Shown in pieces: positions 1 to 64,000 of a stretch of 64,000 nucleotides of DNA (position 1 is the first letter of the stretch; every line of letters starts with the position of its first letter). The translations under genes were made by a program, and so were the position numbers. Origin of the DNA: Caldilineaceae bacterium (GTDB lineage Bacteria; Chloroflexota; Anaerolineae; Caldilineales; Caldilineaceae); NCBI GenBank assembly GCA_019637685.1, contig JAHBVF010000019.1:1-64000 (forward strand). The letters run 5' to 3'. The notes under the pieces are model-generated. The model ran no database searches and was not told the DNA's origin. It was given only the letters and a program-made list of their open reading frames with translations.

Positions 1-39
1 TGAATTTGAATCTTCCATCGATTACTCTTGCGACCCTGC

Positions 40-330
40 CTATAAGCCCAACGGATTTACCGAGGCCAGGGGCATGCCCACATCGCGTACTTTGCGCAGC
101 AGACCATACAAAGCGGCCTGGTCAACCACCGGGCCAGTCAACAGTGTGTCGCCATCCTCCGTCAGCGTGATGGTCATGCCGTCAAACCAGTCGCTCCATC
201 GCTCATCCAGATGCCCCCGGACACGAATCTCATACTGCTGGGACCTGTCCAGGTCCAGACTTGTCGGTGTGCCTGTATTTTTATCCACTGGGGACTGACC
301 CTCCCGTATCGGCAAAGTGAGGCGCTCCAC
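40..330 (-). CDS. Conserved hypothetical protein, 96 aa
   Basis: Function unknown. The core (about residues 32-90) contains YEIRVRGHL, WFDGMTI and a TGPVVDQAALYGLL segment followed by a VGMPLASV ending. I recall this pattern from small proteins common in Chloroflexota genomes, but not one with an assigned role. There is no signal peptide or membrane segment, so it is probably a soluble cytoplasmic protein. The N-terminal 30 residues are polar and may not be translated. No strong ribosome site decides the start. It lies alone on the minus strand, 30 bp beyond the stop of a small membrane protein gene on the same strand. Confidence 0.6.
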   Translation of the reverse strand: MERLTLPIREGQSPVDKNTGTPTSLDLDRSQQYEIRVRGHLDERWSDWFDGMTITLTEDGDTLLTGPVVDQAALYGLLRKVRDVGMPLASVNPLGL

Positions 331-360
331 GGAGTGTGAGCGCTTCGTGGAGCGCTTCGA

Positions 361-486
361 TCATTCATCTTTCTTGCTGCTGACTGCCCCGACTGCCACG
401 ATGAAACAGTTGAGTCCCCAAAGCATAACGCCGAGACCCGACAGAAAAATCCCCAGACCGGCTGCACTGCCCCAAGACAAATCCAT
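361..486 (-). CDS. Small single-span membrane protein, 41 aa
   Basis: A 41-residue protein starting MDLSWGSAAG. One hydrophobic helix of about 25 residues is followed by a short charged tail ending SKKDE. The start is chosen because an AGGAG ribosome site (493-501) sits 6 bases before this ATG. A longer reading from 567 would add a basic leader with no such site. Function is not recognised. It could be a small stress or assembly membrane peptide. A 25-bp-period direct repeat lies upstream at 606-648. Confidence 0.5.
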   Translation of the reverse strand: MDLSWGSAAGLGIFLSGLGVMLWGLNCFIVAVGAVSSKKDE

Positions 487-605
487 TGCACATCTCCTTT
501 TGACTTTGAAACTGATGGTTATCCGGTGTACGAATCGACACCTTCTTGCTTTCGTGCTACGGCCCAAGAATACCGGCGAATGTGGTGAGGCGTCATCACA
601 TCATC

Positions 606-648
606 TGGTGATTGATGTGGTGATTCCCATTGGTGACTGATGTGGTGA
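606..648. repeat. Two spaced direct repeats, 18 bp, period 25
   Basis: TGGTGAYTGATGTGGTGA occurs at 606-623 and again at 631-648 with one mismatch. Further GTGGTGA pieces lie just before it. The pair lies about 120 bp upstream of the small membrane protein start, and between the end of the LuxR gene and that gene. It could be an operator or simple slippage. No protein reading was found here. Confidence 0.5.
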
Positions 649-674
649 GCGGGTGTGCCGAAAGGATGTGAGGG

Positions 675-717
675 CAAGAAAAAGCCCCGGCAGGTGTTCC
701 AGAAGCCTGCCAGGGCT
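675..717 (-). terminator. Intrinsic terminator of the MalT-like regulator gene
   Basis: Arms 683-694 (AGCCCCGGCAGG) and 706-717 pair over 12 bp with one mismatch around an 11-base loop. Read on the minus strand, the stem is followed directly by a T run (complement of the A run at about 675-683). It lies 30 bp past the stop of the regulator gene at 747. Confidence 0.75.
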
Positions 718-746
718 GGGGGAGAGATGGGATACGGTCGGGTGGT

Positions 747-3497
747 TTAGAGCAGGCTGAGTTCCTGTGCCCGGCTCACCGCGGCCCGACGGCTGTTTAC
801 GCCGAGTTTGCTGTAGATGTTTTTGGTGTGGGTGCGCAGGGTGTTCAACGAAATCATCAATATCTCGGCGATTTCCGGGCCGCTCATTTCGCTGCCCAAT
901 CGCTTCAACACGTCGAGTTCCCGGTCGCTCAGCGGCTCGATCAGCGGCTGGTTCGATGGCTGGGTGGCGGGCGCGCTGACGCCAGACGCCCCAAAGGCTG
1001 CCCGTAGTCGGCGCGCATAGACCGGGGAAATACCCGCTGCGGCGGCTTCCTCCAACAGCCTCCCCATCGGGTCGCCTTGGCCTGTGAAGATGCGCACGTA
1101 TCCCTCGGGTTCGGCCAGGTCGAGGGCACGGGCCAGGGCCGCCAGGGCCGCGGGCCTCTCATTTTGTGCCTGGTGCGCGAGGGCCAGGGAGACCAATATC
1201 TCAATCACACTGCCCCTTCGCTCTCCGCTCTCTGCCGCCTGCAGCAGACGTTCCAGCAGCGCAACCGCGGGGCCGTTCTGGTTCTGGGCCATAAGAATTC
1301 TGGCCAGGGTGATGTACTCGAACTCGTGCAGGAAGCTCAGCTCGTCGTCGACCGAGAGACCCCGCTCGCTTGCCCACGCCTGTGCATCGGCCAACCGGCC
1401 CTGGGCAAGCCAGACCTGGGCCTTCAGCGCGGCAATAGGCCGCACATCGGGGACGGGGGTTGGATAGTAGAGCCGGGCGGCCTCGTCGAGCAGCGCCAGC
1501 GCGCCCTCCAGATCGCCTTCGTCTACCGCGGCCTGGGCCTGGGCGCGCCGCAAGCGATAGGGCCAATCCCCCAGACCGGCTTTTTCGCCAAGTTCCTCGC
1601 TTTTCGCCATCTGTTGCCGGGCTGCTTCCCAATTGCCCTGTTCCCGGTAGATTCCGCTCAGTCCCAGATGGATGTCCGCTGTGCCTGGTGGTGCCGGCTC
1701 CCCCAGCCGATCGGCCAGTTCCTTGGCTCTGGTATAGATGTCAATCGCCTCCCGAAGACGTCCCTGCGTCACCCGGATATCGGCCATCCCAAAGGTGCCG
1801 CTGAGCGCGAAAACCACACTGCCGACCGTCTCAAAAGCAGCCATCGTATGGGCGATGGTGCGGTGGGCCTCCTCCAGATCGCCTATCGTCCACTGGGCCA
1901 GGCCCAGAAGCCCCAGGGCTGGCCCCCGCCGCAGATAGTCGTCTTCGGGCAGCAGATCGAGCGCCCGCCGCGCGTGGGTCACGCTGCCGGGGATGTCGCC
2001 GCGGGCCTGGGCAATATAAGCCCAGGCTGTGGCGATGGACGCGGGCAGGTTCTGAAACTGCTCCTCGTCCGCAACGACCACCGGGCGATCCGTGCTTTCC
2101 GACGCCGGAAGGGACGTCTCCATCCGATGCTCCGCGTCCCGCAGCCAGACCGCGCCGGCCTCCATCTCCCCCCCGTTCAGAAACGCCCAGGCATAGGCTA
2201 CACAGAGCACCGGTCGGGCACGCACCAGATCCGCGGGCAGCGCCTGCACCCATTCCATCCAGGCCGCGGACTGGAACTGCCCATCCATGGCCGGCCAAGC
2301 CAATTCGGCCAGGCGCGCCACCCGTTCGAAGTCATCCGCGGCCAGCGCGTGTCGAACCGCGTCCGCGGTCGAACTGTTCTCCTCGTGCCAGCGGCTGGCC
2401 CGAATGTGCAGGTGAGCTACGCCCGGTTCTTCATCCGGAGACAGGGCCGCGCGCTGATACAGCCGTTGGCGCAGGAGATCGGCAAAAAGGTGGTGATAGC
2501 GATACCAGCGCCGTTCGTTGTCCAGCGGAACCAGGAAGAGATTGGCCTGTTCGATGTAGGCCAGCACTTCTTGCCCGGACTGAGCCGCGGGGCTGTCCGC
2601 GCGCCCATTCAGAACTGCATCGCACAGGGGGCCGCACAGACGATCGAGGATGGACGTGTGCAGCAAAAATGTCTGAATGTGTTCAGGCTGTTGCAGCAGA
2701 ACTTCCTCCACCAAATAGTCCATCACAAAGCGGTGGCTGCCCGTGAAGGAGTGGATGAAACTGGCTGTGTCCGCTCGCCCCTGCATAGAGAGCGCAGCCA
2801 ATTGCAGACCGGCGATCCAGCCTTCCGTGCGGATTTCCAGGGCAGAAACATCCGCTTCGGTCAGACTGAGGCCCATCACCTGATTGAGAAATGTCGCGGC
2901 TTCGCTGGGCGTGAAGCGCAGATCAGCCGCGCGCAGTTCGGTCAACTGATTGCGCACGCGCAGCCGAGCCAGGGGCAGGTTTGGGTCCTCGCGCGTGGTG
3001 ATGACCAGATGCATCTGGGGCGGCAGATGCTCCAGCAGGAACGCGAGCGCGCGGTTGGCCGGTTCCGCATCGATTGCGTGGTAGTCGTCCAGGACGAGGG
3101 TGAAACGCTCCGGGATGGCGGCAATTTCGTTGAGCAGGGCAGTCACGATCGGCTCGGTCGGCGCGGGCTGGGCGGATTCGAGCAGGCCCAGCACCTCCGC
3201 GCCGAATGTCGTCGGGCCGGTTCTGGCGGTGACGGTTTTCAGCGCGGCCACCAGATAGGCCAAAAAGCGGGTCGGGTCGTTCTCCCCCTCGTCCAACAAC
3301 AGCCAGCCCGCGGGGCGGCCACAGGCGCTGACCCACTCGCTGGCCAGGCTGGATTTCCCAAAACCGGCCGGGGCCGAGATGAGTGTCAGTTTGTGGTCCA
3401 ACCCCTCATCCATCCGCTGGATCAGGCGGGGACGGGCCACGAATTTGGAACGTACCGGGGGAAGATAAAGTTTGGTGGCAAGGATCGGCGTAGGCAT
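747..3497 (-). CDS. MalT-type LuxR family transcriptional regulator, 916 aa
   Basis: A large ATP-dependent (STAND-type) activator. An AAA/NACHT-like ATPase at the N terminus has Walker A APAGFGKSS (about residues 42-50) and a LVLDDYHAI Walker B. Then come a winged-helix region, TPR-like repeats over about residues 430-830, and a C-terminal LuxR helix-turn-helix (LSDRELDVLKRLG to the end). The length fits MalT (about 900 aa). The start MPTPILATKLYLPP is the family's usual beginning; a 98-residue upstream extension would run through repeats and is rejected. Two tandem palindromes lie 11-44 bp upstream. The inducer is unknown: MalT senses maltotriose, but no maltose genes are nearby. Confidence 0.85.
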   Translation of the reverse strand: MPTPILATKLYLPPVRSKFVARPRLIQRMDEGLDHKLTLISAPAGFGKSSLASEWVSACGRPAGWLLLDEGENDPTRFLAYLVAALKTVTARTGPTTFGAEVLGLLESAQPAPTEPIVTALLNEIAAIPERFTLVLDDYHAIDAEPANRALAFLLEHLPPQMHLVITTREDPNLPLARLRVRNQLTELRAADLRFTPSEAATFLNQVMGLSLTEADVSALEIRTEGWIAGLQLAALSMQGRADTASFIHSFTGSHRFVMDYLVEEVLLQQPEHIQTFLLHTSILDRLCGPLCDAVLNGRADSPAAQSGQEVLAYIEQANLFLVPLDNERRWYRYHHLFADLLRQRLYQRAALSPDEEPGVAHLHIRASRWHEENSSTADAVRHALAADDFERVARLAELAWPAMDGQFQSAAWMEWVQALPADLVRARPVLCVAYAWAFLNGGEMEAGAVWLRDAEHRMETSLPASESTDRPVVVADEEQFQNLPASIATAWAYIAQARGDIPGSVTHARRALDLLPEDDYLRRGPALGLLGLAQWTIGDLEEAHRTIAHTMAAFETVGSVVFALSGTFGMADIRVTQGRLREAIDIYTRAKELADRLGEPAPPGTADIHLGLSGIYREQGNWEAARQQMAKSEELGEKAGLGDWPYRLRRAQAQAAVDEGDLEGALALLDEAARLYYPTPVPDVRPIAALKAQVWLAQGRLADAQAWASERGLSVDDELSFLHEFEYITLARILMAQNQNGPAVALLERLLQAAESGERRGSVIEILVSLALAHQAQNERPAALAALARALDLAEPEGYVRIFTGQGDPMGRLLEEAAAAGISPVYARRLRAAFGASGVSAPATQPSNQPLIEPLSDRELDVLKRLGSEMSGPEIAEILMISLNTLRTHTKNIYSKLGVNSRRAAVSRAQELSLL

Positions 3498-3508
3498 AGG
3501 ACAATCAT

Positions 3509-3541
3509 ACAACAGACCGGTCTGTTGTTTCAAGCTTGAAA
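3509..3541. promoter_or_regulatory. Two abutting perfect palindromes before the MalT-like gene
   Basis: ACAACAGACCGGTCTGTTGT (3509-3528) is a perfect 20-bp palindrome. TTTCAAGCTTGAAA (3528-3541) is a perfect 14-bp palindrome sharing one base with it. They lie 11-44 bp upstream of the ATG at 3497. The placement suits an operator for a dimeric regulator, perhaps autoregulation. No binding protein can be named from sequence. Confidence 0.55.
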
Positions 3542-3657
3542 TGATTAAGGCACTGTCCGCATCTTTCCATTTCCTCTCACACTGCTTATAATGACCCAAA
3601 CGGGCTGACGAAAAATCCGTGTGAACTCGCCCGTTCCGCGTTACCATTGAGTCGAGA

Positions 3658-3806
3658 TTGTAGGTTGGGTGAATGCCGCCGGAGATCGGCACATATCCTG
3701 TCACGTATGCGGCATTCACCCAACACGCGGGGTGGATGTTGGGTGAATGCCTGTGATGTTGGACGGGCATTCGGTCTTTTCGCGGTGGCATTCACCCAAC
3801 CTACAA
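3658..3806. repeat. Nested inverted-repeat cluster, GTAGGTTGGGTGAATGCC family
   Basis: Four copies of GTTGGGTGAATGCC alternate in orientation. The outer arms 3658-3677 and 3787-3806 are a perfect 20-bp inverted repeat. The inner arms 3711-3725 and 3737-3751 are a perfect 15-bp inverted repeat. The cluster occupies the gap between the divergent regulator and adenine deaminase genes. It resembles REP-type elements starting GTAGGTTGGGT that occur in many bacterial genomes. No gene lies inside. Confidence 0.8.
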
Positions 3807-3857
3807 CTGATTGTAACCGCGTCATCCGCGCTCTATCCCATTCTTCAGGATTTCCCG

Positions 3858-5615
3858 ATGTCTTTGACCGATCTTCTGGCCGTAGCCCGGGGCGACGAAC
3901 CTGCCGATCTGCTCCTGCGGGGTGGGCGGCTGGTGAATGTCTTCTCGGGCACAATCGAAGAGGCCGACATCGCCATCCACGGCGAACACATCGCCGGGAT
4001 CGGGCCGGGCTACCGCGCCCGCCAGACCGCCGAACTGAACGGTGCATACGTCAGCCCAGGGCTGATCGATGCCCACGTCCACATCGAGAGCAGCCTGTGT
4101 ACGCCTGCTCAGTTTGCCGCGGCGCTGTTGCCCTGCGGCGTGACCAGCGCGGTCATCGATCCCCACGAGATCGCCAATGTGGCCGGGCTGGACGGCGTGC
4201 GCTTTATGGCCGAAAGCTGCCGCAATCTGCCCCTGCGGGTGTCGCTGATGGCCCCTTCCGCGGTGCCCGCCACACCGATGGCGACCAGCGGTGCGGCCCT
4301 GGCCGCGGCCGATCTGGCCACGCTCCTGGCCGAGGGAACGGTCCACGGCCTGGCCGAATTGATGAACTTTCCCGGTGTGGTCAACGGCGACCCGGACGTG
4401 CTGGCGAAGATCGCCGCCTTTGCCGGACGACCGCGGGACGGCCACGCGCCCGCGCTGACAGGACCCGCGCTCAACGCCTACGCCGCGGCGGGTGTGCAGA
4501 CCGAACACGAATGTACCACAGTCGAAGAGGCCGCGGAAAAGCTGGCCCGGGGCTTTACGATTCTTATCCGCGAGGCGACAAACGCCCACAACTTGCACAC
4601 GCTTCTGCCGCTGATCACCCCGGAAAACCACCGGCGCATCTGTTTCTGCACCGACGACCGCCAGCCCGGCGATCTCTTGCGCCAGGGCAGTATCGATTAT
4701 ATGCTGCGGGAAGCCATTGCCTATGGCATCCATCCCCTCGTCGCCTTTCGCCTGGCCACGCTGAACACAGCCGAATGCTACGGCCTGCACGACCGGGGCG
4801 CGCTGGCTCCCGGCCGGCTGGCTGATCTGATGATCTTTGAGAACCCGGCTGCGCCCCAGGCCCAGCGGGTTTATGTGGGTGGTCGGCTGGTGGCGGCAGA
4901 TGGGCAACTGATGCCGGGTCTTTTCCTTGCTTCGCCGCCCGTGCCCGCCCACATTGGCCGGACAATGCAGGTGGATTGGGATGCCATCGATCTGCGCATC
5001 CCCGCTTTGGGCGAGCGCGTGCGGGTGATCGGTTCGCTGGAAAATCAATTGGTCACAGAGGAGCGCATCCTGCCCGCCACAATTGTGGATGGGCTGGCCG
5101 TGGCTGATCCCGTGCGCGACATTCTGAAAATGGCTGTCATCGAACGCCACACGGCCAGCGGTGGCCAGAGTCTGGGCTTTATCCAGGGGATCGGTTTGCA
5201 ACGGGGCGCGCTGGCCGGGACCGTCGCCCACGACCACCACAATCTGGTGCTCATCGGCGCGGACGACGCTTCGATGCTGACCGCGGCCCGTGCCATCCGG
5301 GAAATGGGCGGTGGGCTTGCCATTGCCGAGGGCGAACGGGTGTTGGCCCGCCTGCCCCTGCCCGTGGCCGGTCTGATGAGCGACCAGCCCGTGGCCGCGG
5401 TGGCCGCGGCCTACGACGAGCTTCTATCTGCCGCGGCCGAACTCGGCTCGCCCCTCCACGACCCCTTTATGGCCATGAGTTTTATGGCCCTGGAAGTCAT
5501 CCCGAAGCTGAAGCTGACGGACAAAGGGCTGGTCGATGTGGAGCGTTTTGGGTTTGTCGATCTGTTTGTGGATGAGAATGAGCTATCAGCCAGAAACGTG
5601 AAGCGTGAAACGTGA
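3858..5615 (+). CDS. ade: Adenine deaminase, 585 aa
   Basis: Converts adenine to hypoxanthine and ammonia in purine salvage. This is an amidohydrolase-superfamily metal enzyme. Visible are the metal site DAHVHIES (H73, H75, E77), DPHEIANV (D101-E104), a GHAP motif, TDDR near residue 268, and the family's C-terminal beta domain. The length matches AdeC/Ade (about 580 aa). The start at 3858 (MSLTDLLAVARG) is chosen on family alignment, because the longer frame runs back into the repeat cluster. The last six or so residues (NVKRET) are encoded by a dispersed palindromic repeat that supplies the stop codon. The nearby nucleoside hydrolase and PfkB kinase fit nucleobase salvage. Confidence 0.9.
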   Translation: MSLTDLLAVARGDEPADLLLRGGRLVNVFSGTIEEADIAIHGEHIAGIGPGYRARQTAELNGAYVSPGLIDAHVHIESSLCTPAQFAAALLPCGVTSAVIDPHEIANVAGLDGVRFMAESCRNLPLRVSLMAPSAVPATPMATSGAALAAADLATLLAEGTVHGLAELMNFPGVVNGDPDVLAKIAAFAGRPRDGHAPALTGPALNAYAAAGVQTEHECTTVEEAAEKLARGFTILIREATNAHNLHTLLPLITPENHRRICFCTDDRQPGDLLRQGSIDYMLREAIAYGIHPLVAFRLATLNTAECYGLHDRGALAPGRLADLMIFENPAAPQAQRVYVGGRLVAADGQLMPGLFLASPPVPAHIGRTMQVDWDAIDLRIPALGERVRVIGSLENQLVTEERILPATIVDGLAVADPVRDILKMAVIERHTASGGQSLGFIQGIGLQRGALAGTVAHDHHNLVLIGADDASMLTAARAIREMGGGLAIAEGERVLARLPLPVAGLMSDQPVAAVAAAYDELLSAAAELGSPLHDPFMAMSFMALEVIPKLKLTDKGLVDVERFGFVDLFVDENELSARNVKRET

Positions 5616-5649
5616 GGGTACGTCGAGTGGTCTCACGTTTCACGCCTCA
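5599..5649. terminator. Palindromic repeat (GTGAAACGTGAG family) at the ade 3' end
   Basis: Arms 5599-5616 and 5632-5649 pair over 18 bp with one mismatch. The left arm contains the ade stop codon. Related hairpins lie at 20968-21028, 40148-40204 and 51753-51820, always at gene ends. It probably acts as a 3'-end hairpin, although no long T run follows. Confidence 0.6.
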
Positions 5650-5684
5650 GTCTGTTTGTTCCAATTTACCCAAAGGACTTCCTT

Positions 5685-6881
5685 ATGTTTGACACAATCA
5701 CTCCCGCCCCGCCCGACGCGATTCTGGGGCTGACCGAAGCCTTCAAAAACGACCCGAACCCGCGCAAGATCAATCTGGGCGTGGGGGTGTACAAAGATGC
5801 AGACGGCACGACGCCTGTGTTGGGAACGGTCAAAGAAGCCGAGAAACGGCTGCTCCGTGGCGAGCAGACGAAAAGCTATCTGCCCATCGAGGGCAGCCCG
5901 GAATACGGCGCGGCCAGCCAACGGCTCATCTTTGGCGACAGCCACGAGATTGTGAACAGCGGTCGGGCCGTCACCGCGCAGGCACCCGGCGGCACAGGCG
6001 CGCTGCGGGTGGCCGGGGATTTTATCCGCGAAATCACCCCCGGTGCAACGGTCTGGGTCTCTGATCCCACTTGGCCCAATCACCCCAGCGTCTTCCAGTC
6101 CGCGGGGCTGAAGGTGGCGACCTATCCCTATTTTGATGCGGCCACCAACGGCGTCGATTTTGAGGGAATGTTGGCGACTATCCGCACGATTCCTGCCGGG
6201 GATGTGCTGCTGCTCCACGGCTGCTGTCACAACCCCACCGGCGTGGACCTTTCGCCGGAACAATGGCAGACAGTGGCGGAGATTGCCACCGAGCGGGGGA
6301 TTCTGCCCCTGCTCGACTTCGCCTATCAGGGCTTTGCCGCGGGGCTGGAAGAGGATGCGATGGGCGTGCGCGCCATTGCCGCCCACTGCCCGGAGATGTT
6401 CGTTGCCAGCTCCTTCTCCAAAAATTTTGGCCTCTACAATGAACGGGTGGGCGCGCTGACTGTCGTGGCCCGTACACCGGACGCGGCCGCAGCCGCCCTC
6501 AGCCACGTCAAGCGCTGCATCCGGGCCAACTATTCCAACCCACCCGCCCACGGCGGTGAGATCGTGCGCACGATTCTGGGCGACCCGGAACTACGCCAGC
6601 AGTGGGAAGGCGAAGTGACGGCCATGCGGGAACGCATCAACACAATGCGCCATCTCTTTGTGGAGACGCTCAACGAAAAGGGCGTGACCCAGGATTTCTC
6701 CTTCATCACCCACCAGCGGGGGATGTTTTCCTTCAGCGGTCTGACACCCGCCCACGTGAAGGCCCTGCGTGAACGCCACTCCGTCTATATCGTAGGCTCC
6801 GGGCGCCTCAGCGTGGCCGGGATGACGGAAGGGAATATGGACTATCTGTGCGCGGCGATTGCGGATGTGCTGAAAGGGTAG
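5685..6881 (+). CDS. Aspartate/aromatic amino acid aminotransferase, 398 aa
   Basis: A PLP-dependent transaminase of the class I beta group (TyrB/AspC type). It moves an amino group between aspartate or aromatic amino acids and 2-oxoglutarate. The PLP lysine is K246 in ASSFSKNFGLYNERVG. Also seen are N183 in CHNPTG, D211 before AYQGF, and the N-terminal INLGVGVYKD. The length is normal for the family. A CTTCCTT stretch precedes the ATG at 5685. It follows ade by 69 bp with the palindrome between them, so it is probably a separate unit. The substrate (Asp or aromatic) cannot be settled from sequence. Confidence 0.9.
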   Translation: MFDTITPAPPDAILGLTEAFKNDPNPRKINLGVGVYKDADGTTPVLGTVKEAEKRLLRGEQTKSYLPIEGSPEYGAASQRLIFGDSHEIVNSGRAVTAQAPGGTGALRVAGDFIREITPGATVWVSDPTWPNHPSVFQSAGLKVATYPYFDAATNGVDFEGMLATIRTIPAGDVLLLHGCCHNPTGVDLSPEQWQTVAEIATERGILPLLDFAYQGFAAGLEEDAMGVRAIAAHCPEMFVASSFSKNFGLYNERVGALTVVARTPDAAAAALSHVKRCIRANYSNPPAHGGEIVRTILGDPELRQQWEGEVTAMRERINTMRHLFVETLNEKGVTQDFSFITHQRGMFSFSGLTPAHVKALRERHSVYIVGSGRLSVAGMTEGNMDYLCAAIADVLKG

Positions 6882-6932
6882 AGATTGGAGATTTAGAGAT
6901 TGCCGATTTCGACGATCTCTGGGATGATTCAT

Positions 6933-7301
6933 TTAGCCGAGGATGGGGAGATACCAAATCAGATTGGCGTATTCCTCTGCATCTGATGCACCCCAAACCA
7001 GCACTAAGTCCTGGACGATCTGCTCCAGTGCAAGGCTGGGATGCAGAACAAATATCCCGGCAGCGGTTTCGCCTGTTTCCAATCGTTGGCGCAGATGGAC
7101 AGGCATGGACGCTCGGTTATTGGTGACCAGAATGAAGTGGTTGCGGTTACACCACTCCAGAATTTCCGGATCCAATGTCCCGTTGACAGGCGCAACCGGA
7201 TCCCCGACCCGCCAGACAGTCATTTCTGGGATCTGCTGGTGAAGGGCTTTGCGGAGGATAGGATCGACGTTTTCGTCCAGAAGAAAACGAATACGGCTCA
7301 C
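6933..7301 (-). CDS. DUF5615 family PIN-like toxin, 122 aa
   Basis: Probable toxin of a type II toxin-antitoxin pair. The start RFLLDENVDP carries the first acidic residues of the PIN-like nuclease fold. The middle has GTLDPEILEWCNRNHFILVTNNRASMP, where the DUF5615 family keeps its D/E and TN positions. Members are presumed RNases. It overlaps the upstream DUF433 gene by 4 bases (7298-7301), which is typical of coupled pairs. Confidence 0.85.
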   Translation of the reverse strand: MSRIRFLLDENVDPILRKALHQQIPEMTVWRVGDPVAPVNGTLDPEILEWCNRNHFILVTNNRASMPVHLRQRLETGETAAGIFVLHPSLALEQIVQDLVLVWGASDAEEYANLIWYLPILG

Positions 7302-7633
7302 GTAGCAGCCACTTTCGCAGCAGATTGTTCCGCGGCCAGGGAACGCAGGCGGGCGATAACCGGTGGAACATTCTGTTCCTGATCGGCCCTTCTTCTTTCT
7401 CCGTGGGCAAACCAGTCAGCCAGGTAGCCCTCTATTTGCGTCCGGTTGCTCAGGTAGTAGAGAATGGCCGCATAGACCTGTTCCAGTGAAAGGGACGGAT
7501 AACGCGCTGCGATGGCTTCCGGAGACTGGCTGCCGTAGATGTAGTCGTAGAGAACGCTCTCAATACCGATGCGCGTTCCGGCAATGCGGATGTCATCGGG
7601 GCGCAGAAATTCGAAGTAGCTTTCCAGTTGCAT
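7298..7633 (-). CDS. DUF433 family antitoxin, 111 aa
   Basis: Probable antitoxin partner of the DUF5615 protein. The DUF433 signature is present: DIRIAGTRIGIESVLYDYIYG, then SPEAIAARYPSLSLEQVYAAILYYL. This is a helix-turn-helix-like domain expected to bind DNA and the toxin. The C-terminal 35 residues (from about ERRRADQEQ) are charged and probably wrap the toxin. It is first in the operon, as antitoxins usually are, with autoregulation likely. Confidence 0.85.
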   Translation of the reverse strand: MQLESYFEFLRPDDIRIAGTRIGIESVLYDYIYGSQSPEAIAARYPSLSLEQVYAAILYYLSNRTQIEGYLADWFAHGERRRADQEQNVPPVIARLRSLAAEQSAAKVAAT

Positions 7634-7729
7634 TGTGCCGCCTCCTATAGGAATGACTGGTCATAGTATAGCACAGGAAAAGCCGTAATTGGACACCACT
7701 TTTTCACCGACGGAGTAGAAGGCAACCCA

Positions 7730-8899
7730 ATGAAATCAATCTCCAAACTCGTAACCTCCGTCCCGGCCAGTGTGACCGCGGCGATGATGCAGAAGGGGCG
7801 GGAACTGGCCGCTGCCGGCAAAGATGTGATCAATCTGGCCGGGGGCGAGCCGGATTTCGACACGCCCAGGCACATCCAGGAAGCCGCCTTCGCGGCCATC
7901 CGCAGTGGCGATACCCACTACCCGCCCAGCTTTGGGTCGCCGGAACTGCTGGAAGCGATTGTCCACAAACTGGACCGGGAAAACAGCGTCACCGCCACAG
8001 CCGATCAGATTTTGGTGACGCCGGGCGCGAAATGGGCCATCTACGCCGGCCTGGCCGCCACCCTCAACCCTGGCGACGAAGTGATGATTCTGGACCCGGC
8101 CTGGGTGAGCTATGCGCCCATGGTGCAGTTGAACGGCGGCATGCCCGTCCACGTGGGCCTGCCCGCGGCGGAAAATTTCCGGGTCAGCGAGGCCATCCTG
8201 CGCAGCCATGTGACGGAAAAGACGAAGCTGATTATGGCCTGCTCGCCCAACAATCCCACAGGGCGGGTGCTGCAACAGGACGAGATCGACGCCATTGTGA
8301 AGATCGCCACGGAATTCGATCTCTACGTCCTCAGCGACGAAATCTACGAGCACATCCTCTACGACGGCCAGGTGCATCACTCGTTGGCCAGCCAGCCGGG
8401 AATGGCTGAGCGCACGCTGATTATCAACGGTTTCAGCAAAGCCTATGCCATGACCGGCTGGCGGCTGGGCTGGCTGGCCGCGCCCAAACCCATTGCCAAA
8501 CTGGCCCGCTCCTACCAGACCCAGAGCATCACCTCCGCGGCCAGCTTTACAATGGCCGCGGGCGTGGCCGCGCTCAACGGCCCCCAGGAATGTGTCCACG
8601 AGATGACCGCGGCCTATGCCCGGCGACGCACCTTCCTGCTCGACGCGCTGGACGAAATCCCCGGCATCGAGAGCAGCCCGATTGAGGGGGCGTTCTACCT
8701 CTTCGCCAAGTTCACCCACACGGAAAAGGGCAGTCTGGAAATCTCCCAGCGGCTGCTGGAGGACGGGCTGATCGCGTCTACGCCGGGCGTTGCCTTCGGC
8801 CAGGCCGGCGAGGGGTACGTCCGTTTTGCCTTCGCCACCCACATGACGGACCTGGAAAAGACCGTCGAGCGGCTGGCGAGAATCGTACCCACCCTTTAG
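7730..8899 (+). CDS. Class I pyridoxal-phosphate aminotransferase, 389 aa
   Basis: An aspartate aminotransferase of the AspB/I-gamma type. The PLP lysine K237 is in [18 protein letters not shown]174-N175 lie in SPNNPTG, D203 in LSDEIYEHI, and the N-terminal [13 protein letters not shown] is typical. The length is normal. It catalyses transfer between aspartate (or a similar amino acid) and 2-oxoglutarate in the cytoplasm. It is not close in sequence to the other transaminase at 5685-6881, so it is not a recent duplicate. The start at 7730 gives the usual [19 protein letters not shown] beginning. Confidence 0.9.
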
Positions 8900-9026
8900 A
8901 GACTGGGGATTGGGGATCGGAGACCAGAAAATCGTCCAGTCCCCAATTCCCAATCCCTAATTCCCAATTCCCAATTCCTAATTCCCAATTCCTAATTCCC
9001 AATTCCCGATCCCCAATCCCTACACA
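8900..9026. repeat. Low-complexity heptamer array (ATTCCCA/ATTCCTA)
   Basis: About 80 bp of variants of CCCAATT and CCTAATT follow one another from about 8939. They are preceded by a partly complementary GATTGGGGATCGG stretch at about 8908-8921. The array fills the gap between the aminotransferase and the permease. Similar short arrays occur at 6882-6925 (GAGATT units) and 37984-38016 (GCATCTC units). It probably arose by slippage. Confidence 0.75.
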
Positions 9027-9038
9027 AAAGGCCCACCA

Positions 9039-9818
9039 ATGGACATCACCCCAATCCAATACGCCCTCGCCATTCTGGCCGGTATTCTGGCCGGGATTAT
9101 CAATACACTGGCGGGCAGCGGCTCCGCGGTGACGCTGCCAATGCTGGTCTTTCTAGGGCTGGACGCGGGCGTTGCCAACGCCACCAACCGGGTCGGCGTG
9201 GCAGTGCAGAATATCGTGGGAATCACAACATTTCAGCGCAGTGGCAAGATGGAACTGAGCGGCGGCCTCTGGCTGACAGTCCCCGCGATGATCGGCTCGC
9301 TGGTGGGTGCTTCGATTGCTGTACAGTTGGACGAGCGGGCCATGAATATGGCCATCGGCGGGATGCTGCTCATCGTCCTCGTCACGATCCTATTCAATCC
9401 CAGCAAATGGCTGCGCGCCCAATCGGAAGTGCGGGCAGGGCGTCCCAGTATCCTCACCCTTCTGATTTTCTTTGTGATTGGAATCTACGGGGGATTTATC
9501 CAGGCCGGTGTAGGGGTCTTTATCCTGACGGCGATGGTGCTGGGCGCGGGCTATAGTCTGGTCCACGCCAACGCCATCAAACTGATGATTGTGCTGGCGT
9601 TGACAATTGTGGCGCTGGGCGTCTTTATCTTCTCGCCCGTGCAGATCAATTGGGGCATTGGGATTCTGATGGCGGTGGGCCAGAGCATCGGTGCCTGGGC
9701 CGCGGCTAAATTTGCAATCAGCGTGCCCAACGCCAACAAATATGTGCGCTGGCTGCTGATTGTGGTGGTCGTCTATTCGATTTTCAAGTTCTTCGGGATT
9801 TTCGATCTGATCTTTTAG
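9039..9818 (+). CDS. TauE/SafE family sulfite exporter-like membrane protein, 259 aa
   Basis: An integral membrane permease with about 8 hydrophobic segments. It has the DUF81/TauE start [21 protein letters not shown] and, in the second half, [20 protein letters not shown]. These are the two repeated motifs of the family. Members export sulfite, sulfoacetate or other organic anions, and the substrate here is unknown. The length is normal. It stands alone on the plus strand. Confidence 0.85.
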
Positions 9819-9828
9819 GGGAGCGCGG

Positions 9829-9893
9829 ACCACAGGCGGCTGACCGCTGAGAGTCTTACCCCCGCGATCTGCCGTCTGCGGTGTGCGGTCTGC
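9829..9893. repeat. Imperfect inverted repeat of the GGTCTGCCGTCCGCGG family
   Basis: GCGGACCACAGGCGGCTGACC (about 9825-9845) is partly complementary to GATCTGCCGTCTGCGGTGTGCGGTCTGC (about 9868-9893). Related pieces appear at about 39766-39782 and 59220-59241. It lies between convergent genes and may serve as a 3' hairpin. Confidence 0.5.
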
Positions 9894-9894
9894 T

Positions 9895-10287
9895 TTACCC
9901 CATCGTCCACACCCGTGTCGGGGCAATTTTGTAGATGACCCGGGGCGGACCAGCCAGTGCGCTGTCCGGGTAGTTCTGGCCGTTGTACTTGCGTGAGAGT
10001 TTATGGATGTGCTCAGTCCCGCCCTCTTCGGTAATCTCCACAACTTTGCCCTGCAATCCGATGTAACGGTAGGGGTTGTCCGGGTCCTGCACGCTGATGG
10101 CAACGTTCGGGTTCGCACGGATCGAGCGATCCTTCTTGCGGCCTTTGGCGCTGTTGATCAGGATGTGTTCGCCGTCGTACTCCACCCAGACCGGCGTCAC
10201 TTGGGGCATATTGCCGTCGCTGGTGGCGACGTGGGCGAAGCTCTTTTTCTCGAAAATGTCTTTGTGGCTGTCGGGAATCTGTGTCAC
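9895..10287 (-). CDS. PPOX-class F420-dependent oxidoreductase-like protein, 130 aa
   Basis: A split-beta-barrel flavin or F420 binding protein of the pyridoxamine 5'-phosphate oxidase superfamily. Typical stretches are FAHVATSDGNMPQVTPVWVEYDGEHILINS, GRKKDRSIRANPNVAISVQDP and YIGLQGKVVEI. A GTG start at 10287 is chosen, because an AGGAG site lies 8 bases before it and the protein then begins TQIPDSHKDIFEKKS, as in the family. A longer ATG frame would run through an inverted repeat and into the opposite gene. The redox substrate is unknown. Confidence 0.85.
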   Translation of the reverse strand: MTQIPDSHKDIFEKKSFAHVATSDGNMPQVTPVWVEYDGEHILINSAKGRKKDRSIRANPNVAISVQDPDNPYRYIGLQGKVVEITEEGGTEHIHKLSRKYNGQNYPDSALAGPPRVIYKIAPTRVWTMG

Positions 10288-10311
10288 GGATATATCTCCT
10301 CTGTGAAAACA

Positions 10312-10394
10312 ACAAAACCACAAAGATCCAAAGTCACAAAGAAAAGCCAAAATTGTATCGTTAGTTTTTCTTCGTGGCATTGTGACTTTGTGGT
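10312..10394. repeat. Inverted repeat, ACCACAAAGTCACAAAG family
   Basis: A left arm of ACCACAAAG and AAAGTCACAAAG units faces a right arm CTTCGTGGCATTGTGACTTTGTGGT. A second member is at 27144-27216. It lies in the divergent gap upstream of the PPOX and PfkB genes, so it may overlap their promoters. Confidence 0.6.
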
Positions 10395-10438
10395 AATGGA
10401 ACCCGTATAGTTTATCCCTCCTTCCCCAATCAAACCGT

Positions 10439-11461
10439 ATGCCTGATTTCATTTGTCTGGGCGGTCTGCGCACCGACTATCTAATCACTGCCGATGGCCG
10501 CGCGGCTTCGGACCTTTTCGGCGGCAACGCCACCTTTGCCGCGGTGGGTGCGCGCCTGTGGAGCCAGCCAGGACAGGTGGGCATTCTCGCCAAAAGCGGC
10601 GCTGGTTTTCCCGCAGAATGGCTGGCCCAACTGGAGCGCCACGGCATCGACACCGGCTGTGTCATCCCCATCGAAGAGAACGTGGATCAGCGCACATTCT
10701 TCTCCCATTTTGCCGATGACAGCCGGGACGAAGGCAACCCGGAGAGCCACTACCGGGCGCTGGGGCTTCCCCTGCCCGACGGGTTGCGCGGCTACAATCA
10801 ACCCAGCGCCGACGCCCAGGAAGCCAGCTATCGGCCCCTGCGCATCGACGGCGCGGCGGTGGCAGGCGACTGCTGGCCCCGCCGCGCCTTCCATTGCAGC
10901 CCCATCGACTGGGAGACAACCCGCTCCTGTGTGGCCGCGGCCCGCGGGGCCGGGACGCGGCAGATTTCGCTGGACCCCGGCCTGTGGATTGGGCAACACT
11001 CTCTGGCCGAAATCGGCGAAGTGTTGCGCCTGTGCCACGCCTTCCTGCCCAGCGAAGCCGAAGTTCGTCTGCTCTTCGGCCCCGAAATGAGCCGCCAGGA
11101 GATGGCCCGCCGTCTGGCCGCGGATGGCCCACCTGTCGTCGTTCTCAAATTGGGTGCAGAAGGCAGCCTCGTCTATCAGCGGGAGAGCGATACGTTTACG
11201 CCCATCCCCGCCGCGCCCGCCCGTGTGCTGGACGTGACCGGCGCGGGGGATGCCTTCTGTGGGGCCTTTGCCGTGGGTCTGAGTGCCACCGGCGATCCTA
11301 TCACAGCCGCCCGCTGGGGCGCGGTGGCTGCCAGCTTTGTGATCGAAGACTTTGGCGCGTTCCACGCGCTGGAAAGCGTGACGGACGACGAAAAGAATGG
11401 CCGATTGCGAGCACTGGATGAGCGAATGACCCCAGACAGCGAACGGCGGACCGCCACGTAA
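10439..11461 (+). CDS. PfkB family carbohydrate/nucleoside kinase, 340 aa
   Basis: A ribokinase-fold kinase that phosphorylates a sugar or nucleoside with ATP. The C-terminal PfkB signature DVTGAGDAFCGAFAVGL holds the catalytic Asp and anion hole. An N-terminal GG site is in FICLGGLRTDYLI and FGGNATFAAVGARL. The following gene is a nucleoside hydrolase, so a ribose or nucleoside substrate is a reasonable inference. The ATG at 10439 is adopted because MPDFICLGG is the usual beginning. Confidence 0.85.
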   Translation: MPDFICLGGLRTDYLITADGRAASDLFGGNATFAAVGARLWSQPGQVGILAKSGAGFPAEWLAQLERHGIDTGCVIPIEENVDQRTFFSHFADDSRDEGNPESHYRALGLPLPDGLRGYNQPSADAQEASYRPLRIDGAAVAGDCWPRRAFHCSPIDWETTRSCVAAARGAGTRQISLDPGLWIGQHSLAEIGEVLRLCHAFLPSEAEVRLLFGPEMSRQEMARRLAADGPPVVVLKLGAEGSLVYQRESDTFTPIPAAPARVLDVTGAGDAFCGAFAVGLSATGDPITAARWGAVAASFVIEDFGAFHALESVTDDEKNGRLRALDERMTPDSERRTAT

Positions 11462-11522
11462 TCCACCATCGCTGCGCGCTGTGCGATCCCCCCGCGCCTA
11501 TTCACCCGCTACGGAGAACTTT

Positions 11523-12434
11523 ATGCCTACACCCGTAATCCTCGACGTCGACACCGGCTACGACGACGCGGTCGCCATTCTGATGGCCGCGGGCCACCCA
11601 CAGCTCGAACTCCTGGGCGTGACGACTGTGGCGGGCAACGCGCCCCTGGCCGTCACCACCGACAATAGCCTGCGCACATTGGACGCCGCGGGCTATACGA
11701 ATATCCCGGTCATCGCTGGCGCGCACCGCCCCCTTCTGCGGGAACTGGGCGGCTCCAGCGACGCGCAGAGTCAGCACTTCCGCTTCCCCAAAGCGCGGGA
11801 GGCCACGCCGGGCTATGCAGTGGATTGGCTGGTGGATACGCTGATGGCGTCGGACGGGGAGATCGTCCTTGTCCCCCTGGCCCCGCTGACAAACATTGCC
11901 CTGGCCCTGTACAAAGAGCCGCGCATTGTGGAAAAGGTGAGAAAAGTTGTGCTGATGGGCGGCGCGCTCCACCGCGGCAATATGACGCCCAACGCGGAGT
12001 TCAATATTTGGATCGACCCGGAGGCCGCGCGCATTGTCTGGCAGGCGGGCTGGCCGATTGTAATGGTGGGGCTGGACGTGACCGGCCGCGCCCTCATCCC
12101 GCCGGATGACGTGGCCCGGGTGAAGGGGCTGACCAGCAAACGGGCGCGCATGACCGGCGAGCTGCTGGACTTCTGCGTGCAGCGGGAGGTGGTGGGCTGG
12201 GGCAAGCCGGGTGTGCAGATTTTCGACGCCTGCGCGGTGGCCGCGGTGGTCGATCCGGGGATGCTGACGACCACCCACTGCTTTGTCGATGTGGAGACGA
12301 CGGGAACCCTCACCGCGGGGATGACCGTCTGCGATGTGGATGGGCTGACCGGCCATCCGCCCAACTGCCACGTGGGGCTGGACATCGACTACGCCCGCTT
12401 CTTCCGGGTGATGCTGGATGGGCTGGGGGGATGA
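11523..12434 (+). CDS. Nucleoside hydrolase (IunH/RihA type), 303 aa
   Basis: Hydrolyses the N-glycosidic bond of nucleosides to base plus ribose. The calcium-binding signature DVDTGYDDAVAI is at residues 8-19. LLGVTTVAGNA follows. FNIWIDPEAARIV and the late DACAVAAVVDP complete the active site. The length is normal. The start at 11523 (MPTPVILDVDTG) is preferred over an upstream in-frame ATG at 11481. It follows the PfkB gene by 61 bp and probably shares its transcript: hydrolysis releases ribose, and the kinase could phosphorylate it. Confidence 0.9.
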   Translation: MPTPVILDVDTGYDDAVAILMAAGHPQLELLGVTTVAGNAPLAVTTDNSLRTLDAAGYTNIPVIAGAHRPLLRELGGSSDAQSQHFRFPKAREATPGYAVDWLVDTLMASDGEIVLVPLAPLTNIALALYKEPRIVEKVRKVVLMGGALHRGNMTPNAEFNIWIDPEAARIVWQAGWPIVMVGLDVTGRALIPPDDVARVKGLTSKRARMTGELLDFCVQREVVGWGKPGVQIFDACAVAAVVDPGMLTTTHCFVDVETTGTLTAGMTVCDVDGLTGHPPNCHVGLDIDYARFFRVMLDGLGG

Positions 12435-12516
12435 GGGAGCCAGAATTCGCAATCTCACCCGTGCAGGCCAACTCGCTGAGAATAGGCCACATTGGATTCA
12501 CAAGGAAACCCATCCT

Positions 12517-12966
12517 ATGCAAATGTCATCTCTTTTCGCAGCCCTGTCGGTAGCGCTTTTGGCCGCGGTGGGCAACGGCCTTTTTGCCTTTGGTCAACGC
12601 AAAGCGGAAGTCGTTGCCAACCCCTTCCTTTTCATTCTCTCCGCGTTGCTGGTCTGTGCAGTGGCCTTTGGCGTCAGTATGCCCTTTATGCCCCCAGTGG
12701 ATGGCGCGGCCTATCTGCGCCGCAATTGGCTGTGGGTGCTGGTCAGCGGAGCGGGTTTCTACTTTACTTTCCTGGGATTTTACTTTCTCTATAGCCGCTT
12801 TGGGGCCAGCCACTACGCGCTCTACGCGGTACTCTCTATCCTGACTACTTCGGTGCTGGTGGGGATTGTGCTGATGGGTGAGAAAGTCAACGGCTATCAT
12901 CTGGCGGCCATCGGCTGCGCGTTGTTGACGGTCGTTCTCTTTTCCATAGGCCAGAGCCGAATGTAA
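12517..12966 (+). CDS. EamA/DMT-like small membrane protein, 149 aa
   Basis: Four to five hydrophobic segments in 149 residues. This is about half the size of a normal ten-helix DMT transporter, and is like the small paired EamA-half proteins. The second half contains FYFLYSRFGASHYALYAVLSILTTSVLVGIVLMGEKV, an EamA repeat feature. The start at 12517 follows an AAGGAA ribosome site. A longer reading from 12418 overlaps the hydrolase gene. It is presumably a homodimeric exporter of unknown substrate. Confidence 0.75.
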   Translation: MQMSSLFAALSVALLAAVGNGLFAFGQRKAEVVANPFLFILSALLVCAVAFGVSMPFMPPVDGAAYLRRNWLWVLVSGAGFYFTFLGFYFLYSRFGASHYALYAVLSILTTSVLVGIVLMGEKVNGYHLAAIGCALLTVVLFSIGQSRM

Positions 12967-13115
12967 CAGAAAAGTGTGAAAGGGGGAGGGAATTGTACCC
13001 TTTCTTTCTTCACGCTCTATCCGGAATTCTACACAGCACGAAACACTTCTCCCGTCCTACACGTAGAGCATTTTGAATCGTCGAACCCATCGCATGGCAA
13101 AAGGAGAGACCACTT

Positions 13116-13859
13116 ATGGCACTACAATACCGTATCGAAGGCACAACCCTGCCTGTCGTCACCGTTGTTCTGACACCCGGTGAGCGCATCTTCTCATCCT
13201 CTGGCGGGATGAGTTGGATGACCCAGGCCGTGGAGATGGACACCAACACCGGCGGCGGCTTGGGCAAAATGTTCAAGCGCGCCCTCTCCGGTGAATCGCT
13301 TTTTATCGTCGATTACTACGTCAATAGAGATCAGGGCGAGGTCGCGTTTGCCGCCGAGTTTCCCGGCAAGGTGGTGGACCTGCACCTGGCCGAAGGCGAG
13401 CAGATGATTGTGCAGAAGGACGCGTTTATGTGTGCCGAAAAGAGTGTGGACCTGGACATGCATTTTCGCAAAAAACTGGGCGCAGGACTTTTTGGCGGCG
13501 AAGGATTTATCCTGCAAAAGTTGACTGGGGCAGGCACGGCTTTTGTGAATTTCGATGGCGAGATTGTTATGAAGGAACTGGCCGCGGGGGAAACGCTGCG
13601 CGTGGATACCGGTCACGTGGCAATGTTCGAGCCAGCGGTTGATTTCGACATTCAGATGCTCAAAGGCTTCAAAAATATCCTGTTGGGCGGTGAAGGTCTC
13701 TTTCTGGCAACCCTGCGCGGGCCGGGCAAAGTCTGGCTACAGACAATGCCCATGAGCAAGCTGGCCCAGAAGGTGGCCCAATATATGCCACAGGTAGGAG
13801 GCCAGGGCAGCAGCGGCGGCGGTAACATCAATCTGGGCCAGCTATTGGGCGGTCAATAA
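13116..13859 (+). CDS. AIM24/TIGR00266 family protein, 247 aa
   Basis: A soluble beta-rich protein of the AIM24 family, whose cellular role in bacteria is unclear. Typical stretches are SGGMSWMTQAVEMDTNTGGG near the start, FIVDYYVNRDQGEVAFAAEFPGKVV, ESVDL-like repeats, and LLGGEGLFLATLRGPGKVWLQTMP near the end. The C terminus is glycine-rich (GGQGSSGGGNINLGQLLGGQ). An AAGGAG ribosome site at about 13100 lies before the ATG. It converges on the gyrase gene with a gap of only 9 bp. Confidence 0.85.
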   Translation: MALQYRIEGTTLPVVTVVLTPGERIFSSSGGMSWMTQAVEMDTNTGGGLGKMFKRALSGESLFIVDYYVNRDQGEVAFAAEFPGKVVDLHLAEGEQMIVQKDAFMCAEKSVDLDMHFRKKLGAGLFGGEGFILQKLTGAGTAFVNFDGEIVMKELAAGETLRVDTGHVAMFEPAVDFDIQMLKGFKNILLGGEGLFLATLRGPGKVWLQTMPMSKLAQKVAQYMPQVGGQGSSGGGNINLGQLLGGQ

Positions 13860-13868
13860 AGCCCCAAC

Positions 13869-16800
13869 TCACTTGCCCTTCTTTTGCCCCGGTGTAACAC
13901 TGCTCACCCGCGCCACTTTGTTGGGCTTGCGCTTGGCCGGGGCAGGAGAAGGCGCGTCGTCGCCCAACAACGACGGCTGTATAGGCTCGTCGGCAGCCGG
14001 GGCCGATTTGCGGCTGCGCGTCGGTTTGGTCGGCTCCGGGCTGCTGACAGTTTTGGCAGGGGCCTTTTGCACAGGCGTAGTTTTGGCTGTTCTGGTGCGA
14101 CGCGCGGGCTTGGCCTCGGTCGTGCGGCTGGTCTCTGTCGTGCTGGTCTCTGCCGTGCTGGCAGACCCACGGGTACGTCGCTTTGGCTTGACCGTTGCCT
14201 CCGGTTTGGCCGTTCCATCCTTCGCTTTCTTCGCCGATGGAGTATCCGACGGCTGAGTCGCTGGCTTTGTGGCCGGGCTTGTCCTGGTTGTGCGTCGGCC
14301 AGCCGCCCCGTTTGCCCGGGACGGGGTGTCCCCTGTGCCGCGGGGGGGCTTTGGAGAAGTCTTGGGCGGAGTCTTGGCGACAGGCTTACCGGTCGTTTCG
14401 TCGGGCGCGGGCGCGGCTGTAGTCATCTCATCCAGCGCGTCGGTGATGCGCGACACGACCTGCACCCCGGCAATCTGGTCGCCCTGGGCTGCTTTGACAG
14501 TCTGCTGCCCCTGTGTGCTGCGTCCGCTGAGTGCCACATCCGCCACAGCCGTGGGTTTGGCAATTCCCTTGGCCGTAACAAAAGTGACAAATTCGCTCTC
14601 GGCTGTCACCACCGCAGCGCCGCTCAAAAAGCCGGTCCGGGCCGTCAATTTGTGGGCCACAATGCCACCGCCATTGCGTCCCTGCACACTGTATTCGTCC
14701 AGCGAAGTACGCTTGCAATACCCTTCAGCAGTAACAGTCACCAATTCGCCGCTGGGGTCTGCCACACAGGCAGCCACAAGCTGATCCCCCTTCTTCACTT
14801 TCATCCCGCCCACGCCGCCGGCAGCCAACCCCATACTGCGCACATCCTCCTCCCGAAAACGGATAGACTGGCCCCGGGCTGTGACGAAAATCACTTCCGC
14901 CTCACCCGTTGTCGGGAAAACCCATCCCAGCTTGTCCTTGCTCTCCACCCGCATCACATCCGGATCCGTGCCAGCAGCGCCCATAAAATCCGCCAGGCTG
15001 ATACGTTTGACGCTGCCCCCAACAGTGACCAGAAACAGATAGCCCGTGGCCTCGGCAGATGTTAGCCGCGGCAAAGCCAGGCAAGCGGCCACGCCGTCGC
15101 GGCGGGTCAGATCGGTCAACTCAGCCGCATGTTTGGCCACATCCTGGGGGATTTCGTGGATGCCCACCCGGCGACAGCGCCCATCTGTGGCGAACAAATA
15201 CAATTGGTCCCGGGTGTTGGCTGTCAGGAGAGCCGTGGCCGCGTTGGCCCCGGCCTGGCGCAGGCTGGTGCTGCTGATCCCGGCGAAGGCTTGACGGCGA
15301 ATCTCCCCGTTGTCCCCCACCGAAATCCAGACCTTCTGATCGGGCAGCAGATCGGTGGTGGTCAGCGTGCCCTTTGTGCGCTCCACAATCTGTGAACGCC
15401 GGCGATCCCCGTGCCTCTCCCGAATGTCCAGCATCTCTTGACGAATGACGCCGAGAATCTTCTCCGGGTGGGCCAGCAAATCCTGCAAATAGTTGATCAA
15501 CTTCTGCAATTCATCATATTCCTCTTGCAGCCGTTTGCGTTCCAGCGCGGCCAACCGTTTCAGAGGCATATCCAGAATGGCCTGGGCCTGGACTTCACTG
15601 AACTTGAAGTTGTTCATCAGATTGTTGCGGGCTGTCTCCACCCGCTGGCTGCGCCGAATGGTTTCGATCACTTCATCCAGAATATCCAGTGCCCGCAGCA
15701 GCCCTTCCACAATGTGCGCTCTGGCCTGGGCGCGGGCCAGGTCATATTCCGAGCGGCGACGCACAATCTCCCGGCGGTGTTCGATAAACAGATGGAGCAT
15801 CCGCTTTAGACCCAGCGTGCGGGGTTCGCCGTCCACCAGAGCCAGCATGGACATCCCAAAGGTCTGCTGCATAGGGGTATATTTGAAAAGATCAGCCAGC
15901 ACCAGCTTCGGCTCCGCGTTGCGTGTCAATTCGATGACAATGCGCATCCCAGTGCGATCACTCTCATCTCGCAGGTCGGTAATGCCCTCCAGCTTGCTGT
16001 CCCGCACAAGGGTGGCAATCCGCTCCAGCAGATTCGTTTTGTTGGTCTGGTAGGGCAGTTCTGTGACAACAATTCGGCTGCGGCTGCGGCTCATCTCCTC
16101 GAAATGGGCCTTGGCCTGCACAATCAGCCGGGCGCGGCCTGTGGCATAGCCCTGGGCAATAGCATCGATATTCTCTTCGCCTTTGCTCCCCGTGCGAAAC
16201 CGGTAAATAATGCCACCAGTCGGGAAATCCGGCCCATTGACGAAGCGCATCAACTCCTCTACGCTGATATCATCGAGCCGTGGGTAGTTATCGATCAGGT
16301 GTACACTGGCGTTAATAATCTCGGTTAGATTGTGGGGCGGAATGCTGGTGGCCATGCCCACGGCAATGCCGCTGGAGCCATTAATGAGCAGATTGGGCAG
16401 GGCCGAGGGCAATACTGTTGGTTCACGCAGGGTGTTGTCAAAATTATCGGTCCAGTCGATGGTGTCCTTTTCCAGATCGTTCAGGACCAGATCGCTGATC
16501 GGGGAGAGGCGGGCTTCTGTGTAGCGCATGGCCGCGGCATTGTCACCGTCGATAGAGCCAAAGTTGCCCTGGCCGTCTACCAGTGGGTAGCGCATACTAA
16601 AGTCCTGGGCCAGACGCACCATCGCATCGTAGACGGCAGTGTCGCTGTGGGGATGATACTTGCCCAACACCTCACCGACGATACGGGCGCTCTTTTTGTA
16701 CGAGGTATGGGGGTGTAATCCCAAATCGTGCATTGCGTATAAAATGCGGCGATGAACCGGTTTCAGCCCATCACGTACGTCGGGCAGGGCACGGGCCACG

Positions 16801-16895
16801 ATAACGCTCATCGCATAATCGAGATAGGCCACCTGCATTTCGTCGGTGATGTCAACTTCCCTTACATTGCCGATAGATTGAGTGCTTGGAGTCAT
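13869..16895 (-). CDS. gyrA: DNA gyrase/topoisomerase IV subunit A with long basic tail, 1008 aa
   Basis: Type IIA topoisomerase subunit that cuts and passes DNA. The catalytic tyrosine is Y125 in [10 protein letters not shown]. The quinolone-region helix [17 protein letters not shown] is at residues 82-98. [19 protein letters not shown] and a C-terminal beta-pinwheel domain with repeated blades follow (about 510-830). The last roughly 165 residues are Pro/Thr/Lys/Ala-rich and repetitive, unlike standard GyrA (about 820-880 aa). I do not find the canonical GyrA box (QRRGGKG), so supercoiling activity versus decatenation is uncertain and the symbol is provisional. No gyrB lies nearby. Confidence 0.85.
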
Positions 16896-16939
16896 TATAC
16901 AATTCCTGGTATCTATTATCTTTCGCCATCGGATTTCGC

Positions 16940-18805
16940 ATGCAAGAATTCACAGCAGTAGCTGAAGATGTGACAGCGTATATTGTCCCAGCCTACAGCC
17001 CATTTTCGCGCGCCAACCGAAGACAGAACGCCTATGAACTCTTGCTCGAATTTTCCCTGTCCTCCCGGCAGTACGGTCAGAAGAGCGAACTCTTTCACGC
17101 GGCGGGTATGACCGCCATGAAAATGACCGGGGCAGAGATCGGTTATTTGTACTACCGCCAACGGGCCGCGACGACCTCGGAGCGGCTGGGCGAGTCGGTC
17201 TATTACCGGCTCGATCAGGTATTCAAAGACGACGGCGACAACCACAGCGCCGACCTATCCGGGCCGCTGCCACAACCGCTCATCGAACATCTGGCAATCC
17301 GCCAGGAAATCACCCGTCAAGCAGATAATTGTCATCTGGTGGTTCCCATCCACAGGGATGGCAAACCGATGGCACTGCTCGACCTCCACCACAGGGATCA
17401 CAGCCACTTTTGCCAAACTGATATGGAGATGATGGATTATCTCGCCCGTCAGTTGGATGCTGCACTGCAAAGCGAGTATGTGGTGACCACCCGAACAGCG
17501 CAAATTGAGTTAGCTCAGTATTTGAGCGCTGAGCTGGACCTGGCCGCGCTGCTCGGCAAAGTCGCCCAGTCCGCAGCCAAAATTGCCAATGCCCAGGCAA
17601 GCTCGATTCTTCTGATTCAGCCCCAAAGCGACACTATGCGTTTTGCTTCCGTCCACGGACTGTCCGATTCAGACCGGGAGATGCTCCGCCAGCTCGTTGT
17701 TCCTTTGCACGGCAGTATGGCCGGTTCCGTCGCTGTGACAGGCCAACCGCTCCTCAGCAACGACGCAGCTATCGATCCCCGTTTTTATTCTGGGGTAAGC
17801 AACAGTGTCGAGATGAAGACCCGCTCGCTGCTGGCTGTGCCTATGAGAGCGGGCGACAAAGCCATCGGCGCGCTGGAAGTCATCAATCAGCGCTATGACG
17901 ACGGCTTTACCGAGGCCGACGTGGAGTTGCTGACACTCTTTGCCAGCCAAGCAGCCATCGCCATTCAAAATGCCCGGCTGTTGGCAGAGCGCCAGGCCAG
18001 TCTCTCTGAATTGACCAAACTGGAGCAACGGAAATCTCAGTTTATTGCGCTGGCCAGCCACGAGCTGCGGACACCGCTCAATCTGATCAGTGGCTATGCT
18101 ACGCTTTTGCGTTCTTCGCTCCCCGACTGTAATGTCAATCCGGAGCACGAAGTAATGGATTTTCTTTCGCAAATCGATCAAGCGACCAATCGCCTCACGG
18201 GAATGGTCAATAATATCACATCCCTCTACAATCTGGAGACGGGGCGCACCCAGTTGTTGTTGGAGCGTAAAAATGTACTGGAAAATATCCATTCTGTGAT
18301 AGATGAATATGCCGAATGGTCACGCCAGAAGGGCATCAGTTTCTGCCTGAACATTCCCGACCACCCGCTCTATGCCACCTGCGATCCCATCGAGGTGAAC
18401 CGCATTCTGGGCAATCTGATCAACAACGCGATCAAATTTACGCCGGAAGGAGGCCAGATCACCATTTCGGCAGAGCACGCGCCTGTTGACAACAACAACG
18501 GGTATCCTGCGACAGAACGCCTGTGCGGGGTGATGATATCGGTGGCCGACACAGGTCCGGGTATTGATTTGGCCCAGTTGGAAAGCGTTTTTGAGCGATT
18601 CTCCCAAATTGGAAGCCATCTGAACCGGGTGCAGGGCGGGATCGGTCTGGGCTTGCCCCTGGCCAAAGGTCTGGTGGAAAAGCACGGCGGTCAGCTCTGG
18701 GCAGAAGCCAATGTGGGAACCGGTGCTACGTTCCACTTCACATTACCCGCCGCGAAGAATGCTGCCCCGTGCGAAGAAGAACCATCCCCGGCGCTTGTCG
18801 TCTAA
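16940..18805 (+). CDS. GAF-domain sensor histidine kinase, 621 aa
   Basis: A cytoplasmic two-component sensor without membrane helices. Two GAF-type regions (about residues 30-165 and 195-350 from this start) are followed by a HisKA domain with [23 protein letters not shown]. The phosphorylated His is about residue 374. The HATPase has an N box [14 protein letters not shown], a G1 box [11 protein letters not shown] and a G2 box GGIGLGLPL. The start at 16940 ([11 protein letters not shown]) is chosen because the longer frame would overlap the divergent gyrA start. There is no clear ribosome site. The cognate regulator is not adjacent. Confidence 0.85.
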
Positions 18806-18852
18806 TTTTTGCCGTCCACCACTGGCAGCCTGCCGCGGGCGGCACACCTTTC

Positions 18853-20868
18853 TTATCTCACCCCAATCGACTCCACCTCCACCTGGCGCAACTCAATCAA
18901 CTGATCCCGTAACGTCGCGGCCCGCTCAAAGTCCAATTGAGCCGCGGCCTCTTTCATCTCTTTTTCGATACTGCGGATCAACCGGGCCAATTCGTCCTTG
19001 GGCAGGGACGCGGGATCGAAGATATGCTCGCCATCGCCGTTGACCCGGTACTCGGCTTTCTCCTCGGCCAACACCTTCACCCGGTCGGTCAGGTCCCGCA
19101 CACTCTTGACAATCGACTTCGGCTCGATGCCATTGACCCGGTTGTGTTCTTCCTGGATGGTGCGCCGCCGGTCGGTCTCGGCGATAGCTCCCTTCATCGC
19201 ATCGGTCATTTTATCCGCATAGAGAATCGCCCGTCCTTCCAGATGGCGGGCGGCCCGGCCCATCGTCTGAATCAGCGCGGACTGGGAGCGCAGGAATCCC
19301 TGCTTGTCCGCGTCAAGAATGGCGACGAGGGTGACTTCGGGCAGGTCCAACCCTTCGCGTAGGAGGTTGATACCCACCACCGCGTCGTAGACCCCCAAGC
19401 GCAGGTCACGCAGAATTTCGATGCGCTCCAGCGTCTCGATGTCACTGTGCAGATATTGCACCTTCACGCCCAGCTCGGCCAGATATTCGGACAAATCCTC
19501 GGACATCCGTTTGGTCAGACAGGTGATCAGCGCGCGCTGGCCCTTGGCCACACGGATTTTCACCTCTTTCAACAGGTCGTCGATCTGGCCTTTGATGGGG
19601 CGCACTTCCACAATCGGGTCCAGCAGACCCGTGGGGCGGATGACCTGCTCAACGGTCTGTTGGCTGTGTTCAAATTCGTAGGGACCGGGGGTGGCGCTGA
19701 TGTAAATCGCGTTGTGGACAGTCGCCTCGAACTCATCAAAGGTGAGGGGGCGGTTGTCCAACGCGCTGGGCAGGCGAAAGCCGTGCTCCACCAGCACTGT
19801 CTTGCGCGAGCGATCCCCGGCATACATTCCCCGAAACTGGGGAATACTCATGTGGCTCTCGTCGATAAAGACCAGCCAGTCCGGTGGGAAATAGTCGAGA
19901 AGTGTCCACGGACGACTGCCCGCGGGCCGTCGGGCCAGGGGGCGGCTGTAGTTTTCCACGCCGCTGCACGTGCCGATCTCCCGCAGCATCTCCAGATCGT
20001 AGCGGGTGCGCTGCTCGATGCGTTGGGCTTCCAACAGCTTGTCCTGGGTGCGAAAGAGCGCCACCTGATCTTCCATCTCCTGCTCAATCTCTTCAATCGC
20101 CTCTTCCAATTTGTCCTTGGGCGTGATGAAATGTTTAGCCGGAAAGATGTCAATCTCGTCGTGGTCAGCCAGCATCTCGCCGGTGAGGGTGTCGATTTCG
20201 GTGATGCGCTCGATCTCGTCACCCCAAAAGCTGATGCGATAGGCGATGTCTTTGTAGGCCGGCTGGACTTCCAGCACATCTCCCCGCACCCGAAATTTGG
20301 ATCGCTGCAAAGTGCTGTCGTTGCGCTCATAGTGAATCTCGACCAGATGGCGCAGGAGTTGATTGCGCCGGGTCATTTCTCCCACTTTCAGTTTGATGGC
20401 GACCTGGCCGTAGTCCTCCGGGCTGCCCAGACCGTAGATGCAGGAGACCGACGCCACAATCACCACATCCCGACGGCTGAAGAGCGCGCTGGTCGCGGCC
20501 AGGCGCAGCCGGTCGATCTCCTCGTTGATCTGGGAGTCCTTCTCGATGAATGTGTCGCTGCGGGCGATATAGGCTTCGGGCTGGTAGTAGTCGTAGTAGG
20601 AGACGAAGTATTCCACCGCGTTGTTGGGCAAAAACTCCCGCATTTCGCTGTAGAGTTGGGCCGCCAATGTTTTGTTGTGGGCGATAATCAAACTGGGCTT
20701 CTGCACCTGCTCGATGACCTTCGCCATTGTGTAGGTCTTGCCGGAGCCGGTGACGCCCAGCAGGATTTGATGGCGCAGGTCTTTCTTCACCCCTTCGACC
20801 AATTTGGCAATGGCCTGGGGCTGATCGCCGGTCGGTTGAAAATCGCTGACTACGCGGAAATCTGGCAT
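18853..20868 (-). CDS. uvrB: Excinuclease ABC subunit B
   Basis: The damage-verifying helicase of nucleotide excision repair, loaded by UvrA and recruiting UvrC. Walker A is [13 protein letters not shown]. The DNA-clamping beta-hairpin region is [26 protein letters not shown]. Helicase motifs include [21 protein letters not shown] and [16 protein letters not shown]-terminal UVR domain ([28 protein letters not shown]) contacts UvrC. The length (671 aa) is normal. A good promoter and a Gram-positive-type SOS box lie just upstream. Confidence 0.97.
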
Positions 20869-20890
20869 AGGAGGTCTCCAATGCTATATG

Positions 20891-20904
20891 CGAACAAAAG
20901 TTCT
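20891..20904 (-). promoter_or_regulatory. Putative LexA/DinR-type SOS box of uvrB
   Basis: CGAACAAAAGTTCT fits the Gram-positive LexA consensus CGAAC-N4-GTTCG with one mismatch. It lies between the -10 hexamer and the uvrB start, about where RNA polymerase would clear the promoter. uvrB is a classic SOS gene, which supports the reading. The LexA motif of this organism is not known from the window. Confidence 0.6.
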
Positions 20905-20916
20905 TATCACCCCTGT

Positions 20917-20946
20917 AGTATAGCAATTTTTGCCCGGTTTGTCCAA
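20917..20946 (-). promoter_or_regulatory. Sigma-70 type promoter of uvrB
   Basis: On the minus strand, TTGGAC (20941-20946) and TATACT (20917-20922) are separated by 18 bp. The predicted start is near 20910, about 42 bp before the ATG at 20868, and overlaps the SOS box. Confidence 0.6.
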
Positions 20947-20967
20947 CAAAAGTGGGTATTCAACAAA

Positions 20968-21028
20968 GAAAAGTGAAGCGCGAAACGTGAAATCCTTCGA
21001 TGATCTCACGTTTCACGCTTCACTTTTC
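20968..21028. terminator. Palindromic repeat (GTGAAACGTGAG family) after the Ada-like gene
   Basis: Arms 20968-20990 and 21006-21028 pair over about 23 bp (GAAAAGTGAAGC... and its complement) with one mismatch. It lies beyond the 3' end of the Ada-like gene and upstream of uvrB on the same strand, so it probably insulates the two units. Confidence 0.6.
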
Positions 21029-21070
21029 TGCCAGCCACAATCCGTTCGCCAGGAGAAAGCAGTATCCCGC

Positions 21071-21952
21071 CTATGCCGCCTGCGCCGCCTCCCAGCCCAG
21101 CATTGCCCGTTTGCGCTCGTTGCCCCAGTGATAGCCGTCCATCACACCGGTCTGGCGGATGACCCGGTGGCAGGGAATGAGCCAGGCGATGGCGTTGCTG
21201 CCCACCGCACTGCCCACCGCCCTGGCCGCGGAGGGCCGCCCGATGGCCTGGGCCAGATCGCCGTAGGTGGTCAGGCTGCCCGACGGCACGCGCAGGAGAG
21301 CCTGCCAGACCTGCATCTGAAAGTTTGTGCCTTTGATGTGCAGATGGAGCGGCTCGTCGTGGCGGCTGTCGGCAAAGATGCGCTGGGCGATGGCCGCGCT
21401 TTCGTCCCGATCTTCCCGCAGGCGGGCCGCGGGCCAGCGGGCGCGCAGTTCGTCCATGGCCCGGCCTGCTTCGCCTTCGCCCACAAACGAAAGGGCACAG
21501 ATACCCCGCTCTGTCACGCCGATCAGCGCATCGCCAAAGGGCGTAGGCTCGATGCCATAGCGGATGGTCAGTCCCGCGCCGCCGCTCTTGACTTCGCCGG
21601 GCGTGGCAGCCTGGCACTGGACAAAAAGATCGTGCAGTCGTCCCGGCCCGGAGAGTCCGGTGTCATAGGCCGCGTCCAGCACAGAGCCGGAGCGGGACAG
21701 GCTGCGCCGGGCCTCCTCAACGGTCAATGCCTGCAAAAAACGCTTGGGGCTGACCCCGGCCCAGCGGCTGAAGAGGCGTTGAAAGTGGAACTCGCTCAAC
21801 CCCACGTGGCTGGCAATTTCGGCCAGTTCCGGCTGCTCCCGGCGGTGGGATTCGATGTAGCGGATGGCCTGGGCCACCAGCGCGTAGTCCTGGGCGGATT
21901 GGGAAAGACCGCCACTGCCGTTGGGGGTGGGGCGTAAAGTCATTGTCTGCAT
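21071..21952 (-). CDS. Ada-like protein: AraC-type HTH plus O6-methylguanine methyltransferase, 293 aa
   Basis: Repairs O6-methylguanine by suicidal methyl transfer to its own cysteine. The acceptor is in IPCHRVIRQTG near the C terminus. The N-terminal half has an AraC-type helix-turn-helix (IASHVGLSEFHFQRLFSRWAGVSPKRFLQAL). The Ada N-terminal zinc domain that takes methyl phosphotriesters is absent. This form is known as an AraC-MGMT fusion. Starts at 21952 or 21943 are both possible, and the longer 355-aa reading lacks support. Alkylation may regulate it, but the missing sensor domain leaves that uncertain. Confidence 0.85.
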   Translation of the reverse strand: MQTMTLRPTPNGSGGLSQSAQDYALVAQAIRYIESHRREQPELAEIASHVGLSEFHFQRLFSRWAGVSPKRFLQALTVEEARRSLSRSGSVLDAAYDTGLSGPGRLHDLFVQCQAATPGEVKSGGAGLTIRYGIEPTPFGDALIGVTERGICALSFVGEGEAGRAMDELRARWPAARLREDRDESAAIAQRIFADSRHDEPLHLHIKGTNFQMQVWQALLRVPSGSLTTYGDLAQAIGRPSAARAVGSAVGSNAIAWLIPCHRVIRQTGVMDGYHWGNERKRAMLGWEAAQAA

Positions 21953-22150
21953 TGCTCTCTCGCTCGTCGCTGGTTGAATCAGATAGTGACGAGTATAGAC
22001 GATTCGGCTGCGGGTTTCCACCCGATTCTTGCGAGGACGGGCGCTCGGCTCGCCTGAAATCCCGCTTTCACCAACACGGACAATCGAGTATACTTCTCTC
22101 GAATTCTGCATCAGCGCATTTTCTGTATGATTCTGCAAGGATGTCTATAA

Positions 22151-22522
22151 ATGCTTACTGTTACGCTTGATGAACCCACGACCCAACAATTGGAAGGGCT
22201 GGCGCGCTCCCGTTCTATGGATGTCGCAGAGCTGGCTGAAGAAGCGATTCGCTCCCATTTGCGGGCCGTTCGCCGCGCGGCAATGGACCGGGAGGCCGCC
22301 GCCTTTGTTCGACTACATCCTCAACTTTTGGCGACAATTCCTGGCGAATATGCCGCGATTTTCAATGGCGAACTCGTCGATCACGACGAGGATCAATTGG
22401 CGGTTCTGTCTCGGGTTCAGAAAGCATTCAGTGGAATGCCGGTGCTAATCCGGCAGGTAACTTCCATAGCCGAACCGACAATCACCATTTACTCACCACG
22501 CCTCGAAATAGACAATGGCTGA
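22151..22522 (+). CDS. RHH-like protein with DUF5678-like C-terminal domain, 123 aa
   Basis: The N-terminal 45 residues (MLTVTLDEPTTQQLEGLARSR, then AELAEEAIRSHLR) look like a ribbon-helix-helix DNA-binding module. The rest (EREAAAFVRLHP-like start, then GEYAAIFNGELVDHDEDQLAVLSRV) matches my recollection of DUF5678. An AAGGA site lies 9 bases before the ATG. The gene overlaps the next, an aspartic protease-like gene, by 8 bp, so the two are probably translated together. An antitoxin or transcription factor role is inferred, not shown. Confidence 0.6.
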   Translation: MLTVTLDEPTTQQLEGLARSRSMDVAELAEEAIRSHLRAVRRAAMDREAAAFVRLHPQLLATIPGEYAAIFNGELVDHDEDQLAVLSRVQKAFSGMPVLIRQVTSIAEPTITIYSPRLEIDNG

Positions 22523-22916
22523 AACGCTTCTATCTATTGAGTACAATCGGCAGAATTATTACCCACCTATGCCTGTCCTGCAGATAGGGCTAAGTCGGCC
22601 TGGAGTGCGGATTCCCGATATTGTAATAGAAGGCATTCTGGACACCGGGGCGGACAACACAATTTTGCCCTTCGATATCCTGGAAAGAATCGCCGCTCCC
22701 AATATAGACCGGCTCAACTTTCACGTGCGGGGTATTACCGGAGAGCGCCAACGAGTTGACATCTATTCGGTCACTCTTTATCTGGGGGAAACCCCTATTT
22801 TTGGTGTCCGGGCCGCCGCGCTCGAATCCAGTGACGCTATTATCGGTCGCGACATACTCAATCAGCTACAGATTTGCCTTATCGGTCCTGCACTTACCGC
22901 TGAAGTTCTACGCTAA
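22515..22916 (+). CDS. Retropepsin-like aspartic protease family protein, 133 aa
   Basis: A single-domain retroviral-type aspartic protease fold. The catalytic motif is DTGADNTILP (about residues 43-52), and a later SSDAIIGRDILNQLQI matches the alpha-helix and second hydrophobic-GRD feature of retropepsins. Such proteins act as dimers. The start at 22515 overlaps the RHH/DUF5678 gene. No signal peptide is present, so it is cytoplasmic. The substrate is unknown. The partner protein is an obvious candidate, but that is speculation. Confidence 0.75.
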   Translation: MAETLLSIEYNRQNYYPPMPVLQIGLSRPGVRIPDIVIEGILDTGADNTILPFDILERIAAPNIDRLNFHVRGITGERQRVDIYSVTLYLGETPIFGVRAAALESSDAIIGRDILNQLQICLIGPALTAEVLR

Positions 22917-22928
22917 TCCTCCTGCGTT

Positions 22929-23735
22929 TTACTCCATCAGACTCTCAAACGCGCGTTGCAGCACACTCTGGTCCATCCCGAACAGGCGGGCCAGACGCGT
23001 CGGCGCGTCGGCGACGCCAATCGACTCAAGCGTCGCTGTTTGGGGATCGTCCAGTGCCGGGAAGGATTCCAGCAGATATGGATCGGTTCGGCCATTGAAA
23101 CGCCAGACACACCCGTCGATGACCCGATGGACAATCACTTCCCGCAGAAAGTGGCCGCTCGGTTCGTAGTCCGCGGTTGTCGCAGCCCGGTATTCCTCGT
23201 CAGGAATGGGCCGGTCGATGAGTGTAAATGTATAGGGTTTGGGGTGATGGTCCCGCTGGATTTCATAGCAATTGCCGGGTTGGGGAATAACTGTATAGGT
23301 GTGGAAAGGTGTACGGCGCTGGGTTGTCTGCCCCTCCACCAGCGGCACGGGCAAATAGAGCGGATAGCCCGCATCCACCAGCCAGCGCTCGTCGCCCAGA
23401 CGGATGACAATCGCGGTGTGGCAGCCCCGGCTTTCGTGCATATCGTTGATGGTCAGATAGCCGTCGAAACCCAGCTTCTGCAACAGCCAGAAAAAGGCGT
23501 AGTTGCTCTCAAAGCAGGTGCCACCCCCGCCCCGCGTCTGCGCGTCGTGCCAGAATTCAGCGGGCCAGCGGGGACAGTCGGCGGTGACAGGTGTGGTCGC
23601 GCGTTTGGCAATGCGAAAGGCGCTCTCCCAGGGCACACGCTGGGTGTAGGCCGCCACCAGCACGTCGAGAAAGGCGGGGGATGGCGGTTGTTGTTCAACT
23701 TGTAGAAAGCGAAGGATTTTGGCTGTTGTTGTCAT
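22929..23735 (-). CDS. Arylamine N-acetyltransferase family protein, 268 aa
   Basis: Transfers acetyl from acetyl-CoA to arylamines or hydrazines using a Cys-His-Asp triad. The triad is visible as C74 in RGGGGTCFESNYAF, H106 in SRGCHTAIVI and D121 in LVDAGYP. The length is normal (about 270 aa). It stands alone on the minus strand, downstream of the MFS gene but with a 65-bp gap. The natural substrate is unknown. Confidence 0.85.
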   Translation of the reverse strand: MTTTAKILRFLQVEQQPPSPAFLDVLVAAYTQRVPWESAFRIAKRATTPVTADCPRWPAEFWHDAQTRGGGGTCFESNYAFFWLLQKLGFDGYLTINDMHESRGCHTAIVIRLGDERWLVDAGYPLYLPVPLVEGQTTQRRTPFHTYTVIPQPGNCYEIQRDHHPKPYTFTLIDRPIPDEEYRAATTADYEPSGHFLREVIVHRVIDGCVWRFNGRTDPYLLESFPALDDPQTATLESIGVADAPTRLARLFGMDQSVLQRAFESLME

Positions 23736-23800
23736 CGAAAAGGGCCCCCGATTTTTGAAATAATTCTCCCGATTAAACGGTTCGATTTATGGTTTACGCG

Positions 23801-25132
23801 CTACGCCTGCACGTGATCGGGCAGAATCGTCTCCGCGTCGCGGATGGCCGGGACCAGATAGCCGGACAGCGCCACCAGCGCGGTCAGCACCCCAGAGATA
23901 GCCAGCAGCAATCCCATCCCCGCGCCGGGACCCGTGCCCACCAGCCAGCCAAAAGCATTGGCCCAGCCTCCGCCCGGCTGCATGGCTGGCTCGAAAATGC
24001 GATCCGCCAGAAAACCGGAGAAGAACATCGCCACAGGAGCGGCAATCTGGGCGATCAGTCTGCGCACAGCAAAGACCCGTCCCTGCACATCCGGGTCCAC
24101 CTTCGCCTGCCAGATGGCCTGATTGGAGGCGTTGAGAATCTGATTAAAAAACATGGAGGCAAAAGCGGCAACCACCCAAAAGGGCAACGTGCGCGCCAGC
24201 CCCAGGCCGGTTACGCCCAGCAGACCAGATCCCGTCATTCCCAGCAGCACGCCGTGTACCCGCCGCTTGGGTCCACCCCAGGTGCTGAGCAACAGCCCGC
24301 CCACCAGCCCACCCACGCCAAAGGCAGACTGCACCGTGCCCAGAATCACCGAATTGTCGCTTGTCCGGGCCAGAATCAGGGGCGCGGCCAGAATCATCCC
24401 CGCGGTGCTGGTCAGGTTGACACCAAAAAAGATGAGTTGCAGACCGAGCAGACTGGGTCGCCGGAAGATATAACGGAAGCCGTAGAGGGATTCGGTCCAG
24501 AGAGAACCCCTGCCTTCTTCCCCGGCCGCGGTGCGTTTGGGTTCAGGGATGTACACGAAGAAAAGTACGCCGACAGCGAAGACGAAAGTTACAATATCGA
24601 TAACCATCACCCCGCTGATACCGATTGTCACCAGCAGCAGGCCAGCCAGGGCGGGCGCGGCAATGCCCGACGCAGCTTCGGCCATCCCAATCATTCCGCT
24701 GGCCCGGGTGTAGTTTTCTTTGGTCAACATTGTGCTGACTGCCGCGGAGTAGGCGGGGAACTGGAAGGACTCAAATACCCCGGCAAAGGCCCCGGCCACA
24801 TAGAGATGCCAGATTTGCAGGTTGCCCGTGCTGTAGAGAATCAGAACAGCAATCGTGGAGAGACCCGCGGCCAGATCGCTGGCCATCATCACCAGCTTGC
24901 GCGGCCAGCGGTCCACCAGCGCGCCGGCGATGGGGCTGAAGAGGACAATCGGCGCAAAGGAGAAAACGCCGACCAGCGCCAGCGCGGTAGCCGAGCCGGT
25001 GATCTGCCAGGCCCAGATGGTCAGGGCGAAACGGGTCATCCCCGTGCCCAGCATCGAGACCAGTTGGCCCAGCCAAATGATCACAAAGGCCCGCATCCCC
25101 GCGGGCCGTGTTATAGGGGTAGTTGTCATCAT
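23801..25132 (-). CDS. MFS transporter (MFS_3/enterobactin exporter-like), 443 aa
   Basis: Twelve hydrophobic segments. The loop motif after helix 2 is IAGALVDRWPRKLVMMASDL. The family is the drug or siderophore exporter type, and the exported compound is unknown. The start ATGATGACA overlaps the stop of the upstream DUF6516 gene by 4 bases and has a GGAGGA site in that gene's end, so the transporter is translationally coupled to the toxin-like pair. Confidence 0.85.
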   Translation of the reverse strand: MMTTTPITRPAGMRAFVIIWLGQLVSMLGTGMTRFALTIWAWQITGSATALALVGVFSFAPIVLFSPIAGALVDRWPRKLVMMASDLAAGLSTIAVLILYSTGNLQIWHLYVAGAFAGVFESFQFPAYSAAVSTMLTKENYTRASGMIGMAEAASGIAAPALAGLLLVTIGISGVMVIDIVTFVFAVGVLFFVYIPEPKRTAAGEEGRGSLWTESLYGFRYIFRRPSLLGLQLIFFGVNLTSTAGMILAAPLILARTSDNSVILGTVQSAFGVGGLVGGLLLSTWGGPKRRVHGVLLGMTGSGLLGVTGLGLARTLPFWVVAAFASMFFNQILNASNQAIWQAKVDPDVQGRVFAVRRLIAQIAAPVAMFFSGFLADRIFEPAMQPGGGWANAFGWLVGTGPGAGMGLLLAISGVLTALVALSGYLVPAIRDAETILPDHVQA

Positions 25133-25548
25133 TCCTCCAACAGGCGCTCGATCTCCCGGATCAAAAAAGGCAGATTTGGCTGGTCGAAAGTGATTCCTGG
25201 AGCGGGAATACGATTGTGTTTGATATCCGGTGGGACGTGTTTGTGGTAGGGGTGGGTGGAGGCCAATTCAGGAATATCGAGATGGGTCTGTGAGTCGTAC
25301 CAGTACAATTTTTCTGTATCGCGCCAGACCTCATAGCCATAGCTGATAATCTGGCCGGCCGGTTCGGCAAAGGAGAGCTTTTCGCGCACGACGAGCCGAT
25401 ACCCGCCTACTTCCAGATCGCCCGTGAGAGCGGCAGATCGTGCGCCGCGCCGGACAACTGTCAACGAAGAACGCGACACAGAAGGGTAGCGGGATTGCAG
25501 CGTATAAATGAATCGTTCGTACTCAGCCAGCGATGGGAAGGGGTTCAT
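25129..25548 (-). CDS. DUF6516 (TumE-like) putative toxin, 139 aa
   Basis: A DUF6516-type protein: a short beta-rich core VVRRGARSAALTGDLEVGGYRLVVREKLSF, then ISYGYEVWRDTEKLYWYDSQTHLDIPELASTHPYHKHVPPDIK. The ending has the family's HPYHKH-PDIK stretch. Related proteins are annotated as TumE toxins. It overlaps the upstream 100-aa gene by 26 bp. Toxic activity is inferred from family and pairing only. Confidence 0.7.
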   Translation of the reverse strand: MNPFPSLAEYERFIYTLQSRYPSVSRSSLTVVRRGARSAALTGDLEVGGYRLVVREKLSFAEPAGQIISYGYEVWRDTEKLYWYDSQTHLDIPELASTHPYHKHVPPDIKHNRIPAPGITFDQPNLPFLIREIERLLEE

Positions 25549-25825
25549 GACGAGCCGTGTGGCCGATCAGTCGAGTGAGGGTAGGAATGGCAGGTTGCCG
25601 GAGCAATGCCTGAATCGCTTGGCGATACCGCCCGCGGCGCTCAACCACCAGTTGATAGGTCCCAGCCCACTCACTCCAATCCAATACCCAGGCGTCATCC
25701 TCTGGTTCTTCACCCCGTTCATACGCGTCAAAGAATGTCTCGGTCAAGACGCCGTATTTACGCTCAAAGGTCAGGAGGTCTTCTTCTAAGGCGTGTATAT
25801 CCTGCAGGATTTCGTCAAGAGTCAT
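25523..25825 (-). CDS. Putative antitoxin partner of the DUF6516 protein, 100 aa
   Basis: A small acidic protein rich in E, D and Y, with FERKYGVLTETFFDAYERGEEPEDDAWVLDWSEWAG. I recall this pattern next to DUF6516 genes. No DNA-binding motif is obvious, unlike the HTH antitoxin TumA. The start at 25825 has an AGGAG site 10 bases upstream. It is the first gene of an overlapping three-gene string (this gene, DUF6516, MFS). Confidence 0.6.
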   Translation of the reverse strand: MTLDEILQDIHALEEDLLTFERKYGVLTETFFDAYERGEEPEDDAWVLDWSEWAGTYQLVVERRGRYRQAIQALLRQPAIPTLTRLIGHTARHEPLPIAG

Positions 25826-25933
25826 TGTCTGGCTTCTCCTCAAAAATACGATACGATTCTAGCCTCATTATAGCCACGCCCAATCTCTGGGTCAAACCAG
25901 AAACATTCAGCCAAGTCCGGTCTACTTTCGCAA

Positions 25934-26374
25934 TCAGGCCGCGTATTCTGCCAACTGGGCCAACTCTTTGACATAAATCGGATGGAGCAGCCGATGGGTC
26001 ATCCAGCCCTCAATTTTGCCGGCAATCCCATTGCGCACAGTCGTCTCGGTGACAATCGTCACCCGGCACTGGCCGTTCGGCTGGGGATCGACGGTAAAAC
26101 TCGTCACCGGGCCGCTGTCGTTCGTCTCAACCAGCACCCGGCCCAGCTCCGGCTCGCTGACAGTGGCGCGGAAGTTCTGCACCCGACCCATCAGCCGCAT
26201 GGAAAATGCGACGACTGTTCCCGCTCCAACGCCACCTTCCACGACTTCGAGCGAAAGGAAATAGGGTTTGGGCAAAATGTGGGGATGGCCGTTGTGATAG
26301 TCAGCAATGATGCCGTACACTTTTTCTGCCGTTGCAGGAATGACAGCCGATGCGCTTATGCGATTGATTGCCAT
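25934..26374 (-). CDS. SRPBCC superfamily (polyketide cyclase-like) protein, 146 aa
   Basis: A START-like fold ligand-binding protein. Typical features are ISASAVIPATAEKVYGIIADY at the start, a middle GAGTVVAFSMRLMGR, and a C-terminal helix GKIEGWMTHRLLHPIYVKELAQLAEYA. The start at 26374 is chosen for its GGAGG ribosome site. A 157-aa reading adds 11 residues without support. Ligand and role are unknown. Confidence 0.8.
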   Translation of the reverse strand: MAINRISASAVIPATAEKVYGIIADYHNGHPHILPKPYFLSLEVVEGGVGAGTVVAFSMRLMGRVQNFRATVSEPELGRVLVETNDSGPVTSFTVDPQPNGQCRVTIVTETTVRNGIAGKIEGWMTHRLLHPIYVKELAQLAEYAA

Positions 26375-26487
26375 CGAAAACCTCCGTTGACAAAAAATTA
26401 AGGACACGGACTTGCACGGATAGGACGGATTTACACGGGTTTTATTTGCGATAATCTGCTGTTTCGGCGCAATCTGCGTCCTGCTGT

Positions 26488-27126
26488 CTACGAATCCAGA
26501 CGCAGAATCCCCCGCTCCAGGGCCACCGTGACCGCGGAGGTGCGATCGGAGACATTCAGCTTGCCGAAGATGTGTACCAGATGGGTTTTGACCGTCGCCT
26601 CGCTGATGTGCAGGGCGCGGCCGACCAGCCGGTTGCGGTTGCCCTTTGCCACCAATTGTAGCACCTCCACCTCCCGCTCGGTAAGCTGTTCCTCCGCGGG
26701 TGCGCGCATTCGCCCCAGCAGCCGGGAAGCCACGGCAGGGGCCAGGGCAGATTCGCCTTTGGCCGCGGCACGCACGGCCTGGAAAAGTGCCTGGCGGGGC
26801 GCGTCTTTGAGCAGATAGCCCGTGGCCCCGGCCTCGATGGCCCGCACAATATCCGCGTCGCTGTCGTAGGTGGTCAGGACGAGAATGTGGGTGGCGATTT
26901 TGCGCTCTACAATCTGCCGAATCGCGCCCACACCGTCCAGCCCGGGCATTCGTAAATCCATCAACACCACATGGGGCTGCAACTGCGCGGCCAGTGCCAC
27001 GCCTTCATTGCCGTCATTGGCCTCGCCCACCACCACAAAATCGGGCTGCCCAGAGAGCATCCCCCGCAGCCCCTCCCGCACTACCGGGTGGTCGTCCACC
27101 AGCAGCAATCGAATTCTCTCACCCAT
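26488..27126 (-). CDS. NarL/FixJ-type response regulator, 212 aa
   Basis: The receiver domain has D11 and D12 with the phospho-acceptor D57 in VVLMDLRMPGLDG. The LuxR-type helix-turn-helix is LTEREVEVLQLVAKGNRNRLVGRALHISEATVKTHLVHIFGKL. It is the likely partner of the histidine kinase just upstream, and is probably the DNA-binding switch for the linked ABC exporter genes. The start at 27126 gives the normal MGERIRLLLVDDHP beginning. Confidence 0.9.
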   Translation of the reverse strand: MGERIRLLLVDDHPVVREGLRGMLSGQPDFVVVGEANDGNEGVALAAQLQPHVVLMDLRMPGLDGVGAIRQIVERKIATHILVLTTYDSDADIVRAIEAGATGYLLKDAPRQALFQAVRAAAKGESALAPAVASRLLGRMRAPAEEQLTEREVEVLQLVAKGNRNRLVGRALHISEATVKTHLVHIFGKLNVSDRTSAVTVALERGILRLDS

Positions 27127-27143
27127 CGCGTACGCTCCTTTGC

Positions 27144-27216
27144 AACTACAAAGGCACGAAGACACAAAGAAAAACTCTTTGCTTTTTCTTCTTTGTGTCC
27201 TTGTGTCTTCGTAGTT
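27144..27216. repeat. Long hairpin, ACAAAGACACAAAG family
   Basis: A left arm starting AACTACAAAGGCACGAAG faces a right arm ending CTTGTGTCTTCGTAGTT over about 30 bp with a few mismatches. It fills the 89-bp gap between the kinase stop and the regulator start. It could act as a processing or attenuation site, since both genes are read through it. Confidence 0.7.
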
Positions 27217-28430
27217 TATCTACTTTGCCGGGGAATTTCCACGGCAACTGTCGTGCCTTCGCCGGGACTGCTCTCCACATAGACCGCTCCAGCCAGTGCC
27301 TCGGCCCGTTGGCGCATGGCTGTCAAGCCAAAACCGCCGCCGCCCGATTGGGTATGGGTCTTTAGCTGGAAGCCTCTGCCGTTGTCCTGCACATCCAGCA
27401 GCACGCGATCCGGCATATAGGAAAGGGTGATGCTGACCGCGCTGGCCGCGGCATGTTTGTGTACATTGGCCAGGCTCTCCTGCACCGCGCGCAGCAGAGT
27501 AACTTCGGCTTCGGGCGGCAGGGGCAGGGCTGTGCCAGTCGAAGTGACAGTGGAGACAACACCTGTGCGCGCACTCCACTTGTCGGCTTCCCGCTGGATA
27601 GCCTCGGCCAGGGACGATCCTTCCAGCACTTCCGGGCGCAAATCCTGCACCACCCGGCGGGCCTGGTCCAGACTCTCGCGGGCAGTGGCCGCGGCTTGTC
27701 CAATGTGGCGACGGGCTGTGGACGGTTCGCTCTCCAGCGCCTGGTCCGCGGCTTCCAGATGGGTGACGACACTGATAAAGCCCTGGGCCAGGGTGTCGTG
27801 GATCTCCCGCGCCAGCCGCTGACGCTCGGCCAGGACACCCGCGCTGCGTTCGCTGGCGGCCAGCTCGGCCTGGGTGCGGCGCAGTTCTTCGATCAGTTCG
27901 TGCTGCTGGCCGGTCTGTTGAATGATGGCGCTGATCCAGAGGGCGACGAGTGAACCGCAGACCCCGCCGAGCAGCCAAATCCAGAAAACCGGTTGGCGCA
28001 GAGCCTCGGCCAAGGAGCCGATCTCATTGGCCTGTATGGCCAGAATGGGCATGGCCGCCACAGAAATGGGGATGGAGAGAGTGATGGGCAGAAAGTAGGC
28101 GAGTTGACTGAAATAGCCACCGATCACAAAGAAAAAGATGTCGTGGATGACAATCAGGCCAAAGGTGACGGCTGTGATCACCCCGGCATAGGCCAATCCA
28201 TACCAGAGACGGCCGCGGGGAGCGACACCCCGGCGGGGCATTTCCAGGGCGAAAAACCAGTGAGCCACGCCGCCGATCAAAATCAGCACGGAGGCCAGCC
28301 AGCGCTCCTGGGGTGTGGCCTGACGCTGGACCATCCAATAGGCCCAGGGCAGACCCAACGAAAGGAAGAAGATGACCGACCAGACCCAGCCCATGCGTTC
28401 CCAGGCGTGGACGGTTTTGGTTGTGTTCAT
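27216..28430 (-). CDS. Membrane sensor histidine kinase (NarX/LiaS-type), 404 aa
   Basis: Five or six N-terminal membrane helices (about residues 13-170) act as the sensor. A HisKA_3 dimer domain follows with the phosphorylated H211 in LAREIHDTLAQGF. The short HATPase_c has VQESLANVHKHAAAS and DNGRGF. It pairs with the NarL-type regulator downstream. The start at 28430 excludes an 86-residue extension that is encoded by a MITE. The MITE end lies 25 bp upstream of this ATG. Confidence 0.85.
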   Translation of the reverse strand: MNTTKTVHAWERMGWVWSVIFFLSLGLPWAYWMVQRQATPQERWLASVLILIGGVAHWFFALEMPRRGVAPRGRLWYGLAYAGVITAVTFGLIVIHDIFFFVIGGYFSQLAYFLPITLSIPISVAAMPILAIQANEIGSLAEALRQPVFWIWLLGGVCGSLVALWISAIIQQTGQQHELIEELRRTQAELAASERSAGVLAERQRLAREIHDTLAQGFISVVTHLEAADQALESEPSTARRHIGQAAATARESLDQARRVVQDLRPEVLEGSSLAEAIQREADKWSARTGVVSTVTSTGTALPLPPEAEVTLLRAVQESLANVHKHAAASAVSITLSYMPDRVLLDVQDNGRGFQLKTHTQSGGGGFGLTAMRQRAEALAGAVYVESSPGEGTTVAVEIPRQSR

Positions 28431-28454
28431 CGCGAAAACTCCAGTGAAGGGAAT

Positions 28455-28586
28455 GACTCTACTGCGAAAAGCCTTTTGAGCCACTGATAGACACTGATAA
28501 ACGCTGATAAAAAGAAGGATTCTCTCCTGAAATTCTCTGCGACTCCGCGTCTCCCCGGGAGAAATTGACCTTTTTGCTGTGGAGTC
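28455..28586. mobile_element. MITE copy 1, TIR GASTCYACTGCAAAAAG type, 132 bp
   Basis: Terminal inverted repeats GACTCTACTGCGAAAAG (28455-28471) and CTTTTTGCTGTGGAGTC (28570-28586) match at 14 of 17. Both ends are flanked by GGGAAT (28449-28454 and 28587-28592), a likely 6-bp target duplication. The interior is about 90% like the copy at 53270-53391, in reverse orientation. No coding capacity. Confidence 0.75.
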
Positions 28587-28698
28587 GGGAATAGAACGCG
28601 GATGACGCGAATTTAGCTGATAAGCGCGGATTAAAATCTGCAGTTTCTGCATTCCACCTTTTGTTGTGCCGTTGACAGTATAGCACACCCCTACTGCT

Positions 28699-29490
28699 CT
28701 ATTCCCAGCGGAAAGTGAAGACCGAAACCGCTGTGCCTACGGCCAGCATCCCGCCCAGGACGAGCAAAGCGGTGGTGTTCCACTGGCCGCCAAACCAGAG
28801 GTCCTGGAGCAGACGGACTACGTGGGTCAAGGGCAGCCACTGGGCCGCGGACTGGACGCCGGGGGGCATAATTTGCAGGGGCATAGCCGCGCCGGAGAGA
28901 AACATCATCGGGAAGAAGATGACCTGTCCCGCCACCTGGGCCACCCGGCTGGTGGGGGAGAGGCTGGCGATCACATAGCCGACCGCGATAAAGCTCAGGG
29001 CGGCGAAGGTGAAACCCGCAAAGAGTGCCGTCCACGAGCCGCCGAAGCGCAGACCGAAGGCCAGCCGGGCCACAACGACGAGCAGAATCATCCCGGTCAG
29101 AGCCACGGCAAAGTTGACCACCACATCGCTGATCAGATAGACGAGCGGGCGCATGGGTGTGGCCTGAAAACGGCGCAGCAGTTTCTGCTCACGGGCTGTG
29201 GCAGTGGCAATCGGAATCGTCATAAAGGCGACTGTGCCGATGAGCAGCGCGGCCAGGGCCGGTGTCTGGGCGTCGATGTAGCCGTAGACCGGGCTGAAGA
29301 AGGAACTGCCCGGTTCATTGCCCCAGATGGCCCCAAAGAGCAGCAGCAGGAGAACGGGGAAGGCCAGATTGAAGAAAAAGGCGACGGGTTCGCGCAGAAA
29401 GAGTTTGAACTGAACGAAAGTGAGCTTGGCCGCGGAGCGGAGGATTTTGGCTGGCCCGAAGTCTGTTACGGGCTGAAGGGCAGTAGTCAT
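28699..29490 (-). CDS. ABC-2 type transporter permease, 263 aa
   Basis: Six hydrophobic segments of the DrrB/ABC-2 permease type. The protein has a LREPVAFFFNLAFPVLLLLLFG entry and a late SPTSRVAQVAGQVIFFPMMFLSGAAMPLQIMPPG stretch before the last helices. It forms the membrane half of an exporter with the ATPase encoded upstream. A GAGGAGA site precedes the ATG at 29490. The substrate is unknown. The two-component genes downstream suggest stress or antibiotic response. Confidence 0.85.
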   Translation of the reverse strand: MTTALQPVTDFGPAKILRSAAKLTFVQFKLFLREPVAFFFNLAFPVLLLLLFGAIWGNEPGSSFFSPVYGYIDAQTPALAALLIGTVAFMTIPIATATAREQKLLRRFQATPMRPLVYLISDVVVNFAVALTGMILLVVVARLAFGLRFGGSWTALFAGFTFAALSFIAVGYVIASLSPTSRVAQVAGQVIFFPMMFLSGAAMPLQIMPPGVQSAAQWLPLTHVVRLLQDLWFGGQWNTTALLVLGGMLAVGTAVSVFTFRWE

Positions 29491-29526
29491 TGGGGTCTCC
29501 TCAATGGATCGATTTGGGACACAAGA

Positions 29527-29577
29527 TAATCGGAAATTCTCCTGCGGAGGCGCGGAGTCGCAGAGAAAAACAGGTAT
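29527..29577. repeat. Degenerate repeat related to the MITE core
   Basis: AAATTCTCCTGCGGAGGCG and GGAGTCGCAGAGAAA here match the inner GCGGAGACGCGGAGTCGCAGAGAA portion of the MITE at 53270-53391. Terminal repeats are missing. It is an old fragment or an independent copy of the widespread CGCGGAGTCGCAGAG motif. Confidence 0.5.
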
Positions 29578-29584
29578 CGAAATT

Positions 29585-30103
29585 TCAGTTGGCTGCATTC
29601 TGTGTCTTCAATTGATAGCGGCTGTGCAGCCAATAGAGCGTCACCAGTGCCACGGGTTTCAGGAAGTCCCAGTAGAGGATCGGCCCGGCGTTGTCCGCAG
29701 AAAAATTGCCGTTCTGGAGCATATCCGCGATATGGGTGAAGCCCGCACCCCAGGCGAAGATACTGGTGGCGATGATATAGGGCAGCCACCAGTCCCGCCG
29801 CCAGAAAGTAGCGTAGCCGAGGACGCCGATCGCCAGATTTGCCACGCCCACTTCGGTCTGGAAGGGATTGCCTGCGGGCCAGCCAATGGAAGCCGCCACC
29901 TGATCTGCCCAGACGGTATGCATAAAGAAGCTGATAATGCCGATGAAGCCGCCGACACCCGCCAGATAGATGAGCAGCGTCTCTACAACCGCGGGCCGGG
30001 AATAGTCGCCCCGCATCCGCAGATGGATGGCCGCGGAGCCAAGAATCGCCAACAGCCAGATGTAGACCTGATAGCCGGGAACGGAAGTGATTTGCTCGAA
30101 CAT
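29585..30103 (-). CDS. DUF6790-like integral membrane protein, 172 aa
   Basis: Four hydrophobic segments, with a central PFQTEVGVANLAIGVLGYATFWRRDWWLPYII stretch like DUF6790 proteins. Function is unknown. It sits between the ABC ATPase and permease genes on the same strand (94-102 bp gaps), so it may be part of the exporter unit or be sensed with it. The start at 30103 gives MFEQITSVPGYQ. Confidence 0.65.
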   Translation of the reverse strand: MFEQITSVPGYQVYIWLLAILGSAAIHLRMRGDYSRPAVVETLLIYLAGVGGFIGIISFFMHTVWADQVAASIGWPAGNPFQTEVGVANLAIGVLGYATFWRRDWWLPYIIATSIFAWGAGFTHIADMLQNGNFSADNAGPILYWDFLKPVALVTLYWLHSRYQLKTQNAAN

Positions 30104-30205
30104 TGGATGATTTCTCCTGGGAAAGTTTGGCAGGAATCGATATTGGGGTATGGGGATTCCGTCAGGATCATTCGCCGCGCCAGACAGCACCCCCTCCCCC
30201 CATAT

Positions 30206-31120
30206 CTATTCCCGTATCTGCCGCCCGGTCAGATGGATGAATACATCCTCCAGGCTGGGCTGCTCGGTGCGCAGGTTTTGAAAGGAAATGCCTAGGCTCT
30301 CCAACTCCCTGACAACAACGCTGACCAGCCCGTCGGCTTTGCCATAAACTGTTACTTTCTGTCCGTTTTGAATGACGTCGCTGGCCTGGGGCAGGCCGCG
30401 CAGGCCGGCCAGATTCACCCGCTGATCGCTCTCAAAGATCACCCGGCTGTCCATTTCCAGAGAGCGGACCAGACTGGCCGGTCGGTCCAGAGCAATGACT
30501 TTGCCCCGGTCGATGATCGCCAGCCGGTCGCAGAGAGCCTCGGCTTCGTCCATAAAATGGGTGACCAGCACGACTGTCTTGCCCTGGGCGCGAATCTCCT
30601 GCACCAGTTCCCACGTGTTGCGCCGGGCCTGGGGATCGAGACCGGTGGTCAGCTCGTCCAGAAAGACGACTTCGGGATCGTTGAGCAGGGCCAGGGCAAT
30701 AAAGAGCCGCTGCTTCTGCCCGCCAGAGAGATTGACAAAGGCCGTGTCCCGCTTCTCGGCCAATCCCCACTGCTCCAACAACGGCTGCCAGGGAACCGTG
30801 TGGGCGTAGAAAGAGCCGAAGAGGTCCAGCGCTTCCCACACCTTCAGACGGTCGGCCAGATTGGCCTGCTGCAACTGAATGCCCATGCGCTGGGCCAGGG
30901 CTGTGCGCTCCTGTTGTGGGTCCAGGCCCAATACCCGCACGCGGCCCCGGTTCGGCTGGCGCAGGCCGATGACGCTTTCCACAGTCGTCGTCTTGCCCGC
31001 GCCGTTGGGTCCCAGAATGCCGAATATCTCCCCCGGCTGCACCTGAAATGAAACGTCGTCCACGGCAACGGTTGTGCCATACTTTTTGCGTAGCTGTTCG
31101 ACCTCAATAATCGGTTGCAT
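30206..31120 (-). CDS. ABC transporter ATP-binding protein, 304 aa
   Basis: The drug or lipid exporter ATPase type (DrrA/CcmA). Walker A is GPNGAGKTTT, signature LSGGQKQRL, Walker B VVFLDELTTGLD, and the H-loop VTHFMDEAEAL. The C-terminal 80 residues are the usual DrrA-like domain. Two adjacent ATGs are possible. 31120 is chosen because the AGGAAAG site is 6 bases away, whereas 31126 would touch it. It works with the permease at 28699-29490. Confidence 0.9.
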   Translation of the reverse strand: MQPIIEVEQLRKKYGTTVAVDDVSFQVQPGEIFGILGPNGAGKTTTVESVIGLRQPNRGRVRVLGLDPQQERTALAQRMGIQLQQANLADRLKVWEALDLFGSFYAHTVPWQPLLEQWGLAEKRDTAFVNLSGGQKQRLFIALALLNDPEVVFLDELTTGLDPQARRNTWELVQEIRAQGKTVVLVTHFMDEAEALCDRLAIIDRGKVIALDRPASLVRSLEMDSRVIFESDQRVNLAGLRGLPQASDVIQNGQKVTVYGKADGLVSVVVRELESLGISFQNLRTEQPSLEDVFIHLTGRQIRE

Positions 31121-31302
31121 TGGCATCTTTCCTGTTGGCTGGGAATGGTGAAAACTTGGCTGTGGTTGAATTGTAGGGGAGAAAAGCGCGGTCCGCATCG
31201 CCCCATCAGTGGAAAGAGGCGGGCGACAGGATGACCTGCGTATCAACCGATCGATGGATAGGAAAAATCGGGGTAACTTGCGTAATGTCGTGGGAATTAC
31301 AG

Positions 31303-31331
31303 TTGACGCTTCCGCGTTCGTGTAGTATTCT
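31303..31331 (+). promoter_or_regulatory. Sigma-70 type promoter of the L,D-transpeptidase operon
   Basis: TTGACG (31303-31308) and TATTCT (31326-31331) are 17 bp apart, about 67 bp before the ATG at 31399. The divergent ABC ATPase gene starts at 31120. Confidence 0.6.
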
Positions 31332-31398
31332 TGCAGTGCTGCAAATCTTCGCGCACATTTATCTATACTCCATCAATCATCCAGGAATTACCCACGCG

Positions 31399-32499
31399 AT
31401 GAGACCCGTTTCTTCTTCACATATCCGCTGGCAGAGGATCGCCCAGTTGGTCCTGGCCTTTGCTTTTCTGATGGGAGGGACGCTCCCCGCCTTTGCCAAC
31501 GAAACCGTCCACGTCGTCAAACCGGGCGAAACCCTCAGCCAGATTGCCGAGGCCTACGGGACAACTGTTAATGTCCTGCGTTCTCTGAACAATCTGGGCG
31601 ATGTCGATTTTGTCTGGTATGGCCAGCAACTGATTGTGGAATCGGACGAGACGCCTCTGCCCAGAGAATCAACGGTTGTCCAGACGATTGCCTATTATCA
31701 GGTACAGCCTGGCGATACCCTGACCGGCATTGCCAACGCCTATGGCATCGGTCTGGCCCATCTGGTCGAGCTGAATCGCATTTCGCCGGCGGGCCGGCTC
31801 TATTCCGGACAGACATTGGCCGTGCCAGCGCGGGATATCGGAGCGCCCAGGTCGGATGTAGAACTTAGCAATCTGCCGGTGCATATCGTCCAGGCCGGGG
31901 AGCACGTGGGCATTATCGCGGGCCTCTATGGGATTTCGGTCGATGCTCTGGTGCGGACGAATGGCCTGGCTGACCCCAGCCTGATTGTGCCCGGCCAGAA
32001 GTTGCGCATCCCCCCTGTCACAGCAGAGTCTGTCGAGCCGGCAGCGCCCGCCTATCACCACCACACCACCTTTCCCACCACCACCGAGAAATGGATTGAT
32101 GTGGACCTGAGCGAGCAGCGGGTGGTGGCCTACGAAGGCACAACACAGGTCAATGCCTTTATCATTTCCTCTGGCCTGCCTGGCACCCCCACTGTCACCG
32201 GTACATTCCGCATCTGGGCCAAAGTGCCTGTGCAGGATATGTATGGCGGCAATCGGGCGGCGGGCAATTACTACTATTTGGAAGACGTGCCCTGGGTACA
32301 GTATTTTTATGCAGACTACGCGTTTCACGGCACAACCTGGCACGCCAATTTTGGCAGACCTGCCAGCCGGGGTTGCATTAATATGAGCCCCGCGGATGCG
32401 GAATGGCTCTTTGATTGGGCTGCGCCGGAAGCACCCGACGCGGGCTGGCTTTTCAGCGATGGCGATAATCCGGGTACACTGGTTGTGGTACACGAATAA
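31399..32499 (+). CDS. Secreted LysM-L,D-transpeptidase, 366 aa
   Basis: Cross-links peptidoglycan through 3-3 bonds, or attaches proteins. An N-terminal signal peptide (basic start, hydrophobic stretch to ...LPAFA) is followed by three LysM repeats (about residues 32-80, 95-145 and 155-205) that bind glycans. A YkuD domain then has the catalytic HGTTWHANFGRPASRGCINM; the Cys is in SRGCINM. The start at 31399 matches this layout, while a longer ORF has no export signal. It is the first gene of a three-gene operon with a promoter upstream. Confidence 0.88.
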   Translation: MRPVSSSHIRWQRIAQLVLAFAFLMGGTLPAFANETVHVVKPGETLSQIAEAYGTTVNVLRSLNNLGDVDFVWYGQQLIVESDETPLPRESTVVQTIAYYQVQPGDTLTGIANAYGIGLAHLVELNRISPAGRLYSGQTLAVPARDIGAPRSDVELSNLPVHIVQAGEHVGIIAGLYGISVDALVRTNGLADPSLIVPGQKLRIPPVTAESVEPAAPAYHHHTTFPTTTEKWIDVDLSEQRVVAYEGTTQVNAFIISSGLPGTPTVTGTFRIWAKVPVQDMYGGNRAAGNYYYLEDVPWVQYFYADYAFHGTTWHANFGRPASRGCINMSPADAEWLFDWAAPEAPDAGWLFSDGDNPGTLVVVHE

Positions 32500-32552
32500 T
32501 TCGGTAATCCTGCCACATCCCCCGCTTGTGACGTGCAAAAGGAAAGATAGTA

Positions 32553-33287
32553 ATGAGGAAACAAATCAGAGTCGTTCTGCTTGGCTTGCTAATGGCGCTT
32601 TGTACTGGGGGGATGACTCTCTACGCGGCGGATTCGACCCCGCCCCGTCCGATTGATGTGATAGGTGACGCTGCGAGTCCATCACTCCTGCCCCCCTTGC
32701 CCTTTGCCAAAGCGTCGATGGATCTGCCCCGCTTTCATAAAGAGAAGGCGGAAGTCAAGCGTTCCCAACAATCTCTGCCCGAGGCAAAGGTGGAAGAAGA
32801 AGAGAGCATCAGCAGCCCTGTCCAACTGGCCGCACCGACGATAGAATCGGTTGAGGAGGCCCGCAGCAACGGGCAGAAGTGGATCGAAGTCAATCTGACC
32901 GAACAGAAGACCTATGCCTGGGAAGGCGACCAACTGGCCGGCGAATTTCTGATCTCCAGTGGATTGCCCGGCACACCCACTGTACAGGGTGTTTTCCGCA
33001 TGCGGGTGCGCACCCGCAGCCAGACAATGAGCGGGGGAGACCGGGCCGCGGGAACCTACTACAGCCTGCCCAATGTGGAATGGGTGCAATATTTCTATGC
33101 GGATTACAGCTTCCACGGAACCTATTGGCACAACAATTTTGGCCACCCCATGAGCCACGGCTGCGTGAATATGACCAACGAAGACGCCGAATGGCTATTC
33201 CGCTGGTCCATGCCCGAATATGCGGGCGAGACCCGCTGGCTCAGCGCCACCGAAGACAACGCGCTTCTGGTCTATATCCACGAATAA
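32553..33287 (+). CDS. Secreted L,D-transpeptidase without LysM, 244 aa
   Basis: A signal-anchor start (MRKQIRVVLLGLLMALCTGG) is followed by a linker of about 90 residues and a YkuD domain with the catalytic NNFGHPMSHGCVNMTNEDAEWLF; the Cys is in SHGCVN. The catalytic domain is clearly related to the upstream gene (both have FLISSGLPGTPTV- and AAGTYY-like segments). It arose by tandem duplication and then lost or never had LysM repeats. The gap between the two genes is 53 bp. Confidence 0.85.
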   Translation: MRKQIRVVLLGLLMALCTGGMTLYAADSTPPRPIDVIGDAASPSLLPPLPFAKASMDLPRFHKEKAEVKRSQQSLPEAKVEEEESISSPVQLAAPTIESVEEARSNGQKWIEVNLTEQKTYAWEGDQLAGEFLISSGLPGTPTVQGVFRMRVRTRSQTMSGGDRAAGTYYSLPNVEWVQYFYADYSFHGTYWHNNFGHPMSHGCVNMTNEDAEWLFRWSMPEYAGETRWLSATEDNALLVYIHE

Positions 33288-33324
33288 ACAATCTGTCAAC
33301 CACTCACAAAGCAACGAAATCCTT

Positions 33325-33969
33325 ATGGCACAACGCAGCCGATCCAAAACAGCCACCGCCTCTCGTCCCAGCCGCCAGGAGCTGCGCGAGATTGCGGCCA
33401 AGCGCCAGCGTAACAGCAATCTAATGCTGATTGGTGGTGGAATTGTCCTGGCCCTCATCGTCGGACTGATCCTCTACGCCAATTTCAAGTCCAGCCAACC
33501 GGTGGGCGAAGAACAATCTCTGCCCACCCTGGGAAATGTTCACATTGCCCAAGGCAGCACATCGCCCATTGAATACAACAGCACACCGCCCACCTCCGGT
33601 CCCCACTATCCGGGGCTGGCTCCCTGGGCCATCTACCGGGAGCCGATCCCCTATGAACAGTTGATCCACAACCTGGAGGACGGCGGCGTTGTCATCTATT
33701 ACCAGTGCGAGGACGAATGCCCGGAACTGGTGGACCAGTTGGATGCCTTCGCCCGTCCGCTGATTGCCGCGGGCCGTCATTTGGTGGTGGTGCGCAATGA
33801 TCCTGCCTGGATGGGTGATGCGGGATCGGTCACACCTTTGCACAAGGATATGGGCGCCCGGATTGCCCTGGTGGCCTGGCAGCGCATCGATAAATTCGAC
33901 GAATTCGATGAGGCCCGCATCCGGGCCTTCTTTGAACGCTACGAAGGCATTGATCACCACGCGGGGTAA
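33325..33969 (+). CDS. DUF3105 membrane-anchored protein, 214 aa
   Basis: A basic N-terminal region (about 35 residues), then one membrane helix (LMLIGGGIVLALIVGLILYA). An extracellular DUF3105 domain follows with NVHIAQGSTSPIEYNSTPPTSGPHY, GVVIYYQC and HHLVVVRND-like stretches. Function is unknown. The preceding two genes build the cell wall, so a wall-associated or maturation role is a reasonable inference. Start from 33325. Two cysteines lie in YYQCEDECPE, a possible disulfide or metal site. Confidence 0.8.
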   Translation: MAQRSRSKTATASRPSRQELREIAAKRQRNSNLMLIGGGIVLALIVGLILYANFKSSQPVGEEQSLPTLGNVHIAQGSTSPIEYNSTPPTSGPHYPGLAPWAIYREPIPYEQLIHNLEDGGVVIYYQCEDECPELVDQLDAFARPLIAAGRHLVVVRNDPAWMGDAGSVTPLHKDMGARIALVAWQRIDKFDEFDEARIRAFFERYEGIDHHAG

Positions 33970-33987
33970 TATTCAATCATTGATGAC

Positions 33988-34032
33988 AACAAAGCAGCCC
34001 CGGCCATATTGAATGGCCGGGGCTGCTTTGTT
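33988..34032 (+). terminator. Intrinsic terminator of the L,D-transpeptidase operon
   Basis: A perfect 20-bp stem (33988-34007 with 34013-34032) and a 5-base loop. GC-rich inner pairs and an A/T-rich base with TTT on the exit side fit a strong terminator. It also lies between converging genes, so it could serve both. Confidence 0.85.
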
Positions 34033-34073
34033 AAATGACCGGATAGCAGTGTCAATGCAGGCGCAGATTCTGC

Positions 34074-34694
34074 TCAGCTTTCCATCGACTGTGCAAAAAC
34101 CAGGTTGCTATCCACCGCTGGGCTATAGTAACCGGAACCAGCGCAGGCCCGGCAGAGAGTCTGACCGCCCACCCACACCTCCCGCTCGTTGATAATTTCC
34201 TCGCCGCAGCGCTCGCAATCCACACGCACAATCGGCCGGCTCACAATCTGCGCCACAGGGGTCGTCAGGCTCACCGGCTGGATAACGAGCAGTTCGGCGT
34301 CGGGCATCACCTGATAGGCCTGCAACTGGGCAAAATAGTGGCGACGCTCGCCAGGGGCATAGGCGTAGGCCCGGTCTCGCACGTCCAGCCGGGGGGCCAC
34401 CCGCACGGCCCGCTCGCTCTTCACATCCACAAAGACGGCGGCAATTTTGCCATAATCCTCCAGACGCAGGGTGCGGTGACCCATTGTGCAGCCGGTGGCA
34501 ACTTCCACACCGTCGGCAAAGCAGCCATCGCTTTCCACAAAAACGAGCAGCCGCTTGTCCGTGCGGGGGAGGTCCAAATCCAACGCGCGGCCACCGGCCA
34601 GACCCATGCGCGCGCCGAGTACCTGACGCGGGCAGAGATGGCTGTGGCGGGCCGAGGACGCGGCCAATATAGCCGACAAGTTGTGAGAAAACAC
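34074..34694 (-). CDS. FmdE family protein with C-terminal zinc finger, 206 aa
   Basis: Resembles formylmethanofuran dehydrogenase subunit E, a family linked to molybdopterin enzymes. The N-terminal core has ASSARHSHLCPRQVLGARMGL and FVESDGCFADGVEVATGCTMGHRTL. The conserved C/H residues probably bind metal. A C-terminal zinc ribbon has CERCGEE and CRACAG. The GTG start at 34694 has a GGAG site at 6 bases and is part of the 3' end of a probable Moco riboswitch. No formylmethanofuran genes are here, so a Moco-related or Mo-sensing role is inferred. Confidence 0.75.
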   Translation of the reverse strand: MFSHNLSAILAASSARHSHLCPRQVLGARMGLAGGRALDLDLPRTDKRLLVFVESDGCFADGVEVATGCTMGHRTLRLEDYGKIAAVFVDVKSERAVRVAPRLDVRDRAYAYAPGERRHYFAQLQAYQVMPDAELLVIQPVSLTTPVAQIVSRPIVRVDCERCGEEIINEREVWVGGQTLCRACAGSGYYSPAVDSNLVFAQSMES

Positions 34695-34699
34695 AGGTG

Positions 34700-34865
34700 G
34701 CTCCTTTCCAAGTCAGACGCCGGCCTGAATAGCGGGCGTCGTCGGGAGGTCGCGTCGTTTCCAGCCGCGGCCCTGGCAGAAATTGTTTCCTGCGTCCTCG
34801 CACGGGCGAGGCGGCGGATCGACCCTGGCCGTAGCTGTAGGCCGGTCCGCTCGGAGTGGGTTTGG
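34700..34865 (-). ncRNA. Probable Moco (molybdenum cofactor) riboswitch
   Basis: Read on the minus strand, the leader has a CTCCGAGC segment (34849-34856), a GGCC-tacagcta-CGGCC hairpin (34828-34843), then CCAGGGC (34770-34776), CCTCCCG (34743-34749) and TGGAAAGG (34703-34710) in the order seen in known Moco RNAs such as the one before E. coli moaA. The last segment includes the ribosome site of the FmdE gene, so ligand binding could block translation. The downstream Mo-related gene supports it. A covariance search (RF01055) is decisive. Bases 34866-35002 show nothing else. Confidence 0.65.
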
Positions 34866-35002
34866 TTGTACAGAAGCCGAGTTTCTTCCGAGAGACTCAG
34901 TGTCTGATGGTCTGCTGATTATACCCTCTGCGTGCGTTCTGGCAACTGTAGAGCCAGGCAGGTTGTGGGCTGGTCAGGTGGCTGGAGAAGACGGGGACAG
35001 CT

Positions 35003-35869
35003 TTAGCGGGCGATTAGCCGCCGGGCATTGCCCGCGTAAATCTTCGCCAGCACATCTTCGGCCAGCCCCAGCCCGTTGAGAAATTCCTGCAAGCGGTTGT
35101 CAAAATTGTCCCGCCCGTAGAGCATTCGGTCCTGAAATTCCAGCAGAAAGTCCCGGCCAAAGGCTGCGTCGCGGCCCAGCGCATTGAGCGCGGAGCCAGC
35201 CGACAGGTCCGCCCATAGATTGGGATAGCGGCGCAACATCTCCACTGCCTGGCCGCCGGGCAGGACCGGCCCACTGGGATACGGCTCTTTATCGTACAGA
35301 TCACCGCCAGAGATATGCGCCCAGAAGCCCGGCGCATGGCCGATAAAAATCGTTTGGGGACAGGCGGCTACCGCCCGTTCAAAGGCGTCGATGCCGCCCC
35401 CATACCACCAGTTGGGCCGGGGATAGGTGTGGCCTGTCTCGAATTCGTAGTCGATGTGGACAGTGACTGGCAACCCTTTCTCGCCACAGAACCGAAAGAG
35501 GCGCAGCGCGTCCGGGTTGTCGTACATCATCCGCAGTTTGATCTCCCCGCAGACCCGCACGTTGTACAGATCAATGGCCGCGGCCAATCGGTCGATGGCG
35601 TCGGGCCGGCGAGGGTCGGGCGCGAAGCCCAACACAAAACGATCCGGCGCGGCCTGGGCATAGCGCAGGCAGGCTTCAAAGGGGACGGGATAGCCCCGGC
35701 TGTCGGCCATCATCACCCGGTTGTAGACCGGCGGGTCATATTCATCCGCGGGGGCCTCCCAGGAGAGCAGCCACGTCTGACGAATCGTGTAGGCGTCCAT
35801 ATTGGCGAGGAAACGGGAGAGGTCGTGGCCGTGCCAGTCCGGGTGGTTGTGGGCGTCGATGATTTCCAT
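35003..35869 (-). CDS. Amidohydrolase-family protein (metal-dependent), 288 aa
   Basis: A TIM-barrel hydrolase or decarboxylase of the amidohydrolase_2 family. The start IIDAHNHPDWHG carries the H-x-H metal motif. VTVHIDYEF, FIGHAPGFW and the late YGRDNF follow as later metal ligands. It is related in style to the protein at 60461-61438 but is not a close duplicate. The start at 35869 is MEIIDAHNH. It is the last gene of a minus-strand run with an Ldh dehydrogenase, an isomerase and a serine hydrolase. The substrate is unknown. Confidence 0.8.
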   Translation of the reverse strand: MEIIDAHNHPDWHGHDLSRFLANMDAYTIRQTWLLSWEAPADEYDPPVYNRVMMADSRGYPVPFEACLRYAQAAPDRFVLGFAPDPRRPDAIDRLAAAIDLYNVRVCGEIKLRMMYDNPDALRLFRFCGEKGLPVTVHIDYEFETGHTYPRPNWWYGGGIDAFERAVAACPQTIFIGHAPGFWAHISGGDLYDKEPYPSGPVLPGGQAVEMLRRYPNLWADLSAGSALNALGRDAAFGRDFLLEFQDRMLYGRDNFDNRLQEFLNGLGLAEDVLAKIYAGNARRLIAR

Positions 35870-35927
35870 GGACGGATAGCTTCCTTTGTGATTTACAGGT
35901 ATTGGTTCGATGGGCAATTATTCGCTA

Positions 35928-37040
35928 TCAAATTTCCAGCGCGACGCCATACTTCTCCGACACTTCCTTCAAATCAGCGACCGTCGCAGCAGTCAGGGGA
36001 ATGCCGTCCCGTGTGCGCTGCTGTTCGGTTTCGTGTTCGATCTCCCCGGCCACATAAATGCGCGCCTGCCCCTTTTCCTTCGGCGCGGCGTGGATGGCTT
36101 GAATCATCGCATCCATTCCCCGCTTAAAGCTCTCCACCGGACGAAAGGCGTCAATACGGATCGCGCCGAAGAAATGGCCGTCCCCGCTCTGTTTGTACCC
36201 GTTGAAGGCCTTCTCGTCTCCGTCGTGGCCGTCGTCCCAACCGCCGGAGAGAACAGCCGAGAGTGTAGCCACCATCATGGACAGGCCATAGCCTTTGTGC
36301 CCCCCATGCGCGCGGTCGCCGCCCAAAGGCCACATTTTGTGCAACAGTTGGGCGTCCGCGGTGGGTTCGCCCGCATCGGTCATCCCCCACTGGGCCGGCA
36401 CAGGCAGCCCATTTTCCCGGTGCAGGGCCACCCGGTTGTAGGGAGCGATAGAAGTCGCCATATCCAGCAGCCAGGGGGCTTCGTCCTGGGTGGGGAATGC
36501 AACGGCAATGGGATTGGTGGAAAACATGGGCTTCGTGCCAAAAGTGGGCAGCACGCCGATCTCCGCGCCCTGGCCGTTGAAATAGCCGGTCAAGCAAATC
36601 CCGATCATATCCCGTTCCAGCGCCATGGCCGGATAATAGCCGGCCGCGCCCAGGTGAAACGAGTTGTGCATTGTCACAAAAGCCATCCCGCTCTGCTCGG
36701 CTTTGTCCATAGCCAGACGCATGGCCCAGCAGGCCGCGGCCAACCCCAATCCCCCATCCCCGTTCACCCGGGCCGAGACCGGCGTCTCGTGTTCAATGGA
36801 AAAGGTGGCGTTGGGGTTGAACATGCCAGCCTCCAGCAGCCGCAGATAAATCAGCTTCAGATTGCGCACGCCGTGGGTATCCACGCCCCGTCGGCTGGCC
36901 CACAACAACACATCCGCGCCGTCGGCCGCGTGTGCGGGCGAAAAACCAACCCGCTCGAAGACTTCCTTTGTGAATGCGTGCAAAGTCTGTGCGGGGAGTG
37001 CCGTCACGTATTCCATCGCTGCTTCCATCGCTGCTTCCAT
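35928..37040 (-). CDS. Ldh family malate/L-lactate-type dehydrogenase, 370 aa
   Basis: An NAD(P)-dependent oxidoreductase of the malate/L-lactate/ureidoglycolate dehydrogenase family. Features are RRGVDTHGVRNL, HNSFHLGAAGYYPAMALERDMIG, FGTKPMFSTNPIA and GHKGYGLSMMV. The substrate is likely a sugar-derived 2-hydroxy acid. Three in-frame ATGs lie in a 12-bp tandem repeat (ATGGAAGCAGCG units), which makes the start uncertain; 37040 is chosen for the GGAG site 9 bases away. It is in the same run as the isomerase gene (52-bp gap). Confidence 0.8.
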   Translation of the reverse strand: MEAAMEAAMEYVTALPAQTLHAFTKEVFERVGFSPAHAADGADVLLWASRRGVDTHGVRNLKLIYLRLLEAGMFNPNATFSIEHETPVSARVNGDGGLGLAAACWAMRLAMDKAEQSGMAFVTMHNSFHLGAAGYYPAMALERDMIGICLTGYFNGQGAEIGVLPTFGTKPMFSTNPIAVAFPTQDEAPWLLDMATSIAPYNRVALHRENGLPVPAQWGMTDAGEPTADAQLLHKMWPLGGDRAHGGHKGYGLSMMVATLSAVLSGGWDDGHDGDEKAFNGYKQSGDGHFFGAIRIDAFRPVESFKRGMDAMIQAIHAAPKEKGQARIYVAGEIEHETEQQRTRDGIPLTAATVADLKEVSEKYGVALEI

Positions 37041-37092
37041 TGCTCTTTTCTCCGTTGTGGTGAGGGGTTCAGGGGTGCAGAAAACAATGCCC

Positions 37093-37938
37093 TTAGGGGA
37101 TGTCGAATGATTTGAGAAAGGCCACACAGTCGGGTGCCTGGGCTGGGGACAATCCGTGCAGCACCACTGGGCCGTCAAATCCACTACCGCGCAGCAGGTG
37201 AATGTAGTAGCAGTAATCGAGCAGGCCAGTGCCCGCGGCCACATTGCCCGCGGCACCGTCACGGGTCAGGTCTTTGGCGTGGGCCAGGCCGATGTCGTCG
37301 CCCAGCAGAGCGAAGGCTTCGTCCAGAATTTCCCGTTGGCGGGGCAGTGTACCCGCGGGGAAGACATTCGCGCCGTCCATCACAATCGTCAGCCGGGGTG
37401 AGCGCAGTTCGTCCAACAGGCGGCGGGCGGCCTGGGGCGAAGCAACCACATTGGCGACTTCCGGCTCGATGCCCAGACGAATATCGTAGGTGTCGGCAAT
37501 GGCAATGGCCCGCTCCATTGTGGCGCGCATATCCGCCCAGGCTTCCGCTGTGTGGTTGTCCGGGTGATGTCGCCACATGGATTCTGTGCTGCGGGTTCCT
37601 GTGCAGAGAGTGAGCAGATCTGTGCCAAAGGCGTGGGCGCTGGCAGCCAACACGGCCAACCGGCGCAGCCCCGTCTCCCGCGCTGACGGGTCGGGATGGG
37701 CCATATTGAAAGTGGCCGAAAGCGAGGCCATCCACTGGCCTCGCGCCAGCAGCGCCTCCCGAGTCTGAATAATTTGCTCCGGGGAAATGGCGTCGGGCAT
37801 AGAGGGCAGGCCCAGGCAGAGCGCGTCGTAGGAGACTGCCCGCACGCTCAGCTCGGCTATCTGATCCAACACCCCTTCCACGTCGGGCGCGTCGTCATTT
37901 GGTTTCAGAAAAGTTGTGGCAAAGATACCGATTTGCAT
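37093..37938 (-). CDS. Sugar phosphate isomerase/epimerase (xylose isomerase-like TIM barrel), 281 aa
   Basis: An AP-endonuclease_2 fold protein. The start is QIGIFATTFLK. The middle GIEPEVANVV and MDGANVF, then GLAHAKDL and VVLHGL, fit metal-ligand positions of the family. Members isomerise or epimerise keto sugars, and the exact substrate cannot be told. It lies between the Ldh-type gene and the serine hydrolase on the same strand, consistent with a small catabolic operon. Confidence 0.8.
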   Translation of the reverse strand: MQIGIFATTFLKPNDDAPDVEGVLDQIAELSVRAVSYDALCLGLPSMPDAISPEQIIQTREALLARGQWMASLSATFNMAHPDPSARETGLRRLAVLAASAHAFGTDLLTLCTGTRSTESMWRHHPDNHTAEAWADMRATMERAIAIADTYDIRLGIEPEVANVVASPQAARRLLDELRSPRLTIVMDGANVFPAGTLPRQREILDEAFALLGDDIGLAHAKDLTRDGAAGNVAAGTGLLDYCYYIHLLRGSGFDGPVVLHGLSPAQAPDCVAFLKSFDIP

Positions 37939-37983
37939 AGGAGTCCTCCCAGAAGGGGCGAGAGTCGGATTGCGGTCGTGTCA

Positions 37984-39260
<1,277 letters not shown>

Positions 39261-39476
39261 TGGGTTTCTCCTGTAAAAATTATGGATCTAACCGCGTATG
39301 GGAGATCCGAGAAGCAATAGTTGGCAGCCTATCTATTATCCGGGAGAGCGGGGGAGATTGCAAGCTGAAATCAGGCAGGAGTCTCCGTTGCAGCTTGCGT
39401 CAAAAGTGAAGGATGGGTACACTCTTAACACATTTCCACAATTCGCCATCACCCACTTCCCAGAGGAAGCCTCTCA

Positions 39477-39752
39477 ATGAGCGAACCCTTTGTCATCCCC
39501 AGCCCGACCTCCGACCCCTATGCGCTGGAGGCCGATTCCCAGCGCCAGCCCGGTGTGCTCCAGAGCAGGGTGGCCCGGCACGAATGGCGCAGCGAGGCTG
39601 GAAACAAAGTTATTCGACTACAGAAGTTCGACTTTTCAGAAAAGTCGAACCTCTACGCCCAAAAACTTTGTTGACGCTGCAATTACGTCTATGTTCCGGC
39701 CCAATGCACGGGCAAGGAAGCCGCGGCAGCGATGATTTTTCAGGACGGCGCG
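39477..39752 (+). pseudogene. Disrupted enterochelin-esterase-like gene
   Basis: The first 41 codons read MSEPFVIPSPTSDPYALEADS then QRQPGVLQSRVARHEWRSEA, like the start of a family of putative esterases (PF00756). An 81-bp hairpin element (39600-39680) interrupts it. Directly after the element the code resumes as NYVYVPAQCTGKEAAAAMIFQDGA (39681-39752), which is the next conserved block. The rest of the gene (about 250 codons) is missing, replaced by a CCGTCCGCGGTCTGCCGTCC repeat. A ribosome site AGAGGAAG precedes the ATG. The function was probably hydrolysis of an ester. It cannot be active here. Confidence 0.6.
39600..39680. mobile_element. Hairpin element (copy 1), GAAGTTCGACTTTTC core, 81 bp
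   Basis: Ends are GGAAACAAAGTT and AACTTTGTTGACGCTGC. The centre holds GAAGTTCGACTTTTC-aga-GAAAAGTCGAACCTC as a hairpin. The copy at 59110-59191 is about 94% identical in reverse orientation, and a related hairpin is at 60386-60418. The insertion sits inside the esterase pseudogene. Confidence 0.7.
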
Positions 39753-39820
39753 CGCAGATTTCGCCGTCCGCGGTCTGCCGTCCATCATCACTCACCTACA
39801 CAAAATGGAGCAACCCCACA

Positions 39821-40141
39821 ATGACCGAACCGTCCCCTCTTCTGCGCCACGTCGTCTTATTCAAATTCAAAGACGAGACGACACCCGAACAGATCGCCGA
39901 AATCGAAAACGCCTTCCGCGCCCTGCCCAGCCAGATCGACGCCATCCACAGCTTTGAGTGGGGCACGGATGTCAGCGTGGAAGGCATTGCCCAGGGCTAT
40001 ACCCACTGCTTTTTCCTTGGCTTTAAGAGTGAGGCAGACCGGGCCATCTATCTGCCCCACCCCGCGCACAAAGCCTTTGGGCAGCTTCTTCGCCCCCACA
40101 AAGAACAGGTGCTGGTGCTGGACTATTGGAGCCAGACATAA
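39821..40141 (+). CDS. Dabb (stress-responsive A/B barrel) domain protein, 106 aa
   Basis: A small dimeric alpha-beta barrel protein. It begins LLRHVVLFKFKDETTPEQIAEIENAF, then has SFEWGTDVSVEGIAQGYTHCFFLGFKSE and YLPHPAHKAFGQLLRPHKEQVLVLDY, the family pattern. Its role in bacteria is unclear, and stress or ligand binding is proposed for relatives. The start at 39821 has a GGAG site about 10 bases upstream. Confidence 0.85.
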   Translation: MTEPSPLLRHVVLFKFKDETTPEQIAEIENAFRALPSQIDAIHSFEWGTDVSVEGIAQGYTHCFFLGFKSEADRAIYLPHPAHKAFGQLLRPHKEQVLVLDYWSQT

Positions 40142-40147
40142 CGGCAC

Positions 40148-40204
40148 GGGGTGATGCGTGAAATGTGAGATCGCCGTTTGCCTTCACATTGCACGCATCA
40201 CCCC
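40148..40204. terminator. Palindromic repeat after the Dabb gene
   Basis: Arms 40148-40169 and 40184-40204 pair (GGGGTGATGCGTGAAATGTGAG against its complement) with one mismatch and one bulge. It is related to the GTGAAACGTGAG hairpins elsewhere in the window and lies 7 bp after the Dabb stop. Confidence 0.6.
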
Positions 40205-40342
40205 TCCACTGCTTCATTCTTGCGTCCCCTCCTCCTGCCCTCCCATCTCTTCTTTACCGGTTAACCTCGTTCTGGAATTTCCCCGCGTTCCGGTGTATGA
40301 TAGGGGAATTGTTCCGCTCTCACACCTGCAAAGAGTCCCTCA

Positions 40343-41581
40343 ATGGCTGAAAAGCACGATCCCTACGCCGCCTTTCGCATTTCCGACTACCGCATTTACG
40401 TCATCGGCTGGCTGGTTGCCCTGATGGGAACCCGCATCCAGACTGTTGCCATTTCGTGGGAGATGTATCAGCGCACGGGTCAGGCCCTTTCCCTGGGGCT
40501 GGTCGGGTTGACACTGGCCATTCCCACAATGCTCCTGGCCTTGCCCGCTGGCTATCTGGCCGATCGTTTCGAGCGGCGCAAGCTGGTGATGCTCAGCCTG
40601 GCCGGGATGACGCTGACCTCGCTGGGGCTGGGCTATTTGTCCTACACCCACGGCTCCACAACGCTGATGTATGTGATGCTCTTTTTGGATGCCACCGCGA
40701 TTGTGCTGGGCCGCCCGGCGCGCACGGCCATGCTCCCGCAGATTGTGCCGCGGGAAGTCTTCCCCAACGCGGTGACGTGGAACACCACAATGATGCAACT
40801 GGCCTCTGTGATTGGCCCGGCCCTGGGCGGTGTGGTGATCGTCTACAACGTCTCCGCGTCCTATGTGATCTGCGCGCTCGGCTCGCTCTTTTTCATCGCT
40901 ATTTTGACCCGTCTGCACTACCGGCCCGGCCCTCGCCCCAGCCAGCCCCGCAATCTGTCCACACTGTTGCAGGGCGTGCAGTTCGTGTGGGACGAACGCA
41001 TCCTGCTCACACTGATGTCCCTGGACCTCTTTGCTGTGCTGTTGGGCGGCGCGGTCTATCTGTTGCCCATCTTCGCCACGGATATTCTCAAGGCGGGCGC
41101 GGCGGGCTATGGCTGGCTGCAAGCCGCGCCCGCGGCCGGCTCTGCCCTGATGGCAATTTCGCTGGTCTATCTGCCGCCCATGAGAAAAGCGGGCCGGGTT
41201 CTGCTGGTTGCCATCGCCGGTTTCGGTCTGGCGACAATTGTCTTTGGTTTCTCCACCTGGTTTCCCCTCTCCTGGGCCATGCTCTTTCTCACCGGCGCGC
41301 TGGACAACATCAGTATGGTGGTGCGCCAGACACTGACCCAACTGCTCACGCCGGACGAAATGCGGGGGCGGGTCTCGGCGGTGGGCAGCATTTTTGTGGG
41401 TGCATCCAATGAACTGGGCGGGCTGGAATCGGGTGTGGTGGCCCAATATTTCGGGCCAGTCGTTTCGGTGGTGAGCGGTGGCATCGGCACACTGCTTGTG
41501 GTGACGGCTGCCGCGCTGCTCTCGCCCCGGCTGCTGGCTATTGACAAATTGAACGAGACAAAGCCGGAGAAGGCAGGCTAG
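40343..41581 (+). CDS. MFS transporter (MFS_3/EntS-like), 412 aa
   Basis: Twelve hydrophobic segments. The first loop motif is LPAGYLADRFERRKLVMLSL, and TRIQTVAISWEMYQRTG lies in helix 1. The family exports siderophores or drugs. The next gene, also a transporter, starts 2 bp after this stop, so the two are co-transcribed and probably coupled. The substrate is unknown. The ATG at 40343 (MAEKHDPYAAFRISDYR) is preferred. Confidence 0.85.
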   Translation: MAEKHDPYAAFRISDYRIYVIGWLVALMGTRIQTVAISWEMYQRTGQALSLGLVGLTLAIPTMLLALPAGYLADRFERRKLVMLSLAGMTLTSLGLGYLSYTHGSTTLMYVMLFLDATAIVLGRPARTAMLPQIVPREVFPNAVTWNTTMMQLASVIGPALGGVVIVYNVSASYVICALGSLFFIAILTRLHYRPGPRPSQPRNLSTLLQGVQFVWDERILLTLMSLDLFAVLLGGAVYLLPIFATDILKAGAAGYGWLQAAPAAGSALMAISLVYLPPMRKAGRVLLVAIAGFGLATIVFGFSTWFPLSWAMLFLTGALDNISMVVRQTLTQLLTPDEMRGRVSAVGSIFVGASNELGGLESGVVAQYFGPVVSVVSGGIGTLLVVTAAALLSPRLLAIDKLNETKPEKAG

Positions 41582-41583
41582 AC

Positions 41584-42960
41584 GTGGCCAGTGAAAAGTT
41601 GCAAGCGACAAGCGAGTGGAGCCTGCACGGGCTGCTGATTGGGCTGATGATTCCCATTGGGATGACGACGCTCAATATGTCTATGTTCGGCGTGGCCCTG
41701 CCTGCCATCCGGGATTCCTTTGGGATTGCGCCAGATGTAGTGGCCTGGATTTCCACGGCATATAGCCTGCCTTTCGTCGTCTTTATGCCCCTCTATGGCA
41801 AATTGGGCGACGGGCTGGGCAAGGACAAACTTTTTCTAGGCGGGATCGCTCTCTTCAGCCTCGGCTCGCTGCTCTGCTTTTTCGCCAATGGCCTGAACCT
41901 GCTGCTGGCAGGCCGTGTACTGCAGGGCATCGGCACAGCAGGTATCAATCCCCTCTGTCTGGCGATTATTGCCGACGCCTTCCCCGCGGATCAGCAGGGC
42001 AAGGCGATGGGCACGTGGAGTTCGGTGGGGCCGGGCGCGTCTATGTTGGGTCCGCTGTTGGGCGGCTTTGCGGTGGACTATCTGGGCTGGAACTATATTT
42101 TCCTGATGAGTATTGTGGCGGCCATTATTGCCTTCTATTTTGTCAACCGCCACATTCCCAGCCTGCAAGAAAAGCGCCCCCCTGGTTTCCTGCGAGAATT
42201 TGACTGGCTGGGCGTGCTGCTGCTGGGCGGCTTTCTCATCTTTCTCATCTTTTACCTCTCCAGCCGGGCGCTGACCGGTGTGGAACCCTTGCGGGACTGG
42301 CGACTGCTGGCCGCCACAATCTTCTGTGGGGTGGCCTTCTGGCAATGGGAGAAGCGGGCCAAAACCCCGATTGTGAATCTACAACTGTACGCCATTAAAA
42401 ATTTTGGCACATCCTCCTTCGCAGGGGGTCTGCGTATGTTTGTGATGGGCAGTATGGGTTTCCTGAAAGTCCTCTACCTGGCCGACATCTACGGGTTGGA
42501 TGCGACGGGCCTGGGCCTCTTCACCACAGTCTATGCCGGCGCGATTTTGGCCACCACCCGGCTGGGCGGGCAATTGGCCGACGGCCGCTATGCCCGGCGG
42601 GTGCTGCTTATCTCTTTTGCTATGCAGTTTGTGATGCTGGCCGGATTGGCTTCTATCACCCTGCCCGCCTGGGCGGCTATGGGGCTAATGCTCGGCCAGG
42701 GCATCGGCGCGGGGTTGGCCCTGGCTTCGTTGCATCGCATTGCCATGCGCGATGTGCCCAGCACAGAAACCAGCTCTGCGGCCGGCCTTTATAGCACAGC
42801 CCGTTTCGCTGGCAGCACCTTCGGCGCGGCCATAGCCGGGGTTTCTTTGCAGCAGGCGGAATTGATTATGCCCCAGGCCGGGGCCTATCAATTGGTCTTT
42901 GGATTGGTGGCCGCATCCTGCCTGGTGAGTCTGGTGGTTTCGTGGCGGATGAAAAAATAA
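41584..42960 (+). CDS. MFS transporter (DHA2/14-helix type), 458 aa
   Basis: Fourteen hydrophobic segments of the DHA2 drug-proton antiporter type. Features are PIGMTTLNMSMFGVALPAIRDSFGI, FVVFMPLYGKLGDGLGKDKLFLGGI and GRVLQGIGTAGINPL. The start is GTG at 41584 with GGAG/AAGG bases in the end of the previous gene. It is not a close relative of the upstream MFS_3 protein, so this is a pairing of two exporter types. The substrate is unknown. Confidence 0.85.
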   Translation: MASEKLQATSEWSLHGLLIGLMIPIGMTTLNMSMFGVALPAIRDSFGIAPDVVAWISTAYSLPFVVFMPLYGKLGDGLGKDKLFLGGIALFSLGSLLCFFANGLNLLLAGRVLQGIGTAGINPLCLAIIADAFPADQQGKAMGTWSSVGPGASMLGPLLGGFAVDYLGWNYIFLMSIVAAIIAFYFVNRHIPSLQEKRPPGFLREFDWLGVLLLGGFLIFLIFYLSSRALTGVEPLRDWRLLAATIFCGVAFWQWEKRAKTPIVNLQLYAIKNFGTSSFAGGLRMFVMGSMGFLKVLYLADIYGLDATGLGLFTTVYAGAILATTRLGGQLADGRYARRVLLISFAMQFVMLAGLASITLPAWAAMGLMLGQGIGAGLALASLHRIAMRDVPSTETSSAAGLYSTARFAGSTFGAAIAGVSLQQAELIMPQAGAYQLVFGLVAASCLVSLVVSWRMKK

Positions 42961-43065
42961 TCGACAATTTGTGAAATATTCCACTTGACGCAATCGCCCT
43001 CCCAATCTATAATTCCTTCGACAAGCCATCCTAAGCCGCAGGTTGCCCGGAAAAGCGCCCGAAAG

Positions 43066-43094
43066 TTGCATTTCCGCCCGTGCTACGGTATAGT
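43066..43094 (+). promoter_or_regulatory. Sigma-70 type promoter of nuoB
   Basis: TTGCAT (43066-43071) and TATAGT (43089-43094) are 17 bp apart. The predicted start is near 43101, and a strong hairpin begins at 43106. Confidence 0.6.
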
Positions 43095-43105
43095 GATGGC
43101 GTTTC

Positions 43106-43134
43106 CCTGCACAAAAGGGCTATCCCTGTGCAGG
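43106..43134 (+). promoter_or_regulatory. Hairpin in the nuoB leader
   Basis: CCTGCACA (43106-43113) pairs with TGTGCAGG (43127-43134). GGG and CCC inside extend the stem around a CTAT loop. A second small stem, CCGG-tatcaaat-CCGG, follows at about 43139-43154. The ATG is 58 bp later. It may protect the mRNA or regulate translation. No known riboswitch family is recognised. Confidence 0.5.
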
Positions 43135-43192
43135 TGGACCGGTATCAAATCCGGTGTATGATGACGCAATGCATCTGATAAGGACCCAGACA

Positions 43193-43984
43193 ATGGCGAC
43201 AGTTTCACCCAGTTTTCCCGAAGTCAAGCAAGAGCAACTGAAACCCTATCTTCACGACTCGATTGAGGTTCCTGATGAGTTGCAGGCCAATGTCCTGGTG
43301 ACCACCCTGGACAAAGTCTACAACTGGAGCCGTAAGTCGTCCATGTGGCCCCTGCTCTTTGGTCTGGCTTGCTGCGCGATTGAAATGATCGCCACCGCGG
43401 CCAGTCGTTACGATCTGGCCCGTTTTGGCATGGAAGTCATGCGCCCCAGTCCCCGTCAGAGCGATCTGATGATTGTCTCTGGAACGGTGACAAAGAAAAT
43501 GGTTCCTGCCATTGTGCGCATCTATAACCAGATGGCCGAGCCTCGCTATGTCTTGGCGATGGGTGCGTGTGCCACTGGTGGTGGCCCTTTCAAAGAGGGC
43601 TACAATGTGGTCAGCGGCATCGACAAGTACATCCCGGTGGATGTCTATGTCCCCGGTTGCCCTCCCACCCCAGAAGCGCTCATCTACGGTCTGCTCAAAG
43701 TCCATGACAAAGTGGAACGCCAGAGTATTTTCACCGTCCCCTGGTATCGCAAAGATCAGTCCGGGTTTGTGCCGGTTCCCCGGTTGGGGCCGGACATTTT
43801 TGACCCTCGCCAGGTGGAATTGATCAAAGAGACGACGATGAAGAAGCCGGTGGCCGCGAGCGCGACAACGGCGGGCGACAGTGGCACAGCAGCCCACGCC
43901 GCAGGTCCCAAAGCTGTTTCGAGCAAGGCCAGAGCAATGATGGAAGAGGCCAAGCGCCGGGCCGCGGCCAAAAGAGCCGGATAA
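43193..43984 (+). CDS. nuoB: NADH-quinone oxidoreductase subunit B with basic C-terminal tail, 263 aa
   Basis: The N2 cluster subunit of respiratory complex I, at the quinone side. Cysteines C60 and C61 (LACCAIEM), C126 (GACATGG) and C156 (PGCPP) bind the 4Fe-4S cluster. The core of about 215 residues is normal. It then has about 45 extra residues rich in Ala, Lys and Arg ([21 protein letters not shown]), similar in character to the tail of NuoI. The start at 43193 uses an AAGGA site 8 bases upstream. nuoA is not adjacent. Confidence 0.92.
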
Positions 43985-44078
43985 TATTCGTTATTAGGTA
44001 TTTCTGAGTGGTGATGAACCCTCGCGGCTATACCGATAACAAATATCCAATACCTATGATATTGCAGAGAGGGAAGCT

Positions 44079-45905
44079 ATGAGCGCTACTCTGGTGGCAG
44101 AAGCCCCGGAACAGACCGGGACTCTCGCCGATACACTGCCCGGCGTGCTGGGCACCACATCGGAAGATACAGATAAAGCCTATTTGGTTGCAGCCGACAA
44201 AATTTTGGACGCACTGACCTATCTGCGCGACACAGAGGCATACGACCTCCTGTCCAGCGTCACCTGTGTGGACTATCAGGGCTACAACGGCAAGCAGCGC
44301 AAAGATATCTCCGAGCGCTTCGATATGGTCTACCACCTCTACAGCACGAAAAAAGGTGGCGGCCATATTGTGCTGCACGTGCCGGTTCCCAGCAACGACA
44401 CAGTTGCTTCGGCCACCGGTGTCTTCCCCGGTGCCAATTTGCAGGAGCGGGAAGTCTACGACCTTTACGGTATCAAATTTGAGGGCCATCCTAACCTGCG
44501 CCGCATTCTGCTGTGGGACGGTTTCAGCGGCCACCCCATGCGCAAGGATTGGAAAGAAGCCTATTTCGACGAGGAAACCAAGCCCTTCCGCAGCCGACAC
44601 CCCAAAGGCAGCTATGAATTTCACGAGGACAAACTGCCCTGGGGCAAGAATGCCACCTATCCCGCGGGCTGGGACCCGGACTCCTGGCAGGCCCCCGTGG
44701 CCTATGTGCCGGTAAGCCAGGCGCCTAAGCACAACGGAGGGGCTTCATTGGACACGGAGAGTATCGTCGTCAATCTTGGCCCCCACCATCCCAGCACCCA
44801 CGGCGTGTTCCGAATGCTCACTCGTATTGAGGGTGAAACAATTCTGGCCCTGGAGCCAGAGATGGGTTATCTGCACCGCAATCACGAGAAGATTGGCGAA
44901 CGCAACACCTATCTGATGAATATGCCCTTCACCGACCGTCTGGACTATCTGAACTCCATGAGCAACAACTGGGGCTATGCTCTGGCCGTGGAGAAGTTGA
45001 CAGGCATCGAAGTGCCGGAACGGGCCGAATATATCCGGGTGATTATGGCCGAGTTCACCCGGATTGTGAACCACACCTGGTCCATTGGCTTTATCCTCAA
45101 CGATTTGGGCGCGCTGCAAACCCCGGCGCTCTATGCCATCGAAGAGCGGGAAATGATTCTCGACCTCTTCGAGGAGGTCTCCGGGGCACGGCTAATGTGC
45201 AACTATCTGCGCTTTGGCGGTGTCGTGCGTGACCTGCCCGAGGGTTGGCTGACAAAAGCCCGCTATCTGGCCAACGACCGTCTGCCCCGTGCCCTGGACG
45301 AACTGGACCGGATGCTCACGGACAACGAGATTCTAATGGCCCGTGGCCGGGGCGTGGGTTATCTGCCCGCCGAGGCGCTGATTTCCCTGAGCGTTTCTGG
45401 CCCAATGATTCGGGCCGCGGGTCTGGCCTATGACATTCGCAAAGCCGAACCCTATGGCGTCTACGACCGGTTCGATTTTGACATTCCCACCCTGCCCCAC
45501 AGCGACATCTACGACCGCTATTACATTCGCCTGTTGGAGGCCCGTCAGAGCGTGCGCATTTTGCAGCAGGCCCTGGCCGACATCCCCGGCGGCGAAACAG
45601 TTGGCGGCGGCGACTATGCCTCGACCACATTGAGCCAGGGCTTTGGGACAATTATGGGCGGCAAAGGCGGCTACACTCTGCGCCCACCAGAAGGAGAAGC
45701 ATATGCACGCGTGGAATCACCCAAAGGTGAACTCGGTTTCTATGTCGTCAGCGACAGCAAGCCAAACCCCTGGCGGTATCACGTGCGCAGCCCTTGCTAC
45801 ATCAATCTGAACGCATTGGGACCAATGAGTGTTGGCTATAAACTGGCTGATGCGGTGGTGATTTTGGGCGCAATCGATATTGTGTTGGGCGAAGTAGACC
45901 GATAA
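44079..45905 (+). CDS. nuoCD: Fused NADH-quinone oxidoreductase subunits C and D, 608 aa
   Basis: NuoC (about residues 1-215) has [21 protein letters not shown]. NuoD (from about 225) has [21 protein letters not shown], the quinone-binding side, and ends [25 protein letters not shown]. The fusion joins the peripheral arm subunits next to NuoB. C-D fusions are known in gamma-proteobacteria and some other phyla. The ATG at 44079 follows an AGAGGG site. It is 94 bp after nuoB. Confidence 0.93.
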
Positions 45906-45909
45906 ATTT

Positions 45910-45965
45910 GGCTATTTGTAAAAGGCAACAGCAGATTGGCGGCTGGTTGCTCTTCGCAAATAGCC
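45910..45965. repeat. Intergenic hairpin between nuoCD and nuoI
   Basis: GGCTATTTG (45910-45918) pairs with CAAATAGCC (45957-45965), and GGCAACAGC (45924-45932) with GCTGGTTGC (45942-45950) inside. A second such hairpin is at 47759-47809. In the same operon it may mark mRNA processing. Confidence 0.6.
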
Positions 45966-46006
45966 GATTACCGATAACTCGTACTTCTTAAATCGGGAGT
46001 CAAGCT

Positions 46007-46879
46007 ATGTTTGGGACAGGATTACTAAAAGGTCTGGGCGTTACGCTAAAGCATACCCTGGAAACCTTTGCGGATGATCGGAACAAAGTTCCCGATCGCT
46101 ATCGGGATAGCATTGAACTGGGCCACGGGCGGCGTATCATCAACCAGCCCATCGACCAGGAAGGTCTGCTGACCATCCAATATCCCGAAGAGAAGCGACA
46201 ACTACCCGAGCGCTTCCGCTATATTCCCATGCTGATCTGGGATTCGGAAAAGAACGAAGACCGCTGTACAGCCTGTGGCATCTGCGCCAAAGTTTGCCCG
46301 CCCATGTGCATTTGGATTGTGCGGGACGCGGACGCCAACGGCAAGCCTATCACCCGGCCTGCCGAATTTTACATTGACGCCGCGGTCTGTATGAGTTGCA
46401 GCTTCTGCGTCGAATTCTGTCCCTTTGACGCCATTAAGATGAACCACGACTACGAATTGGCTGTCTTCGATCGCTATCCCCAGCTCGTCTACGATATGGA
46501 AGAGCTGACCGTTCCGCTGGAGTATTACGCGGCCCTGTGGCCCGCCCAATACAGCGCGGAAGAGGAAAAGCGCCGCAAGGACGAGGAAGAGAAAAAGGCT
46601 CAGGAAGAGGCCAAAGCCAAGGCCGCAGCCGCCAAAGCCGCAGCCGCCGCGGCCGCACCCGCTGCTCCGGCGGGTGAACGCAAGGCCACCAGTGCGGAAG
46701 AACTGAAACGCAAGGCCCAGGAACGGGCCGCGGCCAAAGCCGCGGCCGCCAGCGGTGATGGCGAAAGTGCCCCTGCCGCCAGTGACGGGGAAGCCGACGC
46801 CAAGAAGGCCCGTATGGAAGAATTGAAACGCAAAGCCCAAGAACGGGCGCGCCAGCGGAAAGCTGAGGCCGGCGAATAG
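46007..46879 (+). CDS. nuoI: NADH-quinone oxidoreductase subunit I with long charged tail, 290 aa
   Basis: Carries two 4Fe-4S clusters (N6a/b) of complex I. Ligands are C87, C90, C93, C97 (CTACGICAKVCPP) and C128, C131, C134, C138 (CMSCSFCVEFCP). About 105 C-terminal residues from 185 on are Lys/Glu/Ala-rich, with two EELKRKAQERA units (about 228-240 and 270-282). Standard NuoI stops near 160-180 residues. The similar extra tail on NuoB suggests the two subunits share an added contact. It follows nuoCD by 101 bp and ends before a terminator. Confidence 0.9.
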   Translation: MFGTGLLKGLGVTLKHTLETFADDRNKVPDRYRDSIELGHGRRIINQPIDQEGLLTIQYPEEKRQLPERFRYIPMLIWDSEKNEDRCTACGICAKVCPPMCIWIVRDADANGKPITRPAEFYIDAAVCMSCSFCVEFCPFDAIKMNHDYELAVFDRYPQLVYDMEELTVPLEYYAALWPAQYSAEEEKRRKDEEEKKAQEEAKAKAAAAKAAAAAAAPAAPAGERKATSAEELKRKAQERAAAKAAAASGDGESAPAASDGEADAKKARMEELKRKAQERARQRKAEAGE

Positions 46880-46953
46880 CCGGGGATAGACGCGTCGTTT
46901 CACCGGTTACGACTGATTCCTGACAGAGGACAAGAGAGATATTAGATTGTCAG

Positions 46954-46988
46954 AGGCCAGGCTCACCGGTGTGAGTCTGGCCTTTTTT
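46954..46988 (+). terminator. Intrinsic terminator after nuoI
   Basis: AGGCCAGGCTCAC (46954-46966) pairs with GTGAGTCTGGCCT (46971-46983) with one mismatch around a CGGT loop, followed by six T (46983-46988). It ends the nuoB-nuoCD-nuoI transcript. Confidence 0.85.
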
Positions 46989-47000
46989 GTTTTGTTGACA

Positions 47001-47034
47001 AGACCTGCCAGGTTTTCCGAAACCTGGCAGGTCT
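47001..47034. repeat. Perfect 15-bp hairpin, AGACCTGCCAGGTTT family
   Basis: AGACCTGCCAGGTTT and its exact complement around a TCCG loop. This dispersed palindrome is found in many bacterial genomes. It lies 22 bp before the ATG of the UPF0173 gene, so it is in that gene's leader. The terminator at 675-717 is a weaker relative. Confidence 0.8.
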
Positions 47035-47056
47035 GAATCGTGGAAAGGGGGAAGGT

Positions 47057-47752
47057 ATGGGTGTCAAACTGACCTATTACGGCCACTCGACTTTTGTGAT
47101 CGATGCCGACGGCACGAAGATTGTGGTCGATCCCTTTTTTGCACCCAATAATCCGCTGGCGCCTGCCCATGTGACCGCTGAAACCATTGAGGCCGACTTT
47201 ATGCTGTTGACCCACGGCCACGGGGATCACGTGGCGGATGCCGTGGCGATTGCCAAACGTACGGGCTGCCTGGTCATCAGCAATTTTGAGATAGTCGAGT
47301 GGATGGCAGCCCAGGGCGCGGCCAACGGCCACGGCATGAACACCGGAGGGGCCTACAATTTCCCTTTTGGCCGTCTGAAATCAGTGGTGGCTTTGCACAG
47401 CAGCACAATGCCAGACGGCACCAGTGGCGGCCATCCCAACGGCGCGATTATTAATTTCAACGACGGCACTGATATCTATTTTGCCGGAGACACCGCCCTG
47501 ACCTACGATATGCGGCTCATCGGCGAGGCAGGCGGTGTGGATGTGGCTGTGCTGCCCATTGGCGACAACTTCACAATGGGGCCAGACGACGCCATACTGG
47601 CTGCACAGTTCGTCAAGGCCAAACGGGTGATTCCTTGTCATTTCAACACATTTCCGCCCATCCGTCAGAACCCGGACGACTTTGCCGACAAGCTGACCGA
47701 CGAGGGGATTGAATGCACAGTGTTGGAGCCGGGGGAAGAATTTGTGATATGA
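47057..47752 (+). CDS. UPF0173-type metallo-beta-lactamase-fold hydrolase, 231 aa
   Basis: A metal-dependent hydrolase of unknown substrate. The fold shows as KLTYYGHSTFVI at the start, the zinc site THGHGDHVAD (H-x-H-x-D-H), FAGDTALTYD and IPCHFNTFPP. The length is normal for UPF0173. The ATG at 47057 has a GGAAGG site 4 bases before. It stands downstream of the nuo terminator and is probably a separate unit. Confidence 0.85.
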   Translation: MGVKLTYYGHSTFVIDADGTKIVVDPFFAPNNPLAPAHVTAETIEADFMLLTHGHGDHVADAVAIAKRTGCLVISNFEIVEWMAAQGAANGHGMNTGGAYNFPFGRLKSVVALHSSTMPDGTSGGHPNGAIINFNDGTDIYFAGDTALTYDMRLIGEAGGVDVAVLPIGDNFTMGPDDAILAAQFVKAKRVIPCHFNTFPPIRQNPDDFADKLTDEGIECTVLEPGEEFVI

Positions 47753-47758
47753 GGTGGT

Positions 47759-47809
47759 GGACATTTGATACTTTGTAGCGAAAAGGTTACTGCTCACTAT
47801 CAAATATCC
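47759..47809. repeat. Intergenic hairpin before the DUF1858 gene
   Basis: GGACATTTGATA (47759-47770) faces TATCAAATATCC (47798-47809) with 11 of 12 pairing. It resembles in style the hairpin after nuoCD. Confidence 0.6.
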
Positions 47810-47839
47810 CCAATACCAATACCCGTTCAGGAGTGAAGT

Positions 47840-48325
47840 ATGGGAACAGCATTGACTGTCATTGCGTTATTGATTGGCTTGAGCGGGCTGGTCTATGCGT
47901 GGCTGGTGCGCCAGGACCTGGACAAGGCCACCCGAAGGCTGGACCGTTACAACCGGGCGCTCTATGACGCCAACGATCAGATCCGCAAGTTGGAAGAACG
48001 CCAGGCCGCGACTTTCGCTGAGCTACGCGCCGCGATTGCCCGCAGCAGTGGCACAGCCGCCTTTCGCCCGGCAATGACCGTGCGGGAAAGCTACGCCCTC
48101 CACCCCCAGGCCCAGGAGATTCTGGCCGCTTATCACATGGGCGGATGCAGCAGTTGCGCGGTAGAGATGGACGATACACTTGCCCAGGTCTGTGTCAACG
48201 CGGGGATTGATACGGAGCAAGTGATTGGAGACCTGAATATCCTTTTGAATGGACAGCAGGCGAGCAACGGCTCTATGCAGGGAACCCAGCGGGTAAAATT
48301 GCCCAATTTGTCTTTAGAATACTAG
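47840..48325 (+). CDS. DUF1858 protein with membrane anchor, 161 aa
   Basis: The N-terminal hydrophobic helix (MGTALTVIALLIGLSGLVYAWLV) is followed by a coiled coil (about residues 28-70). A DUF1858 domain follows: MTVRESYALHPQAQEILAAYHMGGCSSCAVEMDDTLAQVCVNAGID. DUF1858 often pairs with redox or Fe-S proteins. The cysteines C-S-S-C could be redox active or bind metal. It is anchored in the membrane with the domain probably in the cytoplasm. The substrate is unknown. Confidence 0.7.
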   Translation: MGTALTVIALLIGLSGLVYAWLVRQDLDKATRRLDRYNRALYDANDQIRKLEERQAATFAELRAAIARSSGTAAFRPAMTVRESYALHPQAQEILAAYHMGGCSSCAVEMDDTLAQVCVNAGIDTEQVIGDLNILLNGQQASNGSMQGTQRVKLPNLSLEY

Positions 48326-48394
48326 TGTTTTGTGGACTGACGTACGCCTGTCAGGGGACAGCGTATGTGTTGGAAGAAAGAGAGAATAGACCAA

Positions 48395-48751
48395 ATGGAG
48401 CTGACTGACCAGCAACTCAATGCAAAAGCAGAGCTACTTTTTCCTGCCCGGCTGATTCCTGTGCTACGGGACTTGCGGGGCGAGATGTGGGCACAACTTG
48501 TCGATCGGGTGGCAGCACTTCCCGATACACACCCGGACAGTCTCGCCTTTGTGCTGATGATGGTGGAATTGGGCGACTGTATGAAGTGCCATAGCAACTA
48601 TTACAAATTTTTGCGCGGCTGCGCGCTCTGCTCTATCCAGACAATTCAATCCTTCAAAGGGACAGACGCAGAGCTGATGTGGCGTTATCACAAGGCGCAG
48701 GATGAAATTGACCGCTATCTCGGCACGGGAAGTTTGTCCCTCGCGGCCTGA
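48395..48751 (+). CDS. Hypothetical protein with CxxC pairs, 118 aa
   Basis: Function not recognised. It starts MELTDQQLNAKAELLFPARLIPVLRDLRG and has GDCMKCHSNYYKFLRGCALCSIQ near residues 67-90, two C-x-x-C pairs 13 residues apart that could bind zinc or an Fe-S cluster. The CMKCH also fits a heme-c motif, but no export signal exists. The start at 48395 is uncertain (weak GAGAG site). It follows the DUF1858 gene by 69 bp and may share its role. Confidence 0.55.
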   Translation: MELTDQQLNAKAELLFPARLIPVLRDLRGEMWAQLVDRVAALPDTHPDSLAFVLMMVELGDCMKCHSNYYKFLRGCALCSIQTIQSFKGTDAELMWRYHKAQDEIDRYLGTGSLSLAA

Positions 48752-48864
48752 CGATCCACGCCAGGGCGATTCAGAGCCAGCGCCTGCGGGCGCTGGCTTT
48801 TCATTTCAGCAAAAATCTCCTGGCAGGCCCGTATCGGTCCAGGTGACTTTTGGGAAAAGAACCC

Positions 48865-50193
48865 ATGAAAATTGCTATTATTGGGGGGGGCATTGCCGGT
48901 CTAGCCGCGGCCTATGACCTGGCCCAAAGCGACCGTCACACCATTCATATCTATGAAGCTGGCGCACAGGTTGGCGGTCTGGCCACAGGCTTTCGGGGCA
49001 GGGCCGAGTGGGCGTGGCCGTTGGAACGCTTCTATCATCACCTCTTCACCAACGACGACGCTATCATCGGACTGACAGAAGAAATCGGCGCCAGCGATCT
49101 GTTGGAAATTCATCGGCCCACAACAGTCATGCACTATCAGGGCACCAACTATCCCTTTGATACACCTGTGCGCCTGCTTCAATTTCCCCATTTGCCCCTG
49201 CACACAAAAATCCGTATGGGCGCGGTACTGGCTTTTCTGAAATATTGGCCCAACCCGCCCTGGCGCAGCTATGACCGCCTGTTGGCCGACCCCTGGCTGG
49301 AGCGCTGGATGGGCGAGCGAGGCTACCGAACGCTCTGGCAACCCATGCTGGAGGGCAAATTCGGTCCCCATTTTCGGGATGTCAATCTGGCCTGGTTCTG
49401 GGCCAGAATCTACAAACGCACACCCCGCCTGGCCTATTATCGGGGCGGATTCCAGGGCTTTGTGGACGCTTTGGCCGCAAAGGTGCGGGCGCGGGGGGTG
49501 ACGATAGAAACACAGACGCGGGTTGGCCGGATTGCCCCCGCCCCGGAGGGCGGTCTGCTGGTGACGGCAGACGAACATCCACCCGCGGCCTACGATGTAG
49601 TGCTCAGCACAGTTAGCCCAGGGCTGATGAGCAGACTGACCCCCGACCTGCCCGCAGATTATCTGGGCCAGTTGACCAGTCTGCGCAGTATGGGTGCGGT
49701 GGTGCTTACCGTGGCGCTGGACCGGCCTCTCCTCACCGACGGGACCTATTGGGTGAATGTACCCAAAGCCGAGAAACTGCCTTTTCTGGCATTGGTGGAG
49801 CATACAAATATGATCGATCCAGCCCACTATGCCGGGGACCACCTGCTCTATCTGGGCGACTATCTGGACCCCTCACACCCCTATTTTTCTATGGACCAGG
49901 ACGAACTGCTGGCCGAATTCCTGCCCGCGCTCAGCCGTTTCAACCCCGATTTTCAGCCCGAATGGGTGACAGGCGCGTGGATGCACCGGGAGGTCTACGC
50001 CCAGCCCGTGCCTGTGCAGGGCTATGCCGATCTCATCCCAGACATCCGCACACCCCTGCCCGGTCTCTACTTCGCGTCAATGAGCCAGGTCTACCCCTGG
50101 GATCGGGGCACGAACTACGCGGTGGAAATGGGCCGGCGGGTGGCAGGCATGATCGCAGAGGACACCGGGGGCCAGACATCCCAGCCCGATTGA
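48865..50193 (+). CDS. NAD(P)/FAD-dependent oxidoreductase (amine oxidase/protoporphyrinogen oxidase-like), 442 aa
   Basis: A flavoprotein with the FAD-binding start KIAIIGGGIAGLAAAYDLA (GxGxxG). The C-terminal part is LPGLYFASMSQVYPWDRGTNYAVEMGRRVAGMI, as in phytoene desaturase or protoporphyrinogen oxidase-like proteins. In this group, members often act on carbohydrate or lipid chains in polysaccharide gene clusters. The start ATG at 48865 (GGGAAAAG upstream) replaces a TTG start that would add five residues. The substrate is unknown. Confidence 0.8.
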   Translation: MKIAIIGGGIAGLAAAYDLAQSDRHTIHIYEAGAQVGGLATGFRGRAEWAWPLERFYHHLFTNDDAIIGLTEEIGASDLLEIHRPTTVMHYQGTNYPFDTPVRLLQFPHLPLHTKIRMGAVLAFLKYWPNPPWRSYDRLLADPWLERWMGERGYRTLWQPMLEGKFGPHFRDVNLAWFWARIYKRTPRLAYYRGGFQGFVDALAAKVRARGVTIETQTRVGRIAPAPEGGLLVTADEHPPAAYDVVLSTVSPGLMSRLTPDLPADYLGQLTSLRSMGAVVLTVALDRPLLTDGTYWVNVPKAEKLPFLALVEHTNMIDPAHYAGDHLLYLGDYLDPSHPYFSMDQDELLAEFLPALSRFNPDFQPEWVTGAWMHREVYAQPVPVQGYADLIPDIRTPLPGLYFASMSQVYPWDRGTNYAVEMGRRVAGMIAEDTGGQTSQPD

Positions 50194-50236
50194 TTGTCCA
50201 TCCGCTTTGTCAGACGATTGCCGCAAAGGATTCCCC

Positions 50237-51727
50237 ATGCGCCCCGAACGTCCCCACATCATTCTGATAATGACCGACCAGCAGCGCTTTGACACCCTGG
50301 CCGCCTGGGGCTACGGCCAGATGATCACCCCCCATATGGACCGCATCGCGGCGGAGGGGGTCTCCTTCCGCCAGGCCTATTGCCCCGGCGCCACCTGCAT
50401 CTCCAGCCGGGCCGCCACTTTCACGGGGATGTACGCCCACAATACGGGCGCGTACACCTTTCAGGACTGGGCCGGACACCGCAATTGGGTGCAGGATTTG
50501 GCCGACAGCGGCTACTGGTGCGTGAACATCGGCAAAATGCACTTCAGCCCCCGGGATGTGCCCGGCGGCTTCCACGAGCGGGTGATTGTGGAGAACCCCA
50601 CGAATATGGCCCACGCCCAGGGCGGCGCGGACGACGACTGGGGCAACTATCTGCGCTTCCACGGCCAGGTGCGCCCCAATAACCGCAACAGCACCGATCC
50701 GGACTGGCTGAAGAAGCATCAGAGCGTGCCCTGGCATCTGGAGGAGCGCTTCCACAGCGATGTCTTCATCGGCGACTCCGCGGTTACATGGATCGACACC
50801 TGGCAGGGCGACAAACCTCTTTTCCTGATGGCGGGCTTCACTGGTCCCCACGAACCCTGGGATCCGCTCCCCCGCCACCTGGAACGCTACAAAGACAAGC
50901 CAATGCCGCGCCGCTTTCTCAAAGAAGGCGAACTGGACGAAAAGCCGCCCCAGCACGCGGCCCATCTGGACTTCCACGCCAATACCCGCCACGAATCCCA
51001 GATTGATCTGCGCGATGCCAGTGACGCTGAAATCGACGAGATGAAGCGCCATTACTTCGCCAAAATCACGACGGTGGACGAGCAGATCGGACGGGTGTTG
51101 GACTCGCTGGAAAAGCGGGGCTGGCTGGAAAATTCCCTGCTCATCTTCTGCTCGGACCACGGCGAAATGCTGGGGGATCACGGCCTGGCCTACAAATGGC
51201 TGATGTACGACCCGATTGTCCACGTGCCGCTGATCATCCGCCACCCCGGCTCTGTGGACAACCCTTCCACCGTCACCGATCTGGTCTCGCTGATGGATTT
51301 GGGGCCAACGATTCTGGAGGCAGCGGGCGTGGAAATTCCCACGTATCTGGAAGGACAATCCCTGCTGCCCTATCTCAACGGTGAGCCGATCCAGCCCAGA
51401 GAATTTGTCTTCTGCGAGGACAACTATCAGGTGATGATGCGCAGCCAGACACATAAGCTGGTCTACTATATCGGCCAGGAGGCGGGGGAACTCTACGATC
51501 TGGCCGCGGATCCCCACGAATTGGAGAATCTGTGGGATCGGCCCGAAGACGCAGCGCTGAAGAACGACCTCATCGGACACCTGTTGGCCTGGCTGTCGAG
51601 CAGCGTCTATTACAACGCGGGCTACCGTCAGAACCGGGCGCAGCACTACAATCTGCGTTGGCCCAGCGACGGCGACGCCTACCTGCACGGGGGCAATATG
51701 CGAGAGAAGCAGGTAGGGGTATTTTGA
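50237..51727 (+). CDS. Sulfatase-family hydrolase with atypical CxSxR motif, 496 aa
   Basis: An arylsulfatase-like fold. The start HIILIMTDQQRFDTLAAWGYG has the metal Asp D14. The catalytic stretch is YCPGATCISSRAATFTGMYAHNTG; instead of the usual C-x-P-x-R or C-x-A-x-R it reads C54-I-S-S-R58. The Cys must be converted to formylglycine for sulfatase activity, so either the motif is a variant or the enzyme is not a true sulfatase. Later FCSDHGEMLGDHGLAYK holds metal ligands. The start at 50237 uses an AAAGGA site 6 bases upstream. Confidence 0.82.
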   Translation: MRPERPHIILIMTDQQRFDTLAAWGYGQMITPHMDRIAAEGVSFRQAYCPGATCISSRAATFTGMYAHNTGAYTFQDWAGHRNWVQDLADSGYWCVNIGKMHFSPRDVPGGFHERVIVENPTNMAHAQGGADDDWGNYLRFHGQVRPNNRNSTDPDWLKKHQSVPWHLEERFHSDVFIGDSAVTWIDTWQGDKPLFLMAGFTGPHEPWDPLPRHLERYKDKPMPRRFLKEGELDEKPPQHAAHLDFHANTRHESQIDLRDASDAEIDEMKRHYFAKITTVDEQIGRVLDSLEKRGWLENSLLIFCSDHGEMLGDHGLAYKWLMYDPIVHVPLIIRHPGSVDNPSTVTDLVSLMDLGPTILEAAGVEIPTYLEGQSLLPYLNGEPIQPREFVFCEDNYQVMMRSQTHKLVYYIGQEAGELYDLAADPHELENLWDRPEDAALKNDLIGHLLAWLSSSVYYNAGYRQNRAQHYNLRWPSDGDAYLHGGNMREKQVGVF

Positions 51728-51752
51728 CCGCTGGATAATGTTATTGGGTCGG

Positions 51753-51820
51753 CTGAGGAGTGAAGACGTAAAACGTGAGAAGGTCCGAACGATCTCACGT
51801 TTCACGTCTTCACTCCTCAG
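51753..51820. terminator. Bidirectional palindromic repeat between convergent genes
   Basis: Arms 51753-51780 and 51793-51820 pair over 28 bp with one mismatch (CTGAGGAGTGAAGACGT and on). It lies between the sulfatase stop and the enolase-type gene stop (the latter is in the right arm). It belongs to the GTGAAACGTGAG family. Confidence 0.65.
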
Positions 51821-52989
51821 AACGCCAGATACGGCTCCGACGCAATCGGTGTGTACTCAGCGGGCGGATACTTGGCAAGCACCGCTTCGTCCAGGTCTGT
51901 GCCCCAGCCGGGACCAGCCGGGGGCGTGCCGTAGCCGTCTTCGATAATCAGCGGATTGGTCAGCACTTCCTGATAGAAGGGCAGGGAGTTGAGGAACAAC
52001 TCCTGGCGGTGGACGTTGGGAATGCTCATATCCAAATGCAGGCTGGCAATGGTGGAGATCGGCCCGTTGGAGTTGTGGGGCGCGAGGGTGACGTAATAGG
52101 CATCAGCCATAGCCGCAATCTTTTTCAGCTCCGAGAAGCCACCCGCGTGACAGATGTCAGGCTGGATGATTTTGACTGCGTTCTGTTCCAACAGGGCACG
52201 GAACTCCCAACGGGTGTAAAGTTGCTCGCCTGTGGCCACGGGAATGCGGGTGGAACGGGCAAACTCGGCCATCGCGTTGGCGTTGTCGTAGAGAATCGGC
52301 TCTTCCAGCCAGGCGATGTCCAGGGGTTCCAACAGGGGTGTAACGCGGCTGGTGCTCCACGGGTTGAGCCGGGCGCGCACGTCCACCGCGATTTCGATGT
52401 CCGGCCCCACCGCCTCGCGCACAGCCTTCACCAGCCCGATGCCCCGGTTGATGCGTTCCTGGGTGATCACCTGGCTGCCGTTGAAGGGGTAGATTTTCAG
52501 ACAGCGGTAGCCCTTTGCCACCACAGCCTTGGCCGAATCCGCGTACCACTTGCGCTCGTCCGCGGCCCCGTCCTGGGGACCGTGCGCGCTGGGTTCCCCC
52601 CGCACAAACCAGCCGTTGGCATACATCGGAACCCGATCCCGCACTTTGCCCCCTGCCAGTTCATACACGGGCACGCCCAGGGCCTTGCCTTTGATATCCC
52701 ACAGGGCCAGATCGATGGCGCTGATGGCACTGATAGTCACCGCGCCGCCGCTCCAGGTGGTGCGCCGGAAAAGGGAGGTCCAGATGTGTTCGATCTGGAA
52801 GGGGTCCTGGCCGCGCAGGTAGAGGGCAAAAGCCTCGATCTCCGCGGTCAAAGCCGCGTCCTTGTATTGCAGACTGCCCTCGCCGAGGCCGGTGATGCCT
52901 GCGTCCGTATGTACCCGCACAAAGAGCCAATTGTTGCTCGGCTCCGCGTGGGCCTGCATACGTATTACTTCGATGTCAGTGATTTTCAT
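51817..52989 (-). CDS. Enolase-superfamily sugar acid dehydratase (galactonate dehydratase-like), 390 aa
   Basis: A mandelate racemase/MLE-type enzyme, close to DgoD (D-galactonate dehydratase). Features are VRVHTDAGITGLGEGSLQYKD, WSGGAVTISAISAIDLALWDIKGKALG and the metal ligands EIAVDVRARLNPW, EEPI and ATGEQL, with QPDICHAGGFSE and LAPHNSNGPIS late. It would dehydrate an aldonic acid to a 2-keto-3-deoxy acid. KduD two genes on fits this. The substrate is not settled. Confidence 0.82.
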   Translation of the reverse strand: MKITDIEVIRMQAHAEPSNNWLFVRVHTDAGITGLGEGSLQYKDAALTAEIEAFALYLRGQDPFQIEHIWTSLFRRTTWSGGAVTISAISAIDLALWDIKGKALGVPVYELAGGKVRDRVPMYANGWFVRGEPSAHGPQDGAADERKWYADSAKAVVAKGYRCLKIYPFNGSQVITQERINRGIGLVKAVREAVGPDIEIAVDVRARLNPWSTSRVTPLLEPLDIAWLEEPILYDNANAMAEFARSTRIPVATGEQLYTRWEFRALLEQNAVKIIQPDICHAGGFSELKKIAAMADAYYVTLAPHNSNGPISTIASLHLDMSIPNVHRQELFLNSLPFYQEVLTNPLIIEDGYGTPPAGPGWGTDLDEAVLAKYPPAEYTPIASEPYLAF

Positions 52990-53034
52990 CTGTTTTTACG
53001 CCTTTCAGTGGGAAATATAGTGGTCAGGGACATG

Positions 53035-53261
53035 CTCTAATTTAACCCAAAGATGCAGAGATGCAAAGACGCGGAGAGACCTGTTGTATTATTGCTCTGT
53101 CGGCGTTTCATTATGCGAGTCCGCTGCAAAAAGGGGTAGCTCTCCTGCGGGGGTGCAGAGACGCGGAGAAATTCGGGAGTCGTCCCCGTTCTGGCCCTAT
53201 CCGTGTAAATCCATTCCATCCCTTCGACAGGCTCAGGACACCGCCGTGACAATCCGTGTTC
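53035..53261. repeat. Repeat-rich gap before kduD
   Basis: This gap holds several repeat fragments and no gene. 53042-53078 is an AAAGATGCAGAGATGCAAAG-type repeat. 53117-53133 is GAGTCCGCTGCAAAAAG, a terminal repeat of the MITE family, followed to about 53179 by a degenerate MITE core. 53222-53240 holds the widespread CTTCGACAGGCTCAGGA motif. The intact MITE follows at 53270. Confidence 0.7.
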
Positions 53262-53269
53262 TATTTTCA

Positions 53270-53391
53270 GAGTCCACTGCAAAAAGGTCAATTTCTCCCG
53301 CGGAGACGCGGAGTCGCAGAGAATTTCAGGAGAGAATCCTTCTTTTTATCAGTGTTTATCAGTGGCTCAATAGGCTTTTTGCAGTAGAGTC
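53270..53391. mobile_element. MITE copy 2, TIR GAGTCCACTGCAAAAAG, 122 bp
   Basis: Left end GAGTCCACTGCAAAAAG (53270-53286) and right end CTTTTTGCAGTAGAGTC (53375-53391) match at 15 of 17. ATTTTCA flanks both sides (53263-53269 and 53392-53398), a clear 7-bp duplication. The inner part holds GCGGAGACGCGGAGTCGCAGAG and TTATCAGTGTTTATCAGT. It ends 21 bp before the kduD start, inside its leader. No transposase of matching type is in the window. Confidence 0.85.
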
Positions 53392-53412
53392 ATTTTCAGT
53401 ACAGGAGAAACA

Positions 53413-54183
53413 ATGGCAATCTTCGATCTTTTTCGTCTGGACGGCAAAACCGCACTGGTCACCGGCTGCAAACGGGGCATCGGCAAGGCAATGGCCCTGG
53501 CTCTGGCCGAGGCCGGCGCGGACATCCTCGGCGTCAGCGCCAGCCTGGAAACGACCGGCAGCGAAGTGGAGCAGGAAGTTACGGCGTTGGGCCGCGCCTT
53601 CCGGGGCTATCGCTGCGACTTTGCGGACCGGGCCGCCCTCTACGAATTCATCCGTCAGGTGCAGGCCGACAGCCCGGTCATCGACATTCTGATCAACAAC
53701 GCGGGCACAATCCTGCGCAAGCCCGCGCTGGAACACCCGGATGAATACTGGGATCAGGTGCTGGAAGTCAATCTGAACGCTCAATTCATTCTCAGTCGGG
53801 AGTTTGCCAAGGGAATGGTGGCCCAAGGCAGCGGCAAAATTATCTTTACCGCGTCGGTACTCACCTTTCAGGGCGGGATTACCGTGCCCGGCTACGCGGC
53901 CAGCAAAGGGGGCATCGGCCAGTTGACAAAAGCATTGGCAAACGAATGGGCGGGGAGTGGGGTGCAGGTCAACGCCATCGCGCCGGGCTATGTGCGCACG
54001 GACAACAACCAGGCCCTGCAGGACGATCCGGCGCGCTACAACGCCATTCTGGAACGCATCCCAGCGGGGCGCTGGGGCGAAACCGACGACTTCAAAGGGC
54101 CGGTGCTCTTCCTGGCCTCGGCCGCGTCGAATTGGGTGAACGGGGAGATTTTGACAGTGGACGGGGGCTGGATGGGGCGGTAG
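53413..54183 (+). CDS. kduD: 2-deoxy-D-gluconate 3-dehydrogenase-like SDR (KduD), 256 aa
   Basis: An NAD(P)-dependent short-chain dehydrogenase. The cofactor motif is TGCKRGIGKAMA, with NNAG (INNAGTILRKPALEHPDEYWDQVLEVNLNAQF, very KduD-like). The active site is a Tyr and Lys in PGYAASKGG, and the end is GEILTVDGGWMGR. It oxidises 2-deoxy-D-gluconate or isomerises 5-keto sugar acids in pectin-type breakdown. An AGGAGA site lies 5 bases before the ATG. A MITE ends just upstream. Confidence 0.85.
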   Translation: MAIFDLFRLDGKTALVTGCKRGIGKAMALALAEAGADILGVSASLETTGSEVEQEVTALGRAFRGYRCDFADRAALYEFIRQVQADSPVIDILINNAGTILRKPALEHPDEYWDQVLEVNLNAQFILSREFAKGMVAQGSGKIIFTASVLTFQGGITVPGYAASKGGIGQLTKALANEWAGSGVQVNAIAPGYVRTDNNQALQDDPARYNAILERIPAGRWGETDDFKGPVLFLASAASNWVNGEILTVDGGWMGR

Positions 54184-54197
54184 TTAGGGCGACAGTA

Positions 54198-54376
54198 TTA
54201 CTCTGGAACCCAGCCGGTGAGTGACCAGTTCCGTCGCGCTTTAACCAGTAAATGGCGATTCAACTGCAAGGCGTGAACTGTAGCGCGCCCAATGGGTGTT
54301 GTGCCAATAATTATGGTGAAGTCGGCATTCCACTGAAAATGTTCCATCCATTCCTGGGTTCGAGGGTTGAAAATAC
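54198..54376 (-). pseudogene. C-terminal fragment of an HNH endonuclease gene split by IS66
   Basis: Read from the target duplication, the code continues FNPRTQEWMEHFQWNADF then TIIIGTTPIGRATVHALQLN and RHLLVKARRNWSLTGWVPE, with a TAA stop at 54198-54200. This is the normal end of HNH endonucleases of this group (RTQ-W-HF, TP-GRATV-AL-MN). Joined with 55926-56177 it gives a 140-aa protein in frame. The tail is separated from its start by the IS66 element. Confidence 0.85.
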
Positions 54377-55925
54377 GTGACTATTCAGGCTGGGAAGGGA
54401 GGGGCAGGTGGAATGAAGGGTTGGCCATCCAAAGCGGACTGAAGAGCAAAGATAACATTGCCACCCTGCTTGCGGACGGTGGAGATGTAGCTGCGAATGG
54501 CACAGAAAGAACTGGCGCCACTTGGGGTACGGAAAGCACCGGACACCTTCTGTTTGACCTTGACCATGCGGACATCGCGTTCGACCAGATTGTTGTCAAA
54601 GGGCACGCGGAAGTCAGACAAGTAAGTCAGGATAGAAGACTGATGCTTGTCAAGCCGGTCGAGCAGGTTCTTCGGCGGGGATTGTTTGGGACGTCCTCGC
54701 GGTTTGCTACGGGGCAGTTCAGGCGGTGGATTGGCCGCAAAGCCCTGTTGCAGAATGGCCCGGTAGCGTTGGTCATAATAGTCAAGACGGTCTGGCGATA
54801 ATGAAGTTCCCTCAGGGTCAGCATTCGCCACCTCGGCTTTGCCATCCAAGAGGAGTTGGGCCAGTTCCGTAGCCCAAGCCTGCTCGTACTGGTCAGTAAC
54901 GAATTGCAGTTCGCGCAGATGGTGGGCATTGCAGAAGGCGTGTGCGCATTCAGTGAAGTTCTGATAGGGCTTCCAATGATCGTGGAGCGCACGTCCGCGG
55001 AAGTTGGGCAGGATGCCCATGGCAGTCATGGCCGTCTGCCCCCGCTTCTGATGGATGTCATAGTAAGTCAAGGAGTCCGTAGCCGCCGCATGAACCCATT
55101 GGGTTTGACCTGCGACCCGCATCCCGGTTTCATCGAAATGCACCACATCCGCCTGGGTCAGTTGCTCTCGAATTTTGGTCAGAGCAGGTTCGATGCTTGT
55201 TTCGACAGACTGATTGGCCTCGCCTACAAAGGCATACGCTGGTGCTTGCCCATAGAAATCGTTGAGCAACTCACAGGTACGGGCAATCGGGATGAAATGG
55301 TAGTTGTTCAGATAGCTGGCTTGCACCTGGAGTCGCGGACCGTACTGCACCGGCTGGGTCACACCGGCTGGAAACGTCGCCCGTGCTTCCTTGCCACAGG
55401 CTGGGCATTCTTTGATTTCGGCCTGATGTTCGGTCACTTCAATTTGGACGGGGGGAATATCAAAGACCTGGCGTGATTCCCAGCCGCTCACCGCCACATG
55501 GGACAGGTCATTCTCGCAGTGGGGGCAACTGTTCAATCCATGCACTTGCCTATGGTCCGGTTTATCCACCCTGCACAATGTGTGCCCTTCATGTCCTTCT
55601 TGACCTCCCGGCTTGCGTCCTTCTGACCGCCGCAGACTTTGGGTTTTCGGCTTTGTCAACCCCTCGCTGCCCGATGGTTTGCTGCTGTTGCTACTGTTCT
55701 TCGCCACCTGGTCTTCCAGATGATGGACGCGTTGACTCAGTTTTTCCAGTTGTGCCTGAAACAACAGCACCAAGTTGATGAGTGCTGCCTTATCCAGTTT
55801 CTCTAACTCTTCGCGTGTGACTCTGGGGAAATCGCTCATATTGCCTTAGTTTCGCCGAATCCTATTGGATTCACATTTGCTTTTTGTTTGATCTTTCTTG
55901 CGTTCAGTTCAGCCTGAATAGTCAC
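54377..55925. mobile_element. IS66 family insertion sequence (single-transposase type), 1549 bp
   Basis: Terminal inverted repeats GTGACTATTCAGGCTG (54377-54392) and CAGCCTGAATAGTCAC (55910-55925) are a perfect 16-bp match. An 8-bp target duplication GAAAATAC lies at 54369-54376 and 55926-55933, the size typical of IS66. It contains only a TnpC-type transposase, without TnpA/TnpB, as in the ISBst12 group. The insertion looks recent because both halves of the HNH gene are still in frame. Confidence 0.92.
54385..55839 (-). CDS. tnpC: IS66 family transposase (TnpC type), 484 aa
   Basis: Catalyses cut and paste or replicative transposition of the element. A coiled-coil N terminus (LFQAQLEKLSQRVHHLEDQ) and SSNSSKPSGSEG region are followed by a zinc finger (C105, C108, C145, C148). 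A DDE catalytic domain then has D236 (VHFDETGMRV), D287 (LHDHWKPY) and E419 (NNLVERDVRM). The length is typical of IS66 TnpC (about 500 aa). Its ATG overlaps by 4 bases the stop codon of the reading frame that runs in from the broken HNH gene, so it may be expressed from the host gene. Confidence 0.92.
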   Translation of the reverse strand: MSDFPRVTREELEKLDKAALINLVLLFQAQLEKLSQRVHHLEDQVAKNSSNSSKPSGSEGLTKPKTQSLRRSEGRKPGGQEGHEGHTLCRVDKPDHRQVHGLNSCPHCENDLSHVAVSGWESRQVFDIPPVQIEVTEHQAEIKECPACGKEARATFPAGVTQPVQYGPRLQVQASYLNNYHFIPIARTCELLNDFYGQAPAYAFVGEANQSVETSIEPALTKIREQLTQADVVHFDETGMRVAGQTQWVHAAATDSLTYYDIHQKRGQTAMTAMGILPNFRGRALHDHWKPYQNFTECAHAFCNAHHLRELQFVTDQYEQAWATELAQLLLDGKAEVANADPEGTSLSPDRLDYYDQRYRAILQQGFAANPPPELPRSKPRGRPKQSPPKNLLDRLDKHQSSILTYLSDFRVPFDNNLVERDVRMVKVKQKVSGAFRTPSGASSFCAIRSYISTVRKQGGNVIFALQSALDGQPFIPPAPPFPA

Positions 55926-56177
55926 GAAAATACGTACAAACTCACCGGATGAATCATCCTTTGCGTGGGTCTGCGCTCCTTTGTACTGATTGCACCGGTG
56001 GCAAATTCTCCACAGATTTTCGCGTGTATTTGAGCCACCGGCAGCTAACGGTACAATGTGATCAAATTCAAGCGGCGCGCCCGTCAGCACTTCGGCTGAG
56101 TGGCAATATCCACACCGATTGCCCGCATCTGCAATCACACCAGCACGCAACGCAGCGGAAAGATACGAACGGTCCAC
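55926..56177 (-). pseudogene. N-terminal fragment of an HNH endonuclease gene split by IS66
   Basis: The first 84 codons read MDRSYLSAALRAGVIADAG then NRCGYCHSAEVLTGAPL and EFDHIVPLAAGGSNTRENLWRIC. The C-x-x-C and DH-N-H features are those of an HNH nuclease (zinc CGYC, catalytic FDHIVP, CHRCN). Then the frame reads into the IS and stops at 55836. With the fragment at 54198-54376 it would encode a 140-aa enzyme. It starts 8 bp after an RHH-like gene. Confidence 0.85.
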
Positions 56178-56185
56178 AGAGGTTT

Positions 56186-56605
56186 CTACTCAAGCTCATC
56201 CAGTGAGGGCAGCTTATGCCCCCGGCTGTGTAGAAGTGCAAAAGCCTGAGATTTGCGCACCATCAAATAATCGGCTTCCTTTCCCAGCGATTCTAACATT
56301 TCTCGTCCTTCAACGGTCAAACTATTCGTCCGATTTCGCTCAAGCAGAACTTCATACAATGCAAGTTTGTCCTCATTCATTTTGCTATTGGCAATCGGCC
56401 AAAGAGCTTCATCCGAGAGGGCTTCCATTGCCCGCAACTCCGCTTGCAGATCAGCCGGAAGATCGTCTTCCACCGGCGGCGGTGACTGACGGGTGAGGGT
56501 TTCCAGCACATAATCGTCGACTGTGCGCTGGATAGCCTGGGCCTGAATTTCAAAATGTCTGTAGAGAGTGTCGGGTATTGTAAGGGTCAGCGTTCGGGTG
56601 GGCAT
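56186..56605 (-). CDS. RHH-like small protein upstream of the HNH gene, 139 aa
   Basis: The N terminus RTLTLTIPDTLYRHFEIQAQAI, then QRTVDDYVLETLTRQS, looks like a ribbon-helix-helix. The rest is acidic and helical (DDLPADLQAELRAMEALSDEALWPI). Function is unknown. It could be an antitoxin-like partner of the HNH enzyme, as their genes are 8 bp apart. The start at 56605 follows an AGGAAAA site. A longer reading to 56629 adds eight residues. Confidence 0.6.
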   Translation of the reverse strand: MPTRTLTLTIPDTLYRHFEIQAQAIQRTVDDYVLETLTRQSPPPVEDDLPADLQAELRAMEALSDEALWPIANSKMNEDKLALYEVLLERNRTNSLTVEGREMLESLGKEADYLMVRKSQAFALLHSRGHKLPSLDELE

Positions 56606-56853
56606 AACTTTTTCCTGTGCAAGCGCCATCAGCAGGCTGTGTCAGACGCTTCAAGTATACCACAGGGCGCTGAGACCCCAAGCCTGCTCCCGTTGGCAGA
56701 CAATCTGCCCAGGAAGAAGTTTCAAAGGGCCTGGAGCGGTAGACAGACATCGCAAAGAACGGGTGGGCGATACAATGCCCATTCGTTCTCTGCATCAAAT
56801 ATCATCTCACGCCGAACTTGACTGATTAGTCATTCTATCCCATAATAAGTTCT

Positions 56854-57420
56854 ATGAACGACAAGAAACAGCAACTGTTGGAAGCATCGATCGATCTTTT
56901 TGCGGCGGAGGGGTTTTGGAATACCCCGACGGCCCGCATCGCCAAGCACGCGGGTGTGGCCACGGGAACCCTCTTCAACTATTTCCCCAGCAAAGATGCG
57001 CTGATTGACGCTGTGTATCGCCAGTTGAAGCGGGAGTGGCGGCAGCACATTGTCGTGGGCTACCCGGAGAACGGGGATGTAAAGAGCTGTCTGGAGCACA
57101 TCTGGTTTCGCTTTATCGACTGGGGGGTCCGCTATCCGGCCCGCTACTCGCTGATGGAGCAGCTACGCCTCTCGGACACGCTCAGCCCGGCAACAGTGGA
57201 GCAGCAGGCCGAGGACATCGCCTTTGTTCTGGAACTGATCCAGCGGGGCTTCGTCGACGGACTTTTCAAGGAGATGACCATCGACTATTTTACCAGCGTC
57301 GTTCTGGCCGAACTGGACGCCACTGTGCGCTATGCAGTGGCTGGCGAACTGCGAGATATGGCTCTGGCCAAACTCATCGCCCTCAGTTTCGACATCTTTT
57401 GGGACGGCGTGACAAAGTAG
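56854..57420 (+). CDS. TetR family transcriptional regulator, 188 aa
   Basis: An N-terminal helix-turn-helix, KKQQLLEASIDLFAAEGFWNTPTARIAKHAGVATGTLFNYFPSKDAL, is textbook TetR. The ligand domain has no recognised family. It is likely to repress itself and the adjacent SDR genes (52 bp downstream on the same strand). The ATG at 56854 has no strong ribosome site. Upstream, 56606-56853 holds only non-coding sequence and presumably its promoter. Confidence 0.9.
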   Translation: MNDKKQQLLEASIDLFAAEGFWNTPTARIAKHAGVATGTLFNYFPSKDALIDAVYRQLKREWRQHIVVGYPENGDVKSCLEHIWFRFIDWGVRYPARYSLMEQLRLSDTLSPATVEQQAEDIAFVLELIQRGFVDGLFKEMTIDYFTSVVLAELDATVRYAVAGELRDMALAKLIALSFDIFWDGVTK

Positions 57421-57471
57421 TGTTTTTTTAGGCAGGTATGACTGACTGCTCAATCGACAAAAGGGAAAACA

Positions 57472-58449
57472 ATGAAGAACAAATGGACGCAGCAAGACAT
57501 TCCTGACCTCACCGGCAAAGTGGTTGTCGTCACCGGGGCCAACAGCGGTCTGGGATTGGAATCCACCAAAGCACTGGCGGCCAAGCGTGCAACTGTCGTT
57601 ATGGCCTGTCGCAATCTGGAGAAAGCGGAGCAGGCCAAACTGGAGGTGCTGGCAGCCAATCCCAACGCCAAACTGGCTATAATGCCATTGGACAACGCCA
57701 GTCTGGCCTCGGTGCGGGCTTTTGCCCACGCCTTCAAAGAAAAATATGACCGGCTGGATATTCTGCTCAACAACGCGGGGCTGATGGCGATTCCCCGCCA
57801 GGAGACCGAAGACGGCTTCGAGATGCAGTTGGGCGTCAACCATCTGGCCCACTTTGCCCTGACCGGCCTGCTGCTGGATGTACTCACCAAAACACCCGGT
57901 GCGCGCATCCACAACACGTCAAGCAGTGCGGCCTTCAATGGTCGCATCCAACTCGACGATCTCATGGGTGAGAAGGAATACAATCGCTGGTCCGCCTACG
58001 GCCAGAGCAAGCTGGCCAACGCTCTTTTTGCCACGGAACTGAATCGGCGGCTCCAGTCTGCCGGGCACGACTCTATCGCCAATTCATCCCACCCGGGCCT
58101 GGTGATGGGCAATCTGCAGGCCAACAGCCTGGCCGAGTCAGGAACCCCCCTCTTGGAGCGCATCCTGTATTCCATCGGTCAACTTCTGATCGCCCAGGAC
58201 ATCAGCATGGGCGTGTTGCCCCAACTCTACGCCTCGACTGCGCCCGATGCCAAAGGGGGCGTATTCTACGGGCCAAAGACCTTGCGGCTGCGCGGCTATC
58301 CCGCTGAACAAAAGTGTAACGATGCCCTGGACGATGCAACCCTGCGCAAACGCTTCTGGGAGATATCCGAGGAATTGACGGGCGTCACCTACGCGTTTTC
58401 AGCAGAGCAGACGGAGCGCACACCAGCCAGGAAGTTGCAAAGCGCATGA
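57472..58449 (+). CDS. SDR family oxidoreductase (retinol dehydrogenase-like), 325 aa
   Basis: Cofactor motif TGANSGLGLES, NNAG in LLNNAGLMAIPRQ, and active-site Tyr-Lys in WSAYGQSKLANALF. It has the longer C-terminal half of the retinol dehydrogenase/protochlorophyllide reductase-like SDRs. The substrate is unknown. An AAAAGGGA site precedes the ATG. It overlaps the stub of a second, very similar SDR gene by 4 bases (ATGA), so a duplicate followed it. Confidence 0.88.
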   Translation: MKNKWTQQDIPDLTGKVVVVTGANSGLGLESTKALAAKRATVVMACRNLEKAEQAKLEVLAANPNAKLAIMPLDNASLASVRAFAHAFKEKYDRLDILLNNAGLMAIPRQETEDGFEMQLGVNHLAHFALTGLLLDVLTKTPGARIHNTSSSAAFNGRIQLDDLMGEKEYNRWSAYGQSKLANALFATELNRRLQSAGHDSIANSSHPGLVMGNLQANSLAESGTPLLERILYSIGQLLIAQDISMGVLPQLYASTAPDAKGGVFYGPKTLRLRGYPAEQKCNDALDDATLRKRFWEISEELTGVTYAFSAEQTERTPARKLQSA

Positions 58450-58544
58450 GCGAGCAATGGACTACACAAAACATCCCCGATCTGACAGGAAGAGCAGTGG
58501 CCGTCACCGGGGCCAACAGCGGCATTGGCTCTACTGATGTATAA
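58446..58544 (+). pseudogene. Truncated second SDR gene (32 codons)
   Basis: ATG overlaps the previous stop codon. It reads MSEQWTTQNIPDLTGRAVAV then TGANSGIG, which matches the first 30 residues of the upstream SDR in pattern (MKNKWTQQDIPDLTGKVVVV then TGANSGLG). It then runs into a CACTGATGAACGCTGATAAA-type repeat and stops at 58544. The rest of the gene is gone. It is a remnant of a tandem duplicate. Confidence 0.75.
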
Positions 58545-58631
58545 ATAGCCACTGATGAACGCTGATAAACACGGATAGAATCTGCGTAATCTGTGTCTTC
58601 TGCGTAAATCTGCGTCCCTATTTTCATTGCT
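58545..58631. repeat. CGCTGATAAACACGGATA-type repeat
   Basis: CCACTGATGAACGCTGATAA and ACACGGATAGAATCTGCG, then TGTGTCTTCTGCGTAAATCTGCG. Related stretches occur at 60340-60366 and in the leader regions at 26400-26440 and 28590-28640. These are widespread intergenic repeats. This one has replaced the 3' part of the SDR gene. From 58632 to 58706 I see no gene. Confidence 0.65.
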
Positions 58632-58706
58632 GGTTGTGTCCCACCGGGCATGCACACTGACACGGCAATGGCCTGATTTTGATCCATCCCAGCGGCCTGT
58701 CTGTTA

Positions 58707-59081
58707 CTACGCTTCCCGCTCCAAGCGTACCCGCGCCCCACTGGCGACGCGCCCCAATTGGGTGGCGTCGCCTTCCACTTTCCCCAACACATTGACCGGA
58801 CTGGCCGCCATAGGCTGGCTGCCGCTGCTGGCGGGCGTGGGTCCCCAGAAGATGCAGAAGGCGTTACCCGGTGGCCAGAAAGCGATTTCGCCCACTTCCA
58901 CTTCGGCGCAGGCCTCCCGATCCCCCTCCGTGTCTATGGGAATGGCAAAGTAGATTTCGTCGCCCCAGCGGTTGGCACTGCCGTCCATGGGCAGGGCGTC
59001 CCAGAGCAGACGGGCGGTGGGGCTATCGTTGAGTTCGGCGGTAAGAGTGACGGGTCCGGCGCTGATGCGTAGAGTGGGCAT
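58707..59081 (-). CDS. Cyclophilin-like fold protein (TM1367/DUF3830-like), 124 aa
   Basis: A small beta-barrel protein. LRISAGPVTLTAELNDSPTARLLWDALPMDG, then ANRWGDEIYFAIPI and GEIAFWPPGNAFCIFWGPTPAS, are typical of the TM1367/cyclophilin-like family. There is no proof of prolyl isomerase activity, and the function is unknown. It stands alone on the minus strand. Confidence 0.8.
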   Translation of the reverse strand: MPTLRISAGPVTLTAELNDSPTARLLWDALPMDGSANRWGDEIYFAIPIDTEGDREACAEVEVGEIAFWPPGNAFCIFWGPTPASSGSQPMAASPVNVLGKVEGDATQLGRVASGARVRLEREA

Positions 59082-59109
59082 TGGGGGTCTCCAAAGTTCC
59101 TATTTAAGT

Positions 59110-59191
59110 GCAGCGTCAACAAAGTTCTTTAGGCGTAGAAGTTCGACTTTTTTGAAAAGTCGAACTTCTGTAGTCGAATAACTTTGTTTCC
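59110..59191. mobile_element. Hairpin element (copy 2), GAAGTTCGAC core, 82 bp
   Basis: GCAGCGTCAACAAAG at one end and CTTTGTTTCC at the other, with a central GAAGTTCGACTTTTTTGAAAAGTCGAACTTC hairpin. It is about 94% identical to 39600-39680 in reverse orientation. AAGTTCCTATTTAA occurs just outside on both sides (59094-59107 and 59200-59213), which may be a 14-bp duplication. No gene lies in 59082-59351. Confidence 0.75.
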
Positions 59192-59351
59192 AGTGTATTA
59201 AGTTCCTATTTAATAGTATCTGCGGTCTGCCGTCCGCGGCCTTCTGATTATAGCCAACAATTTTGACATTGCAATCTGCCCCATTTTGTGTCACTATAAG
59301 CCCGACAAAATCACCCAATCATCCAATACCCTTTCCCAAAAGGAGTCCTCA

Positions 59352-60326
59352 ATGAACCACGTACTTCTTGGCCGCACAGGCGTGCGCGTCTCCGAACTCT
59401 GCTTTGGCACGATGACCTTCGGTGGTCCGGCGGACGAGGCAGAATCCCAACGGATGTTCAACCGCTGTCTGGATGTAGGCATCAATTTTTTCGACTGCGC
59501 CAATGTCTACAACGGCGGCGTCTCGGAGGAGATTCTGGGGCGGCTGATGGCGGGTAAGCGGGACGATCTGGTGATTACGTCCAAAGTCTTCGGCAATATG
59601 AGCGGCAAACTCAACGGGGGTGGACTGAACAGGCGGCATATTGTGCGGGCCGTGGAGGAGAGCCTGCGCCGCTTGGACACAGACCGGCTCGACCTCTACT
59701 TTGTGCATCAGACGGACAACGACACCCCCATCGAAGAGACTGTGCGCGCCCTGGACGATCTGGTGACTGCGGGCAAGATTCTCTATCCCGCAGTGAGCAA
59801 TTGGGCCAGTTGGAAGATTATGAAAGCCCTGGGCATTGCCGAGCGGGAGATGCTCTCCCGCTTCGAGTGCATCCAGCCCATGTACAATCTGGTCAAGCGC
59901 CAGGTGGAGGTGGAAGTGTTGCCCCTGGCCCTCTCCGAGCAGATGGGCGTCATCCCCTACAGCCCGCTGGGCGGCGGTCTGCTCACGGGCAAATACGGGC
60001 GCAAGGATCGCCCAGATGTGGGGCGGCTGATGGAAAATCCCATGTACGGTCGGCGCTATAGTCTGGACTGGTACTACGACACCGCCGAGGATTTCACCAA
60101 TTACGCCCGCAGCAAAGGCCACCATCCGGTGAGTCTGGCCGTGGCCTGGGTGCTGAGCCACCCGGCGGTGACCGCGCCTATCATCGGCGCGCGCACGGTG
60201 GAGCAGTTGGAGCCGTCGTTAGAAGCGGTGAACATTGCGATGACGCCGGAAATGCGGGCCGAAATCAGCGCCTTTTCGCCCACCCCGCCCCCGGCCACGG
60301 ATCGGCTAGAGGAGCAGGTGAAGTAG
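59352..60326 (+). CDS. Aldo/keto reductase, 324 aa
   Basis: An NADPH-dependent reductase. The catalytic tetrad is seen as D50 (INFFDCANVYNGG), Y55, K80 (ITSKVFG) and H113 (LYFVHQTD). VIPYSPLGGGLLTGKYG is in the loop region. Members reduce sugar or aldehyde substrates, and the actual one is unknown. The start at 59352 has an AAGGAG site 7 bases upstream. Its neighbours are sugar-related genes. Confidence 0.88.
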   Translation: MNHVLLGRTGVRVSELCFGTMTFGGPADEAESQRMFNRCLDVGINFFDCANVYNGGVSEEILGRLMAGKRDDLVITSKVFGNMSGKLNGGGLNRRHIVRAVEESLRRLDTDRLDLYFVHQTDNDTPIEETVRALDDLVTAGKILYPAVSNWASWKIMKALGIAEREMLSRFECIQPMYNLVKRQVEVEVLPLALSEQMGVIPYSPLGGGLLTGKYGRKDRPDVGRLMENPMYGRRYSLDWYYDTAEDFTNYARSKGHHPVSLAVAWVLSHPAVTAPIIGARTVEQLEPSLEAVNIAMTPEMRAEISAFSPTPPPATDRLEEQVK

Positions 60327-60385
60327 CAAAGTCTTTTTTGCCGCTGATAAACGCGGATAACAGCAGATGTCTCTGAATCCTTCGT

Positions 60386-60418
60386 AGAAGTTCGACTTCT
60401 CAGAGAAGTCGAACTTCT
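60386..60418. repeat. Perfect 16-bp hairpin of the GAAGTTCGACTTC family
   Basis: AGAAGTTCGACTTCTC (60386-60401) and GAGAAGTCGAACTTCT (60403-60418) are exact complements with a single-base loop. It is related to the core of the elements at 39600-39680 and 59110-59191. It lies between convergent genes. Confidence 0.75.
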
Positions 60419-60460
60419 GGAACTCCAAATATTTCGTTTGCAGTGCAGTAGAGTTACCGC

Positions 60461-61438
60461 TCACTGCAAGCCCGGATACCAGTTCAGCGCATTTTTGAAA
60501 TAGAGCTTCTCCAACACATTCTGAGACAGGCCCAGGCCTACCGTCTGGTGGTCGCGCACCGTCACCGGCCCCTTCGACTCAAAATAGGCGAAGTGGGTTG
60601 TGTAGACGGTGCGCAGCGCGTCTACGGCCTGTGCTCGCTCTGCCGGGGGCAAGGAGGAGAGCGGGGTGCGCATGACCACATCCGTGCCAAAGAGGACGCG
60701 GTCCTGATATTTTTCGATGAAGGCGCGCACTTTGGCCGAATCCTGCACGGCCAGATCGAAGAGACGGGCGGAGATGTCCACAGCCAGATTGGGATAGCAG
60801 TCGAAGGTCTCGGCCAGCACGTCCACGTCGTATTCCAGGCTGGCCAGATGCGCGCCGACGAAGCGCAGGCTGGGGTGCTGGGCCAACACCCGGTTGCGGG
60901 CGGCCATCAATTCGCCGTGGGAGGGGTAGTCGGGCCGGGTGTACATATGCCATTGCGGGTTGCGGCTGTAGTAGCCGTAGTGGGGGCTGCCCTCGCGCAG
61001 GGGCAGCCAGCAGTCCAGTGGCTCGGCAATGTGGGCCAGGAGCGGATGTCCCTGCTCGGCCAGCCAGGCGAAGACGGGAGCCAGCAGCGGATCGTCCACC
61101 TGAAAGAAGCGGCCATCCGGATAGCGCAACTCCATTCCCACATTCTTCCACACTTTGCAGGCCACCGCGCCCGCGGCAAAATCCTGCGCCAGTTGAGCAA
61201 TTGTTTCGTCCACATAGCCGGGATCGTCCAGCCGGGGCAGATCGAAGCTGGTACACCAGGCAAAGCGTTCCGGGCGTTGCGCGGCCAGAGAACGATAGCG
61301 TTCGGCAGTGGTGCGCCACCCCTTGCCGCTCTCCAAGGCAAAACTGATGTTGAGCAGGCGGATGTCGAACTCGGCCAGCAGGGCCAGCAGTTCGGGCGCG
61401 TCATCGCCGTAGTGGATGTGGGCGTCGATAATGGGCAT
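60461..61438 (-). CDS. Amidohydrolase-family protein, 325 aa
   Basis: A TIM-barrel metal-dependent hydrolase. PIIDAHIHYGDDAPELL has H-x-H at the start; LLAHIAEP, RFVGAHLASL and LFGTDVVMR follow at family metal-ligand positions. It differs from the protein at 35003-35869 but is of the same family. The substrate is unknown. The start at 61438 gives MPIIDAHIH. It is convergent with the aldo/keto reductase. Confidence 0.8.
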   Translation of the reverse strand: MPIIDAHIHYGDDAPELLALLAEFDIRLLNISFALESGKGWRTTAERYRSLAAQRPERFAWCTSFDLPRLDDPGYVDETIAQLAQDFAAGAVACKVWKNVGMELRYPDGRFFQVDDPLLAPVFAWLAEQGHPLLAHIAEPLDCWLPLREGSPHYGYYSRNPQWHMYTRPDYPSHGELMAARNRVLAQHPSLRFVGAHLASLEYDVDVLAETFDCYPNLAVDISARLFDLAVQDSAKVRAFIEKYQDRVLFGTDVVMRTPLSSLPPAERAQAVDALRTVYTTHFAYFESKGPVTVRDHQTVGLGLSQNVLEKLYFKNALNWYPGLQ

Positions 61439-61644
61439 TGGGGAATCCTCGTTGGTGGATAGAAAGCCGCTGATGAACGAACAAACACTGATGGGACAGA
61501 TTATCACAGATGACAATCGGGCACAATCGAAAACTTCGTGACTATTCAGCCGTCAGTCAGCCGGTTAGCAAACGTCGGTTGAGTAGCCTGGGGCTGTTTC
61601 CAGGCGTATCGAAACCTGTTACGGTATAGTGGACGAAGTGGCAT

Positions 61645-61828
61645 CGATGGGGTAAAACCAGGTAGAAATCTGACCGATTTCACCCCATCGGCACCAGATC
61701 GAGGAAAGAAGGACCTTATCGAAACAGCGCTGCGAGCGCTACCGCTGGACAGTCCGCCTCGATCACGCCAGGTTCACCATCCAAAGCGTGTTGCGTCGAG
61801 AACGCCCTAACAGGAGAATGGCTACCTG
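61645..61828 (+). ncRNA. Predicted IS110 bridge RNA
   Basis: Three hairpins lie in the IS110 leader. The first has stem CGATGGGGT/ACCCCATCG (61645-61690). The second has stems GATCGAGG/CCTCGATC (61697-61704, 61757-61764), GGAC/GTCC and AGCGCT/AGCGCT, with loops TATCGAAAC (61717-61725) and CTGGACA (61745-61751). The third has stems CAGGT/ACCTG, CCAT/ATGG and GCGT/ACGC, with loops CAAAGCGTGT (61782-61791) and CCCTAACA (61805-61812). The second is the target loop and the third the donor loop. Loop matches: left target 9/9, right target 7/7 (as complement), right donor end 10/10, left donor end 7/8 (as complement). Confidence 0.8.
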
Positions 61829-61871
61829 CGTCCGCCGATGAACTCCTCGTGTCAAGCACAAGGAGGCCACA

Positions 61872-63086
61872 ATGGCAGTTTACCTTGGGATTGACTGGAG
61901 TACAAAGAGCCACGCGTTAGCATTCATTAACCAGGAAGGAGGTACCATCGCCGAAGAAACCATTCGCCACAGCGCCCAAGGGTTCGCCCGACTGGATGAG
62001 CTGCGTTCCAGCCTGGACGTGTCAGCCGCCGATTGTCGGGTGGGCATCGAGAGCAGCCACACACTGATGATGGACTGGCTGTGGGCAAATGGATACGAGC
62101 AAGTCTATGTGGTTCCACCGCGGATGACAGCCAGTCGCCAGGCAAGTTATGGGCAGAGCGGGGCACGCACCGACAGTCGAGATGCCTATCTGATTGCGAA
62201 TCTACTGCGGACAGACCTGCACCTGCTCCACCCTTGGCGCCCCCATTCAGTCGCCATCCAGGCCTTACGCACTCAGGTTTCCCTGCGCATACAACTGGTG
62301 GCGGAGCGGGTGCGAGAGCAGAATCGGCTGACTGAACTGTTAAGTCGCTACTATCCCGCCTTTCTGCAGGCATTTTCTCTGGACACGGACGTAGGGCTGG
62401 CCTTTTTGCAACGCTACCCCACCCCCCAGGCCGCCGACGAGTTGACCTGGAGCGAATTCGAGGAATTTGCCTGCACTCAGGGCTATGCCTCCCAGCATCG
62501 GACCAAAACATTTGCGGCCCTGCAGCGGACACAGCCTCTGGCTCTGGCCGAAGTCGTTGCGGTTTCCCAGCAAAAAGCACTCCTGCTGGCCCAACGGATG
62601 CAGCAGACCCGGCGCTTTATCAAAGAGACGGAGAAATCGATTCAGGCTCTGTATCTCGAACATCCAGACTTCTATATATACGATTCACTGCCCGGTGCCG
62701 GGGAAGCTCTGGCCCCTGCTCTGTTGAGTAAGCTGGGCGACGACCGGGAGCGCTTTCCCTCGCCGGCCACCTTGCAAGCCTTTGCCGGTACCGCACCGGT
62801 GACCGAAGAAAGCGGCAAATGGCGCAAGGTTCGTTTCCGCCAAGCCTGTGACAAAGAGTTCCGCACGATTGTTCAGAACTGGGCCAAGGCTTCTCTCCAG
62901 AAGTCTCCCTGGGCCCAAGGCTATTTTGCCCAGGCAAAGGAGCGAGGCCACTCCTCCGCCCGAGCCTATCGGGCACTCGCCAATCGCTGGCTGGCTATCC
63001 TTTGGACTCTCTGGCAGTCCGGCCAGCCTTATGACGAAGAGTTCCATCTGCAACGGGTCAAAGCTCGCAAAATGCCTCGTTGCTAA
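61872..63086 (+). CDS. IS110 family transposase (bridge RNA-guided recombinase), 404 aa
   Basis: A DEDD recombinase that uses RNA guides. The RuvC-like domain has D8 (YLGIDWSTK), E60 (VGIESS), D101 and D104 (RTDSRDA). The C-terminal Tnp domain has LPGAGEALAPALLSKLGDDRERFPSPATLQAFAGTAPV, and the catalytic Ser S314 is in EESGKW. The length is typical (about 400 aa). An AGGAGG site lies 5 bases before the ATG. The leader upstream encodes the predicted bridge RNA. Confidence 0.93.
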   Translation: MAVYLGIDWSTKSHALAFINQEGGTIAEETIRHSAQGFARLDELRSSLDVSAADCRVGIESSHTLMMDWLWANGYEQVYVVPPRMTASRQASYGQSGARTDSRDAYLIANLLRTDLHLLHPWRPHSVAIQALRTQVSLRIQLVAERVREQNRLTELLSRYYPAFLQAFSLDTDVGLAFLQRYPTPQAADELTWSEFEEFACTQGYASQHRTKTFAALQRTQPLALAEVVAVSQQKALLLAQRMQQTRRFIKETEKSIQALYLEHPDFYIYDSLPGAGEALAPALLSKLGDDRERFPSPATLQAFAGTAPVTEESGKWRKVRFRQACDKEFRTIVQNWAKASLQKSPWAQGYFAQAKERGHSSARAYRALANRWLAILWTLWQSGQPYDEEFHLQRVKARKMPRC

Positions 63087-63447
63087 TCGCCCTTTGTGTG
63101 CTTTTGCTTGACATCGTTTCTCTCACTCTCTACTTTCATTCTGTGCAGACATGAGCGTTCTACGGTCAGATTTCGCCATTCATAGCACGGCCAGAGCGGT
63201 GTTGGATTACTGTAATCTATCGTGCTTCGACACCCTCTCTTCAACGCGCTTTTCTCCCATTTTGGGGCTTGACAAAGCGTGTCCAGTTTGCGGGTCTACC
63301 CGCTGAGTTTCGACACGGCCACAAACTGCTGTGGCCTGCCCAACCGGCGCTGGCCTGAATAGTCACAAAACTTCTTCCTATAGTCGGCCAGGAACCTCGC
63401 CAAACAGAGCGCTATCAAAACGCCAACAAAGTGCTAACGCCGGAATC

Positions 63448-63476
63448 TTCGACAGGCGTTCTGCTTGTGCTAGAAT
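63448..63476 (+). promoter_or_regulatory. Probable htpG promoter
   Basis: An extended -10 TGC-TAGAAT (TAGAAT at 63471-63476) with a weak -35 TTCGAC (63448-63453) at 17 bp. It is about 70 bp before the htpG start. The region 63375-63447 holds only ordinary intergenic sequence. Confidence 0.5.
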
Positions 63477-63545
63477 AGTCGGTGGCGCTACCCAAATTTT
63501 CATTCTATTTTATGTATCCTTTTCATACTTTGTTGGAGGCAGGCT

Positions 63546-64000
63546 ATGACCCAAGAGACCATCCAGGCTCCCGAATCCCTGGAATATCGTACCGAAGTCC
63601 GCCAGTTGCTCGACATTCTGGCCCACTCGCTTTACACCGAACGGGAGATTTTCCTGCGGGAACTGATCTCCAATAGCTCGGACGCGCTCAGCCGCATTCA
63701 GTTCGAAATGCTGACCAATTCGGATGTGGTGGATCACGACGCAGAGTTGGCCATCACCCTGCACGCCGACCGGGAGAACAAGACGCTGCTCATCAGCGAT
63801 TCGGGCATTGGGATGAACCGGGACGAATTGATCGAGAACCTGGGCACGATTGCTCATTCGGGCGCGCGCAGCTTTTTGCAGAGTGCCAAAGAGCAGGGCA
63901 AAACGCTGGACGAAGTGATCGGCCAGTTTGGCGTGGGATTCTACTCCGTTTTTATGGTGGCCGAAGAAGTGACAGTCACTTCCCGCTCCTATCGGGCCGA
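63546..64000 (+). CDS. htpG: Chaperone HtpG (HSP90), N-terminal part, cut by window end
   Basis: An ATP-dependent protein folding chaperone. The N-terminal GHKL ATPase domain is clear: [24 protein letters not shown], then [28 protein letters not shown] and [17 protein letters not shown]. An in-frame ATG at 63546 follows a GGAGG site 7 bases upstream. The remainder (about 470 residues expected) lies beyond base 64000. It lies downstream of the MITE/IS110 element. Confidence 0.95.

What the first reader, a model, noticed from the sequence alone, without database searches (positions are those of the whole stretch)
61645..61828. Bridge RNA decoded from sequence: four loop segments match target and donor ends
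The leader folds into a 5' hairpin, a target loop and a donor loop. Loop segments TATCGAAAC (61717-61725) and CTGGACA (61745-61751) match 61607-61615 and the complement of 63280-63286. CAAAGCGTGT (61782-61791) matches 63273-63282. CCCTAACA (61805-61812) matches the complement of 61617-61624 at 7 of 8. All four fall in the order and strand expected of IS621-like bridge RNAs, and agree on one TGT core.
Basis: partly seen in the sequence, partly recalled or inferred. Interest (0 to 1): 0.92.

Follow-up and report, generated by a model that had tools for sequence, protein, structure and literature searches.

The report
IS110 bridge RNA targeting palindromic repeats

Summary
A two-loop fold is shared with 12 related leaders and supported by compensatory changes. 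Across the relatives, target-guide segments match each element's own flanks and not those of others (0 of 200,000 permutations for both left and right guides). Empty sites and sister copies correct the decoding. TGT is not the core: empty sites lack it, because it lies at both ends of the element. The core is a CC dinucleotide (target CC or TC). The right target guide is CCGCTGG (61742-61748), not CTGGACA. The right donor guide extends through the core (CCCTAACAGG). With a CC core the circle junction forms a -35/-10 promoter with an 18-nt spacer; with a TGT core the spacer would be 13. The element's four copies sit mostly in dispersed palindromic repeats, as IS621 does in REPs. One oddity: the left target guide is out of register with the core by 1 nt at two sites and by 2 nt at one or two. 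Verdict: new member of a known kind; the register slip is a modest novelty. No RNA or recombination was measured.

The parts
61617..63282 (+). IS110-group insertion sequence, outside the core dinucleotides: starts TGTTACGG, ends AAAGCGTGT
   Evidence: Second copy at G000:C69 is 100% identical from window 61616 to 63286 and diverges outside; third and fourth copies at C45 and C30
61615..61616 (+). Left core dinucleotide CC (from the target)
   Evidence: Empty MITE arms GTATCGAAACCAGTTTG against the filled site
63283..63284 (+). Right core dinucleotide CC (from the donor)
   Evidence: Same comparison; at C45 the left core is TC and the right core is CC
61606..61615 (+). Left target GTATCGAAAC (9/10 to the left target guide, shifted 1 nt from canonical register)
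63283..63289 (+). Right target CCAGTTT (4/7 to the right guide here; CCAGCGG 7/7 at C69 and C45)
61645..61690 (+). 5' stem-loop of the bridge RNA (CGATGGGGT/ACCCCATCG)
   Evidence: MFE fold; 5 of 9 pairs with changes on both sides in 13 leaders
61697..61764 (+). Target-binding loop: outer stem GATCGAGG/CCTCGATC, inner GGAC/GTCC, apical hairpin AGCGCTGCGAGCGCT
61716..61725 (+). Left target guide TTATCGAAAC
   Evidence: The same 10-nt position in 11 relatives matches their own left flanks
61742..61748 (+). Right target guide CCGCTGG (corrected from CTGGACA)
   Evidence: 7/7 at C69 and C45; the same position matches own right flanks in 9 relatives
61765..61831 (+). Donor-binding loop: stems ACGC/GCGT, AGGT/ACCT, CCAT/ATGG, apical hairpin GCGTCGAGAACGC
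61782..61791 (+). Left donor guide CAAAGCGTGT, identical to the right end of the element
   Evidence: tracks the right end in relatives by inspection
61805..61814 (+). Right donor guide CCCTAACAGG, including core-pairing GG; 9/10 to CCTGTTACGG
   Evidence: Covaries with the left end in relatives
63273..63282 (+). Left donor (right end of element) CAAAGCGTGT
63269..63274 (+). -35-like TTGACA, completed by the -10-like TATAGT (61625-61630) across the circle junction, spacer 18 nt
   Evidence: same layout in most relatives
61872..63086 (+). DEDD recombinase, 404 aa, D8/E60/D101/D104 and Ser314
   Evidence: Pfam PF01548 E 1e-29 and PF02371 E 3e-15; aligned to IS621 and ISCro4
61538..61614 (.). Left half of the interrupted MITE (TIR GTGACTATTCAG, 8-bp TSD AAAACTTC at 61530-61537)
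63285..63366 (.). Right half of the interrupted MITE (TIR CTGAATAGTCAC, TSD AAAACTTC at 63367-63374)

Best explanation
This is a recently active IS110-group insertion sequence. Its left end encodes a bridge RNA with a 5' stem-loop, a target-binding loop and a donor-binding loop. By analogy with IS621 (inferred, not measured here), excision makes a circle whose joined ends (TTGACA-18 nt-TATAGT across a CC core) form the promoter that drives the RNA. The RNA then guides the DEDD recombinase to join the circle to chromosomal sites reading TATCGAAAC(C/T)C-AGCGG, using left guide TTATCGAAAC and right guide CCGCTGG. Such sites are common in dispersed palindromic repeats, so the element accumulates there, mostly without breaking genes. 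Shown by sequence: element ends, empty sites, four copies, a conserved covarying fold, and guide-target and guide-donor matches in a dozen relatives. Inferred: transcription, RNA binding, and the chemistry.
For: Two-domain DEDD recombinase related to IS621 and ISCro4, with catalytic positions kept. Exact ends from sister copies. Empty sites: about 30 uninterrupted MITE copies. Fold: 20 of 32 pairs change on both sides and 81.8% of cells pair, against 75.4% in shuffles and at most 51% for slid partners. The model built on it finds the RNA in leaders that were not used to build it, at E 2e-9 and 4e-8 upstream of IS110 genes of 27-34% identity. Left guide against own flank: mean 8.8/10, against 4.3 for mismatched pairs (maximum 7); 0 of 200,000 permutations reach the observed sum. 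Right guide: 63/70, 0 of 200,000; non-core 43/50, 0 of 200,000. Donor guide covariation: CCTGTTA, CCTATTA, CCTTTTA and CTAGTTA ends are each mirrored in the right donor guide. Promoter at the junction in most relatives.
Against: No transcript or activity data exist. At the window copy itself the right guide matches only 4 of 7, and the left guide is one base out of register with the core. The host-gene homologues at C69 imply one extra base at the left junction there. The outer donor-loop stem pairs in only 57.8% of cells in this alignment. L104, L109 and L124 each have one end that is decayed or does not match.
Confidence: 0.95

Rival explanations
1. The same element, but with a TGT core.
Against: Empty repeats have no TGT. 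Relatives share CC (or CT) outside the end trinucleotides, and their left ends vary (TGT, TAT, TTT, AGT) while CC stays. A TGT-shared junction would give a 13-nt promoter spacer.
Confidence: 0.02
2. The leader is an ordinary structured 5' UTR or attenuator of the transposase, and the guide matches are chance.
For: The leader ends in a ribosome-binding site (AGGAGG) next to the ORF, and the fold z-score of the window leader alone is modest (-2.07).
Against: Guide segments track each element's own target and donor ends across relatives, in permutation tests with 0 of 200,000.
Confidence: 0.02
3. The insertions into repeats reflect MITE movement carrying the IS, not RNA-guided targeting.
For: Two copies lie inside the same MITE family.
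Against: The two copies sit in different arms and sequence types of the MITE; C30 is in a different repeat and C69 in a gene, yet all share the same target motif.
Confidence: 0.04

Closest known systems
IS621 bridge RNA and recombinase (Durrant 2024, PMC11208160; Hiraizumi 2024, PMC11208158)
   Same: Left-end bridge RNA; 5' stem-loop, target loop then donor loop; left guides read as top strand, right guides as its complement; right guides include the core; sigma-70-like promoter rebuilt at the circle junction; insertion into dispersed palindromic repeats; left-junction core from the target and right-junction core from the donor, as IS621 top-strand cleavage after the core would give
   Different: CC core, where IS621 has CT; second core base C instead of T; recombinase 404 aa and only distantly related; left guide is 10 nt with a register 0-2 nt away from the core depending on element and site; different guide sequences; relatives are in Anaerolineae and other Chloroflexota genomes
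ISCro4 transposase (PDB 9t56)
   Same: IS110-group recombinase with solved structure, aligned in both domains
   Different: Only remote sequence similarity; bridge RNA not compared here
IS1111-group seekRNA elements (Siddiquee 2024, PMC11187229)
   Same: DEDD recombinase, non-coding-region RNA selects the target; some target REPs and attC sites
   Different: IS1111 elements carry the RNA downstream of the gene and have long subterminal inverted repeats; this element carries it upstream

Membership tests
IS110 family (IS110 group) | DEDD RuvC-like domain plus Tnp domain with conserved Ser | tested here: met
   PF01548 and PF02371; D8, E60, D101, D104, S314 align with IS621 D11, E60, D102, D105, S241 (PMC11208158)
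IS110 family (IS110 group) | Long non-coding left end and shorter right end | tested here: met
   255 nt before the ATG, 196 nt after the stop
IS110 family (IS110 group) | Insertion at a short core with no long terminal inverted repeats | tested here: met
   Dinucleotide core CC (target CC/TC) from empty sites
Bridge RNA (IS621 type) | 5' stem-loop, target loop, donor loop with conserved pairing | tested here: met
Bridge RNA (IS621 type) | Guides complementary to own target and donor on the expected strands | tested here: met
   permutation tests for the target guides; donor guides compared by eye and by match counts
Bridge RNA (IS621 type) | All four guides include the core dinucleotide | tested here: not met
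   Right guides do (GG); the left target guide reads AC at the core position and the left donor guide does not match CC. In most relatives the left target guide does reach the core. I take this as variation within the kind, since every other tested feature is met.
Bridge RNA (IS621 type) | Promoter rebuilt at the circle junction | tested here: met
   TTGACA-18-TATAGT; transcription itself not testable
Bridge RNA (IS621 type) | RNA is transcribed, binds the recombinase and directs recombination | not testable with these tools
   Needs RNA-seq and assays
IS1111 group | RNA in the right end, long subterminal inverted repeats | tested here: not met
   The RNA is upstream of the gene
Rfam families | Match to a curated RNA family | tested here: not met
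   No hit above gathering score in the region; best E 2.5, chance level

The most novel reading that the evidence does not exclude
One and the same bridge RNA has directed insertion with its left target guide paired in two registers relative to the core (1 nt off at C11 and C30, 2 nt off at C45 and perhaps C69), and natural relatives fix registers 0, 1 or 2. The spacing between left guide pairing and the cut would then be elastic, and the right guide plus core would set the cut site.
Probability: 0.4. Interest if true: 0.5.

Novelty: new member of a known kind. Interest (0 to 1): 0.36.

Why it matters
It shows that a bridge RNA can be read straight off a raw genome and then checked from sequence alone, through sister copies, empty sites and relatives. 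It adds a Chloroflexota clade with a CC core and a 10-nt left guide to a family in use as a genome-engineering tool. The apparent tolerance for a 1-2 nt slip between left guide and core would matter for predicting off-target sites of bridge recombinases. It also repeats the IS621 pattern of parking in dispersed palindromic repeats.

Tried and rejected
A single-protein scan of genome contigs found nothing; an alignment query recovered 55 loci. A joined-flank pattern with TGTCCAG found no site in the genome, which helped expose the wrong core. Multi-copy more distant relatives in the same phylum have leaders that the covariance model barely finds (L030 E 0.15), so their guides were not decoded. 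Rfam gave only chance-level hits. The broken-looking ORF at C45 (91% identity with about 40 gaps between error-free ends) was considered as a hybrid element and set aside in favour of an assembly error. L206 and L207 are decayed remnants and were not used.

Full report
What is there. ORF 61872-63086 (404 aa) is an IS110-family DEDD recombinase (Pfam PF01548 E 1e-29, PF02371 E 3e-15). Its profile aligns with the solved IS621 and ISCro4 recombinases, with the four acidic residues and the catalytic serine conserved (residues named in PMC11208158; the serine assignment uses a 2-residue offset in the PDB chain, inferred from D11 lying at chain position 13). The host genome holds a second copy on C69 that is 100% identical over window 61616-63286 and diverges outside, a third on C45 and the first 49 bases of a fourth at the end of C30. 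The element's ends are therefore known without guessing.

The core. The window copy and the C45 copy lie in a roughly 162-bp MITE-like repeat (terminal repeats GTGACTATTCAG, 8-bp target duplications), of which about 30 uninterrupted copies exist in the same genome. Empty arms read GTATCGAAA-CC-AGTTTGCGGG and TCGAAAC-TC-AGCGGG. Filled sites read AAA-CC-TGTTACGG...GCGTGT-CC-AGTTTG (C11) and AAAC-TC-TGTTACGG...GCGTGT-CC-AGCGGG (C45). TGT is thus element sequence at both ends and the exchange is at CC/TC. At C45 the left core is the target's (TC) and the right is the donor's (CC), which is what IS621-type top-strand cleavage after the core gives (PMC11208158; inference by analogy). In relatives the element's first bases vary (TGT, TAT, TTT, AGT) while CC (CT in L127) stays. 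With a CC core the circle junction gives TTGACA-18 nt-TATAGT; relatives give 17-18 nt spacers with five or six of six -10 matches in all but L126.

The RNA. Twelve related leaders from other Chloroflexota genomes align over their length. A structure drawn from the window sequence and counted on them gives 20 of 32 pairs with changes on both sides, above all shuffles and slid controls; the 5' stem-loop has 5 of 9. A covariance model found the RNA upstream of IS110 genes of 27% and 34% identity that were not in the training set (E 2e-9 and 4e-8). Rfam has no family that matches.

The guides. In each leader the ten bases between GGACC and the apical hairpin of the target loop match that element's own left flank (mean 8.8/10, mismatched pairs 4.3/10, maximum 7; 0 of 200,000 permutations). 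The seven bases before the conserved AC(N)GTCC match its own right flank (63/70 over ten elements; 0 of 200,000; 43/50 outside the core). Several elements share targets (L106/L108; L124/L126/L127), so cross matches within those groups were set aside when the mismatched-pair mean was computed. The element ends and guide positions were read off by hand before scoring, and up to 2 nt of slack was allowed for own and mismatched pairs alike. The right donor guide follows changes in the left end. For this element the guides are TTATCGAAAC (61716-61725), CCGCTGG (61742-61748), CAAAGCGTGT (61782-61791) and CCCTAACAGG (61805-61814). A left match of 9/10 with 0-2 nt slack occurs at 7.5e-5 of random window positions.

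The register. In most relatives the left guide ends on the core (shift 0); in L127 it ends one base early and in L130 two (10/10 match). In this element the same RNA sits at shift 1 at C11 and C30 (9/10) and shift 2 at C45 (9/10). At C69 the best ungapped match is only 6/10 at shift 2, and homologues of the interrupted zinc-ribbon gene suggest one extra T at the left junction. The C11 and C45 registers rest on many empty repeats. Since C11 and C69 are 100% identical throughout, the guide has probably not changed between insertions; later mutation of a junction cannot be fully excluded. Unfilled sites with the ideal left half and core exist in the genome (TATCGAAACTCAG at C5 and C18).

Targeting. 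Two of four copies are in MITE arms and C30 is in a related palindromic repeat. This repeats the IS621/REP association (PMC11208160; PMC1525189, known here by title and abstract only) and implies low-harm insertion sites; that the preference is selected for is inference.

Standing. The element is a new member of a known kind. Transcription, RNA binding and recombination are inferred.

Noticed in passing
window 34685-34868 (-): Molybdenum/tungsten cofactor (Moco) riboswitch, Rfam RF01055, 48.1 bits, above the gathering score.
   Followed up: no
window 61530-61614 and 63285-63374: MITE-like 162-bp palindromic repeat with TIR GTGACTATTCAG and 8-bp target duplications, about 30 copies in this genome; related palindromes occur in other genomes of the genus and in G017. 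Its mobilising transposase was not sought.
   Followed up: partly
L006 (G000:C69) near the element: The C69 copy interrupts a short zinc-ribbon protein gene; homologues in the genus imply one extra base at the left junction relative to the dinucleotide-core model.
   Followed up: partly
L007 (G000:C45) about 1330-2500: The element copy on C45 has an ORF with about 9% differences and about 40 gaps between perfectly identical ends, probably an uncorrected assembly stretch.
   Followed up: partly
L124, L126, L127: Three related elements in different genomes carry left guides for TGTCATTC(C), which looks like the tail of another dispersed repeat (GGAATGACA...TGTCATTCC), suggesting that the clade often aims at palindromic repeats.
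   Followed up: partly
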